64,000 bases of DNA from Blastococcus sp. VKM Ac-2987 (GTDB lineage Bacteria > Actinomycetota > Actinomycetes > Mycobacteriales > Geodermatophilaceae). Below are positions 1 through 64,000 of the stretch, one piece after another. The stretch covers positions 1,128,238-1,192,237 of the forward strand of contig NZ_JAPVBG010000002.1 of NCBI RefSeq assembly GCF_026967805.1, written 5' to 3'. Each line of letters starts with the position of its first letter. Positions within the stretch are counted from its first letter, which is position 1. A model generated the notes under the pieces. It was given only the letters and a program-made list of their open reading frames with translations, searched no databases and was not told where the DNA came from. The translations under genes were made by a program, and so were the position numbers.

Positions 1-148
1 GTCCAGCCTGGAGCGGGCCGTGGAGAAGTTCTACGGCCAGTTCACCACCACCGACGGTGAGTCGCTGACGGCGAACGAGCCCGAGGCCGAGGCCATGGAC
101 GCCTCGGAGCGGGGTCAGGAGCGCGTCCAGGTCAAGCGGGGCAGCTGA
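1..148 (+). CDS. atpA: ATP synthase F1 subunit alpha, C-terminal end (partial)
   Basis: The left edge cuts this gene, leaving about 48 codons read in the frame starting at base 2 and ending in TGA at 146-148. The visible peptide (LERAVEKFYGQFTTTDG, then an acidic stretch and a basic tail) resembles the C-terminus of actinobacterial F1 alpha subunits. The subunit alternates with beta in the catalytic hexamer of the membrane-bound ATP synthase. atpG starts three bases after the stop, and atpD and atpC follow in the usual F1 order, which is the strongest support for the call. Only the tail is visible, so nucleotide-binding motifs cannot be checked. Confidence 0.9.
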   Translation, partial: SSLERAVEKFYGQFTTTDGESLTANEPEAEAMDASERGQERVQVKRGS

Positions 149-151
149 CCC

Positions 152-2618
<2,467 letters not shown>

Positions 2619-2640
2619 CCGCCTCCACCGAGCCTCGCCG

Positions 2641-2674
2641 ACGGCCGGGTCGCCCTCCGGGGCGGCCCGGCCGT
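2641..2674 (+). terminator. Strong hairpin after atpD
   Basis: Bases 2641-2654 and 2661-2674 pair over 14 positions with one G-T wobble around a 6-base loop. No T-run follows, as is usual in high-GC actinobacteria. It sits 22 bases after the atpD stop and before a long spacer, so it may terminate or reduce transcription into atpC. Confidence 0.6.
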
Positions 2675-2715
2675 CGCCGTCCCCGGCCCCTGGCGTTCGC
2701 CGTCCCCGGCCCCTG
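2674..2715. repeat. Direct repeat of 19 bp, two copies
   Basis: The 19-base unit beginning TCGCCGTCCCCGG occurs at 2674-2692 and again at 2697-2715, identical in both copies and 23 bases apart. A degenerate third copy of the CGCCGTCCC core follows near 2721. No known element matches by eye. It lies inside the unusual 523-base spacer between atpD and atpC. Confidence 0.75.
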
Positions 2716-2783
2716 ACGACCGCCGTCCCGGGCTCGCCCTTTCGGGTGGTTTCCCCCCGCAGCCCTGCGCTCCGCGGGCCGGG

Positions 2784-3029
2784 ATGCCGACCATCGGTCG
2801 CAGGCGCGCCCGGACGACGGGGGCCGACGTGGGGGGCGACGTGGACCGGGACAGCGCGGTGCCGGCGGCCGGAGGCCGGGCATCCGGGGACTGGACGTGG
2901 CCGCCGTACGCGCCGGTCGACGCCCCGATCACGGCCTTCGACACCGAGCGCTGGGCACCAGCCACCTGCGTCCGCCACCCCTGGGTCCGCGTGGGCCGCT
3001 ACACGCTCCTCTACCGCCGCGCGGCCTGA
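2784..3029 (+). CDS. Hypothetical 81-residue protein in the atpD-atpC spacer
   Basis: This is an open frame with almost exclusively G or C at third positions, as in the real genes around it. The second half is rich in aromatic residues (WTWPPYAPVDAP, then RYTLLYRRAA), which is unlike the Arg/Pro/Ala-rich shadow frames typical of this genome. I recognise no domain. It lies on the operon strand between atpD and atpC, where most actinobacteria have little or no spacer, and it has no clear ribosome-binding site. It may be a small lineage-specific gene, the end of a decayed gene, or chance. A start later than 2784 is possible. Confidence 0.35.
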   Translation: MPTIGRRRARTTGADVGGDVDRDSAVPAAGGRASGDWTWPPYAPVDAPITAFDTERWAPATCVRHPWVRVGRYTLLYRRAA

Positions 3030-3102
3030 AAGAGGGCCCCCTCCTCCCCACCCCTCGCACGCTCGGGGCGGTGCCCGGCAGGGGGCCGTACCAGCACGCC
3101 GT

Positions 3103-3108
3103 TAGAGT
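3103..3108 (+). promoter_or_regulatory. Candidate -10 box upstream of atpC
   Basis: TAGAGT fits the actinobacterial TANNNT -10 pattern. It lies 33 bases before the atpC GTG, leaving room for a short leader that includes the GAGGAG ribosome site at 3132-3137. With the hairpin after atpD, this suggests atpC can be transcribed separately. No clear -35 is seen. Confidence 0.4.
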
Positions 3109-3141
3109 GAGGCGGACCGTCCGTTCAAACCGAGGAGTGTC

Positions 3142-3531
3142 GTGGCGACCCTGCAGGTCGAGTTGGTGGCCGTCGAGCGCAAGATCTGGTCCGGCGAGGC
3201 AACCAGTGTCATCGCCCGCACCACGGAGGGCGAGCTCGGTGTGCTCCCCGGCCACGCCCCGCTGCTCGGTCAGCTGGCCGACGGCGGCGTCGTGACCATC
3301 CGCACCGAGTCGGGCGAGGACATGGTCGTCGCGGCCCACGGCGGGTTCCTGTCCGTCACCGAGCGCGGTGTCTCGATCCTCGCCGAGACGGCGGAGATCT
3401 CCTCCGAGATCGACGTCGAGCGCGCCCGTGAGGCGCTGCGCCGGGCCGAGGGCGAGAAGGACACCCCCGAGGGGCTGGCCGCGGCCCGCCGCGCGGAGTC
3501 CCGGCTGAGGGCGGCCGGACAGAGCGCCTGA
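3142..3531 (+). CDS. atpC: ATP synthase F1 subunit epsilon
   Basis: This 129-residue protein is the epsilon subunit that binds the gamma foot and inhibits ATP hydrolysis. The N-terminal beta sandwich is typical ([33 protein letters not shown]), and the C-terminal helical hairpin is the charged stretch around [17 protein letters not shown]. The GTG start is placed by the GAGGAG ribosome site 5-10 bases upstream. Unlike atpG and atpD it is separated from its upstream neighbour by a 523-base spacer, with a hairpin, repeats and a possible promoter, so its dose may be set independently. The DUF2550 gene follows after 21 bases. Confidence 0.96.
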
Positions 3532-3552
3532 TCCACCCGGCGAGCGCGCAGG

Positions 3553-3954
3553 ATGACCACGGCCCTGCTGATCCTGATCGGCGTCCTGCTGCTGCTCGTG
3601 GTCGTGGTCTTCTCGCTGCGCCGCCGGTTCCTGCTCTCCGGCCTCGGCGCGGTCACCATGTGGACCCGCGCGGGGGGCTCCGCGCGCTGGTCGGTCGGCG
3701 TCGCCTGGTACGGCGACGACGCGCTGCTGTGGTACCGCGCGCTGTCGCTCTCGGTCCGCCCGCAGCACCGGCTGCACCGGGCCGGTTTCCGGGTGCTGGC
3801 CCAGCGGCCCGCCGGCCGGGACGACGTCGGGCTGCCCGGCGACGTCGTCGTCCTCTCCTGCAGCACCGCCGGTGGTCCCCGGGAGCTGGCCATGGAGCCC
3901 TCGACCCTGACCGGCTTCCTCTCCTGGATGGAATCGGCCCCGCCCGGCAGCTGA
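3553..3954 (+). CDS. DUF2550 family membrane-anchored protein
   Basis: This 133-residue protein has one N-terminal transmembrane segment (residues 3-21, LLILIGVLLLLVVVVFSL) followed by a basic stop-transfer (RRR) and a compact soluble domain containing WSVGVAWYGDDALLWYR. The size, the topology and the position directly after atpC match the actinobacterial DUF2550 family, known mainly from this genomic position. Its function is not established. It is 21 bases downstream of atpC and probably co-transcribed with it. It converges on the cobalamin adenosyltransferase gene, whose stop lies 21 bases away. Confidence 0.85.
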   Translation: MTTALLILIGVLLLLVVVVFSLRRRFLLSGLGAVTMWTRAGGSARWSVGVAWYGDDALLWYRALSLSVRPQHRLHRAGFRVLAQRPAGRDDVGLPGDVVVLSCSTAGGPRELAMEPSTLTGFLSWMESAPPGS

Positions 3955-3975
3955 GCGCCCGGCCGGGGCCGGAGC

Positions 3976-4593
3976 TCAGTCCGAGCCCGACCCGGCCGCC
4001 GCCTCGCGCTGGGCGTGCACGCCGCTGTGCGCGCCGGGCTCCCAGAGGATGTCGCCGTCGGGGTTGGCGACCCGGCCCAGGATGAACACCAGGTCCGACA
4101 GCCGGTTGAGGTAGCGCGCGGTCTCCGCGTTGGTGCGCTCCGGCTCGGCCTCCAGGAGCGCCCACACGCTGCGCTCGGCCCGCCGCACGACCACCCGCAC
4201 CTGGTGCAGCAGGGCCGCCAGCGGGGTGCCGCCGGGCAGGATGAAGCTGCTGAGCTTCGGCAGCGTCTCGTTGTAGGTGTCGCAGGCCGCCTCGAGCCGC
4301 TCGGTGTAGGCGGCGGTCACCCGCAGCGGCGGGTACTGCGGGGCCTCGACGATCGGCGTGCACAGGTCGGCGCCGACGTCGAAGAGGTCGTTCTGGATGC
4401 TGCGCAGCAGCTCGGCGACCGCCGGCTCGGCCGAGCCGAGCGCCAGCGCGACCCCGATGGCGCTGTTGGCCTCGTCGACGTCGGCGTAGGCGACCAGCCG
4501 TGGATCGGTCTTCGACACCCGGCTCATGTCGCCCAGGTGCGTCTGACCGGCGTCGCCGGTCTTCGTGTAGATGCGGGTGAGCCGGACCGTCAT
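3976..4593 (-). CDS. pduO: PduO-type ATP:cob(I)alamin adenosyltransferase
   Basis: This 205-residue protein converts cob(I)alamin and ATP to adenosylcobalamin, the cofactor of both acyl-CoA mutases in this window. The N-terminal nucleotide-binding motif (YTKTGDAGQTHLGD, residues 9-22) and the C-terminal RYLNRLSDLVFILGR helix are typical of the PduO/MMAB family, which forms trimers. The ATG at 4593 is preceded 6 bases upstream by TAGGCT, a -10-like box, so the transcript is probably leaderless. The promoter is back to back with that of murA. The C-terminal tail is short, Ala- and Ser-rich and unremarkable. Confidence 0.95.
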   Translation of the reverse strand: MTVRLTRIYTKTGDAGQTHLGDMSRVSKTDPRLVAYADVDEANSAIGVALALGSAEPAVAELLRSIQNDLFDVGADLCTPIVEAPQYPPLRVTAAYTERLEAACDTYNETLPKLSSFILPGGTPLAALLHQVRVVVRRAERSVWALLEAEPERTNAETARYLNRLSDLVFILGRVANPDGDILWEPGAHSGVHAQREAAAGSGSD

Positions 4594-4599
4594 GCCCGC

Positions 4600-4661
4600 A
4601 GCCTAGGTGCAGCCGGCCAGGACGCCGGTGACGGCGGTGCGCGGACGCCGCGCCGTAGGGT
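4600..4661. promoter_or_regulatory. Divergent leaderless promoters for pduO and murA
   Basis: On the minus strand TAGGCT (4605 to 4600) ends 6 bases before the pduO ATG. On the plus strand TAGGGT (4656-4661) ends 6 bases before the murA GTG. Both fit the TANNNT -10 consensus at the distance that would place the first transcribed base at or next to the start codon. The whole intergenic space is only 74 bases. Confidence 0.55.
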
Positions 4662-4667
4662 GAGCCG

Positions 4668-5945
4668 GTGGAGTGCTTCGAGGTGGCCGGGGGAGCGAGG
4701 CTCGCGGGCCGGGTGCGGGTCACCGGTGCCAAGAACAGCGCGCTGAAGCTCATGGCGGCGGCGCTGCTCGCCACGGGGCGCTCGACGATCGACGAGGTGC
4801 CCGACATCCTCGACGTGACGATCATGAGCGAGGTGCTGCGCCGGCTCGGCTGCGACGTCTCCTACGAGCGCGTGCCCGGTACCGGTGGCGGCCGGCTGAC
4901 CATCGACGTCCCCGAGAAGCCGTCGACGGAGACCGACTACGACCTCGTGCGCCGGATGCGCGCCTCCATCAGCGTGCTGGGCCCGCTCGTCGCCCGCTGC
5001 GGCAGCGCCCGGGTGGCCCTGCCCGGCGGGGACGCCATCGGCTCCCGCGGGCTGGACATGCACATCTCGGGCCTGGAGCGGCTCGGCGCGACCATCGTGA
5101 GCGAGCACGGGTTCCTGGTGGCCACCGCGCCCCGGCTCACCGGCACCTCGATCTGGCTGGACTTCCCGTCGGTGGGCGCCACCGAGAACCTGGTGATGGC
5201 CGCAGTGCTGGCCGAGGGCACGACGGTCGTGGACAACGCCGCGCGCGAGCCCGAGATCGTCGACCTGTGCCGGATGCTCGGCGAGATGGGCGCGCGGATC
5301 GACGGCGCGGGCACCTCGACGATCACCGTGGAGGGCGTCGACGTGCTGCAGCCGGTGGCGTACACGACGGTGCCCGACCGGATCGTCGCCGGCACCTGGG
5401 CGATCGGCGCGGTCATGACCCGCGGCGACGTCGTCGTCGAGCGCGCCGTCGCCGGGCACCTCACGGTGGCGCTGGACAAGCTCGTCGACGCCGGTGCCAC
5501 CGTGGAGGCCCTGCCCGACGGCGTCCGGGTGGCGATGGAGGGCCGGCCGCGCTGCGTCGACGTCGTCACGCTGCCGTTCCCCGGCTTCCCGACCGACCTG
5601 CAGCCGATGGCGGTCGCCCTCGCCGCGGTGTCCACCGGGACGGCGCTGATCACCGAGAACGTCTTCGAGGGCCGGTTCATGTTCGTCAACGAGCTGGTGC
5701 GGCTGGGCGCCGACGTCCGCATCGACGGCCACCACGCCGTCGTGCGCGGCCGGGAGCGCTTCTCCAGCGCACCGGTGCTCGCCACCGACATCCGGGCCGG
5801 GGCCGGGCTGGTGCTGGCGGGGCTGTGCTCCGACGGGATCACCGAGGTGCAGGACGTGCACCACGTCGACCGCGGCTACCCCGACTTCGTCGACCAGCTG
5901 CGCGGCCTGGGCGCCGAGGTGACCCGCACCCAGCGGCCCGGCTGA
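4668..5945 (+). CDS. murA: UDP-N-acetylglucosamine 1-carboxyvinyltransferase (Asp-type, predicted fosfomycin-insensitive)
   Basis: MurA transfers the enolpyruvyl group of PEP to UDP-GlcNAc, the first committed step of peptidoglycan synthesis in the cytoplasm. The length (425 residues), the conserved Lys22-Asn23 ([11 protein letters not shown]) and the repeated inside-out barrel motifs fit the family. In the active-site loop [15 protein letters not shown] the residue that is the fosfomycin-target Cys in E. coli is Asp122, the same substitution known from mycobacterial MurA, which keeps activity but cannot be alkylated. The GTG at 4668 follows a TAGGGT box by 6 bases, suggesting a leaderless message. 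The gene converges on a small membrane-protein gene. Confidence 0.97.
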
Positions 5946-5966
5946 GCCACCCGAACCGGGTCAGCC
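5940..5966. terminator. Small hairpin between murA and the facing gene
   Basis: GGCTGA (5940-5945) pairs with TCAGCC (5961-5966), with an inner CCCG/CGGG stem between. It overlaps both stop codons and could end transcription from both sides. The stem is short and imperfect. Confidence 0.35.
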
Positions 5967-6290
5967 GCCGAAGGAGACGGCCAGCGCCCGGGCCCGGTCG
6001 GCGTCCTCCGGGAAGACCAGCACCTCGGCGCGGTGCGCGCCGGGGAATCGCACGGTGGAGCGGATGCCGGCGTCGGACAGCACCGCCCGCAGCGCCAGGG
6101 CCGACTCCCGGCGGCTGAGCGTGGCGATCCGGGTGAGCAACCCGTCGTCCCCGGCCGCGATCGCGCCGCGCCCCCGACCGGGACCACCGTGGTCGCCGCC
6201 GCCGAACGCCCAGCGCGCGAACAGCACCAGGAGCACGATGACGAGCACGGTGACGGCCGGCGCCACCAGGCTCCCCGCGTCCACCGGCAT
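5961..6290 (-). CDS. Small membrane protein with DUF2007-like C-terminus
   Basis: This 109-residue protein has one transmembrane helix (about residues 9-27, VAPAVTVLVIVLLVLFARWA), a Gly/Arg-rich linker, and a soluble C-terminal part in which a helix, then AGIRSTVRFPG, then EVLVFPEDADRARAL resembles the ferredoxin-like DUF2007 fold (putative signal-transducing protein). I chose the ATG at 6290 because AGGAGAG lies just upstream. A longer frame to 6401 would add an unlikely peptide and run into the meaA promoter. No partner is evident; it may sense or modulate something at the membrane, but that is a guess. Confidence 0.7.
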   Translation of the reverse strand: MPVDAGSLVAPAVTVLVIVLLVLFARWAFGGGDHGGPGRGRGAIAAGDDGLLTRIATLSRRESALALRAVLSDAGIRSTVRFPGAHRAEVLVFPEDADRARALAVSFGG

Positions 6291-6350
6291 GGCTCTCCTC
6301 CTGTCCGACCCGATCGAGTGTGCCACCGCCCACGCTGGGTGGGCGGGGCT

Positions 6351-6366
6351 GCTACCGATCGGTAAC
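6351..6366. promoter_or_regulatory. 16-bp operator upstream of meaA (GTTACC-N4-GGTAAC family)
   Basis: The sequence GCTACCGATCGGTAAC contains a perfect 12-bp palindrome (TACCGATCGGTA) and differs from the shared consensus in one arm base. It lies 20 bases upstream of the meaA ATG, just before a TACACT -10 box. The same pattern recurs upstream of three other acyl-CoA genes in this window. Confidence 0.7.
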
Positions 6367-6371
6367 CGCCC

Positions 6372-6377
6372 TACACT
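6372..6377 (+). promoter_or_regulatory. -10 box for meaA
   Basis: TACACT fits TANNNT and ends 8 bases before the meaA ATG at 6386, so transcription would start at or just before the start codon. The operator at 6351-6366 would overlap the -35 to -10 spacer, a typical repressor position. Confidence 0.55.
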
Positions 6378-6385
6378 CCGCCGGT

Positions 6386-8404
6386 ATGCCGTTCCCGACA
6401 TCGCCGACGGAGCGCGACCGCCCCTGGGTCATGCGCACCTACGCCGGCCACTCCTCGCCGGCCGAGTCCAACGCCCTGTACCGCCGCAACCTGGCGAAGG
6501 GGCAGACCGGGCTCTCGGTCGCCTTCGACCTGCCGACGCAGACCGGCTACGACCCCGACGACGAGCTCGCCGTCGGTGAGGTCGGCAAGGTCGGCGTCCC
6601 GGTCACGCACATCGGGGACATGCGGGCCCTCTTCGACGGCATCCCGCTCGACGAGATGAACACGTCGATGACGATCAACGCCACCGCGATGTGGCTGCTG
6701 GCGCTCTACCAGGCGGTGGCCGAGGAGCACGGGCACGACGTCACGAAGCTCGCGGGGACGACGCAGAACGACATCATCAAGGAGTACCTGTCGCGGGGGA
6801 CCTACGTCTTCCCGCCGGCGCCGTCGATGCGGCTGATCACCGACATGGTCGCCTACACGGTGACGACCATGCCGAAGTGGAACCCGATCAACATCTGCAG
6901 CTACCACCTGCAGGAGGCCGGGGCCACGCCGGTGCAGGAGATCGCCTACGCGATGAGCACCGCGATCGCCGTCCTCGACTCGGTGCGCGACTCGGGCCAG
7001 GTGCCGCCCGACCGCTTCGGCGAGGTCGTCGCCCGCATCTCCTTCTTCGTCAACGCGGGCGTCCGCTTCGTCGAGGAGATGTGCAAGATGCGGGCCTTCA
7101 CCCAGCTCTGGGACGAGCTGACCGAGGAGCGCTACGGCGTGCAGGACCCCAAGCACCGCCGCTTCCGCTACGGCGTGCAGGTCAACTCCCTCGGCCTCAC
7201 CGAGGCGCAGCCGGAGAACAACGTCCAGCGCATCGTGCTGGAGATGCTCGCCGTCACCCTGTCCAAGGACGCCCGCGCCCGCGCCGTGCAGCTGCCGGCC
7301 TGGAACGAGGCCCTCGGCCTGCCCCGGCCCTGGGACCAGCAGTGGTCGCTGCGGCTGCAGCAGGTGCTCGCCTACGAGACCGACCTGCTCGACTACGAGG
7401 ACCTCTTCACCGGCTCGGTCGTGGTGGAGAAGAAGGTCGCCGAGCTCGTCGAGGGCGCCCGGGCCGAGATCGCCCGCGTGCAGGAGATGGGCGGGGCCGT
7501 CGTCGCCGTCGAGTCCGGCTACATGAAGGGCGAGCTGGTGAGCTCGCTGGCCGAGCGCCGGCGGCGGATGGAGAGCGGCGAGGACGTCGTCGTGGGGGTC
7601 AACAAGTTCGACACCACCGAGCCCAACCCGCTGACCGCCGACCTGGACGCGGCGATCATGGTCGTGGACCCGGCCGTCGAGGCCGCCGCCCAGGAGGCGG
7701 TGCGGAAGTGGCGCGCCGAGCGGGACCCGGAGCCGGTGCGGAAGGCCCTGGACGCGCTGCGCACGGCGGCGTCCTCCGACGTCAACCTGATGCCCGCCAC
7801 CCTCGACTGCGCGCGGGCCGGCGTGACGACGGGGGAGTGGGCCGGGGTGCTGCGCGAGGTGTTCGGCGAGTACCGGGCGCCCACCGGTGTGGCCGCGGCC
7901 GCCGGCGGTGGCGAGGCCGACGAGAACCTGACCGCCGTCCGCGAGCGGGTGCGGGCAACCGGCGAGGAGATCGGGGGCCGGTTGCGGTTCCTGGTGGGCA
8001 AGCCGGGCCTGGACGGCCACTCCAACGGCGCCGAGCAGATCGCCGTGCGGGCCCGGGACGCCGGGTTCGAGGTGATCTACCAGGGGATCCGGCTGACCCC
8101 GGAGCAGATCGTCTCGGCGGCGGTCGAGGAGGACGTGCACGTCGTCGGCCTGTCGGTGCTCTCCGGCTCGCACCTGCAGGTCGTGCCCGCGGTGCTGCGG
8201 GGGCTGCGGGAGGCCGGGATGGACGACGTCCCGGTCGTCGTCGGCGGGATCATCCCCGACAGCGACGCCCGCCGGCTGCGCGACCAGGGCGTCGCCCGCG
8301 TCTTCACACCGAAGGACTTCGGGCTCAACGACATCATGGGCCAGGTCGTCGACGTGGTGCGCGAGGCGAACGGTCTCGGCGAGAAGGTGCCCGCCCCGGC
8401 CTGA
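6386..8404 (+). CDS. meaA: Ethylmalonyl-CoA mutase (MeaA), adenosylcobalamin-dependent
   Basis: This 672-residue mutase converts (2R)-ethylmalonyl-CoA to methylsuccinyl-CoA in the ethylmalonyl-CoA pathway. The TIM-barrel substrate domain covers about residues 15-520 and the B12 domain the last 140, with the DGHSNG motif placing the axial ligand at His545. Tyr19 (RTYAGH) and Arg137 (YLSRGTYVFPP) correspond to the carboxylate-recognising pair of methylmalonyl-CoA mutases. The single-chain form and the N-terminal sequence (LAKGQTGLSVAFDLPTQTGY) resemble MeaA proteins more than two-subunit MCM. The ATG at 6386 fits a leaderless promoter. Its 3' end overlaps the opposing DUF2071-like gene by 71 bases. 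MeaB, Ccr and the epimerase are encoded nearby. Confidence 0.93.
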   Translation: MPFPTSPTERDRPWVMRTYAGHSSPAESNALYRRNLAKGQTGLSVAFDLPTQTGYDPDDELAVGEVGKVGVPVTHIGDMRALFDGIPLDEMNTSMTINATAMWLLALYQAVAEEHGHDVTKLAGTTQNDIIKEYLSRGTYVFPPAPSMRLITDMVAYTVTTMPKWNPINICSYHLQEAGATPVQEIAYAMSTAIAVLDSVRDSGQVPPDRFGEVVARISFFVNAGVRFVEEMCKMRAFTQLWDELTEERYGVQDPKHRRFRYGVQVNSLGLTEAQPENNVQRIVLEMLAVTLSKDARARAVQLPAWNEALGLPRPWDQQWSLRLQQVLAYETDLLDYEDLFTGSVVVEKKVAELVEGARAEIARVQEMGGAVVAVESGYMKGELVSSLAERRRRMESGEDVVVGVNKFDTTEPNPLTADLDAAIMVVDPAVEAAAQEAVRKWRAERDPEPVRKALDALRTAASSDVNLMPATLDCARAGVTTGEWAGVLREVFGEYRAPTGVAAAAGGGEADENLTAVRERVRATGEEIGGRLRFLVGKPGLDGHSNGAEQIAVRARDAGFEVIYQGIRLTPEQIVSAAVEEDVHVVGLSVLSGSHLQVVPAVLRGLREAGMDDVPVVVGGIIPDSDARRLRDQGVARVFTPKDFGLNDIMGQVVDVVREANGLGEKVPAPA

Positions 8405-9128
8405 GCACCGGGCCGAAGCGGACGTCGACGCCCGGCGAGAACAGCACGCTGTCGGGCCGGCCGGGGAGGTCGCCCAGGCCGGCCGCGGGCAGCAGCGAGT
8501 CGTCGAGGTCGACGAGCTCCGCCCGGTGCAGCGGCCAGGCCGGGTGCTCGTTCGGCCAGTACGCCGGACCGCGTCGTCCGGGCCGGTGCAGTCCCCACCG
8601 GGCGGTCAGGAAGTCGGCCAGGGGGTCCGGCCGGTACAGCCGGCCGGCCACCCGGACCGTGATCGCGCTGCGCGCGCCGGCGGGGCTGGGCCAGCGCCGG
8701 CGGCAGCGGTAGGTGACGCGGTCGCCGGCGTGCTCGATCCGCATGCGCGACCAGGCGTAGGGCAGCCGGGCGGCCCAGCGGGCGGTGACCACGGGAACCA
8801 GGCGTGCCGCGTCCAGGGACCGGAAGACGACGCCCCGGCGGCCCTGGGCGTCGACCGAGTAGAGCCGGACGTTGGTCTCGGCGAAGGAGCCGAGGTAGGG
8901 GATGCCCGGTGCCCCGAACAGCCCGATCCGCTGCATGCGGAAAGGGATGAGCCCGACGTAGGTGGCGCCGTCGAGCACGTCGGGGCGGGTGCCGGCCGGC
9001 AGCAGGGGAGCGACGCGGGCAGGATCGACCGCCCAGTGGAGGAACGCGACGTCGCGCCAGCCCTGGGTGAAGACCGTGCGGCCCGCCGGTCGCGGGGCGG
9101 TCCGGCTGAGCGGTTCGGGATCGGGCAC
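8334..9128 (-). CDS. DUF2071 (YqjF-like) family protein
   Basis: This protein of about 264 residues has the family signature near its N-terminus (FTQGWRDVAFLHWAVDP, then LLPAGTRPDVLDGATYVGL) and the later conserved PYLGSFAETNVRLY segment. The family is widespread in actinobacteria and has no assigned function; the fold is related to acetoacetate decarboxylase-like barrels. The start is the GTG at 9128, since the next upstream codons are Ala/Gly/Lys-rich and unconserved; the exact start is uncertain. The C-terminal 20 or so residues are Arg/Pro-rich and overlap the end of meaA on the opposite strand, so the biological stop may once have been earlier. It is divergent from the crotonase-fold gene. 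Confidence 0.75.
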   Translation of the reverse strand: MPDPEPLSRTAPRPAGRTVFTQGWRDVAFLHWAVDPARVAPLLPAGTRPDVLDGATYVGLIPFRMQRIGLFGAPGIPYLGSFAETNVRLYSVDAQGRRGVVFRSLDAARLVPVVTARWAARLPYAWSRMRIEHAGDRVTYRCRRRWPSPAGARSAITVRVAGRLYRPDPLADFLTARWGLHRPGRRGPAYWPNEHPAWPLHRAELVDLDDSLLPAAGLGDLPGRPDSVLFSPGVDVRFGPVLRPGRAPSRRDRSPRAPRRRPGP

Positions 9129-9197
9129 CGGCCCAGCGTCCCCCTTCGCGCGGCGATCGTCGTTGCCGACCGGCGCCCGGCATGGTGGGGTCAGGCC

Positions 9198-9971
9198 ATG
9201 ACCGACCACGGTGCGCCACGGGTCGAGCGCGACGGTGACGTCGTCCGCATCACGATGACCCGCGCGGCGAAGCGCAACGCCCTCTCCCGCGAGCACCTCA
9301 CGCAACTGCTCGGCGCGGTGACCGAGGCGGGGGGAAGCGACGCCGCGGGCATCGTGCTCGCCGCCGAGGGGCCGGTGTTCAGCGCCGGCCACGACTTCGC
9401 CGACGTCGCCGGCGCCCCGCTGCCCGAGGTGCGCAGCCTGCTGCGGCTGTGCACGGAGCTGATGCAGACGGTCCAGGACGTGCCGCAGGTCGTCCTGGCC
9501 CGCGTGCACGCCCTGGCCACGGCCGCCGGCTGCCAGCTGGTCGCCTCGTGCGACCTCGCCGTCGCCGCGGAGTCCGCGGGCTTCGCCGCCCCCGGCGGCA
9601 AGGGCGGCTGGTTCTGCCACACGCCGATGGTGGCGATCGCCCGCAACGTGGGCCGCAAGCGGGCGATGGAGCTGGCACTGACCGGCGACGTCATCGACGC
9701 CGCGACGGCGCTGGACTGGGGGCTGGTCAACCGGGTGGTCCCCGACGCCGACCTGGACACCGCCGTCGACGACCTGATGGAGCGGGCGACCCGGGGCTCG
9801 CGGGCCAGCAAGGGCTGGGGCAAGCAGACGATGTACGCCCAGCTGGACCGGCCGGAGCGGGACGCCTACGCGACCGCCATCGAGGTCATGGCCGCGGCCA
9901 GCCAGCTGCCCGGCGCGCGCGAGGGCATGGCCTCGTTCCTGGAGAAGCGACGTCCGGTCTGGTCGGACTGA
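9198..9971 (+). CDS. Enoyl-CoA hydratase/isomerase family protein, ECHDC3-like, catalytic Glu pair missing
   Basis: This 257-residue protein has a crotonase fold with the CoA-binding elements (RAAKRNALS near residue 23, SAGHDFADV near 64 as oxyanion-hole segment). It resembles the ECHDC3 group. The two glutamates that act as acid and base in true enoyl-CoA hydratases are not conserved: the GGGxELA helix reads ATAAGCQLVASCD, with Gln for Glu, and the second position falls in APGGKGGWFCHTP, without Glu. It is therefore unlikely to be the crotonase of the ethylmalonyl-CoA route and may act on another acyl-CoA. The start is the ATG at 9198. A hairpin follows the stop. Confidence 0.85.
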   Translation: MTDHGAPRVERDGDVVRITMTRAAKRNALSREHLTQLLGAVTEAGGSDAAGIVLAAEGPVFSAGHDFADVAGAPLPEVRSLLRLCTELMQTVQDVPQVVLARVHALATAAGCQLVASCDLAVAAESAGFAAPGGKGGWFCHTPMVAIARNVGRKRAMELALTGDVIDAATALDWGLVNRVVPDADLDTAVDDLMERATRGSRASKGWGKQTMYAQLDRPERDAYATAIEVMAAASQLPGAREGMASFLEKRRPVWSD

Positions 9972-9984
9972 CCGGGATGCACCC

Positions 9985-10002
9985 GGCCGGGTGAACCCGG
10001 CC
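9985..10002 (+). terminator. Hairpin after the ECHDC3-like gene
   Basis: GGCCGGGT (9985-9992) and ACCCGGCC (9995-10002) form a perfect 8-bp stem with a very tight loop, 14 bases after the stop. It separates this gene from the leader-peptide and transporter unit. Confidence 0.5.
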
Positions 10003-10044
10003 ACAGCCCGGAATGCCCGGGCGTGCGGGAGGACTGACGTACCC

Positions 10045-10122
10045 GTGCAGAACATCTGGGGGCTGACGCGACGGCGCACCGTCGACTTCGGCCGCGTGAC
10101 GGTGGACCGCTGTCGGGGCTGA
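10045..10122 (+). CDS. Putative 25-residue leader peptide (Cys-type) upstream of the transporter
   Basis: This short frame starts with GTG at 10045 behind a strong ribosome site (GGGAGGA, 10027-10033). It encodes MQNIWGLTRRRTVDFGRVTV followed by DRCRG. The pattern of a basic patch, a VDF/VDL-R core and a C-terminal Cys-Arg resembles the small putative leader peptides found upstream of sulfur-metabolism and transport genes in actinobacteria, some of which regulate by ribosome stalling at Cys codons. The stop codon lies in the loop of a hairpin (10114-10129), and the transporter starts 42 bases later. I infer attenuation or translational control by cysteine; this is not shown by sequence alone. 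Confidence 0.6.
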   Translation: MQNIWGLTRRRTVDFGRVTVDRCRG

Positions 10123-10129
10123 CGCCCCG
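10114..10129 (+). promoter_or_regulatory. Hairpin at the end of the leader peptide
   Basis: CGGGGC (10114-10119) pairs with GCCCCG (10124-10129) around the loop TGAC. The loop begins with the leader-peptide stop TGA, so a ribosome paused on the last Cys codon would melt or block this stem. It lies 35 bases before the transporter GTG. Confidence 0.45.
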
Positions 10130-10164
10130 CCCGGTCATCCCCCACCCAGAACGGAAATCCCCCC

Positions 10165-11511
10165 GTGCTCGCTCGTCTCCGCCGCGTGCCCTTCGCGGCG
10201 CAGGTCCTCCTCGCCCTGGTCGTCGGCGTCGCCCTCGGCTTCGTCGCCCGTGAGATGGGCACCGTCGCCGACGGCTCGCCCAACTGGCTCACCAGCACCC
10301 TCCAGACCATCGGCGGCACGTTCGTCACGCTGCTGAAGACCCTCGTCCCGCCGCTGATCGTCACCGCGGTGATCGTCAGCATCGCCAACCTCAAGCAGGT
10401 CTCGAACGCGGCCAGGCTGGCCGCCCAGACGCTGCTGTGGTTCGCCATCACCGCGCTGATCGCCGTCGGCATCGGGATCACCCTCGGCCTGCTCACCGAG
10501 CCGGGGCGCAACAGCTCGGTCGACGCCGCCGCGCAGGCGGACCCGACCCGGACCGGCTCCTGGTTCGACTTCCTGAACGGCATCGTGCCCGGCAACATCC
10601 TCGGGCTGCAGTCCTCGGCCGAGGGCGATCTGTCGTTCAACGTCCTGCAGCTGATCGTCATCGCCGCGGCGATCGGCATCGCGGTGCTCAAGGTCGGCGA
10701 GGCGGCCGAGCCGTTCCTCGGCCTCGTCCGCTCCGCCCTGGCCATCGTGCAGAAGGTGCTGTGGTGGGTCATCCTGCTCGCGCCGCTGGGCACCGTCGGC
10801 CTGATCGGCAACGCCGTCGCCAGCTACGGCTGGGAGTCCCTCGGCTCGCTCGGGGTCTTCGCCGGCGCCGTCTACGCGGGTCTCGCGCTGGTGCTGTTCG
10901 TCGTCTACCCGGTGCTGCTGCGCCTGCACGGCCTCTCGCCGCTGCGGTGGTTCGCGGGGGCCTGGCCGGCGATCCAGCTGGCCTTCGTCTCGCGCTCGTC
11001 GATCGGCACGCTGCCGGTGACCGAGCGGGTGACCGAGCAGAACCTCGGCGTCCCGCGGTCCTACGCCTCGTTCGCCGTCCCGCTGGGCGCGACGACGAAG
11101 ATGGACGGCTGCGCGGCGATCTACCCCGCGCTGGCGGCGATCTTCGTCGCCCAGTTCTTCGGGGTGGACCTCGGCCTCACCGACTACCTGCTCATCGTCC
11201 TGGTGTCGGTCATCGGCTCGGCCGCCACCGCCGGCGTCACCGGCGCGGTGGTCATGCTCACCCTCACGCTGTCCACCCTCGGCCTGCCGCTGGCCGGCGT
11301 GGGCCTGCTGCTGGCGGTCGACCCGATCCTCGACATGGGGCGGACCGCGGTGAACGTCGCCGGTCAGGCGCTGGTGCCCACGATCGTGGCCAAGCGGGAG
11401 GGCATCCTCGACCTCGAGCGCTACCGCTCGACGAACACGGTCGACCCGCTGGCCCCGGTCGAGGACCGCGGCGGCGTCGACGCCGACCTGCGGAAGCCCG
11501 TGACCGCGTAG
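10165..11511 (+). CDS. DAACS-family (dicarboxylate/amino acid:cation) symporter
   Basis: This 448-residue membrane protein has the fold of the GltP/DctA/TcyP family: eight transmembrane helices and two re-entrant hairpins. The hairpin-1 serine-rich tip reads SRSSIGTLP (residues 276-284). The family cation motif NMDGT in TM7 is changed to KMDGC (Lys312-Met313-Asp314-Gly315-Cys316), so Na+ coupling may be altered. Substrates in the family include dicarboxylates, Glu/Asp and, for the TcyP group, L-cystine. The Cys-type leader peptide upstream makes a cysteine- or cystine-related substrate plausible, but this is inference. The GTG start at 10165 has only a weak ribosome site. A long terminator follows. 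Confidence 0.85.
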   Translation: MLARLRRVPFAAQVLLALVVGVALGFVAREMGTVADGSPNWLTSTLQTIGGTFVTLLKTLVPPLIVTAVIVSIANLKQVSNAARLAAQTLLWFAITALIAVGIGITLGLLTEPGRNSSVDAAAQADPTRTGSWFDFLNGIVPGNILGLQSSAEGDLSFNVLQLIVIAAAIGIAVLKVGEAAEPFLGLVRSALAIVQKVLWWVILLAPLGTVGLIGNAVASYGWESLGSLGVFAGAVYAGLALVLFVVYPVLLRLHGLSPLRWFAGAWPAIQLAFVSRSSIGTLPVTERVTEQNLGVPRSYASFAVPLGATTKMDGCAAIYPALAAIFVAQFFGVDLGLTDYLLIVLVSVIGSAATAGVTGAVVMLTLTLSTLGLPLAGVGLLLAVDPILDMGRTAVNVAGQALVPTIVAKREGILDLERYRSTNTVDPLAPVEDRGGVDADLRKPVTA

Positions 11512-11523
11512 CGCGGCACCCCC

Positions 11524-11568
11524 GACCGTCGGGCCCGGACCTCCTCCCGAGGTCCGGGCCCGACGGTC
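11524..11568. terminator. Bidirectional terminator, 20-bp perfect stem
   Basis: Bases 11524-11543 and 11549-11568 are perfectly complementary over 20 positions with a 5-base loop. It lies between the convergent transporter and lipoprotein genes and overlaps the lipoprotein stop codon, so it can serve both transcripts. Confidence 0.85.
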
Positions 11569-12478
11569 ATCCCGCGGTCAGGTCCGCGCACCCGGACTCG
11601 TGCGGCAGCAGCGGCCGCAGCACCACGGACCACCGCTCCCCGTCGTCGCCGACCCAGGGGGTGGCCGAGTTGCCCTCAGCGGCTGCGTCGAGCACCGCCT
11701 GCGCCTGCTCCCCGGTGGCCGTCACGCACGTCGTCCCCGGTCCGATCGGCTCGCCCGGCAGCTCCGGCCCGGGCCACGGCTGCTCGGCCTGGGCCGGGTC
11801 CACCTCGACGTAGGGGCCGACCACCGCGGCCACGGCCTCCGGCCGGTACGGCTCGGGCCCGCTGACCCGGTCGGCACCCAGGGCGGCGACCGGATCCCGC
11901 AGCGCCTCGGCCAGCTCGGCGAGCCGGGCACGGGCGGCCGCCTGCTCCTCGGAGATCCCGGTGTCGAGCCCGGTGGGGAGCTCGCCGTCCGGCCCGCGCT
12001 CGGGCGCCGGGCCGACGCCGAGGGCGTAGACCTCGCGGGTGACCGTCCCACCGCCGGTGCGGACGGTGAAGCGGGTGCTGGTCACGTCGGCGACCGGCGG
12101 GCTGCCCAGGTCGCCGGTCTCCGTCACGCCGGCGGCGACCGCGCGCTCGACCAGGTCGCGCACCCCGCCGTCGCCCAGCCGGTACACCTGCAGGTTCGGC
12201 AGGGCGGGGGCCGGCCAGATGGCGATCACGGGACCGTCGGTGACGAGCCGGCCGTCGGCGTAGAGCGTCGCGGAGGGCACCCGTCCGGCGAGCATGGCCG
12301 GCGTGGTGAACCCGCCGACCTCGCTGACCTGGAGCACGACGGTGGCGTCCTCCGCGGCGGGAGTCGACGGGTCCGCGGCGGGTGTGCCGCCGCCACCGGC
12401 CACGTCGGCGCAGGCGGCGAGCAGCACGGCCAGGACCAGCAGGGTGGCGGCGCGCAGGGGACGGGTGCTCATACCCAT
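11567..12478 (-). CDS. Lipoprotein of unknown function
   Basis: This 303-residue protein has an N-terminal signal peptide with a lipobox (LLAAC, Cys23) followed by a flexible Gly/Thr/Pro/Ala linker, so it should be anchored outside the membrane. The mature part ([15 protein letters not shown], later [15 protein letters not shown]) has no domain I can name. Two ATG codons lie at 12478 and 12472; either keeps the signal peptide. It is transcribed away from the EAL-domain gene, whose stop is 40 bases upstream, and may share its message. Confidence 0.75.
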
Positions 12479-12518
12479 GACGACGGGCCGGGGTGGCCGG
12501 GAGGTTCCCTCGCGGCGC

Positions 12519-13739
12519 TCACGCGGGCGCCCCGTCGAGCACCTCGGCCACCGGCCGCGGCCGGCCGAAGAGGTAGCCCTGCCCGAAGCGGACGCCGCGG
12601 TCGAGGAGGGCGGCCCGCTCCCCGGCGTGCTCGACCCCTTCGGCCACCAGCCGCGCGCCGGTCTCGCCGGCGAACGCCACCATCGCCGACGTCATGGCCT
12701 GCCGGGCCGGGTCGGTCTGCAGCCCCATGACCAGCCCGATGTCGAGCTTGATGACGTCGGGGCTCAACCGCAGGATGTGCCGCAGGCTGGCGTACCCGGC
12801 GCCGGCGTCGTCGACGCAGACGGTGACGCCCGCGCCGCGCAGCCGGCTGGTGACCGCCACGACGGCGTCGTAGTCGTCGACCCGGCTGTGCTCGGTGATC
12901 TCCACGGCCAGGGGGCCTCCGGGGTGCTCCAGCAGCAGGTCGACGACGGTGGGGCAGAGCAGTGCGTCGGCGGACAGGTTCACCGCGAGGGGCAGCCCGC
13001 CGGGCAACCGGCCGGCGGTCGCCAGCGCGGCGCGGGCCGCGACCTCCTCGAGCTCGACCCCGATCCCGAGCGCGGCGGCCTCGCTGAACAGCTCCGCCGG
13101 CCCCTCCCCGCCCCATCCCGGGAAGCGGCTGAGGGCCTCGTGCCCGATGACCTCGCCGGTCCGCATGTCGACCACCGGCTGGAGGAGCACCTGCACCGCC
13201 TCCTGCTGCAGGAAGGTGCGGAGCCGCGCGCGGCGCTCGGCGAGGTCCCGCCGGGACGCCGGCCGCGGGTGCTGCAGGTGGTCGCTGATCAGGTCGGCCA
13301 GCAGCTCCACCGTGCGCACCGCGTCGCCGTCGAGGTGCGTGCCCGGATCTCGGCTCAGGCAGCACAGCATCCCGACGGGGCGCTGGTCCGTTCCCCGCAG
13401 CGGTGCGCCGACGTAGGAGCCGATGCCGAGGTCGCCGGTCACCGGCAGGTCCCGGGTCCGCGGGTCCCGGCCGGCACCGGTGACCACCGGCGGCAGCTGG
13501 CCGCTGAGCACCCGGACGCAGTAGGAGCCCTCCAGGGGCGTGCTCATCCCCGCCTGCACGTTCATGGCGTCCAGCTCGCCGGTCACCGAGGTGATCAGCT
13601 GATGGCCCTCCCGGAACAGGGACACCCAGGCGATCTCCATGCCGAGCCGCGTGCGGGCCGCGTCGAGCAGCCAGTGCACCCAGTCGCCGCCGAGCCCGTC
13701 GGTGCTCGCGGTCGTGGTGGTCCCTCGCGGAGCAGGCAC
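12519..13739 (-). CDS. GAF-EAL protein, predicted c-di-GMP phosphodiesterase
   Basis: This protein of about 406 residues has an N-terminal GAF-like sensor domain (about residues 15-165, with [20 protein letters not shown]) and a C-terminal EAL domain (about 175-400). EAL catalytic motifs are present: [45 protein letters not shown] and GQGYLFGRP. The DDFGTG loop is changed to DDAGAG but both aspartates are kept, so hydrolysis of c-di-GMP to pGpG is plausible. No GGDEF domain is seen. The GTG at 13739 is my choice of start, with no strong ribosome site. It is divergent from nucS. Confidence 0.85.
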
Positions 13740-13833
13740 GCGGTCATTCTGGCCGCTGCGGTGGCGGCCGTCACCGGGTTCCGGGCCTTCCGTTTCCGTA
13801 AGTCCCGTCGGTGGCCGACCGCAGGCCGGCCGG

Positions 13834-13839
13834 TACCGT
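13834..13839 (+). promoter_or_regulatory. -10 box for nucS
   Basis: TACCGT fits TANNNT and ends 8 bases before the nucS GTG, consistent with a leaderless transcript. No clear -35 is visible. Confidence 0.45.
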
Positions 13840-13847
13840 CGGCGCCC

Positions 13848-14519
13848 GTGCGCCTGGTCATCGCCCGTTGCTCCGTCGACTACATCGGTCGGCTCACCGC
13901 CCACCTGCCCCTGGCGACCCGTCTGCTGCTGGTCAAGGCCGACGGGTCGGTCTCGGTGCACGCCGACGACCGCGCCTACAAGCCGCTGAACTGGATGAGC
14001 CCGCCCTGCCGGCTCGACGAGGAGCTGGCCGACGGCGCGGGCACGTGGACGGTGACGAACAAGGCCGGCGAGCAGCTGATCATCAGCATCGAGGAGGTCC
14101 TGCACGACCACGCGCAGGACCTCGGCGTGGACCCGGGCCTGCAGAAGGACGGCGTCGAGGCGGAGCTGCAGCGGCTGCTGGCCCTGCACGTGGAGACCTT
14201 CGGGCCGGGCTGGTCGCTGGTGCGCCGGGAGTACCCGACGGCGATCGGGCCGGTCGACCTGCTCTGCCGGGACGCCGCCGGCGCGGTGGTGGCCGTGGAG
14301 ATCAAGCGCCGCGGCGAGATCGACGGCGTCGAGCAGCTGACCCGCTACCTGAAGCTGCTCAACCGTGACCCCCTGCTGGCGCCGGTGCGCGGGGTGTTCG
14401 CCGCGCAGGAGATCAAGCCCCAGGCCCGGGTGCTGGCGACCGACCGCGGGATCGACTGCGTCACCGTCGACTACGCCGTCCTCAAGGGCACCGACGACCC
14501 CACCCAGCGGCTCTTCTAG
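13848..14519 (+). CDS. nucS: Mismatch-specific endonuclease NucS
   Basis: NucS (EndoMS) cleaves both strands at mismatches and replaces MutS/MutL repair in most actinobacteria; it works with the beta clamp. The 223-residue length, the N-terminal DNA-binding and dimerisation part ([13 protein letters not shown]) and the RecB-like nuclease core fit. The catalytic residues are visible as Asp137 (GPVDLLC), Glu151 and Lys153 (VAVEIKRRG), with the QLTRYLKLL helix following. The GTG at 13848 follows a -10-like box by 8 bases. The C-terminus ends in QRLF, compatible with a clamp-binding tail. No mutS or mutL is present in the window. Confidence 0.95.
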
Positions 14520-14544
14520 GTTCGCTGCAGCTGAGTGCCCGCCC

Positions 14545-14560
14545 GTTACCTGCCGGTAGC
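14545..14560. promoter_or_regulatory. 16-bp operator upstream of the fused hydroxyacyl-CoA dehydrogenase
   Basis: GTTACCTGCCGGTAGC matches the GTTACC-N4-GGTAAC pattern with one arm mismatch. It lies 67 bases before the GTG at 14627, in a 107-base intergenic space. It is the same element as at 6351, 20879 and 50310. Confidence 0.65.
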
Positions 14561-14626
14561 GCTCGCACGTCCGGAATGGGCGGGTGAGAGACTTCCCCGC
14601 GATCACCGGCGATGGGAGTTGGCAAC

Positions 14627-16408
14627 GTGGCCAGGGAACTGAACGAGGTCGGCGTCGTGGGGCTGGGCACCATGGGTGCCGGCATCGCGGAGGTGCTCGC
14701 GCGGGCGGGCCTGTCCGTGACCGCCGTCGAGATCAGCGACACGGCGCTGGCCCGGGGCCGCGGGCACGTGGAGCAGTCGACCGACCGGGCCGTGGCCCGC
14801 GGCAAGCTCGACCCCGCCGACCGGGACGCGATCTTCGAGCGGATCCGGTTCTCCACCTCGCTGGAGGACCTGAGCACCGTCGAGCTGGTCATCGAGGCCG
14901 TGCCCGAGCGCATGGAGCTCAAGGCGGAGCTGTTCGGCAAGCTGGACAAGATCTGCCCGCCGGACACCATCCTGGCGACCAACACCTCCAGCCTGTCGGT
15001 CACCGAGCTCTCGGTCGTCACCGGCCGGCCCAGCAAGGTCATCGGGATGCACTTCTTCAACCCGGCGCCGGTCATGAAGCTGGTCGAGGTGGTGCGCACC
15101 GTCGTCACCGAGCCCTCGGTGGTCGAGGACGTCGAGGCGCTGGCCGGGCGGCTGGGCAAGGTCGACGTGACGATCGGCGACAAGGCGGGCTTCATCGCCA
15201 ACGCGCTGCTGTTCGGCTACCTCAACCACGCCGTCTCGATGTTCGAGAACCGGTACGCCAGCCGCGAGGACATCGACGCGGCCATGCGTCTGGGCTGCGG
15301 CCTGCCCATGGGCCCGCTGGCGCTCATGGACCTCATCGGCATCGACACCGCCTACGAGATCCTCGACACGATGTACAAGCAGTCGCGCAACCGGCTGCAC
15401 GCGCCGAGCCCGATCATCAAGCAGATGATGACCGCCGGACTGCTCGGCCGGAAGGTCGGCCGCGGCTTCTACACCTACGCCGCCCCAGGCTCCGCCGAGG
15501 TCGTCGCCGACGACGCCACCCCCACCCCGGGCGGCGCCGCCGAGGGCGCCCGCCCCGTGCGGACGGTGGGCGTCGTCGGCTCGGGCACCATGGCCACCGG
15601 GATCATCGAGGTCGTCGCCAAGGGCGGCTTCGACGTCGTCTTCGTGGCCCGGTCGCCGGAGAAGGTGGAGGCCGTCACCTCGGCGCTCACCAAGTCCCTG
15701 GACAAGCAGGTCGTCCGCGGCCGGCTCGACGAGGCGGCCAAGGAGGAGATGCTCGCCCGGGTCAGCGGCACGACGTCGCTGGACGACCTCGCCGACCGCG
15801 ACCTGGTCATCGAGGCCGTGGTCGAGTCGCTGCCGGTCAAGGAGGCGCTGTTCGCGAACCTGGGCGAGATCACCAAGCCCGGGGCCGTGCTGGCCACCAC
15901 CACCTCGAGCCTGCCGGTCATCGAGTGCGCCAAGGCCAGCGGCCGCCCGGCCGACGTCGTGGGCATGCACTTCTTCAACCCCGCGCAGGTCATGAAGCTG
16001 GTCGAGGTCGTCTCGACGATCTCCACCGCGCCGGACGTCGCGGCGACCATCCACGCGGTGTCGGCGCAGCTGGCGAAGCACGCGGTCTCCTGCACCGACC
16101 GGGCCGGCTTCATCGTCAACGCCCTGCTCTTCCCGTACCTGAACGACGCGGTGAAGATGCTGGAGGCGCACTACGCCACCGCCGACGACATCGACGCCGC
16201 CATGAAGGTGGGCTGCGGGTACCCGATGGGGCCGTTCGAGCTGCTCGACGTCGTCGGCCTGGACGTCTCGCTCGCCATCGAGAGGGAGCTCTACACCGAG
16301 TTCCGCGAGCCGGGCTTCGCCCCGGCGCCGCTGCTCGAGCACCTGGTGACCGCCGGCTACCTCGGCCGGAAGACCGGCCGCGGCTTCCGGGACTACGCCG
16401 CCCGCTGA
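14627..16408 (+). CDS. Tandem-fused 3-hydroxyacyl-CoA (3-hydroxybutyryl-CoA) dehydrogenase
   Basis: This 593-residue protein is two complete dehydrogenase modules in one chain, about residues 5-285 and 310-590. Each has a Rossmann motif (GLGTMGAG and GSGTMATG), a catalytic His-Asn segment (MHFFNPAPVMKLVE and MHFFNPAQVMKLVE) and the GFIxNALL Asn helix. In module 2 the ATNTSS segment reads ATTTSS. It should reduce acetoacetyl-CoA to (S)-3-hydroxybutyryl-CoA for the ethylmalonyl-CoA route, or oxidise in the other direction. I prefer the GTG at 14627 because GGGAG lies 8 bases upstream; an ATG at 14612 in the same frame would add five residues. Its promoter region carries the shared operator. Confidence 0.92.
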   Translation: MARELNEVGVVGLGTMGAGIAEVLARAGLSVTAVEISDTALARGRGHVEQSTDRAVARGKLDPADRDAIFERIRFSTSLEDLSTVELVIEAVPERMELKAELFGKLDKICPPDTILATNTSSLSVTELSVVTGRPSKVIGMHFFNPAPVMKLVEVVRTVVTEPSVVEDVEALAGRLGKVDVTIGDKAGFIANALLFGYLNHAVSMFENRYASREDIDAAMRLGCGLPMGPLALMDLIGIDTAYEILDTMYKQSRNRLHAPSPIIKQMMTAGLLGRKVGRGFYTYAAPGSAEVVADDATPTPGGAAEGARPVRTVGVVGSGTMATGIIEVVAKGGFDVVFVARSPEKVEAVTSALTKSLDKQVVRGRLDEAAKEEMLARVSGTTSLDDLADRDLVIEAVVESLPVKEALFANLGEITKPGAVLATTTSSLPVIECAKASGRPADVVGMHFFNPAQVMKLVEVVSTISTAPDVAATIHAVSAQLAKHAVSCTDRAGFIVNALLFPYLNDAVKMLEAHYATADDIDAAMKVGCGYPMGPFELLDVVGLDVSLAIERELYTEFREPGFAPAPLLEHLVTAGYLGRKTGRGFRDYAAR

Positions 16409-16411
16409 CGG

Positions 16412-16720
16412 GTGCCCCGTCGCCGCCCGCGAGCCGGCTCCCGACCAGCAGGTCGTCGGGAGCCGGCTCGTCGCGTCGACCCGGTGGAGGAGGCGTCCGA
16501 CGGCGACTGGGTCGTCCGGCCGATCACCGGCGCGTCCACGGGCAAGACCTACCGCTGCCCCGGCTGCGACCAGGAGATCCGCCCCGGGACGCCGCATGTG
16601 GTCACCTGGCCGGCGTACGTCCGGGACTCCGACCTCGACCCCTGGGACGTGGACTCCGCCGCCGACCGGCGGCGGCACTGGCACACCGCGTGCTGGCGCT
16701 CGCGCGACCGGCGCCGCTGA
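16412..16720 (+). CDS. Small basic protein with Cys/His zinc-site motif
   Basis: This 102-residue protein starts three bases after the dehydrogenase stop. It has a basic N-terminus, then the core TYRCPGCDQEIRPGTPHVV and later RRHWHTACWRSR, which together supply CxxC, His and HxxC ligands for a likely zinc site. Similar actinobacterial proteins are often labelled ATP/GTP-binding without support; I see no P-loop. The function is unknown. The spacing suggests co-expression with the dehydrogenase. Arg-rich ends and the zinc knuckle would suit nucleic-acid binding, but that is only a possibility. Confidence 0.7.
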   Translation: MPRRRPRAGSRPAGRREPARRVDPVEEASDGDWVVRPITGASTGKTYRCPGCDQEIRPGTPHVVTWPAYVRDSDLDPWDVDSAADRRRHWHTACWRSRDRRR

Positions 16721-16726
16721 GCGGGC

Positions 16727-17965
16727 TCAGCCGATCAGCTCGGCCGACACCACCACGTTGTCGCGGTAGCTGCCCCGCACCGGGTCGAACGGCCCACCGC
16801 AGGTGATCAGCCGGAGCTCGGCCGCCGGGGTGGGGGCGTAGACCACCGACCCGGGGAAGCGGGCCTTGGCGTACCGGTCGACGGCGGTGACCCGGAAGCG
16901 GGCCCTCATGCCGTCGGCCCGCTCCACCTGCACCTCGTCCCCGGGAGCGGCCTCCGCGAGCCCGCTGAGCGCGCCCGGGCGGCCGGCACCGTCCACGTGG
17001 CCGGTGAGCACCGCGGGACCGGCCGCCCCGGGTGCCGGGCCGCCGGTGAACCAGCCGGTGAGCTCGGGGTCCCCCGGCGGGAGGAGCGCACCGGTCCCGT
17101 CCTGCCCGGTGCGGACGACGGCGGTGTCGATGCCCACGGCGGGCACCCGCAACCGGACGGGGTCCGGGACCCCGCTGGACGGCGGCACCCGTGCCGCGGC
17201 GGTGCCGGGTGCGGCGGTCAGGACGGCGAGGACGCGCGCCGGCCAGCTCCCGGCCGCCTCCTCCGGTCCACCGCCGGCCTCGACCGCGCCCGCGGGACGT
17301 ACCGCGGGCCCGGTGGCGTCGGCCACCGGGCGCAGCTCGACGCCCCCTCCTGCCCGGTCGAGCACCAGCACCGTGCCGATCGAGCCGGCCGGGAGGTCCA
17401 GGGCAGTGGCCGCGTCCGCGCCGGGCACCCGGACGACGTGCTGCCCGCCGGGCACCGCGACGGACGGGCCGGCGCCCGGGAAGCGCAGGCCGGTGGCGAG
17501 CGGCGAGCCGTCGCCGAGCAGCACGTCGGCCGAGGGCAGCGTGGCCGCCGCTGCGAGCACCCGGACCCGCGCGGTACCCGGGGGAGGAGCGCTCAGGTCG
17601 TCGGGGGTCGGTTCGAGCGAGAGCCGGGCGAAGGAGCCGGTGAGCGCCACGGTCCAGGCCTGGCCGGCGACCACCTCGACGCGGGTGGCGAGCACCGGCG
17701 GGCGGGTGGCCGGGGCGCCGGCGGCGCGCACGCTGACCGCGTACGCGCCGGGGGTCAGCTCGGCGTAGCCGCGGACCTCGCCGTAGCCGAGGCCGCCGGC
17801 CACGACGGGCCCGGGGTCGGTGAGCACCTGCCCGGCAGCCGCGGCCGGGGTCAGGGAGACGTCGACCGCCGGGGTGTCGGGGGACAGGTGCGCCACCCGC
17901 AGCAGCCCGGTGCCCGGCTCGTCCGCCACGGCCCGGCCCGGCGAGGCCAGGATGCCGCCCAGCAC
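16727..17965 (-). CDS. DUF4397 domain-sortase fusion (class E/F-like), secreted
   Basis: The N-terminal part (about residues 18-240) contains a DUF4397-like repeat (LRVAHLSPDTPAVDV and TARVRVLAAAATLPSADVLL). The C-terminal 150 residues form a sortase: His323 (LTGHVDGAG), Cys389 (LITCGGPFD) and Arg401 (YRDNVVV) are the expected catalytic triad, and the TCGG form is that of class F-like sortases. The first in-frame GTG (17965) is inside the apparent signal peptide; the same frame continues upstream as LPAVLALLLVVLGG and a basic n-region with no ATG, GTG or TTG until the neighbour gene end near 18061, so a CTG or ATC start is possible. No LPXTG substrate gene lies nearby. Confidence 0.8.
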   Translation of the reverse strand: MLGGILASPGRAVADEPGTGLLRVAHLSPDTPAVDVSLTPAAAAGQVLTDPGPVVAGGLGYGEVRGYAELTPGAYAVSVRAAGAPATRPPVLATRVEVVAGQAWTVALTGSFARLSLEPTPDDLSAPPPGTARVRVLAAAATLPSADVLLGDGSPLATGLRFPGAGPSVAVPGGQHVVRVPGADAATALDLPAGSIGTVLVLDRAGGGVELRPVADATGPAVRPAGAVEAGGGPEEAAGSWPARVLAVLTAAPGTAAARVPPSSGVPDPVRLRVPAVGIDTAVVRTGQDGTGALLPPGDPELTGWFTGGPAPGAAGPAVLTGHVDGAGRPGALSGLAEAAPGDEVQVERADGMRARFRVTAVDRYAKARFPGSVVYAPTPAAELRLITCGGPFDPVRGSYRDNVVVSAELIG

Positions 17966-18060
17966 GACGAGCAGGAGGGCCAGGACGGCCGGCAGCCCGC
18001 GTGCCGGCCGGACGCGCCGGTCCGGTGGTACGCGGGCTGCCCGGAGGTGGGGCAGGGGGA

Positions 18061-19326
18061 TCAGGAGCGCCCCTGGCCCACCGGCTGGTCGATCGACTGG
18101 GTGGGAGCCGCCTGCGGAGCCGTGGTGGGACCGGTGGGCGTGGGCCGCGGCGGCATCGGCAGCTGGCGGGTGGCCGGCTCACCGGGGCGCTGGGCCGCGG
18201 GGAAGGTGGCGGTCACCGGGTCGGGCCGGGTGGGCTGGCGGGCCGCGGCGGCCTCGCTCTCGCCGCGGGAGGCCTGGACGGCCGGCTGCTGCCCGGTCTG
18301 CGGCCCGGGGGTCGGGGCCGGGGACCGGTCGGCGGACGCGGCCTCGGGAGCGGACCGCTCCTGGGTCGCCGGCTGGGCGGTCGGCGCGGGACGGGAGCCC
18401 GGCGCGGGCCGGTCCCCGGCGGCGGACTGCGGCGCGGCGGCGGGCTGCTCGGGCGCGGTGCCGGCGGCAGCGTGCGCGGCCGGGCGGGACCGCCGCTCGG
18501 CGCCGGCGTCGTCGCGGGACTGCTGGGGGCGGTCGCCGAGGTCGGGCAGGTCGTCCAGCAGCCGGCGGGCCTGGACCAGCCGGCTGGTCAGCTCGTCGCG
18601 CACGTCGCGGATCGCCTCGGCGCGGGCCTCGGCGTCGGCGACCAGCTGGGCCGCGTGCTGCTCGGCGGCGGCGATCCGCTGGCGCGCGGCCTGGATGGAG
18701 ACGCGCTCGCGGTCCTCCTCGGCCCGGGCGGCCTCGGCGCGGCGGGCGCGCTGCGCGATGTCGAAGTCCTCCTCGACCTTGGTGCGGCGGGCCTGGGACT
18801 CGGCGTCGAGCCGGGCCACCCGCTCCTGGGCCTTGGCGACCAGCTCGTCGGCCCGGATCTGGGCCTTCTGCGCGATCTGCTCGGCGCTGTGCCGGGCTTC
18901 GCCGATCATCCGCTCGACCTCGGCCTGCCCGGCGGCGTGGCGCTCGAGCAGCGCCCGCTCCTCGGCGGCGGTCTGCTCCCGGACGGCCAGGGCGTCGTTC
19001 TCGGCGGCCTGGCGGATCTCCGCCGCCTCCTCCTCGGCCAGCTGCAGCATGTGCTGGATGCGCTCGCTGATGTTCTCGAAGGTGGGCGCCGAGGCGGTCG
19101 CGGCCTTGCGGCGCAGCGCCTCGATCTCGCCGTGCAGGGCCGACAGCTGGCCGGCCAGATCGGCCGTGCGCGCGGCGGCGGCGTCCCGGTCGGCCAGCGC
19201 GATGTGGAAGTCTTCCTCGAGCCGCTCGATCGTCGCGGCGACCTGGTTGCGGTCGTACCCCCGCAGGACCACGTCGAACGAGTGCTGGGCCTCGTGCATC
19301 GGCAGATCGCGGCGGGAGTCGCTCAT
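18061..19326 (-). CDS. DivIVA-like coiled-coil protein with Pro/Ala-rich tail
   Basis: This 421-residue protein begins with a DivIVA-type membrane/polarity motif (FDVVLRGYDRNQV, residues 17-29) followed by a long, mostly uninterrupted coiled coil to about residue 270, rich in Ala, Glu and Arg. The remaining 150 residues are disordered and rich in Pro, Ala, Gln and Thr. The layout is that of actinobacterial polarity and cytoskeletal scaffold proteins such as DivIVA, Scy and FilP, but I cannot say which. It probably organises growth or division at the membrane. It is followed by the sortase gene on the same strand, with no room for a separate promoter. Confidence 0.8.
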   Translation of the reverse strand: MSDSRRDLPMHEAQHSFDVVLRGYDRNQVAATIERLEEDFHIALADRDAAAARTADLAGQLSALHGEIEALRRKAATASAPTFENISERIQHMLQLAEEEAAEIRQAAENDALAVREQTAAEERALLERHAAGQAEVERMIGEARHSAEQIAQKAQIRADELVAKAQERVARLDAESQARRTKVEEDFDIAQRARRAEAARAEEDRERVSIQAARQRIAAAEQHAAQLVADAEARAEAIRDVRDELTSRLVQARRLLDDLPDLGDRPQQSRDDAGAERRSRPAAHAAAGTAPEQPAAAPQSAAGDRPAPGSRPAPTAQPATQERSAPEAASADRSPAPTPGPQTGQQPAVQASRGESEAAAARQPTRPDPVTATFPAAQRPGEPATRQLPMPPRPTPTGPTTAPQAAPTQSIDQPVGQGRS

Positions 19327-19424
19327 GCGCCCATCCTCGCAGAAGGGGGAGGGCTCGTCACCGGTCCCTCGGGGGACGGATCCCAGGGGCCCCGGACGTC
19401 TCTGGTGCCACGCCCGACGAGGTG

Positions 19425-19457
19425 CCGGTGGGGCCGGCGCGCGGCCGGCCCCACCGG
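19425..19457 (-). terminator. Terminator after ccrA, 14-bp stem
   Basis: Bases 19425-19438 and 19444-19457 are perfectly complementary with the 5-base loop GCGCG. The hairpin starts 6 bases after the ccrA stop on the minus strand and before the DivIVA-like gene. Confidence 0.8.
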
Positions 19458-19462
19458 TCCGC

Positions 19463-20794
19463 TCAGATGCCGCGGAAGCGGTTGATCGCGTCGAGGTGCT
19501 TGGCGCGCTTCTCGGCGTCCTTCACGCCCAGCCCCTCCTCGGGGGCCAGGGTGAGGACGCCGACCTTGCCCTGGTGGGCGTTGCGGTGGACGTCGAGGGC
19601 GGCCTGGCCGACGTCGGCCATCGGGTAGACCTTGGACAGCGTCGGGTGGATCAGCCCCCGGTCGATGAGCCGGTTGGCCTCCCACGCCTCCTTGTAGTTG
19701 GCGAAGTGCGAGCTGAGGATCTTCTTGAGGTTCATCCACAGGTAGCGGTTGTCGTACTCGTGCAGGTAGCCGGTGGTCGAGGCGCAGGTGATGATCGTCC
19801 CGCCCTTCTTGGCCACGTAGACGCTGGCGCCGAAGGTCTCCCGGCCCGGGTGCTCGAAGACGATGTCGACGTCCTCGCCCCCGGTCAGCTCGCGGATCTT
19901 CTTGCCCAGGCGCTGCCACTCCTTGGGGTCCTGGGTGTTCTCGTCCTTCCAGAACTTGTAGCCCTCGGCGGAGCGGTCGATGACCAGCTCGGCGCCCATC
20001 CTCCGGACGATCTCGGCCTTCTCCGAGCTGCCCACGACGCACACCGGGATGGCGCCGCCGTTGAGCGCCATCTGGGTGGCGTAGGAGCCCAGGCCACCGG
20101 AGGCGCCCCAGATGAGCACGGTGTCGCCCTGCTTCATGTTGGCGCCGTTCTTGCTCACCAGCTGGCGGTAGGCGGTGGAGTTGACCAGCCCGGGGCTGGC
20201 CGCCTCCTCCCAGCTCAGGTGGGCCGGCTTGGGCATCAGCTGGTTGCTCTTGACCAGCGCGAGCTCGGCCAGCCCGCCGAAGTTGGTCTCGAAGCCCCAG
20301 ATGCGCTGCTGCGGGTCCATCATCGTGTCGTCGTGGCCGGCCGGGTCCTCGAGCTCGACCGAGAGGCAGTGCGCGACGACCTCGTCGCCCGGCTTCCACT
20401 TGTTCACGCCCGGGCCCACGCGGAGGACGACGCCGGCCAGGTCGGAGCCCACCACGTGGTAGGGCAGGTCGTGGCGCTTGGTGAGCTCCGAGAGGCGGCC
20501 GTAGCGCTCGAGGAAGCCGAAGGTCGAGACCGGCTCGAAGATCGACGTCCACACGGTGTTGTAGTTCACCGAGGACGCCATGACGGCGACGATCGCCTCG
20601 CCCGGGCCGAGCTCGGGCGTCGGGACCTCCTCGACGTGCAGCGACTTCCGGGGGTCCTTGTCCTTGGTGGCGAGGCCCTCGAACATCGTCTGCTCGTCCT
20701 TGCGGACCAGCACGGCGCGGTAGGACTCCGGCACTGCCAGGCCTCCCAGCGCGTCCAGCTGGTCGGCGAGGATGGCGTCCCTGATCTCGTTCAC
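19463..20794 (-). CDS. ccrA: Crotonyl-CoA carboxylase/reductase
   Basis: Ccr carries out NADPH-dependent reductive carboxylation of crotonyl-CoA to (2S)-ethylmalonyl-CoA, the defining reaction of the ethylmalonyl-CoA pathway and a source of C4 extender units. The protein (443 residues) is an MDR enzyme with the nucleotide motif WGASGGLGSYA near residue 229. The four residues known to hold CO2 in the Kitasatospora enzyme (Asn81, Phe170, Glu171, His365) appear here at Asn79, Phe168, Glu169 and His363, all with the same offset of two, so it should be a true carboxylase. The GTG at 20794 has GGGAG upstream. The shared operator lies 85 bases before the start, overlapping TAACAT, a -10 candidate. 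Confidence 0.96.
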   Translation of the reverse strand: MNEIRDAILADQLDALGGLAVPESYRAVLVRKDEQTMFEGLATKDKDPRKSLHVEEVPTPELGPGEAIVAVMASSVNYNTVWTSIFEPVSTFGFLERYGRLSELTKRHDLPYHVVGSDLAGVVLRVGPGVNKWKPGDEVVAHCLSVELEDPAGHDDTMMDPQQRIWGFETNFGGLAELALVKSNQLMPKPAHLSWEEAASPGLVNSTAYRQLVSKNGANMKQGDTVLIWGASGGLGSYATQMALNGGAIPVCVVGSSEKAEIVRRMGAELVIDRSAEGYKFWKDENTQDPKEWQRLGKKIRELTGGEDVDIVFEHPGRETFGASVYVAKKGGTIITCASTTGYLHEYDNRYLWMNLKKILSSHFANYKEAWEANRLIDRGLIHPTLSKVYPMADVGQAALDVHRNAHQGKVGVLTLAPEEGLGVKDAEKRAKHLDAINRFRGI

Positions 20795-20878
20795 GCGTAC
20801 TCCCGGGTCATCGGTGGCCGTGTCGGCCGGGCTCGGAGGGCGGTTGCGGTGGTGCGGGCGGGGCGGATTCCGCGCGAT

Positions 20879-20894
20879 GTTACCCGTGGGTAAC
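20879..20894. promoter_or_regulatory. 16-bp operator upstream of ccrA, perfect arms
   Basis: GTTACCCGTGGGTAAC has exact GTTACC/GGTAAC arms. On the minus strand its end forms TAACAT (20882 to 20877), a TANNNT -10 candidate for ccrA, so a bound repressor would cover the promoter. It also lies 18 bases after the stop of the epimerase gene. Confidence 0.75.
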
Positions 20895-20911
20895 CGGAGG
20901 GCTCACAGGGG

Positions 20912-21388
20912 TCAGTGGCCGGGACCCGCGGCGGGCTCGACGAGCTCCACCAGGACGCCGCCGGCGTCCTTGGGGTGGATGAAGTTGACCCGGCTGCCCG
21001 ACGTCCCGCGCTTGGGGACGTCGTAGAGCAGCCGCAGGCCGCGCTCGCGCAGCGTGGCGCTGACCGCCTCGACGTCGTCCACCCGGAAGGCCAGCTGCTG
21101 CAGCCCGGGGCCCGAGCGGCCGATGAACTTGGCGATCGTCGACTCGGGCGTGAGCGGCGCGAGCAGCTGGATGCGGGTGTCCCCGCTGCCCACGGCGAGC
21201 ATCGCCTCGCGGACGCCCTGCTCCTCGTTGGTCTCCTCGTGCACCGACTGCACCCCGAAGGCCTGGGCGTAGAACGCGATCGCCTCGTCCAGGTCGGGGA
21301 CGGCGATGCCCACGTGGTCGATGGTCGTGAACAGGCCTGCGGGCAGCCCGGCGGGGGCGCTGGTCCGCTCGGCGTCGTTGGTGGTCAC
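20912..21388 (-). CDS. mce: Ethylmalonyl-CoA/methylmalonyl-CoA epimerase
   Basis: This 158-residue protein belongs to the vicinal oxygen chelate family and interconverts the R and S forms of methylmalonyl-CoA and ethylmalonyl-CoA, linking Ccr (S product) to MeaA (R substrate). Typical motifs are IDHVGIAVPDLDEAIAFY near residue 23, with the first metal His, the LAFRVDDV segment, and the C-terminal VNFIHPKDAGGVLVELVEP with metal His and Glu. The start is the GTG at 21388, followed by a poorly conserved 20-residue tail. It is upstream of ccrA on the same strand, but the operator between them suggests ccrA also has its own promoter. It is divergent from thiolase. Confidence 0.93.
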   Translation of the reverse strand: MTTNDAERTSAPAGLPAGLFTTIDHVGIAVPDLDEAIAFYAQAFGVQSVHEETNEEQGVREAMLAVGSGDTRIQLLAPLTPESTIAKFIGRSGPGLQQLAFRVDDVEAVSATLRERGLRLLYDVPKRGTSGSRVNFIHPKDAGGVLVELVEPAAGPGH

Positions 21389-21501
21389 GCGGGCATGATG
21401 CCGGTAAGACGTCTGAGACGACAGGTCCGTGTGGTGCGCCTCACCCTCGCCGCGTGACGGCGACCACACGAGTGCCCCTGCCGGACCCCGGGCGGCCGTC
21501 C

Positions 21502-21507
21502 TATCCT
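21502..21507 (+). promoter_or_regulatory. Candidate -10 box for the thiolase-meaB operon
   Basis: TATCCT fits TANNNT and would give a leader of about 105 bases before the thiolase ATG. The leader has two copies of GGTCGCG but no obvious riboswitch. The 16-bp operator is not present here; only a half-site, GGTAAG, at 21403-21408 is seen. Confidence 0.4.
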
Positions 21508-21619
21508 TCCGGGAAGGCCCGGCGCCGTGCCTGGTCGCGACCGTTGCCCGGTCGCGGCCGAGCGCGGTGCGTCCCGACAACGAGGTCGCCACCGGCGGCG
21601 GCCCGCCCCTGGAGGCAGC

Positions 21620-22810
21620 ATGTCCCGCTCGGTCATCGTCAGCGGCGCCCGTACCCCGATGGGACGGCTGCTCGGCTCGCTCAAGGACTTCTCCGCGGCC
21701 GACCTGGGCGGCGTCGCCATCAAGGCCGCCCTCGAGCGGGCCGGCATCTCCGGCGACCAGGTCGACTACGTGATCATGGGCCAGGTCATCCAGGCCGGCG
21801 CCGGCCAGAACCCGGCCCGCCCGGCCGCGGTCGCCGGTGGCATCCCGATGTCGGTGCCCTCGCTCACGATCAACAAGGTCTGCCTCTCCGGCCTCAGCGC
21901 GATCGCGATGGCCGACCAGCTGATCCGCGCCGGCGAGTACGACGTCGTCGTCGCCGGCGGCATGGAGTCGATGACCCAGGCCCCGCACCTGCTCGCCAAC
22001 TCGCGCACCGGCACCAAGTACGGCGACACCACGCTCGTCGACTCCATGGCCCACGACGGGCTCTCCGACACCTTCGACCAGGTCGCGATGGGCGAGCTGA
22101 CCGAGCGGGCCAACTCCCGCTACGACCTGACCCGCGAGGAGCAGGACGAGTTCGCCGCCGCTAGCCACCAGAAGGCCGCCCGGGCGCACAAGGACGGCAT
22201 CTTCGCCGAGGCGATCACCCCGGTGCTCATCCCGCAGCGCAAGGGCGACCCGATCGAGTTCACCGACGACGAGGGCATCCGTCCCGACACCACCGCGGCG
22301 AGCCTCGCCAAGCTGAAGCCGGCCTTTGCGAAGGACGGCACGATCACCGCCGGCACCGCCTCGCAGATCTCCGACGGCGCGTGCGCCGTGGTGGTCATGA
22401 GCGCCGCGAAGGCGGCCGAGCTCGGCATCACCCCGATCGCCGAGATCGGTGCGCACGGCGTCGTCGCCGGGCCGGACGCCACCCTGCAGAGCCAGCCGGC
22501 GGGTGCGGTGAAGAAGGCCTGCGAGCGCGAGGGCCTCGACCCGAAGGAGCTCGACGTCGTCGAGTTCAACGAGGCGTTCGCCGCCGTCGGCATCGTCGCC
22601 ACCCGTGAGCTGGGCATCGACCCCGAGAAGGTCAACCCCAACGGCGGCGCCATCGCGCTGGGCCACCCGGTCGGCATGAGCGGTGCACGCGTCGTCCTCG
22701 ACGTCGCGCTGGAGCTGCGCCGCCGGGGCGGTGGCGTCGGCGCCGCCGCGCTGTGCGGCGGCGGTGGCCAGGGCGACGCGCTGATCCTGCACGTCCCCGC
22801 GAAGGCGTGA
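21620..22810 (+). CDS. Acetyl-CoA C-acetyltransferase (thiolase)
   Basis: This 396-residue thiolase condenses two acetyl-CoA to acetoacetyl-CoA, the entry step of the ethylmalonyl-CoA pathway, or runs in reverse in beta-oxidation. The catalytic residues are Cys88 ([10 protein letters not shown]), His349 (LGHPVGMSG) and Cys379 ([10 protein letters not shown]), nearly the numbering of the Zoogloea biosynthetic enzyme. The ATG at 21620 has a GGAGG ribosome site 5-9 bases upstream. Its stop overlaps the meaB start (GTGA, 22807-22810), so the two are translationally coupled, an unusual pairing of a thiolase with a B12-mutase chaperone that suits a shared role in the pathway. Confidence 0.95.
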
Positions 22811-23844
22811 CCTCGGACGGCACCGCGGTACAGACGGACGCCCCTGCCCGACCGACCGGGCAGGGGTCCACCCGCCGCTCCCGCCGCGCCGCCGACGTCC
22901 CGGCCCTCGTCGCCCGGGCCCGCGAGGGCGACGCGCGCTCGGTGGCCCGGCTGATCTCGCTGGTGGAGGACGCCAGCCCCGCGCTGCGCGAGGTCGCCGC
23001 GGCGCTGGCCCCGCACACCGGCCGGGCCCAGGTCATCGGGCTGACCGGCTCCCCGGGCGTGGGCAAGTCGACGTCGACCACGGCGCTGGTCCGGGCCCTG
23101 CGGCAGGCGGGCAAGCGGGTCGGCGTGCTCGCGGTCGACCCGTCGTCCCCCTTCTCCGGTGGCGCCCTGCTCGGTGACCGGGTCCGGATGCAGGACCACG
23201 CGGGGGACGGCGGCGTCTTCATCCGGTCGATGGCCTCCCGCGGCCACCTCGGCGGGCTCTCGTGGGCCACCCCGCAGGCGCTGCGGGTGCTGGACGCGGC
23301 CGGCTGCGACGTGGTGCTGATCGAGACCGTCGGCGTCGGGCAGTCGGAGCTGGAGATCGCCTCGCTGGCCGACACGACGCTGGTCCTCGTCGCCCCCGGG
23401 ATGGGCGACGGCATCCAGGCGGCGAAGGCCGGGATCCTCGAGGTCGCCGACGTCTTCGTCGTCAACAAGGCCGACCGGGACGGCGCGGACCAGACCGTGC
23501 GCGACCTGCGCTACATGCTCTCCCTCGGCGGGCGGCACTCCGAGGCCGGTCACTGGCGCCCGCCCATCTGCCGCACGGTCGCCGCCCGGGACACCGACAA
23601 CGGGGTCGACGACGTGCTGGCGAAGATCGAGGAGCACCGGCAGTGGCTGGAGGCCTCCGGCGAGGGGCACCGGCGGCGCAGCGAGCGGGCCGCCCGAGAG
23701 ATCGAGGCGATCGCGCTGGCGACGCTGCGGGCGCGGATGGGCGACGTGCGCGGATCGGCCGCCCTGGGCGCGCTCGCCGACGCGGTGGTCGACGGTGGGA
23801 CCGACCCGTACCGCGCGGCCGACGAGCTGCTCGGCCAGTTGTAG
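22807..23844 (+). CDS. meaB: MeaB-type GTPase, chaperone of B12-dependent acyl-CoA mutases
   Basis: This 345-residue G3E P-loop GTPase protects and gates cofactor loading of adenosylcobalamin-dependent mutases (MCM, MeaA, Icm). The Walker A motif GSPGVGKST is at residues 81-89, followed by the family motif [18 protein letters not shown], the switch ETVGVGQSE and the NKAD base-recognition motif. The GTG start at 22807 overlaps the thiolase stop by four bases. The N-terminal 30 residues are basic and poorly conserved. Both mutases in the window are likely clients: MeaA and the isobutyryl-CoA-mutase-type large subunit 2.3 kb downstream. Confidence 0.94.
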
Positions 23845-23904
23845 CGCTGACCGCGCAGGTCGCGCCCGGGGCAGCCAGGATGGACGGGTGAACGGACTAC
23901 GGCA

Positions 23905-25374
23905 GTGAACGGCAAGGCGGACGCCGTCGTCGTCGGAGCAGGACCCAACGGGCTGGCGGCGGCGCTGCGCCTGTCCGCCGCCGGCCTCCGCGTGCAGGTG
24001 GTGGAGGCGGCGGAGCGGCCCGGGGGCGGGATGCGCACCGAGGAGCTCATGCGCCCCGGCTACCACCACGACGTCTGCTCGATCGTGCAGCCGATGGCCG
24101 CCGCGGCGCCGTTCTTCCGGGAGTTCGACCTGGCGAGCCGCGGCGTGCGCCTGGTGCACCCGGAGGTCAACTTCGCCCACCCGCTGGACGACGGGCGCGC
24201 GGCGGTATCGGTCCGGTCGCTGGAGGAGACCGCGGTGGGGCTGGGCGAGGACGCCGACGCATACCGCCGGCTGTTCGGGCCGCTGGTGGAGCACGGCACC
24301 GACGTCGTCGACTTCTTCCTGACCAGCCGGCTGCGCCGCCTGCCCACGCGCAGCGTGCCGCAGATCGCCCAGTTCGGCCTGGCCGGCCTGCCCAACGTGC
24401 GGTGGCTGGCGGAGCGCTACTTCGACACCGAGGAGGCCCGCGCGCTGCTCGGCGGTGCAGCCGCCCACGGCATGCTCGACCTCAGCCAGCCGCTCACCTC
24501 GGCACTGGGCATGCTGCTGTCGATGCTGTCGCACCACGTCGGGTGGCCGCTGATCGAGGGCGGGTCGCAGAGGCTGGCCGACGCGATGGTGACCGCGCTG
24601 GAGGAACAGGGCGGCGAGGTGGTCACGGGCCACCACGTCACCGACCTGCGCGAGTTCGACGGCGTCCCGGCCGTGCTGCTGGACACCACGCCCGAGGCCT
24701 TCGTCGGGATGGCCGGCGACCGGGTGCACGAGGGTTACCGCCGCTGGGTCTCCCGGTACCGCCACGGCGCGGGCGTGTTCAAGATCGACTGGATCCTGTC
24801 CGAGCCGGTGCCCTGGACCAACGCCGACGTGCGGCGGGCCGGCACCATCCACGTCGCCGGCGACCTGGAGGAGACCATCGCGGGCGAGCGGGCGCCGAAC
24901 CGCGGGGAGATCACCGACCGCCCGTACGTGCTCGCGGTGCAGCCGACGGTGCCCGACCCCACCCGGGCGCCGGACGGCGGGCACATCTTCTGGGCCTACG
25001 TGCACGTGCCGCACGGCTCCGAGGTGGACATGACCGACGCGATCGAGCGGCAGATCGAGCGGTTCGCCCCCGGGTTCCGCGACACGGTGCTCGAGCGGTA
25101 CACGAAGAACGCGGTGGCGATGGAGGCGTGGAACCCCAGCAACCTCGGCGGGGACATCTCCAACGGGCAGGCGACGCTGTGGCAGATGCTGGCCCGCCCG
25201 GTGCCCCGGTGGAACACGTACAAGACGCCGGTGAAGGGGGTCTACCTCGCGTCGGCGGCGACCCCGCCCGGGCCGGCGGTGCACGGCGCGTGCGGCGACA
25301 ACGCCGCGCAGGTCGCGCTGCGCGAGGTGTTCGGCGTCCGGCACCTCCCACCCCTGCGGCCCGCCCTCCGCTGA
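23905..25374 (+). CDS. Phytoene dehydrogenase-like FAD-dependent oxidoreductase
   Basis: This 489-residue protein has an N-terminal dinucleotide-binding motif (VVVGAGPNGLAAALRL, residues 8-23) followed by VEAAERPGGGMRTEEL, as in the COG1233 group that includes carotenoid desaturases and PYROXD2-like proteins. The C-terminal FAD segment reads VYLASAATPPGPAVHG. No carotenoid genes flank it, so a carotenoid role is not supported; the substrate is unknown. The GTG at 23905 is 60 bases after the meaB stop. An unannotated space of about 180 bases follows, in which I see nothing beyond the marR promoter. Confidence 0.8.
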   Translation: MNGKADAVVVGAGPNGLAAALRLSAAGLRVQVVEAAERPGGGMRTEELMRPGYHHDVCSIVQPMAAAAPFFREFDLASRGVRLVHPEVNFAHPLDDGRAAVSVRSLEETAVGLGEDADAYRRLFGPLVEHGTDVVDFFLTSRLRRLPTRSVPQIAQFGLAGLPNVRWLAERYFDTEEARALLGGAAAHGMLDLSQPLTSALGMLLSMLSHHVGWPLIEGGSQRLADAMVTALEEQGGEVVTGHHVTDLREFDGVPAVLLDTTPEAFVGMAGDRVHEGYRRWVSRYRHGAGVFKIDWILSEPVPWTNADVRRAGTIHVAGDLEETIAGERAPNRGEITDRPYVLAVQPTVPDPTRAPDGGHIFWAYVHVPHGSEVDMTDAIERQIERFAPGFRDTVLERYTKNAVAMEAWNPSNLGGDISNGQATLWQMLARPVPRWNTYKTPVKGVYLASAATPPGPAVHGACGDNAAQVALREVFGVRHLPPLRPALR

Positions 25375-25542
25375 CCCCGGTCGTCCCCGCAACCGGCCGC
25401 TGCCCGGAGACGCCGATGCAGCACCTGCGTTCTCACCCGTCGTCGGCCTGCAGTGGTGACCTCGGCTGCCGATGCCACGCCGGGTCGTCAACCGGTGCAG
25501 CGAGACCGACCAGCGTGACATCGGGTTCGGCGGGGGTCCCGG

Positions 25543-25548
25543 TAGCGT
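25543..25548 (+). promoter_or_regulatory. -10 box for marR
   Basis: TAGCGT ends 7 bases before the marR ATG at 25556, giving a predicted leaderless transcript. The same hexamer and spacing precede glgE. Confidence 0.5.
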
Positions 25549-25555
25549 TCCGCGC

Positions 25556-26074
25556 ATGGTCCGACCGCTGGGGTTGCCCTTCGACCCGATCGAGCGGGCG
25601 GGGGAGACGTGGGAGCAGCGCTTCGGGCCGGCGTCGGCCATGCGCGCGGCGACGTCGGTCTTCCGGGTGCAGCAGATCCTGCTCGCCCGCTTCGACGGGG
25701 TGCTCCGGCCGCACGGGCTGACCTTCGCCCGGTACGAGGTGCTCGTGCTGCTCACCTTCAGCCGCAGCGGGGAGCTGCCGCTGAAGGTCATCGGCAGCCG
25801 GCTGATGGTGCACCCGACCAGCGTCACCAACGCGATCGACCGGCTGGTCGCCGCCGGCTACGTCGACCGGCGGCCGAACCCGGCCGACGGGCGGGGCGTG
25901 CTGGCCGCGATCACCGAGCGCGGGCGGGTGGTGGTGGAGGCGGCGACGGCGGCGCTCACCGCGCTGGACTTCGGGCTGGCCGAGCTCTCCGAGCCGGAGC
26001 GGGAGCAGCTGTTCACGACGCTGCGCACGGTGCGGTTGGGCGCCGGGGACGTCGCCGGGGGATCGACCGCGTGA
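25556..26074 (+). CDS. MarR-family transcriptional regulator
   Basis: This 172-residue protein has a winged helix-turn-helix core: the recognition region SRLMVHPTSVTNAIDRLV (about residues 81-98) is followed by the wing AAGYVDRRPNPADGRGV with the conserved DxR pattern. Helices at both ends would form the dimer interface. MarR proteins usually bind palindromes near their own or an adjacent promoter and release on binding small ligands. It sits 39 bases upstream of the mutase gene, with a 22-bp palindrome between them, so it is the best local candidate to control the mutase, perhaps in response to an acyl-CoA; that is inference. The ATG at 25556 follows a leaderless-type promoter. Confidence 0.88.
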   Translation: MVRPLGLPFDPIERAGETWEQRFGPASAMRAATSVFRVQQILLARFDGVLRPHGLTFARYEVLVLLTFSRSGELPLKVIGSRLMVHPTSVTNAIDRLVAAGYVDRRPNPADGRGVLAAITERGRVVVEAATAALTALDFGLAELSEPEREQLFTTLRTVRLGAGDVAGGSTA

Positions 26075-26086
26075 CGGTCGACACAT

Positions 26087-26108
26087 GATAGTTGGACGTC
26101 CTACTATC
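26087..26108. promoter_or_regulatory. 22-bp palindrome over the mutase promoter
   Basis: The arms GATAGT and ACTATC flank a perfect GGACGTCC centre, with one non-matching base on each side; 20 of 22 positions are symmetric. The right arm contains TACTAT (26102-26107), a -10 box ending 6 bases before the ATG at 26114. A dimer bound here would block transcription of the mutase. Confidence 0.75.
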
Positions 26109-26113
26109 CAGGC

Positions 26114-27793
26114 ATGGGACAAGACGCACGGCAGCGGTGGCAGCAGCGGTACGACGCGGCGCTGGCGGGCGGGAAGGTCCGCGACGCCGACTTCACCACC
26201 CTGTCGGGCGTCGAGGTCGACCCGGTCTACGGCCCGGCCGACGAGACCGCGGTCGAGGGCTTCGAGCGGATCGGCTACCCGGGGGAGTTCCCCTTCACCC
26301 GGGGGCTGCACGCCACCGGCTACCGCGGGCGGGCCTGGACGATCCGCCAGTTCGCCGGCTTCGGCAACGCCCGGCAGACCAACGAGCGCTACAAGATGAT
26401 CCTGGCCGAGGGCGGCGGCGGGCTCTCGGTCGCGTTCGACATGCCCACCCTCATGGGCCGTGACTCCGACGACCCCCGCGCGCTCGGCGAGGTCGGTCAC
26501 TGCGGGGTCGCCGTGGACACCGCCGTCGACATGGACGAGCTCTTCGACGGCATCGACCTCGAGGCGACGACGACGTCGATGACCATCAGCGGTCCCGCCG
26601 TCCCGGTGTTCTGCATGTACCTGGTCGCGGCCGAGCGCCAGGGCGCCGACCTCGCGAAGCTCAACGGCACGCTGCAGACCGACATCTTCAAGGAGTACAT
26701 CGCGCAGAAGGAGTGGCTCTTCCCGCCCGAGCCGCACCTGCGCCTGATCGGTGACCTGATGGAGTACTGCGCCGCGGAGATCCCGGCGTACAAGCCGATC
26801 AGCGTCTCGGGCTACCACATCCGCGAGGCCGGCTCGACCGCCGCGCAGGAACTGGCCTACACGCTGGCCGACGGCTTCGCCTACGTGGAGCTCGGGCTCT
26901 CCCGCGGCCTGGACGTCGAGCAGTTCGCGCCCGGGCTGTCCTTCTTCTTCGACGCGCACATCGACTTCTTCGAGGAGATCGCCAAGTTCCGCGCCGCCCG
27001 CCGGATCTGGGCCCGCTGGCTGCGCGACGTCTACGGGGCGACGACGGAGAAGGCCCAGCAGCTGCGGTTCCACACCCAGACGGCGGGGGTCAGCCTCACC
27101 GCGCAGCAGCCGGACAACAACATCACCCGGACGGCGGTCGAGGCGCTGGCCGCCGTCCTCGGCGGCACCCAGAGCCTGCACACCAACGCCCTCGACGAGG
27201 TGCTCGCGCTGCCCAGCGCGAAGGCGGCGCAGATCGCGCTGCGCACCCAGCAGGTCATCGCCGAGGAGACCGGGGTGGCCAACGTGGCCGACCCGCTGGG
27301 CGGCTCCTGGTACGTCGAGGCGCTCACCGACGACATCGAGCGCCAGGCCGAGGAGATCTTCGCCCGCATCAAGGACATGAGCGCCGACGGCACGATGACG
27401 TCGGGGATCCTGCGCGGCATCGAGGACGGCTGGTTCACCGGGGAGATCGCCGAGGCGGCCTTCGTCTACCAGCGGGCCCTGGAGAAGGGCGACAAGAAGG
27501 TCGTCGGGGTGAACACGCTGGCCGGGTCGGTCGACGCGCACGACAAGCTGGAGATCCTGCGGGTCAGCCACCAGGTGGAGATCGACCAGAACGCCGAGCT
27601 CGCGCAGCGCCGGCAGCAGCGCGACGACGACGCCGCCCGCGCCGCCGTCGCCCGGATGGTCGAGGTGGCCCGGACCGAGGCCAACATGGTGCCGGCCATG
27701 CTCGACGCGGTCCGCGCCGAGGCCACCCTCGGCGAGATCTGCGACGCGCTGCGCGCCGAGTGGGGCCAGTACACCGAGCCCGCGCGTTTCTGA
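26114..27793 (+). CDS. icmA: Acyl-CoA mutase large subunit, isobutyryl-CoA mutase type
   Basis: This 559-residue protein is the substrate-binding TIM-barrel subunit of a B12-dependent acyl-CoA mutase and lacks a B12 domain, so it needs a separate small subunit not encoded here. In Streptomyces IcmA the methylmalonyl-CoA mutase pair Tyr/Arg is replaced by Phe80 and Gln198. Here residue 80 is Phe (IRQFAGFGNA) and residue 198 is Gln (YIAQKEWLFPP), identical in type and number. This supports interconversion of isobutyryl-CoA and n-butyryl-CoA, connecting valine breakdown to crotonyl-CoA and Ccr. Related mutases for other branched acyl-CoAs cannot be excluded. The message is probably leaderless and controlled through the overlapping palindrome. 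Confidence 0.9.
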   Translation: MGQDARQRWQQRYDAALAGGKVRDADFTTLSGVEVDPVYGPADETAVEGFERIGYPGEFPFTRGLHATGYRGRAWTIRQFAGFGNARQTNERYKMILAEGGGGLSVAFDMPTLMGRDSDDPRALGEVGHCGVAVDTAVDMDELFDGIDLEATTTSMTISGPAVPVFCMYLVAAERQGADLAKLNGTLQTDIFKEYIAQKEWLFPPEPHLRLIGDLMEYCAAEIPAYKPISVSGYHIREAGSTAAQELAYTLADGFAYVELGLSRGLDVEQFAPGLSFFFDAHIDFFEEIAKFRAARRIWARWLRDVYGATTEKAQQLRFHTQTAGVSLTAQQPDNNITRTAVEALAAVLGGTQSLHTNALDEVLALPSAKAAQIALRTQQVIAEETGVANVADPLGGSWYVEALTDDIERQAEEIFARIKDMSADGTMTSGILRGIEDGWFTGEIAEAAFVYQRALEKGDKKVVGVNTLAGSVDAHDKLEILRVSHQVEIDQNAELAQRRQQRDDDAARAAVARMVEVARTEANMVPAMLDAVRAEATLGEICDALRAEWGQYTEPARF

Positions 27794-27878
27794 CAGCACC
27801 CCCCGCCGGCTCGGGGTGTGGGGCGAGGCCCCGGCCCCGGCCCCGGCACGCCCCGACCCGCGGTGGGATCATGGCGGC

Positions 27879-28841
27879 ATGCAGCCCACCCGTCCCGGAC
27901 GACCCGACCCGCGCGCCCAGGCACAGCAGGCCCAGATGGCGGCCACGATGGCCGGAGCGGTCGACCTCGCCGCGGTGAAGGCCCGGTCCGAGGCGGCCGC
28001 ACGGGCGCAGGCGGCCCCGCCGCCGAGCGGCGACGCCCCGGCCGGTGCTCCCGGAGGCGCCGTCGTCGACGTCACCGAGGCGACCTTCCAGGCCGAGGTC
28101 CTCGACCGGTCGTTCCAGGTGCCGGTGGTGCTCGACCTGTGGGCCGAGTGGTGCGGGCCGTGCAAGCAGCTCTCCCCGGTGCTCGAGGCGCTGGCCGTCG
28201 AGGGCGGCGGCTCCTGGGTGCTGGCCAAGGTCGACGTGGAGGCCAACCCGGCGCTGGCCCAGGGGCTGCGGGTGCAGGGCATCCCCGCCGTCAAGGCCGT
28301 CTGGCAGGGGCAGCTGGTGGCCGAGTTCACCGGCGCGATCCCGGAGGAGCAGGCGCGCCAGTTCGTCACCGAGCTGGTGCAGGCCACCACCGGTGGGGCG
28401 GTGCCCGGTGGCGCCGCGCCCGAGGAGGCGGAGGACCCGCGCCTGGACGCCGCCGAGGCGGCGCTGGAGCGCGGTGATCTCGCGGCCGCCGAGGCCGCGT
28501 ACCAGGCGATCCTCGCCGAGGAGCCCGAGCACCCCGACGCGTCGCTGGCGCTGCGCCAGGTGCAGCTCTTCCGGCGGGCCGAGGATGCGGGGCCCGACGC
28601 GCTGGCCGCCGCCGACGCCGCCCCCGACGACGTGAGCGCGCAGACCCGCGCCGCGGACTTCCTGCTCGGCACCGGGAACATCGAGGCCGCCTTCGACCGG
28701 CTGCTCGACGTCGTCCGCCGCACCGCCGGGGAGGACCGGGACGCGGCACGCGTGCACCTGGTCGAGCTCTTCGCCGTGGTCGGCGACCAGGACCCGCGGG
28801 TCAACCAGGCCCGCCGCCAGCTCACCGCCGCGCTGTTCTGA
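27879..28841 (+). CDS. Thioredoxin-domain and TPR protein (CnoX/YbbN-like)
   Basis: This 320-residue protein has a disordered Ala/Pro/Gln-rich N-terminus (1-60), a thioredoxin fold (61-170) with the intact WCGPC site (Cys92, Cys95), and a C-terminal helical TPR region typical of YbbN/CnoX. CnoX proteins act as redox-linked holdase chaperones that hand clients to GroEL and DnaK; E. coli CnoX lost the redox pair, but this one keeps both cysteines, so thiol-disulfide activity is possible. The start is the ATG at 27879; the upstream extension is low-complexity GC repeat. It converges with the metallopeptidase gene, with 12 bases between stops. Confidence 0.88.
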   Translation: MQPTRPGRPDPRAQAQQAQMAATMAGAVDLAAVKARSEAAARAQAAPPPSGDAPAGAPGGAVVDVTEATFQAEVLDRSFQVPVVLDLWAEWCGPCKQLSPVLEALAVEGGGSWVLAKVDVEANPALAQGLRVQGIPAVKAVWQGQLVAEFTGAIPEEQARQFVTELVQATTGGAVPGGAAPEEAEDPRLDAAEAALERGDLAAAEAAYQAILAEEPEHPDASLALRQVQLFRRAEDAGPDALAAADAAPDDVSAQTRAADFLLGTGNIEAAFDRLLDVVRRTAGEDRDAARVHLVELFAVVGDQDPRVNQARRQLTAALF

Positions 28842-28853
28842 CCGGCGCGGCGG

Positions 28854-30245
28854 TCAGCGGCCGAGGTCGCAGGCCTCCCCGCCGTAGAGGAAGCCGGTGC
28901 GGAACGCGCCCACCAGCTCGAAGCCGGACGCGTCCACGTTGGGGAACACCTGGTCGTCGACGCCGTACTGCAGGAGGAACTGCACGGCCTCGTCGAGGTC
29001 GCCCGGGCTGATCTCCGCCTCGAGCAGGTCGCCGAAGGCGTCGTTGTGCCACTGGGCCTCGTACCAGCCGGTGAGGCAGACCGCCGATCGCGTGGCGGCG
29101 CCGTCGTCGACCGACAGCCCCGCCTGGTCGCGCACCGCCAGGGCGTAGGGCAGGGCCATGGCGGTGGCCAGCGCGAAGTCGCCGATCTCGTCGTAGGCCG
29201 GCACGGCGAGGTCGCTCTCGTCGATGTACACCGTCCGGTCGTCCCGGCAGTAGCCGAGGTCCCGGTCGTCGAGACCCGCGCAGTCCGGGGCGTCCCCGTC
29301 GAACCCGGCGACCTCCGGCGGCTGGAACTCGCGGCCGAACGCGGTGGGGAACACGTCGCCCCAGAAGGCGGGCAGCGTCGTGCCGACCCAGGTGACGATG
29401 TCGTCGAACCGCGCGTTGCCCTGGTTGACGTCGGTCGGCAGGAACTCCGCGGCGGTGAACAGCCGGTCCACCCCGAAGTCGTCCCGGCAGGTGCCCAGCC
29501 CGGTGTCGAAGCCGTCGTAGAACGCCGACACCCGGTCGAAGTAGGAGCCGTGCGCCTCGACGTCGTCAGGATCGCTGCCGACGTCGTCGCGCAGCAGCAG
29601 GAAGCCGCGGACGACGTCGTCGAGCTCGGGCTCGCGCAGGGAGAGGTGGGCGGCCTCCCCGTCGGCGACCCAGCGCGTCCACGCCCCGGCCAGGCAGTCG
29701 GCCTGGGTCTCGTCCTGGATGCTGCGGCCGGACTCGGCGAAGCCGAACCGGCCCTGCATGGCGTGGCCGAACTCGTGCGCCATCACCACGGGCACCAGGA
29801 AGCGGCCGTAGTCGTCGGAGAGCTCCTGGAGCAGCGACCGGTCGTAGGCGATGACGTCGCAGGCGGGGTCGTAGAAGGCGTTGCCCGCCACGACCTGGGG
29901 CACGGTGGACGAGTCCGCGCAGCCGATGCCGGTCTCCGGGTAGGCGCCCTCGTCGAGGTCCGCCGAGTCGACCGAGAAGTAGCCGCCGGCGAGCGGGGTG
30001 TACTCCTCGCCGAAGTGATCCGGGTACGCCTGGGTCCAGAACGTCTCCAGGTCGGCCAGCGCGTTGCGGGCGAACTGGTCGATGGGCTCGTCGCTGACCC
30101 CGGTGATCGGGAAGTCCTCGGCGGCGACGTCGACCGGCTCAGCGCTGCCGGGGGAGGCCTGGCCGCGGACGGTGTCGACGGCGCAGCCGGTCAGCACCAG
30201 TCCGGCGACGACCACGGGGGCCACCCGGTGCAGCAGCCGTCTCAT
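28854..30245 (-). CDS. Secreted lipoprotein zinc metallopeptidase
   Basis: This 463-residue protein has a lipoprotein signal (lipobox LTGC, Cys21), so it should sit on the outer face of the membrane. The HExxH zinc site is AHEFGHAMQGR (His157, Glu158, His161), with a likely third ligand in QDETQADCLAG (Glu179), as in putative neutral zinc metallopeptidases of the YpfJ type. The substrate is unknown. A second region (about 300-460) has several Cys residues that may form disulfides. I chose the ATG at 30245 because GGAGGA precedes it at good distance; a GTG at 30260 would overlap that ribosome site. Confidence 0.85.
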   Translation of the reverse strand: MRRLLHRVAPVVVAGLVLTGCAVDTVRGQASPGSAEPVDVAAEDFPITGVSDEPIDQFARNALADLETFWTQAYPDHFGEEYTPLAGGYFSVDSADLDEGAYPETGIGCADSSTVPQVVAGNAFYDPACDVIAYDRSLLQELSDDYGRFLVPVVMAHEFGHAMQGRFGFAESGRSIQDETQADCLAGAWTRWVADGEAAHLSLREPELDDVVRGFLLLRDDVGSDPDDVEAHGSYFDRVSAFYDGFDTGLGTCRDDFGVDRLFTAAEFLPTDVNQGNARFDDIVTWVGTTLPAFWGDVFPTAFGREFQPPEVAGFDGDAPDCAGLDDRDLGYCRDDRTVYIDESDLAVPAYDEIGDFALATAMALPYALAVRDQAGLSVDDGAATRSAVCLTGWYEAQWHNDAFGDLLEAEISPGDLDEAVQFLLQYGVDDQVFPNVDASGFELVGAFRTGFLYGGEACDLGR

Positions 30246-30328
30246 CCGGCGGTCCTCCACGTGCCCGGCGGGGTGCCCGCCCGAGCGGACGCGCGCCGCA
30301 CAGCATGCCTGGTGCCCTGGGGAGCGGG

Positions 30329-30367
30329 CACCACCCGGCTCCGCCGGAGCGGCGGAGCCGGGTGGTG
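30329..30367 (-). terminator. Terminator of the glgE-treS-mak-glgB cluster, 17-bp stem
   Basis: Bases 30329-30345 and 30351-30367 are perfectly complementary around the loop GGAGC. The hairpin begins 11 bases after the glgB stop on the minus strand, so it ends this gene group. Confidence 0.85.
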
Positions 30368-30377
30368 GGAGGGGCGG

Positions 30378-33251
30378 TCAGCCCTCGTGCAGGAACCAGA
30401 CGGTGCCCAGCGGCGGGGCGGAGATGGTCGCCGAGTAGGGCTGGCCGTGCCAGGGCTCGGCCACGGCCTCCACGCCGCCGTAGTTGCCGACGCCCGACCC
30501 GCCGTAGCCCTCGGCGTCGGAGTTGAGCACCTCACGCCACTGGCCGGGCCGGGGCAGGCCGATGCGGTACTCGTGGTGGGGCGAGCCGGCGAAGTTGACC
30601 ACGCAGGCCAGCGCCGAGCCCTGGGTCGCAACCGGTCCGGAGGGGTCCTCCGCCTCGGTGCCGGCGGCGCCGACCGCGGCCCTGGGCGCCGCCCCGTAGC
30701 GCAGGAACGACAGCACGTTGCCCGACGCGTCGTTGGCGTCGATCCACTGGAACCCCGCCGGGTCGACGTCGAGGGACCAGAGGGCGTCGAGCTCCTTGTA
30801 CCGGCCGTTGAGGTCGCTGACCAGCGCGAGCACGCCGCGGTGGGCCGGGTCGTCGAGGTGCCACCAGTCCAGCGACCGGCTCTCGGCCCACTCGGAGTCC
30901 TGGGCGAACTCCGAGCCCATGAAGAGCAGCTGCTTGCCGGGGTGGGCCCACATGTAGGCCAGGTAGGCGCGCAGGTTGGCGAGCTGCTGCCACCGGTCGC
31001 CGGGCATCTTCCGCAGCATCGAGCCCTTGCCGTACACGACCTCGTCGTGGCTGATCGGCAGGACGTAGTTCTCGCTGTAGGCGTAGTGCATCGAGAACGT
31101 GAGCTGGCCGTGGTGGTAGCTGCGGTGCACCGGCTCCCGCTCGACGTAGGCGAGCGAGTCGTGCATCCAGCCCATGTTCCACTTGAAGCCGAAGCCCAGG
31201 CCGCCCAGGTGCGTCGGCCGGGTGACCCCCGGCCAGGCGGTGGACTCCTCGGCGATGGTCACCACGCCGGGGACCTCGCGGTAGACGGTGGCGTTGAACT
31301 CCTGGAGGAAGGCCACCGCCTCCAGGTTCTCCCGGCCGCCGTACTTGTTCGGCAGCCACTCGTCGCGGGAGTAGTCCAGGTAGAGCATCGAGGCCACCGC
31401 GTCCACGCGGATGCCGTCGACGTGGAACTCCTTGGCCCAGAACAGCGCGTTGGCGACCAGGAAGTTGCGGACCTCGGAGCGGCCGAAGTCGAAGACGTAG
31501 GTGCCCCAGTCCAGCTGCTCGCCACGGCGCGGGTCGCCGTGCTCGTACAGCGGCGTGCCGTCGAAGCGGGCCAGCGCCCAGTCGTCCTTGGGGAAGTGGG
31601 CGGGCACCCAGTCGACGATGACGCCGATCCCGGCCCGGTGGGCGCGGTCGATCAGGTAGCGCAGGTCGTCGGGGCTGCCGAAGCGCGACGTGGGCGCGAA
31701 GTAGGAGGTGACCTGGTAACCCCAGGAGCCGCCGAAGGGGTGCTCGGCCAGCGGCATGAACTCGATGTGGGTGAAGCCGGCGGAGACGACGTAGTCGACC
31801 AGCTCGTCGGCGAGCTCGCGGTAGGACAGCCCCTGCCGCCACGAGCCCGCGTGCACCTCGTAGACGCTCATCGGCCGCTGGTGCCAGCCGGCCTCGGCGC
31901 GGCTGGCGACCCAGGCGTCGTCCTGCCACTCGTAGCTCGACTCCGCGACCACGGAGGCGTTCAGCGGCGGCACCTCGGTGGCGAACGCCAGCGGGTCGGA
32001 CTTCTCGCGCCACGTGCCGTCGGCGCCGAGGACGTGGTACCGGTATCGGGTGCCGACCTGCGCGCCGGGGATGAAGATCTCCCAGACGCCGGAGGAGCCC
32101 AGCAGCCGCATCGGGTAGGCGCGCGCCTGCCAGTAGTCGAAGTCGCCGGTCACCTTGACGCCGCGGGCGTTGGGGGCCCAGACGGCGAAGGAGACGCCCT
32201 CGACGGTGCCCCCCACCGTCTCGTACCGGCGGACGTGCGCGCCGAGCACTTCCCAGAGCCGCTCGTGGCGTCCCTCGCGGATGAGGTGCTCGTCGATCGG
32301 GCCCAGCGTGGGCAGCCAGCGGAAGGGGTCGTCGACGGTGTGCGTGGTGGTGCCGCCCTGGCCGTCGCCGTAGCCGACCTCGACGCGGTAGTCACCCGGC
32401 TGGCGGGGGAGGGCCGCCTCGTAGATGCCCCCGTCGTGCAGCTGGGTGGCGTCGTAGCGGCTGCCGTCCTCGTCCAGGACGGCCACCGCGACGGCGTCCG
32501 GGCGCAGGGTGCGCACCGCCCAGCCGTCGTCGGTGCGGTGGGCGCCGAGGACGCGGTGCGGGTCGCGCGACCAGCCCTCGACGATCGCCCGCAGGTCCTC
32601 GTCGGTGACGGTCTGGATCTCGGCGTCCTCGGCCGCACCGGCGGTGGTGCCGCCGGACAGGCCGGAGGCCCCGGCGGGCGCGGTCGCCGGGGCGGGGGCG
32701 TCGTCGGCCGGGCCTACCGGGGCGGCCGGCTCCGCCGACCCGTCGGAGGCCTGGTCGTCGGGCGCCTGGGGGGTGGGCGGCGTGGTCGGGTCGGGGTCCG
32801 GCGCCTCCGGTTGGCCGGCCGGCGCGCCCGACGGGGAGCCGGGCTGGGCGATCGGCGCGGGAGCCACCACCGGGTTGGCCGTGGTCTCGGTGTCGTCGCC
32901 GCCGGGCTCGGGCGTCGCCTCGGTGGCCGTGGGAGCGGCCGCGGCCTGCTTTGCCGCGGACCGCTTCGCGGCTGTCGGCCCGGTGCCGGTGGCCGCCTTC
33001 TTCGCCGCCGCCTTCCTGGCCGGGGTCTTCGCCGCCGCGGCCTTCTTCGCCGGTGGCGTGTCGGCGCCGTCGCTGCCGGCGCCGGAGGTCGTCTTCTTGG
33101 CGGTGGTGCGCCGGGCCGGCTTCTTCGCCGGCTCGGCGTTGACCACCGGGCCCGCGGCGTTGGCCTCGGCCTCGGCCACCTTCTCCTCCACGGCGCGCTG
33201 CAGATCGTCCTTGCCGGCCACGGGGCTCTCCCCTCGGTCGTCGGTCGTCAT
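30378..33251 (-). CDS. glgB: 1,4-alpha-glucan branching enzyme with Lys/Ala-rich N-terminal extension
   Basis: GlgB introduces alpha-1,6 branches into the glucan built by GlgE. The core (about residue 215 to 957) has an N-terminal beta-sandwich, a GH13 barrel with nucleophile [12 protein letters not shown], acid/base IAEESTAW and [10 protein letters not shown], and a C-terminal beta domain. The first 215 residues are unusual: they hold [17 protein letters not shown] and [13 protein letters not shown] tracts like histone H1 or HU tails, then an acidic Pro/Ala stretch. Typical GlgB is about 730 residues. The ATG at 33251 has weak signals; a GTG at 33221, ten codons on, sits behind a strong GGGGAG site and may be the true start. 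Confidence 0.93.
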
Positions 33252-33302
33252 CGTCTCGCCGTCCTCGTCCGTCTCGGTGCTCTGGTCCGTCGGTTCGGTA
33301 GC

Positions 33303-34666
33303 TCAGTCACGACCGGCGAGCCGGGCGATCGACTGGAGCGGGATCATCAGCCAGTGCGGACGGTTCCTCGCCTCGTAGACGCATTCGTAAACCGCCTTGT
33401 CGGCCTCGAACGCCCGAAGGAGTGGTGAATCCCCGCACGGGTCCACGTCGCCGGCCCCCGAGTAGCCGGAGCAGAAAGCGGCCCGGTTGCGCGCTGCCCA
33501 CTCCTGGGCGCGGTACTCCCGCTGCGAGTCCTCCGGCTGCTCGACGAGCAGGTGCCGCGCGGCGTAGTCGAAGCTCCGCAGCATGCCGGCGACGTCGCGC
33601 AGCGGGCTGTCCAGCTCCCGGCGGGCGGCGAGGGGGCGGGCGGGCTCGCCCTCGAAGTCCAGGATGATCCAGCCCGTGGCGGTGCGCAGGACCTGCCCCA
33701 GGTGGAGGTCGCCGTGCACCCGCTGGCGCACGACCGGCTCGCCGCTGTCGGCGACCGCGGCGTACACCGCGCGGAGCGCGTCGGCGTGCTCGGCGAGCTG
33801 CGGCACGATCTCGATCGCCGCGTCCAGCCGCTCGGACATCTGGCGGGCGACCGTGGCGTACCAGTCGGCCGGGGCCTCCTCGGTGGGCAGCACCTTCGCC
33901 ATGTCGGCGTGCACGGACGCCGTGGCCGCTCCCAGCCGCTCGCTGTCGGCGGCGAAGTCGCCGCCCACCTCGTCGGCGTGCAGGTCGCCCTCGGCGTAGA
34001 GGTCCCGGACGCTGGCCGTGGCCAGCCGCCAGCCGTCGCTGGCGTTGGGCACGAACGTCTGCAGCATCGCCACCGTCGCCGGCTCGTCGCCGCCCGCGCC
34101 GTCGATCTCGACGTGCCCCAGCAGCGGGGCGATGTGCTCGTTGTCCGTCCGGCGCAGCGCCGCGTGGATCTCGACGTCGGGGTTGAGGCCGGGCTCCAGC
34201 CGCCGGAACAGCTTGAGGATCGCCTCCTGGCCGTAGACCAGCGAGGTGTTGCTCTGCTCGGTGGAGACGATGTCCCCGGGCAGCCCCTCCGGGATGTCCC
34301 CCTCCCCGGCGGGGGAGAAGTGCATCGGGCCGACCGACGAGCCCTGGGCCAGGTGGATCAGCCACGGCGCGGTGGCGTCGCGGTCGCGCATCGCGTCGTA
34401 GGCGTAGGTCTCCCGACCCTCGTTGGCGACCGCGCCGACGTAGGCCGACTCCAGCCCCTCGGCCTGCTGGTCGCGCCAGGAGAGCGGCACGAGGTAGGTG
34501 TCGCGCCCGCCGTCGGTGTACTCGATCCGCACCCGGTGCACGGAGAGGACCGGGTTGCCGCGGTCGAGGAAGAACCCGTCCTCGGAGACGGCGGCCCACT
34601 CGCGGCCCTTGCCGCCGAACCACCGCTGCGTCGGGATCCACTCGCGGAACAGGTCGGTCAGTGCGT

Positions 34667-34670
<4 letters not shown>
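33303..34670 (-). CDS. mak: Maltokinase (Pep2-type)
   Basis: This 455-residue kinase phosphorylates maltose to maltose 1-phosphate, the donor for GlgE. It has a eukaryotic-like kinase fold: the N-terminal cap is rich in aromatic residues ([15 protein letters not shown]), a lysine lies in [13 protein letters not shown], the catalytic loop is [11 protein letters not shown], and the metal Asp is in IILDFEGEP. Its ATG overlaps the treS stop (ATGA, 34667-34670), so TreS and Mak are translationally coupled; in many actinobacteria they form a complex or a fusion. glgB follows after 51 bases. Confidence 0.95.
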
Positions 34671-36487
<1,817 letters not shown>

Positions 36488-36537
36488 CGACGCCAATGCC
36501 TCGTTCGGGGGTCGGAGGTGCGGTCGGGAAGCGCCGG

Positions 36538-38571
36538 TCAGCTGACCGGCGGGGGGAACTGCACGGGCCGCGGGAAGGTGACCGCGAAGACGTGCGCCGG
36601 CTCCCGGTGGGGGTCGAGCTCCACGTAGTTGAACTGACCCCAGTCGTAGGAGGCGCCGGTGAGCTCGTCGGTGACCGCGAAGCGCTCGTGCCAGTCCAGG
36701 CCGAGGGTCGGCAGGTCCAGCGCCGTCGTCCCGATCTGGGTGTCCCGGCTGGACAGGTTGACGACGACGAGGACGGCGTCGGCCGAGCCGGGGTCGGTCT
36801 TGGTGAAGCAGAGCAGGTTCGGGTTGTCGACCTGGTGGAAGCGCAGCGTGCGCAGCTGCTGCAGCGCCGGGTGCGCCCGCCGCACCTCGTTGAGCCGGCG
36901 CAGGTACGGCGCCAGGCTCCGGCCGGAGGCCTCGGCGCCGGCCCAGTCGCGCGGGCGCAGGGAGTACTTCTCGCTCTCGAGGTACTCCTCGCTGCCCGGC
37001 TTCACCGCCACGTGCTCGAAGAGCTCGAAGCCGGAGTAGACGCCCCAGGTGGGGCTCAGCATCGAGGCGAGCACGGCGCGGATCTTGAACATCGGCGGGC
37101 CGCCGAACTGCAGCGACTCGTGGAGGATGTCCGGGGTGTTCACGAAGAAGTTGGGCCGCATGTAGTGGCTGTTGGCGGCCAGCTCCTGCCCGTACTCCTC
37201 CAGCTCCTGCCGCTCGGTGCGCCAGGTGAAGTAGGTGTAGGACTGCGTGAACCCGATCCGGGCCAGCTGGTGCATCATCGCCGGCCGGGTGAACGCCTCG
37301 GCGAGGAACAGCACGTCCGGGTCGGTCTTCTTGACCTCCCAGATCAGCCAGTGCCAGAAGTTCAGCGGCTTGGTGTGCGGGTTGTCGACGCGGAAGATCC
37401 GGACGCCGGCGTCCATCCACACCCGCACGACCCGCAGCACCTCGGCGTAGATGCCCTCGGGGTCGTTGTCGAAGTTGACCGGGTATATGTCCTGGTACTT
37501 CTTCGGCGGGTTCTCCGCGTAGGCGATCGTGCCGTCGGGCTTGGTGGTGAACCACTCCGGGTGCTCGGCGACCCAGGGGTGGTCCGGCGCGGCCTGCAGC
37601 GCGAGGTCCAGCGCCACCTCCATGCCGAGCTCGCGGGTGCGGGCGACGAACGCGGTGAAGTCGTCCATCGTGCCGAGGTCCGGGTGCACGGCGTCGTGGC
37701 CGCCCTCGGCGCTGCCGATGGCCCAGGGCGAGCCGACCTCGTCCGGGCCGATGTCGTGCGGGTTGCCGCCGGGGAACTGGCTGGAGTTCGGGCCCTTGCG
37801 GTTGACCCGGCCGATCGGGTGGATCGGCGGCAGGTAGACGACGTCGAAGCCCATCTCGGCGATGGCCGGCAGCCGGTCGCCGGCAGTGGTGAACGTGCCG
37901 TGCGTCGGCTGCCCGGCCACGACCGGCCCCTCCGACCGCGGGAAGAACTCGTACCAGGACCCGTAGAGGGCCTCCCTGCGGTCCACCCACACCTCGTAGC
38001 GGGGGGAGCGGGTGACCAGCTCCCGCACCGGGTGCTCGTGCAGGTACTTCTGCAGGCCCGACGCCAGCGCCGGGGCGATCCGGACGGTCAGCTCCTGGGA
38101 GGAGTCGCGCAGGGCCTGCGCCGCCGCGGTGACGCGGTCCCGCCAGTCGGCGTCGGCGTCGGCGGCGACGCGGTCGAGCAGCCGGGCGCCCTCCTCGAGG
38201 TCGTTGGCCAGCTCGTCGGCCCCCTGGCCGGCCTCGACCTTGACCTCGACGGCGTGCTTCCAGGTGGCCAGCGGGTCGCTCCACGCCTCGACGCAGAAGC
38301 TCCAGCGGCCCTCCCGGTCGGGCACGACCCCGGTGATCCAGCGGTCGGGCTCCGGGGGGAGCTTCGCCATCCGCAGGAACGGGCCGGTCGAGTCGTCGGC
38401 GCCGGGGGCGGTCCAGACGACGTTGGCCGCGACGGCGTCGTGGCCCTCGCGGAAGACGGTGGCGGTGATCGGCAGGTGTTCCCCGACGACGGCGCGGGCC
38501 GAGAAGGACCCGCAGGACACGACAGGGGCGACATCGGTGATGCCGAGGCGGAGGTCAGCGCGGCCATTCAT
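36538..38571 (-). CDS. glgE: Alpha-1,4-glucan:maltose-1-phosphate maltosyltransferase
   Basis: GlgE transfers maltose from maltose 1-phosphate to the end of an alpha-1,4-glucan. The 677-residue protein has the GlgE N-terminal domain ([19 protein letters not shown]), a four-helix insert and a GH13 barrel with [10 protein letters not shown] (nucleophile), LAEAFTRP (acid/base) and FVNTPDIL. It is first in the glgE-treS-mak-glgB cluster, the complete trehalose-to-glucan route known from mycobacteria and streptomycetes. I set the start at the ATG at 38571: TAGCGT ends 7 bases upstream, giving a leaderless message, and the N-terminus then matches the family; the frame stays open to 38616. Confidence 0.96.
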
Positions 38572-38728
38572 CCCGTCCACGCTATCGACCCACCGCCCCA
38601 GCAGCATCTCGGCCACCGACGCGCCTCTCCCGCATCACCCGTTGGGGCTGGCGGGGGCCGTGGGGCCGGTCGCGGGAAGGTCCGCGCGAGGCCCTGACGG
38701 CGGGCCCGGAGCTGGTTAGTCTCGTCCG
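38572..38728. promoter_or_regulatory. Divergent glgE/glgP promoter region
   Basis: On the minus strand TAGCGT (38584 to 38579) ends 7 bases before the glgE ATG. On the plus strand TAGTCT (38717-38722) ends 6 bases before the glgP GTG. Both predict leaderless messages. The 157 bases between the genes could hold shared control of glucan synthesis and breakdown; I see no clear palindrome. Confidence 0.5.
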
Positions 38729-41278
38729 GTGCGCGCTCTCCGTAGGTTCACCGTCCGCGCGGCTCTGCCCGAGCCCCTCCTGCCGCTGTCCCAGTTGGTG
38801 ATGAACCTCCGCTGGTCGTGGCACGCGGAGACCCGGGACCTGTTCGAGACCCTCGACGCCGAGCTGTGGCAGCGCTGCGGGGGTGACCCGGTGCGCGCGC
38901 TGGGCGAGGTGTCGGCCGAGCGGCTGGCGGCGCTGGCGAAGGACCGCCGCTTCGTGCGCCGGCTCACCGACGCCGTCGACGACCTGCAGGAGTACCTGGC
39001 CACCCCGCGCTGGTACCAGTCGCTGGGGGCCGAGGCGCCCGCGACGATCGCCTACTTCTCGGCCGAGTTCGGCATCAGCGAGGTGCTGCCGCAGTACTCC
39101 GGCGGCCTGGGCATCCTGGCCGGTGACCACCTCAAGGCCGCCTCGGACCTCGGCGTCCCGCTGATCGGCGTGGGCCTGCTCTACCGGGCCGGCTACTTCA
39201 GCCAGGGCCTGTCGGCCGACGGCTGGCAGCTGGAGCACTACCCCTCGCTGGACCCGCACGGTCTGCCGATCAAGCTGCTGCGCCAGGCCGACGGCTCCGC
39301 CGTCGTCATCACCGTGCCGCTGCCCGAGGGCCGCACCCTGCACGCGCACGTCTGGCGCGCCCAGGTCGGCCGGGTCTCGCTGCTGCTGCTCGACAGCGAC
39401 ATCGAGGAGAACTCACCCGCCGAGCGCCTGGTCACCGACCGGCTGTACGGCGGGGACGAGGACCACCGCCTCCGGCAGGAGATGCTGCTGGGCATCGGCG
39501 GGGTCCGCGCGCTGCGCGCGTACTGCTCGCTGACCGGCACCGCGCAGCCGGAGGTGTTCCACGCCAACGAGGGCCACGCCGGCTTCCAGGGCGTCGAGCG
39601 CATCCGCGAGCTGACCGAGGCGCACGGGCTGACCTTCGCCGAGGCGCTGCAGGCCGTCCGCGCGGGCACGGTGTTCACCACGCACACGCCGGTGCCGGCG
39701 GGCATCGACCGCTTCCCGAAGGCCCTCATCGAGCGCTACTTCACCGGCTTCGGCGTGCTCATGGACCAGCTGCTGCCGCTGGGGGCCGAGAACGACCCGG
39801 CGAAGTTCAACATGGCCCACATGGGGCTGCGGCTCGGCCAGCGCGCCAACGGCGTCAGCCAGCTGCACGGGCACGTCAGCCGCGGGATGTTCAACGACCT
39901 GTGGCCGGGCTTCGACGAGCGGGACGTGCCCATCGGCTCGATCACCAACGGCGTGCACGCCCCCACCTGGACCGCCCGCGAGCTGGTCGAGATGGGCACC
40001 CAGACCTCGAGCCAGGGCGACACGGTCGACGTCGAGGGCGACGTCCACTTCGACGGCGTGGACCGCATCCCCGCCGCCGACCTGTGGAACACCCGGCGGG
40101 CGCTGCGGGCCCGCCTCGTCGACGAGGTGCGCCGGCGCATCCGGGAGACCGCGCTGTCGCGCGGGGCCACCGAGGCGGAGGTCGGCTGGACCGACAGCGC
40201 CTTCGACCCCGACGTGCTGACCATCGGCTTCGCCCGCCGGGTGCCCTCCTACAAGCGGCTCACCCTCATGCTGCGCGACCCCGAGCGGCTGAAGGCGCTG
40301 CTGCTGGACCCGCAGCGGCCGCTCCAGCTGGTGATCGCCGGCAAGAGCCACCCGGCCGACGACGGCGGCAAGGGGCTGATCCAGCAGATGGTCGCCTTCG
40401 CCGACGACCCGGAGATCCGGCACCGCATCGCGTTCCTGCCCGGCTACGACATCGGCATGGCGCGCTACCTGTACTGGGGCTGCGACGTCTGGCTGAACAA
40501 CCCGCTGCGCCCGCTGGAGGCCTGCGGCACCTCGGGCATGAAGGCGGCGCTGAACGGCGGGCTCAACCTCTCCATCCGCGACGGCTGGTGGGACGAGTGG
40601 TTCGACGGCCAGAACGGCTGGGCCATCCCCACGGCCGACGGCGTGGCCGATCCCGACCGCCGCGACGAGGTCGAGGCCCGGGCGATCTACGAGCTGCTCG
40701 AGACCCAGGTGCTGCCGCGGTTCTACGAGACCGACCACGCCGGGATCCCCGGGCGGTGGGTCGAGATGGTGCGGCACACCCTGCGCGAGACCGGCCCCAA
40801 GGTGCTGGCCACCCGGATGGTCCGTGACTACGTCCGCGACCTCTACGTCCCGGCCGCCGGCTCCGCCCGGGCCATGGCCGCGGACGGCTACGCGCCGGCG
40901 CGCACCGAGGCCTCGTGGCGGTCGCACCTGCTGTCGCACTGGCACGACGTGCGGGTCGCCCACGTCGAGACGACCGGCGCGGGGGACACCCCGGAGATCG
41001 GGTCGAGCCTGGCGCTGCGGGCGGAGGTCGAGCTGCCCGGGCTGACGCCGTCCGACGTCGAGGTCCAGGCCGCCTACGGCCGGGTGGACGACGCCGACGG
41101 GCTGCACGAGGTGACGACGGTGCCGATGAGCCACGAGCACACCGACGGCTCCCGGCACTGGTTCACCGCCACCCTGCCCCTGGAGCGGACGGGCGCCTTC
41201 GGTTACACGGTGCGCGTCCTGCCGCACTCCCAGTACCTGGCCGACCCGGCGGAGCTCGGCGTGGTGAGCACCGCGTAG
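38729..41278 (+). CDS. glgP: Alpha-glucan (glycogen) phosphorylase
   Basis: This 849-residue GT35 enzyme releases glucose 1-phosphate from alpha-1,4-glucan. The N-terminal segment (LVMNLRWSWHAETRDLF) and AYFSAEFGISEVLPQYSGG are typical of the bacterial and archaeal short-form phosphorylases. The PLP-binding lysine lies in GTSGMKAALNGGLNLS, and GLRLGQRANGVSQLHG is conserved. It starts with GTG behind a leaderless-type promoter, divergent from glgE, so glucan synthesis and degradation may be tuned from one regulatory region. The C-terminal 130 residues look like an extra beta-rich domain. Confidence 0.95.
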   Translation: MRALRRFTVRAALPEPLLPLSQLVMNLRWSWHAETRDLFETLDAELWQRCGGDPVRALGEVSAERLAALAKDRRFVRRLTDAVDDLQEYLATPRWYQSLGAEAPATIAYFSAEFGISEVLPQYSGGLGILAGDHLKAASDLGVPLIGVGLLYRAGYFSQGLSADGWQLEHYPSLDPHGLPIKLLRQADGSAVVITVPLPEGRTLHAHVWRAQVGRVSLLLLDSDIEENSPAERLVTDRLYGGDEDHRLRQEMLLGIGGVRALRAYCSLTGTAQPEVFHANEGHAGFQGVERIRELTEAHGLTFAEALQAVRAGTVFTTHTPVPAGIDRFPKALIERYFTGFGVLMDQLLPLGAENDPAKFNMAHMGLRLGQRANGVSQLHGHVSRGMFNDLWPGFDERDVPIGSITNGVHAPTWTARELVEMGTQTSSQGDTVDVEGDVHFDGVDRIPAADLWNTRRALRARLVDEVRRRIRETALSRGATEAEVGWTDSAFDPDVLTIGFARRVPSYKRLTLMLRDPERLKALLLDPQRPLQLVIAGKSHPADDGGKGLIQQMVAFADDPEIRHRIAFLPGYDIGMARYLYWGCDVWLNNPLRPLEACGTSGMKAALNGGLNLSIRDGWWDEWFDGQNGWAIPTADGVADPDRRDEVEARAIYELLETQVLPRFYETDHAGIPGRWVEMVRHTLRETGPKVLATRMVRDYVRDLYVPAAGSARAMAADGYAPARTEASWRSHLLSHWHDVRVAHVETTGAGDTPEIGSSLALRAEVELPGLTPSDVEVQAAYGRVDDADGLHEVTTVPMSHEHTDGSRHWFTATLPLERTGAFGYTVRVLPHSQYLADPAELGVVSTA

Positions 41279-41310
41279 CCGACGACTCATCGGACACTGC
41301 GACCACGCCC

Positions 41311-41340
41311 GTCACAGTGACCTCCTGTGACCTCGTGACA
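41311..41340. repeat. Inverted and direct GTGAC repeats upstream of the FHA gene
   Basis: GTCACAG (41311-41317) and CTGTGAC (41325-41331) form perfect inverted arms with a 7-base spacer. GTGACCTC is repeated at 41317 and 41327, with a third GTGAC at 41335. It lies about 60 bases upstream of the FHA -10 box, where an activator could bind, or it could be the glgP terminator. Confidence 0.5.
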
Positions 41341-41388
41341 CCCCGGCGTGGCGGGAACCCGCGCCCAGCCAGACCGGCTGTGCATCAC

Positions 41389-41394
41389 TAGGCT
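41389..41394 (+). promoter_or_regulatory. -10 box for the FHA gene
   Basis: TAGGCT ends 7 bases before the ATG at 41402, so a leaderless transcript is likely. Confidence 0.5.
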
Positions 41395-41401
41395 GGACGC
41401 T

Positions 41402-42370
41402 ATGCCCGACCGCTGTGAAGTCCTCCCCGGAGATGCCGTCGTCGCCCGCCGCGGCGGCGGCCTGCTGTGGGTCGACGCTCCCGGCTCGCCCGCCCTGGTC
41501 TCGGCCCTGCACGCCTGCCTGGGCGTGTCGGGTCCCGGCGCCGACCGCGTCCTGGCCGCCGTCGCCGGTCAGGTGAGCTCGCTCGCCTCCGGGAGCGCCT
41601 CGTTCGCGCTCGTCCTCACCACCGACGCCGGCACCGGCGTCGGGCTGTGGGCGGGCAAGGGCCAGCCGGCCGTCGACGGCGTCCCCGTCTCCGGTTCGTC
41701 GGTCGAGGGCGGCACGCTCGCCTCCGGCTTCGCGCTGGGCCAGTCGCTGTACGTGGGTCCGGGGCAGTCCGCCCCCCGCACCCCGCCGGGCGTGAGCTTC
41801 GACCTCGTCGAGGGCACCGTGCCCGGCGGCGGCGTGACGCTGCAGCTGGCCGGCTCCGCGCCGGCCGCCGCGGCCGCGCCGGAGACCGCCGCCGCGCCGG
41901 CGTCGTCCTTCTCGCCGGGGCCCGACTCCGGCGGGTTCGGCGCCAGCCGCGGGTCCTCCGCCGCCTCCGTCGCGCGCCCGGACTCCGGCGAGCAGACCGC
42001 CTTCTGGCGGCCCGACCCGTCCGACGCCGCGCCGATCCTGCGGTTCGACGACGGCATGGTCGTCACCATCGACGAGGACCTGGTGCTCGGCCGGCGTCCC
42101 GACAACCACGAGATGGTGGCCAGCGGCTCGGCGCGGGCGGTGCCGATCGCCGACACCCAGAACGTGCTGTCCTCGGCGCACGCCGCGCTGACCCGCTCCG
42201 GCCGCGAGGTCTCCCTGGTCGACCTGGGCTCGCTCAACGGCACCCACGTCGCCGGGCCCGAGGCCACCGAGTGGACCCAGCTCGAGCCCGGCGTCGCCCA
42301 CCCGCTCTCCGACGGCGACCGGCTGCTGCTCGGCTGGACCGTCATCACCTTCGAGCAGCCGCAGGACTGA
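41402..42370 (+). CDS. FHA-domain protein
   Basis: This 322-residue protein has an N-terminal region of about 150 residues of unknown fold (WVDAPGSPALVSALHACLG), an Ala/Ser/Pro linker, and a C-terminal FHA domain (about 215-318). The phosphothreonine-binding residues are visible in LVLGRRPDNHE, SSAHAALTRSG and LVDLGSLNGTHV. FHA domains bind phosphothreonine of Ser/Thr kinase substrates; no kinase is encoded in the window. The N-terminal half resembles a PP2C-like or secretion-related scaffold only weakly, so I leave it unassigned. It lies between the glucan genes glgP and glgX without evident link. Confidence 0.85.
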   Translation: MPDRCEVLPGDAVVARRGGGLLWVDAPGSPALVSALHACLGVSGPGADRVLAAVAGQVSSLASGSASFALVLTTDAGTGVGLWAGKGQPAVDGVPVSGSSVEGGTLASGFALGQSLYVGPGQSAPRTPPGVSFDLVEGTVPGGGVTLQLAGSAPAAAAAPETAAAPASSFSPGPDSGGFGASRGSSAASVARPDSGEQTAFWRPDPSDAAPILRFDDGMVVTIDEDLVLGRRPDNHEMVASGSARAVPIADTQNVLSSAHAALTRSGREVSLVDLGSLNGTHVAGPEATEWTQLEPGVAHPLSDGDRLLLGWTVITFEQPQD

Positions 42371-42386
42371 CCCCCCGCAGCGATCC

Positions 42387-42423
42387 CCGGGAGCCCCGGT
42401 CCGACGAGGACCGGGGCTCCCGG
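42387..42423. terminator. Bidirectional terminator, 16-bp stem
   Basis: Bases 42387-42402 and 42408-42423 pair perfectly around the loop GACGA. It sits between the convergent FHA and glgX genes and probably ends both. Confidence 0.85.
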
Positions 42424-42427
42424 CGTC

Positions 42428-44578
<2,151 letters not shown>

Positions 44579-44636
44579 CGGCTGATCGTGCCGTCTCCGG
44601 GGCCGGATCGGGCGCACCGACCGCGATCGAGGTTGG

Positions 44637-45452
44637 ATGGGGGACGTGTCGAACCCTGGCGCCCCCGACGGGGCGGTCGTCCGCATGACCGGCGTCGACG
44701 TCGTCCGGGGGCAGAACGACCTGCTCCGCGGCGTCGACTGGGCGGTCGAGCCCGACCACCGGTGGGTCGTGCTCGGGCCGAACGGGGCGGGGAAGACCAC
44801 GCTGATGCAGCTGGCCGCCGCCCAGATGCACCCCACCCGCGGGGAGGTGCGGCTGCTGGGGGAGACCCTCGGTGCGGTCGACGTCTTCGAGCTGCGGCCC
44901 CGGATCGGCCTGACCAGCGCCTCGCTCGCCCAGCGGATCACCCCGACCGAGCGCACCGGGGACATCGTGATCTCCGCGGGCTACGCGGTCGTGGGCCGCT
45001 GGCGGGAGCGCTACGACGTCCACGACCTCACCCGGGCCGGGATGCTCATGGAGCAGTGGGGCGTCGCCCAGTTCGCGCACCGGCCGTTCGGCACCCTCAG
45101 CGAGGGCGAGCGCAAGCGGACCCAGATCGCGCGCGCCCTGATGCCCGACCCGGAGCTGCTGCTGCTCGACGAGCCCGGCGCGGGCCTGGACCTGGGCGGC
45201 CGGGAGGACCTCGTCGCCCGGCTGTCGGACCTGGCGAGGTACCACTACGCGCCGGCCCAGGTGCTCGTCACCCACCACGTCGAGGAGATCCCGCCCGGCT
45301 ACACCCACGCGCTGCTGCTGCGCGACGGCGAGGTGGTGGCCGCCGGGGCCGCCGACGACGTGCTGACCGCCGCGCACCTGTCCGACACCTTCGGGCTCGC
45401 GCTCGAGCTCTCCCGCACCGACGGCCGGTTCACCGCTCGCCGCGCTCGCTAG
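44637..45452 (+). CDS. Soluble ABC ATPase, ModF/COG1119-like
   Basis: This 271-residue single ABC ATPase has Walker A GPNGAGKTT, a signature reading LSEGERKRTQIARAL instead of LSGGQ, Walker B LLLLDEPGAGLDLGG and the H-loop LVTHHVEEI. The LSEGE signature and length match the COG1119 (ModF/YlmA) group. No membrane partner is adjacent, so it may act alone or with distant subunits; the substrate is unknown. The ATG at 44637 is chosen, with a GTG at 44646 as alternative. The downstream enoyl-CoA hydratase promoter lies over its last codons. Confidence 0.85.
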   Translation: MGDVSNPGAPDGAVVRMTGVDVVRGQNDLLRGVDWAVEPDHRWVVLGPNGAGKTTLMQLAAAQMHPTRGEVRLLGETLGAVDVFELRPRIGLTSASLAQRITPTERTGDIVISAGYAVVGRWRERYDVHDLTRAGMLMEQWGVAQFAHRPFGTLSEGERKRTQIARALMPDPELLLLDEPGAGLDLGGREDLVARLSDLARYHYAPAQVLVTHHVEEIPPGYTHALLLRDGEVVAAGAADDVLTAAHLSDTFGLALELSRTDGRFTARRAR

Positions 45453-45455
45453 GGT
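45450..45455 (+). promoter_or_regulatory. -10 box for the enoyl-CoA hydratase gene
   Basis: TAGGGT overlaps the stop of the ABC gene and ends 7 bases before the ATG at 45463, the same leaderless layout as murA. Confidence 0.5.
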
Positions 45456-45462
45456 GCCCACC

Positions 45463-46251
45463 ATGGCGCAGACCCCCGAGTTCGTGACCCTGCAGGTGGA
45501 GGACGGAGTCGGCACGATCCGGCTCGACCGGCCGAAGATGAACGCGATCGACGAGCAGCTGCACCTGGAGGTGCGCGCCGCGGCGACGGAGGCCGGCAGC
45601 CGCGACGACGTGCGCGCCGTGGTCGTCTACGGCGGCGAGCGGGTGTTCGCCGCCGGCGCCGACATCAAGGCGATGTCGCAGCTCGACGCCGCCGGCATGA
45701 CCGCCTGGGGCAAGGAGCTGCAGGACTCGTTCCGGGCCGTCGCCGGCATCCCGAAGCCGGTCATCGCCGCCGTCACCGGCTACGCCCTCGGCGGCGGCTA
45801 CGAGCTGGCGCTGTGCGCCGACTTCCGCGTGCTCGGCGCCGGCGCGAAGATCGGCCAGCCGGAGATCCTGCTGGGCGTGATCCCCGGCGCCGGCGGCACC
45901 CAGCGGCTGGCCCGCCTGGTCGGCCCGGCGAAGGCGAAGGACCTGGTCTTCACCGGCCGGCACGTCGCCGCCGAGGAGGCCCTGGAGATGGGCCTGGCCG
46001 ACGCCGTCGTCCCGGACGCCGAGGTGTACGCGACGGCGCTGGCGATGGCCCGCAAGCTCGCCGCCGGCCCACCGCTGGCGCTGGCCGCGGCCAAGCGGGC
46101 GATCGACGAGGGGCTCGACCTGCCCCTCGACGCGGGGCTGGACCTGGAGAGCCGGCTGTTCGCCGAGCTGTTCGACACCGAGGACCAGGACGCCGGCATG
46201 CGCTCGTTCCTGGAGAGCGGCCCGGGCAAGGCCACCTTCACCGGCCGCTGA
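45463..46251 (+). CDS. Enoyl-CoA hydratase (crotonase), catalytic Glu pair intact
   Basis: This 262-residue crotonase has both catalytic glutamates: one in ALGGGYELALCADFRV and the other in QPEILLGVIPGAGGTQRL. The oxyanion segment FAAGADIKAM is also typical. It should interconvert enoyl-CoA and (S)-3-hydroxyacyl-CoA and can supply the crotonyl-CoA for Ccr, unlike the ECHDC3-like protein at 9.2 kb. The ATG at 45463 follows TAGGGT by 7 bases; a GTG nine bases upstream is in frame but lies in that promoter box. It is not in an operon with the other pathway genes. Confidence 0.94.
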   Translation: MAQTPEFVTLQVEDGVGTIRLDRPKMNAIDEQLHLEVRAAATEAGSRDDVRAVVVYGGERVFAAGADIKAMSQLDAAGMTAWGKELQDSFRAVAGIPKPVIAAVTGYALGGGYELALCADFRVLGAGAKIGQPEILLGVIPGAGGTQRLARLVGPAKAKDLVFTGRHVAAEEALEMGLADAVVPDAEVYATALAMARKLAAGPPLALAAAKRAIDEGLDLPLDAGLDLESRLFAELFDTEDQDAGMRSFLESGPGKATFTGR

Positions 46252-46279
46252 CCCGGCGCGGCCGGGGCACCCCGGGGCG

Positions 46280-46285
46280 TAGCGT
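46280..46285 (+). promoter_or_regulatory. -10 box for the RGCVC gene leader
   Basis: TAGCGT, identical to the glgE and marR boxes, would start transcription near 46292. This gives a leader of about 95 bases that begins exactly with a long hairpin. Confidence 0.45.
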
Positions 46286-46291
46286 CGGGGG

Positions 46292-46386
46292 CGTCCCGTC
46301 CACGTCGCGCACCGGCCGTCCGAGCCGGTGCCGGGACGGGAGCACCCCGCTGCGCGCCGGCGACCCCGGCCGAGTCAGGTTCTGCC
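46292..46386 (+). promoter_or_regulatory. Structured 5' leader of the RGCVC gene
   Basis: CGTCCCG (46292-46298) pairs with CGGGACG (46332-46338), and inside it GCACCGGC (46309-46316) pairs with GCCGGTGC (46324-46331), leaving a one-sided 10-base bulge. The 3' part ends in GAGTCAGGTTCTGCC directly before the ATG, which looks a little like the 3' strand of cobalamin riboswitches, but the other B12 elements are not seen. It may be a new cis-regulatory RNA or simply a stable leader. Confidence 0.4.
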
Positions 46387-46551
46387 ATGACCACCGCCCT
46401 GTCCTCCCCGGCCGAGACCGAGCAGCCCGCCGCGGCCGTCTCGTGCACCGCCTGCCCGCACCCGCTGGCCGACCACGACCGGATCTCGCTGCGCTTCTGC
46501 CAGGCGACCCGGGCCTCCGACAGCTCGCGGGGCTGCGCCTGCCGGACGTGA
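46387..46551 (+). CDS. RGCVC-family small Cys-rich protein
   Basis: This 54-residue protein has the pattern [12 protein letters not shown], then RFCQAT and the C-terminal RGCACRT. Five Cys residues and two His residues give a likely metal- or redox-binding mini-domain. It fits the small actinobacterial RGCVC family, whose role is unknown. The ATG at 46387 has an AGG 8 bases upstream and follows a structured leader. The third residue of the RGCVC signature is Cys as expected, and the Val is Ala here. A 13-bp hairpin follows the stop, so it is a stand-alone transcription unit. Confidence 0.8.
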
Positions 46552-46554
46552 CAC

Positions 46555-46586
46555 GCACCGGCCGGCCGGGAGTGGCCGGCCGGTGC
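46555..46586 (+). terminator. Terminator after the RGCVC gene, 13-bp stem
   Basis: Bases 46555-46567 and 46574-46586 are perfectly complementary around a 6-base loop, starting 4 bases after the stop. Confidence 0.75.
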
Positions 46587-46600
46587 GCGATCATGCCGGG

Positions 46601-47707
46601 GTGACCGGTCACCGCACGGACGTCGACCACTCCGACCCCGGGAGCCGGGCGTGGGTGGACCGCGCGGTCGCCGCCGTGGAGGCCGACGCACGGCGCAGCG
46701 CGGACACCCACCTGCTGGTCTACCCGCTGCCCCCGGAGTGGGGCGTGGACCTCTACCTCAAGGACGAGTCGACCCACCCGACCGGCAGCCTCAAGCACCG
46801 GCTGGCCCGGTCGCTGTTCCTCTACGGGCTGTGCTCGGGGCAGATCACCGAGGGCAGCACGGTCGTGGAGTCCTCCAGCGGGTCGACGGCGGTGAGCGAG
46901 GCCTACTTCGCGCGGATGCTGGGCCTGCCGTTCGTCGCGGTCATGCCGCGGTCGACCAGCCCGGAGAAGGTCGCGCTGATCGAGTTCCACGGGGGCCGCT
47001 GCCACTTCGTCGACCGCGCGCCCGACATGTACGGGGAGGCCCGCCGGCTGGCCGCCGAGTGCGGCGGCCACTACCTCGACCAGTTCACCTACGCCGAGCG
47101 GGCCACCGACTGGCGCGGCAACAACAACATCGCCGAGTCGATCTTCGAGCAGCTGGCCGCCGAGCGGCACCCGGTGCCGGACTGGGTCGTCGTCGGCGCC
47201 GGGACGGGCGGCACCAGCGCGACCATCGGCCGGTACCTGCGATTCCGCCGGCACCCCACGCGGCTCGCCGTCGTCGACCCGGAGAACTCGGCGTTCCTGC
47301 CCGGGTACGCGGCCGACGACCCCGGCTGGACGACCGGGACGCCGTCCCGGATCGAGGGCATCGGCCGGCCGCGGGTGGAGCCCTCGTTCGTGCCGACGAT
47401 CGTCGACCGGATGATCGGCGTGCCCGACGCCGCCTCCCTGGCCGCGATGCGGCACCTGGAGCGGGCGACCGGCCGCCGGGCGGGCGGGTCCACGGGCACC
47501 AACCTCTGGGGCGCCTTCGGCCTGGTCGCCGAGATGGTCGCCGCAGGACGGCGGGGGAGCGTGGTCACGCTGCTCTGCGACGGCGGGGAGCGCTACGCCC
47601 GCACCTACTACTCCGACGAGTGGGTGGCGGCGCAGGGCCTGGACCTCGCCCCCCACACCGAGACGCTCCGGCACTTCGCCGCGACGGGGGAGTGGCGGAC
47701 CCGCTGA
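46601..47707 (+). CDS. PLP-dependent cysteine synthase-family protein, Cds1-like
   Basis: This 368-residue fold-type II PLP enzyme has the Schiff-base lysine in [11 protein letters not shown], the substrate loop [17 protein letters not shown] and the phosphate cup [16 protein letters not shown]. The sequence is closer to the Cds1 type of mycobacteria, a cysteine desulfhydrase releasing H2S, than to CysK, because the CysK TGNTG loop reads SSGST. The exact reaction is uncertain; cysteine or O-acetylserine are the likely substrates. The GTG at 46601 is my start choice; the in-frame GTG at 46583 lies inside the preceding hairpin. Confidence 0.85.
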
Positions 47708-47810
47708 GGAGCGGGTCGGCCGGGCGACCGCCGGGGGAACCGTCGCGGCAGGACGCCCGTTGGGTCGGGCGCGGGCACCGCCCGACCCTGCCCGCCCCGC
47801 GAAGAGAGAC
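47708..47810 (+). promoter_or_regulatory. Structured leader before the sORF and CBS-domain operon
   Basis: Two hairpins are visible: GGTCG/CGACC (47714-47718 with 47725-47729) and a 10-bp stem (47762-47771 with 47779-47788). Between them lies GGGGGAACC, similar to one strand of c-di-AMP (ydaO) riboswitches, but its conserved partner is missing. The second hairpin could also be the terminator of the upstream gene. Confidence 0.35.
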
Positions 47811-47876
47811 ATGAGCACCGACCACCATCCCCAGGCCGCGTCCCTCCGATCCGATGACGGGGTGCGCGGCCGGTGA
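47811..47876 (+). CDS. Short coupled ORF (21 residues) upstream of the CBS-domain pair
   Basis: The ATG at 47811 directly follows a purine-rich ribosome site (GAAGAGAG). The frame encodes MSTDHHPQAASLRSDDGVRG and a final Arg, and its stop overlaps the next start as GTGA (47873-47876). The downstream gene has no ribosome site of its own, so translation of this short frame may deliver ribosomes to it. I know no homologue. Confidence 0.45.
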   Translation: MSTDHHPQAASLRSDDGVRGR

Positions 47877-49261
47877 CCGAAGTGCTCACCCTCCTGAGCG
47901 GTGTCCTCGTGGTCCTCGGGATCACGGTGGTCACCGGCTACTTCGTGGCCCAGGAGTTCGCCTTCATGACCGTCGACCGGGCCGAGCTCACGGCCCAGGC
48001 GGCGGACGGCGACGCCGCCGCCGAGCGGGCGCTGACCGTGACCCGCCGCACCTCCTTCATGCTGTCGGGCGCCCAGCTGGGCATCACCGTGACGGGTCTG
48101 CTCGTCGGTTACGTCGCCGAGCCGCTGATCGGCGACTCCCTGGGCACGATCCTGGGCGGCACCGGCATCCCCACCGCGCTCTCCGTGGGCGTCGGTGCGG
48201 TGCTCGCGCTGCTGTTCTCCACCGTGGTGCAGATGCTCTTCGGCGAGCTGTTCCCGAAGAACCTCGCCATCGCCCGGCCGGCGCCCGTGGCCCGGTGGCT
48301 CGCCCGCTCCACCGTCGTCTACCTGGCCGTGTTCGGGTGGTTGGTCCGGGTCTTCGACGCGGCCTCGAACCTGCTGCTCCGGGCACTGCGCATCGAGCCG
48401 GTGCACGACGTGGAGCAGGCCGCGACGGTGCGCGACCTCGAGCACATCGTCGAGGACTCCCGCGAGAGCGGGGACCTGCCGGCGGAGCTGTCGATGGTGC
48501 TCGACCGCATCCTCGACTTCCCGAACCGGGACGTCGGGCACGCGATGATCCCGCGCCCGCGGGTGGACACCGTGGTCGACACCGACACCCTCGGCCACCT
48601 GCGCACGCTCATGGCCGAGGGGCACTCGCGGTACCCGGTGCTCGCCCGGGACACCTACGACGTCGTCGGTGTCGTGCACCTGGTCGACCTGCTGACCACC
48701 CCGGAGCCCGACACCGCGGCCGTGGCCGCGATCGCCCGCCCCCCGCTCGCCGTCTCCACCTACAGCTCGCTCCCGGACGCCCTGCGCCGGTTGGCGGAGA
48801 CCGACGACCGGTTGGCCTGCGTCATCGACGAGTACGGCGGCTTCGCCGGGGTGATCACCGTCGAGGACCTCGCGGAGGAACTCGTCGGCGAGATCACCGA
48901 CGAGCACGACCCGGAGCACCCGGGGTACCAGCCGGTCGAGGGCGACGGCGTGTGGGAGATGCCCGGCGACGTGCACGTGGACGAGGTCGAGCGCGCGCTG
49001 GGCATCGACCTGCCGCGAGGGGACTTCGAGACGATCGCCGGACTGGTGATCGTCCTCCACGGCGCCCTCCCGGAGCCGGGCACGCGGCTGACCGTGCCGC
49101 TGCCGCCGGACCTCGCCGGGCTGGTCGCCGACGGCGAGCCGGCCGCCAGGCACCTGCGCATCGACGTGCTGGCGGTCGAGCGGCACGTCCCGTCCCGGGT
49201 GCGCCTGGAGCTCCCCGGCCGGGCCGGTGCTCCCACCGTGGCCGGGGACGTCGGGCGATGA
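47873..49261 (+). CDS. DUF21-CBS-CorC membrane protein (hemolysin C/CNNM-like)
   Basis: This 462-residue protein has a DUF21 membrane domain (about 1-190; it starts LTLLSGVLVVLGITVVTGYF and has MLFGELFPKNLAIARP), a CBS pair (about 200-330, with VVGVVHLVDLL and VIDEYGGFAGVITVEDLAEEL) and a CorC/HlyC domain (345-440). Such proteins (CorB/CorC/CNNM) are linked to Mg2+ or Co2+ export, with CBS domains binding ATP-Mg; direction here is inferred. The GTG start overlaps the short frame upstream. Its stop overlaps the next gene by ATGA. Confidence 0.9.
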   Translation: MTEVLTLLSGVLVVLGITVVTGYFVAQEFAFMTVDRAELTAQAADGDAAAERALTVTRRTSFMLSGAQLGITVTGLLVGYVAEPLIGDSLGTILGGTGIPTALSVGVGAVLALLFSTVVQMLFGELFPKNLAIARPAPVARWLARSTVVYLAVFGWLVRVFDAASNLLLRALRIEPVHDVEQAATVRDLEHIVEDSRESGDLPAELSMVLDRILDFPNRDVGHAMIPRPRVDTVVDTDTLGHLRTLMAEGHSRYPVLARDTYDVVGVVHLVDLLTTPEPDTAAVAAIARPPLAVSTYSSLPDALRRLAETDDRLACVIDEYGGFAGVITVEDLAEELVGEITDEHDPEHPGYQPVEGDGVWEMPGDVHVDEVERALGIDLPRGDFETIAGLVIVLHGALPEPGTRLTVPLPPDLAGLVADGEPAARHLRIDVLAVERHVPSRVRLELPGRAGAPTVAGDVGR

Positions 49262-50277
49262 GCGACAGCCCCTGGGTCGTGCTGCCCGCGACGGTGGTCA
49301 TCGTCGCGCTCAGCGCCTTCTTCGTGGCGGTCGAGTTCGCCGCCCTGGCGGCCAAGCGGCACCGCCTGGAGGACGCGGCGACCGGCAGCCGCTCCGCCCG
49401 CGCCGCGCTGCGCAGCTCCTCGGAGCTGACGCTGCTGCTCGCCGGGTCGCAGCTGGGCATCACCGCCGCGACGCTCGCGCTCGGCGCGATCAGCAAGCCC
49501 GCCGTGCACCACTGGCTCACCCCCGTGTTCGAGGCGTGGGGGCTGCCCCCGGTCGCCGCCGACGTCGTGGGCTTCGTCCTGGCGCTGGTCGTCGTCACGT
49601 TCCTGCACCTGGTGGTCGGGGAGATGGCGCCGAAGTCCTGGGCGATCGCCCACCCGGAGCGCTCGGCGACGCTCCTGGCGCTGCCCATGCGGGCGTTCCT
49701 GGCGGTGTTCCGGCCGCTGCTGCGGGTCCTCGACGCCACCGCGAACGCCCTGGTGCGCCGGGTCGGCGTGGAGCCGGCGAGCGAGGTCGCGGCCGGGCAC
49801 AGCCCCGCGGCGCTGCGGCACCTGGTGGAGCACTCGGTCACCGTGGGCGCTCTCGACGCGCGCTTCTCGGCGCAGATCGCCGGTGCGCTGGAGCTCGAGC
49901 GGCTCACCGTCCGGGAGCTCGTCGGCCCCGGTGCCCCGCTGGTGGCGGTGGGCGTCGGCGCGACCGCCGGCGAGGTGCGCGACGCCACCCGGAGGAGCGG
50001 GCACCTGCGGATCCTGCTCGACGACGGGACGGGCATCGCCGGGGTGGTGCACGTCCGCGACACCCTCGCGTCGCCGGACGACGCGCCCGCCGGGCAGTTC
50101 GCCCGCACCGTCTTCACCCTCGAGGCGGGCACCACCGTGCACGCGGCCCTGACCGCCATGCGGGAGACCCGGAACCACCTGGCGCTGGTGACCGACGCCG
50201 GCGCCGTCCTCGGCGTCGTCACGCTGGCCGACGTCCTGCGCCGGTTGCTGCCCGGGCCGTCCGGCGCGTCGGCGTGA
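49258..50277 (+). CDS. DUF21-CBS membrane protein without CorC domain
   Basis: This 339-residue paralogue of the preceding protein has the DUF21 region (about 1-180; VVLPATVVIVALSAFFVAVE and VGEMAPKSWAIAHPER) and a CBS pair (about 215-335; GIAGVVHVRDTLAS and VLGVVTLADVLRRLL) but ends there. It is coupled to its neighbour by an ATGA overlap (49258-49261), and the pair is probably a hetero-oligomer, a layout common in actinobacteria. A role in divalent cation homeostasis is inferred from the family. Confidence 0.9.
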   Translation: MSDSPWVVLPATVVIVALSAFFVAVEFAALAAKRHRLEDAATGSRSARAALRSSSELTLLLAGSQLGITAATLALGAISKPAVHHWLTPVFEAWGLPPVAADVVGFVLALVVVTFLHLVVGEMAPKSWAIAHPERSATLLALPMRAFLAVFRPLLRVLDATANALVRRVGVEPASEVAAGHSPAALRHLVEHSVTVGALDARFSAQIAGALELERLTVRELVGPGAPLVAVGVGATAGEVRDATRRSGHLRILLDDGTGIAGVVHVRDTLASPDDAPAGQFARTVFTLEAGTTVHAALTAMRETRNHLALVTDAGAVLGVVTLADVLRRLLPGPSGASA

Positions 50278-50309
50278 TGTGCCTCACCCGCCCCTCGTAC
50301 CGCAGCGGC

Positions 50310-50325
50310 GTTACCGCGCAGTAAC
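50310..50325. promoter_or_regulatory. 16-bp operator upstream of etfBA
   Basis: GTTACCGCGCAGTAAC has perfect outer arms GTTAC/GTAAC and one mismatch to the GTTACC-N4-GGTAAC pattern. Its end forms TAACCT (50322-50327), a -10 candidate, about 70 bases before the etfB ATG. Confidence 0.7.
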
Positions 50326-50394
50326 CTCCATGATCGGAGCCAGGCGGGCCCACGTGCCCGCATCCTGAACGCGTCCTGAGGAAGGTTCAGCGCG

Positions 50395-51174
50395 ATGAAC
50401 ATCGTCGTTCTTGTCAAGCAGGTCCCGGACTCCGGTAGCGAGCGCAAGCTGGACCCGGCCGACAACACCGTCGCCCGTGCGGCCGCCGACAACGTCATCA
50501 ACGAGATGGACGAGTACGCCATCGAGGAGGCGCTCACCATCAAGGAGGCGCAGGGCGGCGAGGTCACCATCCTGACCGTCGGCCCCGACTCCGCCACCGA
50601 CGCCATCCGCAAGGCGCTGTCCATGGGTGCCGACAAGGCCGTGCACGTCGTCGACGACGCCATCCACGGCTCGTGCGCGGTGCAGACCTCGGCGGTCATC
50701 GCCGCGGCCCTGGGTCAGATGGAGTACGACCTGGTCCTCTGCGGCGCGGAGGCCACCGACGCGCAGCTGAGCGTCATGCCGGCCCTGGTCGCCGAGCGCC
50801 TCGGCCTCCCGCAGCTGTCCGGTGCCCGCAAGGTGACCATCGAGGGCGGCACCGCCAAGGTGGAGCGGCAGACCGACGGCGGCTTCTGGGCCCTCGAGGC
50901 CCCGCTCCCGGCGATCATCTCGACCTGGGACACCATCAACGAGCCGCGCTACCCCTCCTTCAAGGGCATCATGGCCGCCAAGAAGAAGCCGGTGGAGACG
51001 AAGTCCCTGGCCGACCTCGGCGTCGACGCCGGCAGCGTGGGTCTGGCCACCGCCACCAGCAAGGTGCTCGACTTCGCCGGGCGCCCGCCGAAGGGCGAGG
51101 GCGTCAAGGTGACCGACGAGGGTGACGGCGGGCAGAAGTTCGTCGACTTCCTCGCCAGCCAGAAGATCGTCTGA
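50395..51174 (+). CDS. etfB: Electron transfer flavoprotein subunit beta
   Basis: EtfB binds AMP and forms with EtfA the soluble FAD carrier that takes electrons from acyl-CoA dehydrogenases to the respiratory chain. The 259-residue protein begins MNIVVLVKQVPDSGSE and has the conserved NEMDEYAIEEAL, LVLCGAEATDAQ and PAIISTWDTINEPRYPS segments. A GAGGAAGG ribosome site lies about 10 bases before the ATG. etfA follows after 45 bases. The upstream operator ties the pair to the ethylmalonyl-CoA genes, which need an acyl-CoA dehydrogenase not in this window. Confidence 0.96.
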   Translation: MNIVVLVKQVPDSGSERKLDPADNTVARAAADNVINEMDEYAIEEALTIKEAQGGEVTILTVGPDSATDAIRKALSMGADKAVHVVDDAIHGSCAVQTSAVIAAALGQMEYDLVLCGAEATDAQLSVMPALVAERLGLPQLSGARKVTIEGGTAKVERQTDGGFWALEAPLPAIISTWDTINEPRYPSFKGIMAAKKKPVETKSLADLGVDAGSVGLATATSKVLDFAGRPPKGEGVKVTDEGDGGQKFVDFLASQKIV

Positions 51175-51219
51175 CGGCCACCCGAGACATAGCCCGGATC
51201 GAAGGAAGAGGAGATACCC

Positions 51220-52182
51220 ATGGCAGAGGTCCTGGTCCTGGCCGAGCTGAACCCGGCCGGCGGCGGAGTCCGCAAGACCACCCTGGAAGCCCTGACCGCG
51301 GCGCGTGCGCTCGGTGAGCCGTCGGCCGTCGTCCTCGGCGCGCCGGGCACGGCCGCCGGCGTCAAGGACACCCTCGCGGAGTACGGCGCCGCGACCGTCT
51401 ACGTCGCCGAGTCCGAGGACGTCGACGCCTACCTGGTGGCCCCCAAGGCCGAGGTGCTGGCGCAGCTGGTGGGCGAGAAGTCGCCCGCCGCCGTCGTCAT
51501 CCCCTCCTCCCCGGAGGGCAAGGAGATCGCCGCCCGCCTGGCCATCAAGACCGGCAGCGGATTCCTGACCGACGTCACCGAGATCGCCGCCGACGGCACC
51601 GCCACCCAGGTGGCGTTCGCCGGGGCGACGATCGTGCACTCGCAGGTGACGGTCGGCACCCCGATCTACACGCTGCGGGGCAACTCGGTCACCGCCGAGC
51701 CGGCCCCGGCCGCGGGCGCCGAGGAGGCCGTCGCGGTGTCGGTCAGCGACCAGGCCAAGCAGGTCCGGGTCGTCGAGCGCGTCGTGGAGCAGAAGAGCAG
51801 CCGCCCCGAGCTCACCGAGGCGTCGATCGTCGTCTCCGGTGGCCGCGGCGTGGCCAGCGCCGAGAACTTCTCGGTCATCGAGGGCCTGGCCGACTCGCTC
51901 GGTGCCGCCGTGGGCGCCTCGCGCGCCGCGGTCGACTCCGGCTTCTACCCGCACAGCTTCCAGGTCGGGCAGACCGGCAAGACCGTCTCGCCGAACCTCT
52001 ACGTCGCCGTCGGCATCTCCGGTGCCATCCAGCACCGCGCCGGCATGCAGACCTCGAAGACCATCGTGGCCATCAACAAGGACCCCGAGGCCCCGATCTT
52101 CGAGCTGGCCGACTTCGGTGTCGTCGGCGACCTGAACACGGTCGTGCCCGCCGCCACCGAGCAGATCAACGCGCGCAAGTAG
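51220..52182 (+). CDS. etfA: Electron transfer flavoprotein subunit alpha
   Basis: EtfA holds the FAD of the electron transfer flavoprotein. The 320-residue protein has the C-terminal FAD domain with [26 protein letters not shown] and the signature [31 protein letters not shown] ribosome site precedes the ATG. It is last in the etfBA unit and is followed by a long terminator hairpin. Confidence 0.97.
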
Positions 52183-52198
52183 CACCGACCGCACCACC

Positions 52199-52242
52199 AG
52201 CCGTCGAGCGCCGATCCCCCCGGGGGTCGGCGCTCGACGGCT
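52199..52242 (+). terminator. etfBA terminator, long stem
   Basis: Bases 52199-52214 and 52227-52242 pair perfectly over 16 positions, and the C-rich/G-rich loop extends the stem further. It starts 17 bases after the etfA stop. Confidence 0.85.
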
Positions 52243-52302
52243 GTCCGGATCCGGGAAGGACCGGTGGGCGCCCGGGGTTGGGGACGGCGTGAGGACGGCA
52301 GC

Positions 52303-53703
52303 GTGACCGACGGCAGGCCGGCGTCGGTGTTCGACCGGGCGCACCGGCTGACCACCGCGGGGCTGCTCATGCTGGTCACGTTCGTCGCCTTCGAGGCGAT
52401 GGCCGTGGCGACGGCGATGCCCACCGCCGTCGCCGAGCTCGACGGTCTCGCCTGGTACGCCTGGCCGTTCAGCGCCTACCTGGTCGCCTCGGTCGTCGGG
52501 ATGGTGCTCGGCGGGGACGTCGGCGACCGGCGGGGTCCGCGGGCCGCGCTGCTCACCGGCGTGGGGGTCTTCGCCGCCGGACTGCTGGCCGCCGGGCTGG
52601 CGGGCTCGATGGCCCTGTTCGTCGCGGCGCGCGCGGTGCAGGGCCTCGGCGGCGGCGTCATCGTGGTCTCGCTGTACGTCGTCGCCGGGCAGGCCTACGC
52701 GACGGCCCTGCGGCCCCGGCTGTTCGGCGCGTTCGCGGCGGCGTGGGTGCTGCCGGCGCTGATCGGCCCGGTCGTCTCCGGCCTGCTGACCACCCACCTG
52801 ACGTGGCGGCTGGTCTTCCTCGGCCTGCTCCCGCTCATCCTGCTGGGGCTGGCGCTGGTGCTGCCCGCAGTGCGCGCGCTGGCCGTGCCGGAGGGCGGCG
52901 CACCGCCGGCTCCCGCGCGCCGCTGGTGGGCGTTGCTGGCGGGGGCCGGGATCGCGGTCCTGCAGTACGCCGGGCAGCGGATGGACCTGCTCGCGCTGGG
53001 CCTGGCCGTAGCCGGCCTGGCGGCCCTGGTCGCCGCGCTGCGCGCGCTGCTCCCCGCGGGCACGGCGCTGGTGCGGCCCGGGCTGCCGGCGGTCGTGGCC
53101 TCCCGCGGTCTGCTGGCCGGGGCCTTCTTCGGCATGGACGTGCTCCTGCCGCTGGCCCTCACCGAGCTGCACGGCTACCCGGCGGCCGCCGCCGGCGTGC
53201 CGCTCACCACCGGGGCGCTGGGCTGGGCGGTGGCCTCGCAGCTGCAGGGGCGACGGCCGGACTGGAGCCGGGTCGTGGTGCTGCGGGCGGGCTTCCTGCT
53301 GCTGGCGGCGGGGCTGGCCGGGACGGCGCTGATCGCCGTCCCCGGGATCGGCGGCTGGCCGGCGTACCTCACGTGGGGCGTCGCCGGTCTCGGCATGGGG
53401 CTCGGGATGCCGAGCCTGAGCGTGCTGCTGCTGGACTCCTCGCCGGAGCACCGGCGGGGCGCGGACTCGGCGGCCTTCCAGATCGCCGACGTGACCGGGT
53501 CGGCGCTGCTGGTCGGCGTCGTCGGGGTGCTGGTGGCGACGTCGGTGACCGGCGCCCTCCCGCTCTCGGGCGCGGTGCTGGCCGGCGTGGCCGTGCTCAC
53601 GGCCGTGGCGCTGGCCGGGGCCGTGGCCGCGCCCCGGGCGGGTGCCGCTGTGCCGGGGACGGCGGACCCCGCCGCCCGCGCGACTACATTGAGCGCGTCA
53701 TGA
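52303..53703 (+). CDS. MFS transporter
   Basis: This 466-residue membrane protein of the major facilitator superfamily has many hydrophobic helices, the motif A-like loop [15 protein letters not shown] after TM2, and [19 protein letters not shown] with the RxxQGxGG pattern of the drug:H+ antiporter group. The substrate is unknown. I chose the GTG at 52303 (GAGG upstream) over a GTG at 52264. The stop overlaps the next gene start (ATGA, 53700-53703). The coupling with cysteine desulfurase may be accidental, since that gene seems to have its own promoter. Confidence 0.88.
53685..53690 (+). promoter_or_regulatory. -10 box for the cysteine desulfurase gene
   Basis: TACATT lies within the last codons of the MFS gene and ends 9 bases before the ATG at 53700. 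It could drive a leaderless or nearly leaderless message in addition to read-through. Confidence 0.4.
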
Positions 53704-54905
53704 CCTACTCGCACCCGGTCTACCTCGATCACGCGGCGACCACGCCGATGCTGCCCGAGGTGCTCGTCGCGATGACCGGGCAGCTCGGCCGGGTCGGCAA
53801 CGCCTCGTCGCTGCACGCCAGCGGCCGGGCGGCCCGCCGCGCCGCCGAGCAGGCCCGCGAGCGGCTGGCCGAGGCGCTGGGCGCCCGGCCGTCCGAAGTG
53901 CTGTTCACCGGCGGCGGGACCGAGAGCGACAACCTCGCCGTCAAGGGCCTGTTCTGGGCCCGGCGGGCGGCCGACTCCCGTCGTCGCCGGATCGTGGTGA
54001 GCCCGGCCGAGCACCACGCCGTCCTCGACAGCGTGGAGTGGCTGGCCAAGCACGAGGGCGCCGAGGTCACCTGGCTGCCCGTCACGCCCTCCGGCCGGGT
54101 GACGCCCGAGGCGTTGGCCGAGGCGCTCGGCGACGGCACCGACGTCGCCGTCGCGAGCGTGATGTGGGCCAACAACGAGATCGGCACGGTCAGCGACATC
54201 GCGGCCCTCGCCGCCACCGCCCACGACGTGGGGGTGCCGCTGCACACCGACGCCGTGCAGGCGGTGGGTCACGTGCTCGTCGACTTCGGCGCCAGCGGCG
54301 CCGACGCGCTGACCATGACCGGGCACAAGCTGGGCGGGCCGATGGGCGCCGGGGTGCTGCTGCTGCGCCGCGACGCCGAGTGCACCCCGTTGCTGCACGG
54401 CGGCGGCCAGGAGCGCGACGTCCGCTCCGGCACCCTCGACGTCGCCGCGATCGTCGGGCTGGCGGTGGCGGCGACGACCGCGGTCGACGGCCGGGTCGAG
54501 CGGGCCGCCGAGCTCGCCCGGCTGCGCGACCGGCTCGTCGCCGGCGTCGTCGGCCAGGTACCCGACGCGCAGCTCAACGGCGCGCCGCTGGACGACGTGG
54601 TGCGCTCGGGCCCGGGCCGGCTGCCCGGCAACGCGCACCTGTCCTTCCCCGGCGCGGAGGGCGACGCGCTGCTCATGCTGCTCGACGCCCGCGGCATCGA
54701 GTGCTCGACCGGTTCGGCGTGCAGCGCTGGGGTGGCCCGGCCCAGCCACGTGCTGCTGGCGGTCGGCGCCGACCCCGACCGGGCCCGCAGCTCGCTGCGG
54801 TTCAGCCTCGGCCACACCAGCACCGACGCCGACGTCGACGCCCTGCTCGAGGTGATCGCCCCGGTGGTGGAGCGCGCCCGCCGCGCCGGGATGGGCCGGC
54901 GATGA
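53700..54905 (+). CDS. Cysteine desulfurase (IscS/NifS type)
   Basis: This 401-residue PLP enzyme takes sulfur from cysteine as a persulfide, here probably for MnmA, encoded 10 bases downstream. Motifs are [14 protein letters not shown] at the N-terminus, [13 protein letters not shown] with a PLP His, the Schiff-base lysine in [14 protein letters not shown], and the catalytic Cys loop [16 protein letters not shown]. The ATG overlaps the MFS stop. The order desulfurase-mnmA-MetE-like-ligA-gatCAB is known from mycobacteria and other actinobacteria. Confidence 0.95.
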
Positions 54906-54915
54906 GGAGCTCCGC

Positions 54916-56007
54916 ATGAGGGTGCTCGCCGCCATGAGCGGGGGAGTGGACTCCGCCGTCGCCGCCGCGCTGGCCGTCGACGCCGGGCACGACGTGACCG
55001 GCGTGCACCTGGCGCTGTCCCAGGAGCGCCAAGCGCTGCGCAGCGGCTCCCGCGGGTGCTGCAGCGTCGAGGACTCCCACGACGCCCGACGGGTGGCCGA
55101 CGAGCTCGGCATCCCGTTCTACGTCTGGGACCTCGCCGAGCGGTTCTCCGAGGACGTCGTCGACGACTTCGTGGCCGAGTACGCCGCGGGGCGCACCCCG
55201 AACCCGTGCCTGCGCTGCAACGAGAAGATCAAGTTCTCCGCCGTCCTGGACCGGGCGCAGGCGCTCGGCTTCGACGCCGTGGTCACCGGGCACCACGCGC
55301 GGCTCGCCGACGGCGCGCTGCGCCGGTCGGTGGACGCCGCCAAGGACCAGTCCTACGTGCTGGGCGTGCTCACCCCCGAGCAGCTGGCCGCGGCGGTGTT
55401 CCCGCTCGGCGGCATGACCAAGGAGCGGGTGCGGGAGATCGCGGCCGAGCGCGGCTTCGCCGTCGCCACCAAGGCCGACTCCCACGACATCTGCTTCATC
55501 CCCGACGGCGACACCCGCGGCTTCCTGGCTCGGCGGCTGGGCAGCCGGCCGGGCCCGGTGGTCGACGCCGCCACCGGTCTGGCCGTCGGCGAGCACGACG
55601 GCACCTACGGCTTCACGGTCGGGCAGCGCCGCGGGCTCGGCGTGAGCACCGGCGACTCCCGCCCGCGGTACGTGCTGGGCATCGAGCCGGTCACCCGCAC
55701 CGTGACCATCGGCACGGCCGACCTCACCGGGGTCGACGTCGTCGGGACGGCGGCGCCGACCTGGACCGGCCCCGCCCCCGCCCTGCCGTTCCGCGCCGAG
55801 GTGCAGCTGCGCGCCCACGGCACGCCGGTGCCCTGCGAGGTTGCCGCCGGCGACGGAGGCGGTCTGCGGATCGAGCTCGGCGAGCAGCAGCGCGGCGTCG
55901 CCGCCGGCCAGTCGGCGGTGCTCTACGAGCCCGACGCCGAGCGCGGCGACCGGGTCCTCGGCCAGGCCGTGATCCAGGACGCGACGTCGACGGCCGGACG
56001 GAGCTGA
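54916..56007 (+). CDS. mnmA: tRNA-specific 2-thiouridylase
   Basis: MnmA thiolates U34 of tRNAs for Lys, Glu and Gln. The 363-residue protein has the PP-loop [13 protein letters not shown] (residues 7-19), the first catalytic Cys in [14 protein letters not shown] and the second in [11 protein letters not shown], and the central [13 protein letters not shown] segment. A GAGGAG ribosome site precedes the ATG. The upstream cysteine desulfurase is its likely sulfur donor. The next gene starts 4 bases after the stop. Confidence 0.96.
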
Positions 56008-59235
<3,228 letters not shown>

Positions 59236-59246
59236 CCGCCCCGGAC

Positions 59247-59274
59247 GGTCGCCGTGGCCACGGCCGTGGCGACC
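59247..59274. terminator. Hairpin between ligA and the ACT gene
   Basis: GGTCGCC (59247-59253) pairs with GGCGACC (59268-59274), enclosing the palindrome CCACGGCCGTGG. It lies 11 bases after the ligA stop in a 132-base convergent space. Confidence 0.5.
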
Positions 59275-59367
59275 ACCCGCCCCTCCACGACGTCCCGGCA
59301 CGGTCCGTTCGGCATGCCCGGGAGGCCGGCGGCCGGGGCCGGCGACACGGTCCCCGGACGAGGCGGC

Positions 59368-60048
59368 TCAGGCCGGCGGCAGGTGGGTGACCGTGGCCGC
59401 GATGCCGGTCAGGTGCGCCAGCCGGAGCAGCTCCGAGCGGCGGAACGCCGGACCGCCCGACCGGCCGATCACCACGGCCCGCGTCCCCGCGCCGTAGGGG
59501 GCGGCCATCATCTCGATGGCCATCTCCTGCCACCGCTCGGGAAGCCACGAGTCGTCGCTGGGCAGGAGCACCGGACCGGCGAGCGGCAGCCACGGCAGCG
59601 TCAGGCCGTCGAACGACGGCGCGGCCTCCGACGTCGCCACCACCGCGGACGCCGCCAGGGGAGCGGGCTGGCCGGCGCCGTCGACGATCACCGCCCAGCC
59701 GCTGTGGAACACCCGCGGCAGCTCGGCGGCCAGCAGCGCCGCGGCCGTGCCGTCCCCACCGTGGGCCAGCGCGTCGAGCAGGTCGAGCTCGCGGTGGGTG
59801 TCCAGCGGCCCCGCGAACGGCCGCAGCGACTCCACCTGCACGCCGGGCACGGCCTGCGCGACGGTGATCAGGCTGTCGGGCAGCCGGTCCTCGGGCAGGT
59901 CGACGACGACGTCGTCCACCGCGATGCCGTGACCTCGTTCGAGGACGTCCAGGGAGACGATGTCGATGCCCGCGGTGCCGAGCGCGGTGGCCACCGCGCC
60001 CAGGACGCCGGGGCGGTCGGGCACGACCAGACGCAGGAGATAGGACAC
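59368..60048 (-). CDS. ACT-domain protein
   Basis: This 226-residue protein starts with an ACT domain (about residues 1-75: [41 protein letters not shown]), a fold that binds amino acids and regulates enzymes. The remaining 150 residues have no recognised fold ([20 protein letters not shown]). The start is the GTG at 60048, behind a GGAGGAA site. Similar proteins lie next to ligA and gatC in mycobacteria; no ligand is known. It is divergent from gatCAB. Confidence 0.85.
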
Positions 60049-60144
60049 GGTTCCTCCGGGGCAGCACTCGCCGGTTCGGCCGATCTCCGTCGATCGCGAT
60101 CGGGATGAGCCTCTCACGCCGACCGGCGCCGGAAGGGCCCCACG

Positions 60145-60150
60145 TACAGT
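60145..60150 (+). promoter_or_regulatory. Candidate -10 box for gatCAB
   Basis: TACAGT fits TANNNT and would give a leader of about 60 bases before the gatC ATG. No strong -35 is seen. Confidence 0.4.
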
Positions 60151-60216
60151 GTCCCGGTCACGTCCCGGGCCGAGAGCGGGCCGACGGGCACTGCCGAAGT
60201 GGAGTTCCACCGCCTC

Positions 60217-60534
60217 ATGAGCACCCCCTCCCCGAAGGGCCAGCTGACCCGCGACGAGGTGGCGCACCTGGCGCACCTGTCCCGGCTGGCGGTGAGCGAC
60301 GAGGAGCTGGACCTCTTCGCCGGTCAGCTCGCCGCCGTGCTGGACGCCGTCGCCCAGGTGGGCAAGGCCGACGTCGCCGACGTGCCGCCCACCACGCACG
60401 CGGTGCCGATGACCAACGTCATGCGGGCCGACGTCGCCCGGCCCAGCCTGCCCCGCGACGTCGTCCTCGCCGGCGCCCCCGCCGCGGAGGACGACCGCTT
60501 CCGGGTGCCGCGCATCCTGGGGGAGGAGGCGTGA
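60217..60534 (+). CDS. gatC: Asp-tRNA(Asn)/Glu-tRNA(Gln) amidotransferase subunit C
   Basis: GatC wraps around GatA and GatB in the transamidosome. The 105-residue protein has the typical [20 protein letters not shown] start and the [18 protein letters not shown] belt. I chose the ATG at 60217; a GTG at 60199 in the same frame would add six residues and has no better ribosome site. Its stop overlaps the gatA start (GTGA). Confidence 0.94.
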
Positions 60535-62057
60535 GCGCCGACCTGACCACCACCAGCGCCGCCGACCTGAGCCGCGCGCTGCAGGCGGGCGACCTCAGCT
60601 CCGCCGAGGTCACCCGCGCCTACCTGGACCGCATCGCCGCCGACGACGGCGAGCTGGGTGCCTACCTGCACGTCGACGCGGAGGCCGCGGTGACGTCCGC
60701 GGAGGCCGTCGACGCCGCCCGCGCCGCCGGTGAGGAGCTGGGCCCGCTGGCCGGCGTCCCGCTGGCGCTCAAGGACGTCGTCGTCACCGCGGGTGTCCCC
60801 ACCACGAGCGGCTCGCGGATCCTCGAGGGCTGGCGCCCGCCCTACGACGCCACGCTGGCCGCCAAGCTCAAGGCCGCGGGCACCGTCCTGCTGGGCAAGA
60901 CCAACATGGACGAGTTCGCGATGGGCTCCTCCACCGAGAACTCCGCCTACCAGGTCACCCGCAACCCGTGGGACCGCGACCGCATCCCCGGTGGCTCCTC
61001 GGGTGGCTCCTCGGCCGCGGTCGCCGGAGGGCTCGCCCCCTGGTCGATCGGCACCGACACCGGCGGCTCGATCCGCCAGCCGGCCGCGCTCACCGGGCTG
61101 GTCGGGCACAAGCCCACCTACGGCTCGGTCTCCCGCTACGGGCTGGTCGCGTTCTCCTCCAGCCTCGACCAGGCCGGGCCGATGGCCCGCACGGTCCTCG
61201 ACGCGGCGCTGCTGCACGAGGCGATCGCCGGCCACGACGCCCACGACTCGACGAGCATCGACTGCCCCGTCCCCGTGCTCGCCGAGGCCGCCCGCCGCGG
61301 CGCCGAGGGCGAGCTGGCCGGGCTGACCGTCGGCGTCGTCCGCGAGCTGGGCGGGGAGGGCCACACCGACGGCTACGAGGACGGCGTCCTCGACCGCTTC
61401 AGCGCGGCGGTCGCCCTGCTCGAGAGCATGGGCGCCGAGGTGCGCGAGGTCTCCTGCCCGGCGTTCGACCTCGCCCTGCCGGCCTACTACCTGATCGCCC
61501 CGAGCGAGGCGTCGTCCAACCTGGCCCGCTTCGACGGCGTGCGCTACGGCCTGCGCGTGGGCGACGACGGCAGCCGCGACCTCGACGAGGTCATGGCGCT
61601 CACCCGCGAGCAGGGCTTCGGGCCCGAGGTGAAGCGCCGCATCATCCTCGGCACCTACGCGCTGTCGGCCGGCTACTACGACGCCTACTACGGCCAGGCG
61701 CAGAAGGTCCGCACGCTGATCACCCGCGACTTCACCAGCGCCTGGGACGACGTCGACGTGCTGGTCAGCCCGACGAGCCCGACGGTGGCCTGGTCGATCG
61801 GCGCCCGCGTCGACGACCCGATCGCCATGTACGCCGCCGACCTGTGCACGCTGCCGGCGAGCCTGGCCGGCGTGCCCGCCATCTCGGTGCCCTGCGGGCT
61901 CTCCGAGGGCCTGCCGGTCGGCTTCCAGATCATGGCGCCGGCGCTGGCCGACGACCGCTGCTACCGGGTCGCCGCTGCGCTGGAGGCCGCGCAGGACGCT
62001 GCCCGCGGTCACCGGCTGCTCGACGAACTGGGCGCGAAGGAGAACACCGCTTCATGA
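60531..62057 (+). CDS. gatA: Asp-tRNA(Asn)/Glu-tRNA(Gln) amidotransferase subunit A
   Basis: GatA is the glutaminase of the complex, releasing ammonia for GatB. The 508-residue amidase has the Ser-cisSer-Lys triad: Lys in [12 protein letters not shown], the glycine/serine loop [15 protein letters not shown] and the catalytic Ser in [12 protein letters not shown]. It overlaps gatC (GTGA) and gatB (ATGA), so all three are translationally coupled in equal amounts. Confidence 0.97.
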
Positions 62058-63556
62058 GCACCGACACCCTGGTCGAGTACGGCGAGCTGCTCACCCGGTA
62101 CGAGCCGGTCATCGGCCTGGAGACCCACGTCGAGCTGGGCACCGCGTCGAAGATGTTCTGCGGCTGCTCGACCACCTTCGGCGCCGAGCCCAACACCCAG
62201 ACCTGCCCGGTGTGCCTGGGCCTGCCCGGGTCGCTGCCCGCCGCCAACGCCGCCGCCATCGAGGCGACCATCCGCATCGGGCTGGCGCTGGGCTGCCGGA
62301 TCGCCACCTGGTCGCGCTTCGCGCGGAAGAACTACTTCTACCCGGACATCCCCAAGGGCTTCCAGACCAGCCAGTACGACGAGCCGCTCTGCACCGCCGG
62401 GCACCTCGACGTCGAGGTCGAGGGCGAGACCTACCGCGTCGAGATCGAGCGGGTGCACCTGGAGGAGGACACCGGCAAGAACCTGCACGTCGGTGGCTCG
62501 ACCGGGCGCATCCACGGCGCCGACCACTCGCTGGTCGACTACAACCGCGCCGGCATCCCGCTGGTCGAGATCGTCACCCGGCCGATCCCGGGCGCGGGGG
62601 CCAAGGCCCCCGAGGTGGCCAAGGCCTACGTCACCGAGCTGCGCGAGATCCTGCTCGCCCTCGGCGTCTCCGAGGTGCGCATGGAGCAGGGCAACCTGCG
62701 CTGCGACGTCAACACCTCGCTGGCGCCCATCGGCAGCCTCGAGTGGGGCACCCGCACCGAGACCAAGAACGTGAACTCGCTGCGTTCCGTGGAGCGCTCG
62801 GTGCGCTTCGAGATGCGCCGCCAGGCCGCCGTGCTGGACGCCGCCGAGCGCGTCGTGCAGGAGACCCGCCACTTCCACGAGGACACCGGCAGCACCTCGT
62901 CGGGCCGGAGCAAGGAGGAGGCCACCGACTACCGGTACTTCCCCGAGCCCGACCTGGTGCCCATCGCCCCCGACGAGGCGTGGGTCGAGGAGCTGCGGGC
63001 CGGCCTGCCCGAGCTGCCCGCTGCCCGCCGGACCCGCCTCTCCGACGAGTGGGGGATCTCGCCGACGGAGATGGCGTGGCTGGTCAACGCCGGCGCCGTC
63101 GAGCTGGTCAGCGACACGGTCGCCGCGGGCGCCTCGCCGGGGGATGCGCGCAAGTGGTGGCTCGGCGAGCTGGCCCGCCGGGCCAACGACGCCGGGACCG
63201 ACCTGACCGAGCTCGCCGTGACCCCGGCGCAGGTCGCCGAGCTCATCGGCCTGATCTCCGCAGGCACGATCAACGACCAGCTGGCCCGGCAGGCGCTGGA
63301 CGGCGTCCTGGCCGGCGAGGGCGACCCGTCCGCCGTCGTCGAGGCCCGCGGCCTGGCGGTCATGGGCGACTCCGACGAGCTGGTGGCCGCCGTCGACGCG
63401 GCGATCGAGGGCAACCCCGACGTCGCCGACAAGGTGCGCGGCGGCAAGGTGCAGGCGATCGGGGCGCTGGTCGGCGCGGTCATGAAGACCACCCGCGGCA
63501 AGGCCGACGCCGCCACCGTGAAGCGCATGCTGGAGGAACGGTTGATCAGCAGCTGA
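62054..63556 (+). CDS. gatB: Asp-tRNA(Asn)/Glu-tRNA(Gln) amidotransferase subunit B
   Basis: GatB activates the misacylated tRNA by phosphorylation and amidates it. The 500-residue protein has the cradle domain ([20 protein letters not shown], then [13 protein letters not shown] with zinc Cys residues), the signature [14 protein letters not shown], and a C-terminal YqeY-like tail ([18 protein letters not shown]). It is the last gene of the operon and is followed by two hairpins. Presence of GatCAB suggests that Gln-tRNA, and perhaps Asn-tRNA, is made by the indirect route. Confidence 0.97.
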
Positions 63557-63558
63557 TC

Positions 63559-63600
63559 GTCGCGCCGAGTGGGGCCCGGAGGGCTCCGCGCAGGCGCGAC
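63559..63600 (+). terminator. Hairpin after gatB
   Basis: GTCGCGCC (63559-63566) pairs with GGCGCGAC (63593-63600), with further pairing of the G-rich and C-rich tracts between. It follows the gatB stop directly. Confidence 0.6.
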
Positions 63601-63641
63601 TCAGCGGCTCAGCTCAGCAGGGGGACGGCACCTGGCCGCGG

Positions 63642-63660
63642 TGCGGTCCGGAGGACCGCA
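63642..63660. terminator. Second hairpin before the opposing gene
   Basis: TGCGGTCC (63642-63649) pairs with GGACCGCA (63653-63660) around a 3-base loop, four bases from the stop of the minus-strand sugar dehydrogenase gene. It probably serves that gene. Confidence 0.6.
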
Positions 63661-63663
63661 GTG

Positions 63664-64000
63664 TCAGAGCGGGGAGTTCGGCTGGCCGCCGGGCGGGCGG
63701 ATGCGCAGCACCTTGTCGTCGTCCTCGGCCGGCGTGCCGAGGCCGTCGCGGTTGGACGTCGTGATCCAGAGCGCGCCCTCGGCGTCCAGGACGACGGTGC
63801 GCAGGCGGCCGTACCGGTCGCCGAGCACCGCGTCGACGGCGCCGTCGATCGGCACGCCGCTCTCGTCCAGCGTGATCACGTGCACCTGCCGCCCGTCCAG
63901 CGCACCCAGGAACACCGTCCCGTTCGCGACCGCGCAGCCGCCCAGGCCGCCCTCCTCGGCCGGGATGGTCACCACGGGGACACCGGGGCCGTCCTCCTGG
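63664..64000 (-). CDS. PQQ-type sugar dehydrogenase (aldose dehydrogenase family), C-terminal part
   Basis: The gene is cut by the right edge; about 112 C-terminal codons are seen, read in frame beyond the Met at 63975 to the edge. The peptide has beta-propeller motifs typical of soluble glucose/aldose sugar dehydrogenases: GLGGCAVANGTVFLGALDG, GRLRTVVLDAEGALWITTSN and the end of the last blade DDDKVLRIRPP. These enzymes oxidise sugars with PQQ in the cell envelope. The N-terminus and signal peptide are outside the window, and PQQ binding residues cannot be checked. Confidence 0.8.
   Translation of the reverse strand, partial: QEDGPGVPVVTIPAEEGGLGGCAVANGTVFLGALDGRQVHVITLDESGVPIDGAVDAVLGDRYGRLRTVVLDAEGALWITTSNRDGLGTPAEDDDKVLRIRPPGGQPNSPL

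Follow-up and report, generated by a model that had tools for sequence, protein, structure and literature searches.

The SDF (DAACS) transporter gene in the stretch of DNA analyzed here (64 kb, referred to as the window) is preceded by a conserved leader frame with a UGU cysteine codon nine codons after a core aspartate codon (Asp+9). The frame is best explained as a leader whose translation makes expression of the transporter gene respond to cysteine by attenuation (probability about 0.7, from sequence comparison), and most likely tunes transporter amount to cysteine supply. Leaders of this type stand ahead of genes for such amino-acid/dicarboxylate transporters in many soil actinobacteria. 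The presence of the frame ahead of the transporter is a real observation: the leader was found ahead of the orthologous SDF transporter gene in 71/71 Geodermatophilaceae upstream regions, which rules out a chance open frame. Conservation of the peptide at orthologous loci had been set beforehand by the initial annotation as a check that could count against it. The positions given there also agreed with ours, with a 25-codon frame whose TGA stop lies within the loop of a 6-bp hairpin ending at 10129, 35 nt before the transporter start (Table 1).

Table 1. Positions of the leader, the transporter gene and adjoining features in the window
Feature	Positions	Strand	Basis or remark
GTGA-N6-8-CAC motif, possible regulator site	9991..10005	+	54/71 family upstream regions
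Promoter-like pair GGAAT ... ACTG	10010..10036	+	just ahead of leader
GGGAGGA, Shine-Dalgarno-like	10027..10033	+	unconserved in relatives; such a word in 6/71
Leader peptide VQNIWGLTRRRTVDFGRVTVDRCRG, 25 codons, GTG 10045 to TGA 10120-10122	10045..10122	+	frame list and conservation
Core GAC codon (D14)	10084-10086	+	
Hairpin, outer stem GACCG/CGGTC, inner stem CGGGGC/GCCCCG	10105..10136	+	own-genome fold, z -1.09
UGU Cys codon C23 (Asp+9), proposed pause codon	10111..10113	+	codon bias, family and outside
Inner stem CGGGGC/GCCCCG, loop TGAC holding the stop codon	10114-10119 / 10124-10129	+	
C-rich, G-poor spacer, rut-like, pause codon to transporter start	10117..10164	+	
SDF/DAACS transporter, 448 aa, start GTG 10165	10165..11511	+	PF00375, E 4.9e-102

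The window peptide contains a single Cys, at D14+9, and the residues N3, W5, L7, T8, R9-R11, D14, R17, T19 and C23 were invariant in 15 aligned own-genus leaders. The GGGAGGA sequence, initially described as a strong ribosome-binding site, is present at 10027-10033 but is not conserved, since a GGAG, GAGG or AGGA word occurred at this place in 6/71 Geodermatophilaceae upstream regions. No Rfam family matched within the 64-kb window at gathering score. Scanning of 9950-10300 found no sigma-70 promoter-like site and no intrinsic terminator-like site (GC stem plus U run), and an intrinsic terminator was thus rejected for this part of the window; relatives were judged by eye.

Upstream of the leader, the pattern GTGA-N6-8-CAC was found in 54/71 family upstream regions (0.5% of shuffles) and the pair GGNA[ACT]-N15-19-N[TC]TG in 61/71 (3% of shuffles), with both patterns written after viewing the sequences and shuffles that preserve base counts only. 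The pair resembles ECF-type boxes of the disulfide-stress ECF sigma kind. Because these promoter-like boxes lie close upstream in 61/71 regions, the mRNA may begin at or near the leader GTG. With regard to a leaderless frame, as in mycobacterial cases, boxes near the GTG were common and a Shine-Dalgarno word was rare (6/71), but the window has such a word. Farther upstream, a methylmalonyl-CoA mutase-type gene (TIGR00641, TIGR00640) lies at 6320-8404, with no visible link to the transporter.

Transporter orthologues were identified in 72/112 Geodermatophilaceae genomes at E 1e-60 (17/23 in the window's own genus); named relatives belong to Blastococcus, Geodermatophilus, Modestobacter and Klenkia. 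Upstream regions from 71 were used (fragment G033 was left out; G104 is a partial gene), and counts over these genomes ignore relatedness. A strict pattern detected the leader in 63/71, 8 more were added by eye, and a looser pattern detected all 71. To cover other lineages, the best 80 of 576 confirmed homologue loci were taken, comprising, as judged from record titles, 20 from Geodermatophilaceae (not summed with the 71, with which they have species in common), 36 from other Actinobacteria and 24 from Alphaproteobacteria. Among these best 80 of 576, the leader was present in 25/36 other actinobacterial loci, for example in Nocardiopsis, Jiangella, Cellulosimicrobium and Streptomonospora; a score >10 gave 24/36, and L068 was added from a separate reading. 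With the model of 19 leaders described below, it was not found in the other 11/36 actinobacterial loci or in any of the 24 alphaproteobacterial loci of the best 80 (top score 6.1), where the transporters are 64-70% identical to that of the window.

Two protein-level models were used to score the leaders. With a model of 25 leaders taken from other genera only (none from Geodermatophilaceae, Cys column omitted), the leader was the best frame in 71/71 family upstream regions, 69/71 exceeded the top reverse-strand control (5.0 bits), and the window scored 22.2 bits. A model of 19 NF042934-type leaders detected 61/71 family leaders (median 6.1 bits, window 8.5, control <=2.2) and scored up to 29.9 bits before the transporters of other genera (control 4.8); in an earlier run of this model, family leaders scored ~2 to 11 bits and some were not the best frame. 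One row of the 19-leader model (L170) itself precedes an SDF gene, and the 25-leader model is the cleaner test. The peptide pN/pS was modest, at 0.50 for leaders with Cys at Asp+9 and 0.56 for those with a stop.

The codon at Asp+9 followed a sharp rule. In the 71 family leaders it was TGT in 35, TGC in 1, TGA in 29, TAG in 3, TGG in 2 and GCT in 1, so that UGU was used in 35/36 leaders with Cys there, while all remaining Cys codons of family leaders were TGC (16/16) and 32 mechanically chosen window frames contained 96 TGC and 1 TGT. Outside the family, among the best 80 of 576 homologue loci, Asp+9 was TGT in 24/25 leaders and TAG in 1/25 (UGU in 24/24 Cys leaders). At 32 loci matching NF042934, three of them in the window's genome, Asp+9 was TGT in 29, TGC in 2 and absent in 1, and Cys at Asp+2 was TGC in 13/14. 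Retention of UGU against a TGC-rich genome suggests that decoding speed matters. The UGU codon lies in a hairpin loop in several folds, so pairing would not explain its third base there. UGU at Asp+9, with UGC at the remaining Cys codons, gives a checkable rule for this leader family.

Conservation of the Cys position itself, proposed as a check in the initial annotation, held within the genus (TGT at Asp+9 in 17/17 own-genus leaders) but not across the family, in which Cys was absent at Asp+9 in 35/71 leaders and replaced by a stop in 32, by UGG in 2 and by GCT in 1. Cys input to the leader is thus not universal in Geodermatophilaceae, and sensing of Cys is not the whole story. At least 4 changes of the Asp+9 state (Cys, stop or TGG) were counted on a 38-transporter tree, many forks of which are weak. 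The distance from Asp+9 to the transporter start was 57.0 nt (s.d. 4.2, n = 71), that from the leader stop was 52.4 nt (s.d. 9.4, n = 69), and leaders running beyond the Cys retained the Asp+9-to-start distance. Outside the family, the stretch between Asp+11 and the beginning of the transporter match varied widely in length (65-397 nt, best 80 of 576 homologues). Taken together, the stop swap and the tighter distance from Asp+9 suggest that the position of the ribosome at this codon counts, and point to a fixed site of ribosome pausing at Asp+9. By comparing leaders with Cys and with a stop at this codon, as nature supplies them, one could tell whether such leaders read tRNA charging or a pause caused by the nascent chain.

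Because UGA replaces Cys with a hairpin nearby, selenocysteine at the UGA variants was considered and rejected as hardly tenable. No frame is kept past the UGA, and UAG variants exist (3): the sequence was open to the transporter start in 31/32 stop variants, in all three frame offsets, as it likewise was past the stop in 19/19 leaders with Cys and then a stop. As a separate observation, SelA (selenocysteine synthase) scored over cut-off in 104/108 Geodermatophilaceae genomes, and use of selenocysteine seems to be widespread in the family.

Around Asp+9, many genomes gave a nested hairpin in single-sequence folds (mean z over all 71, -1.3). RNAalifold on MAFFT alignments predicted 6 pairs for one subgroup and no pair for the remaining three sets. 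Since consensus folding gave little, a swap test was applied, in which a leader 3′ end folded better with its own downstream half in 51/71 cases (z -6.7), with z values of -0.7, +2.0 and +2.5 for three control splits. Co-variation of the hairpin across the 71 genomes therefore has support from the swap test but not from consensus folding. The spacer between the pause codon and the transporter averaged 54% C and 21% G, with C exceeding G in 71/71 family regions and in 25/25 regions outside the family (best 80 of 576 homologues), while the 50 nt ahead of 32 window frames contained 39% C and 36% G. Occlusion of a Shine-Dalgarno sequence was rejected as the switch, as the predicted cost of opening the transporter start site did not change: with and without a ribosome at Asp+9 it averaged 9.68 and 9.53 kcal/mol, respectively, and it was lower with the stalled ribosome in 17/38 genomes with full loci.

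These conserved elements (peptide, UGU at Asp+9, hairpin and C-rich spacer) would fit the following sequence of events. A shortage of charged tRNA-Cys would hold the ribosome at the slow UGU codon, where it would block the hairpin and shield the adjoining C-rich spacer, so that RNA polymerase would continue into the transporter gene. With plentiful cysteine, the ribosome would move the few codons further to the stop and depart, the hairpin would form, and the C-rich RNA would be exposed to Rho, leading to an early end of transcription. The conserved nascent chain (LTRRR..D..R.T) probably reinforces the pause at Asp+9. From the co-varying hairpin, the C-rich spacer in 71/71 regions and the lack of any predicted Shine-Dalgarno release, we infer that Rho-type attenuation fits best; the pause, the cysteine signal and its sign are likewise deduced from the layout. 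For the window's own genus, a ribosome-pause leader with Cys input is quite probable, and the Rho step taken alone stands at somewhat below even odds, C-richness being a weak sign.

Other arrangements of the same elements were weighed against cysteine-responsive attenuation through Rho. In translational attenuation, the ribosome-binding site of the transporter would be masked by the 3′ end of the leader or by its hairpin and freed by a stalled ribosome, as a passage of PMC13236596 describes for M. smegmatis cysteine genes, citing Canestrari et al. 2020. The swap test backs such a hairpin, but the start-site opening cost was the same with or without the ribosome and the hairpin predicted in the window stops at 10136, before the start site, which makes masking unlikely here. 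A leader that merely delivers ribosomes to the transporter by re-initiation or coupling, with no sensing, would be served by the short gap between leader stop and transporter start (mean 52 nt) and by the many variants that stop at Asp+9, yet it needs neither a conserved peptide sequence nor the rare UGU, and the distances of 65-397 nt outside the family fit it poorly; we consider it very unlikely. That there is no peptide, and that conserved DNA or RNA (a promoter, a hairpin) leaves the frame open by chance, is barely credible: promoter-like boxes and a hairpin do adjoin the frame, but the model from other genera recovered the leader at the protein level in 71/71, the rule at Asp+9 is codon-specific, and amino acids are conserved over distant genera.

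A further alternative is a TnaC-like nascent-chain arrest, in which the peptide holds the ribosome with Asp+9 in the A site, be it a Cys, Trp or stop codon, and a small molecule may take the place of charged tRNA-Cys as the signal. The replacement of the lost Cys by a stop (32/35) or UGG (2/35), the retention of the peptide core in the stop group (pN/pS 0.56) and the narrower spread of the start distance when measured from Asp+9 instead of the stop all argue for it, while the UGU kept against a TGC-rich genome (35/36 and 24/24) suggests that decoding speed matters; we regard arrest of this kind as rather unlikely. Related to it, and put forward only tentatively, is the idea that the invariant is the ribosome position (Asp+9 codon in the A site) and not the amino acid, the frame being a peptide-assisted pause leader. 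If so, UGU could be swapped for UGA, UAG or UGG while the nascent chain, hairpin and gene distance stay, and one leader frame could be switched within a single family from reading charged tRNA-Cys to a TnaC-like readout of termination.

The window transporter is the only PF00375 match in its genome. Its identity to E. coli proteins was 30% for TcyP, 31% for GltP, 26% for DctA and 25% for SstT; clade residues held in common with one reference alone numbered 15 for TcyP, 12 for DctA, 10 for GltP and 10 for SstT; and a tree of 15 rows, in which the reference branches were very long, did not group it with TcyP and did not settle its branch. These comparisons do not clearly place the transporter in the TcyP branch, as first suggested. 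The cystine symporter TcyP shares the SDF family and the TM7 motif GCAxxYPA, which is absent from GltP, DctA and SstT, but is no nearer in identity than GltP. In TM7, the clade carries KMDGCAAIYPA where GltP and DctA carry NLDG; its Lys lies near a sodium-site position, and ion coupling may be altered. Neighborhoods of 14 named loci among the 80 (best of 576), inspected by eye, showed no consistent pattern, with a single cysteine-synthase-like gene close to L100. For now, a sulfur-related substrate is suggested above all by the leader. The leader would link this SDF transporter clade to the actinobacterial cysteine/sulfur leader regulon and, through that link, gives a testable guess at the substrate: cystine, cysteine or a sulfonated Asp/Glu analogue.

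Among known leaders, the window peptide resembles NF042934, a 'cis_reg_atten' putative leader peptide, in the core L(T/V).R..(V/I)D(L/F)..R..(S/T)..C, in Cys at Asp+9 (C23 = D14+9) and in its actinobacterial origin, and differs in that stop variants at Asp+9 are common in its clade. Searched up to E 10, the NF042934 profile gave no hit to the window peptide, which was therefore not classed as a member; the cut-off (27 bits) was reached by 4/4 other-genus leaders tested (27.0, 31.1, 31.1 and 32.4 bits), and the 2/2 other family-type leaders tested scored below it. NF042934 leaders in actinobacteria stand mostly ahead of sulfur genes: at the 20 of 28 loci where the downstream frame was checked, 12/20 targets had sulfur/cysteine-type domains (PALP of the cysteine-synthase type 4, sulfite/nitrite reductase 4, rhodanese 3, cysteine dioxygenase 1), and the rest were NMT1-like binding proteins (2), luciferase-like monooxygenases (2), an SDF transporter (1, L170) and others (3). 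At L170 (genome G389, same order as the window), an NF042934 leader of 36.4 bits lies 81 nt ahead of the SDF transporter frame; as it was found without using the transporter, it places an SDF gene among NF042934 targets independently. With this locus and the terminal Cys position kept in 17/17 own-genus leaders, the initial reading of the peptide as a leader of the actinobacterial cysteine/sulfur type was borne out.

In the window's own genome, NF042934 matches were found at three places (L207, C5:643237; L208, C1:890322; L209, C1:1073470), where the targets are a rhodanese (leader over cut-off), a TauE/SafE exporter, and a pair of genes for a sulfite/nitrite reductase and, after it, a PAPS reductase. 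Profile A2, which includes all four own-genome leaders as rows and is informative solely on a fifth place, found no fifth clear leader in that genome (next E 0.4). At E 0.001, the large genomes G218, G239, G293 and G357 of genus g19 each carried 10 or 11 NF042934 matches and the window's genome carried 2, which reads as a larger leader regulon in g19. Cysteine dioxygenase degrades cysteine, and a leader of NF042934 type precedes a cysteine dioxygenase gene at L185 (G304), so the sign of the response may vary between genes; leaders near-identical to that of L185 were found at L175, L176, L186 and L187.

According to the title of Canestrari et al. 2020, mycobacterial polycysteine leaders are cysteine-responsive attenuators. 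The leader resembles those of the Ms5788A family (NF042933) in having Cys at its end and differs from these and the mycobacterial polycysteine leaders in having one Cys and no run; it scored 10.7 bits (E 0.32), below the cut-off of 45. L164, from the window's order, passes this cut-off (56.3 bits against 45), has TGT at Asp+9 and precedes a rhodanese. Passages of PMC1262725 (2005) describe candidate cys-operon leaders without conserved terminator hairpins and propose polypyrimidine spacers as Rho sites in mycobacterial cys leaders, a prediction that the authors call weak; those leaders differ in having runs of Cys codons near the stop, and no transporter case is described in these passages. 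Cysteine attenuation is also proposed in a part of PMC4633059 (Shell et al. 2015). Actinobacterial cysteine leaders are thus a known kind. In a literature search, conducted mostly without subscription papers, neither a leader of this kind ahead of an SDF transporter nor the UGU rule nor the stop swap was found described. On this coverage, the UGU rule at Asp+9 and the Cys-to-stop swap appear to be new.

TnaC of the tna operon is a parallel in layout: its leader-peptide pause adjoins a Rho-binding spacer, as may hold here if a ligand, arrest and Rho act on the leader in a like manner. The pause site of TnaC holds a stop, as do the Cys-free variants in Geodermatophilaceae.
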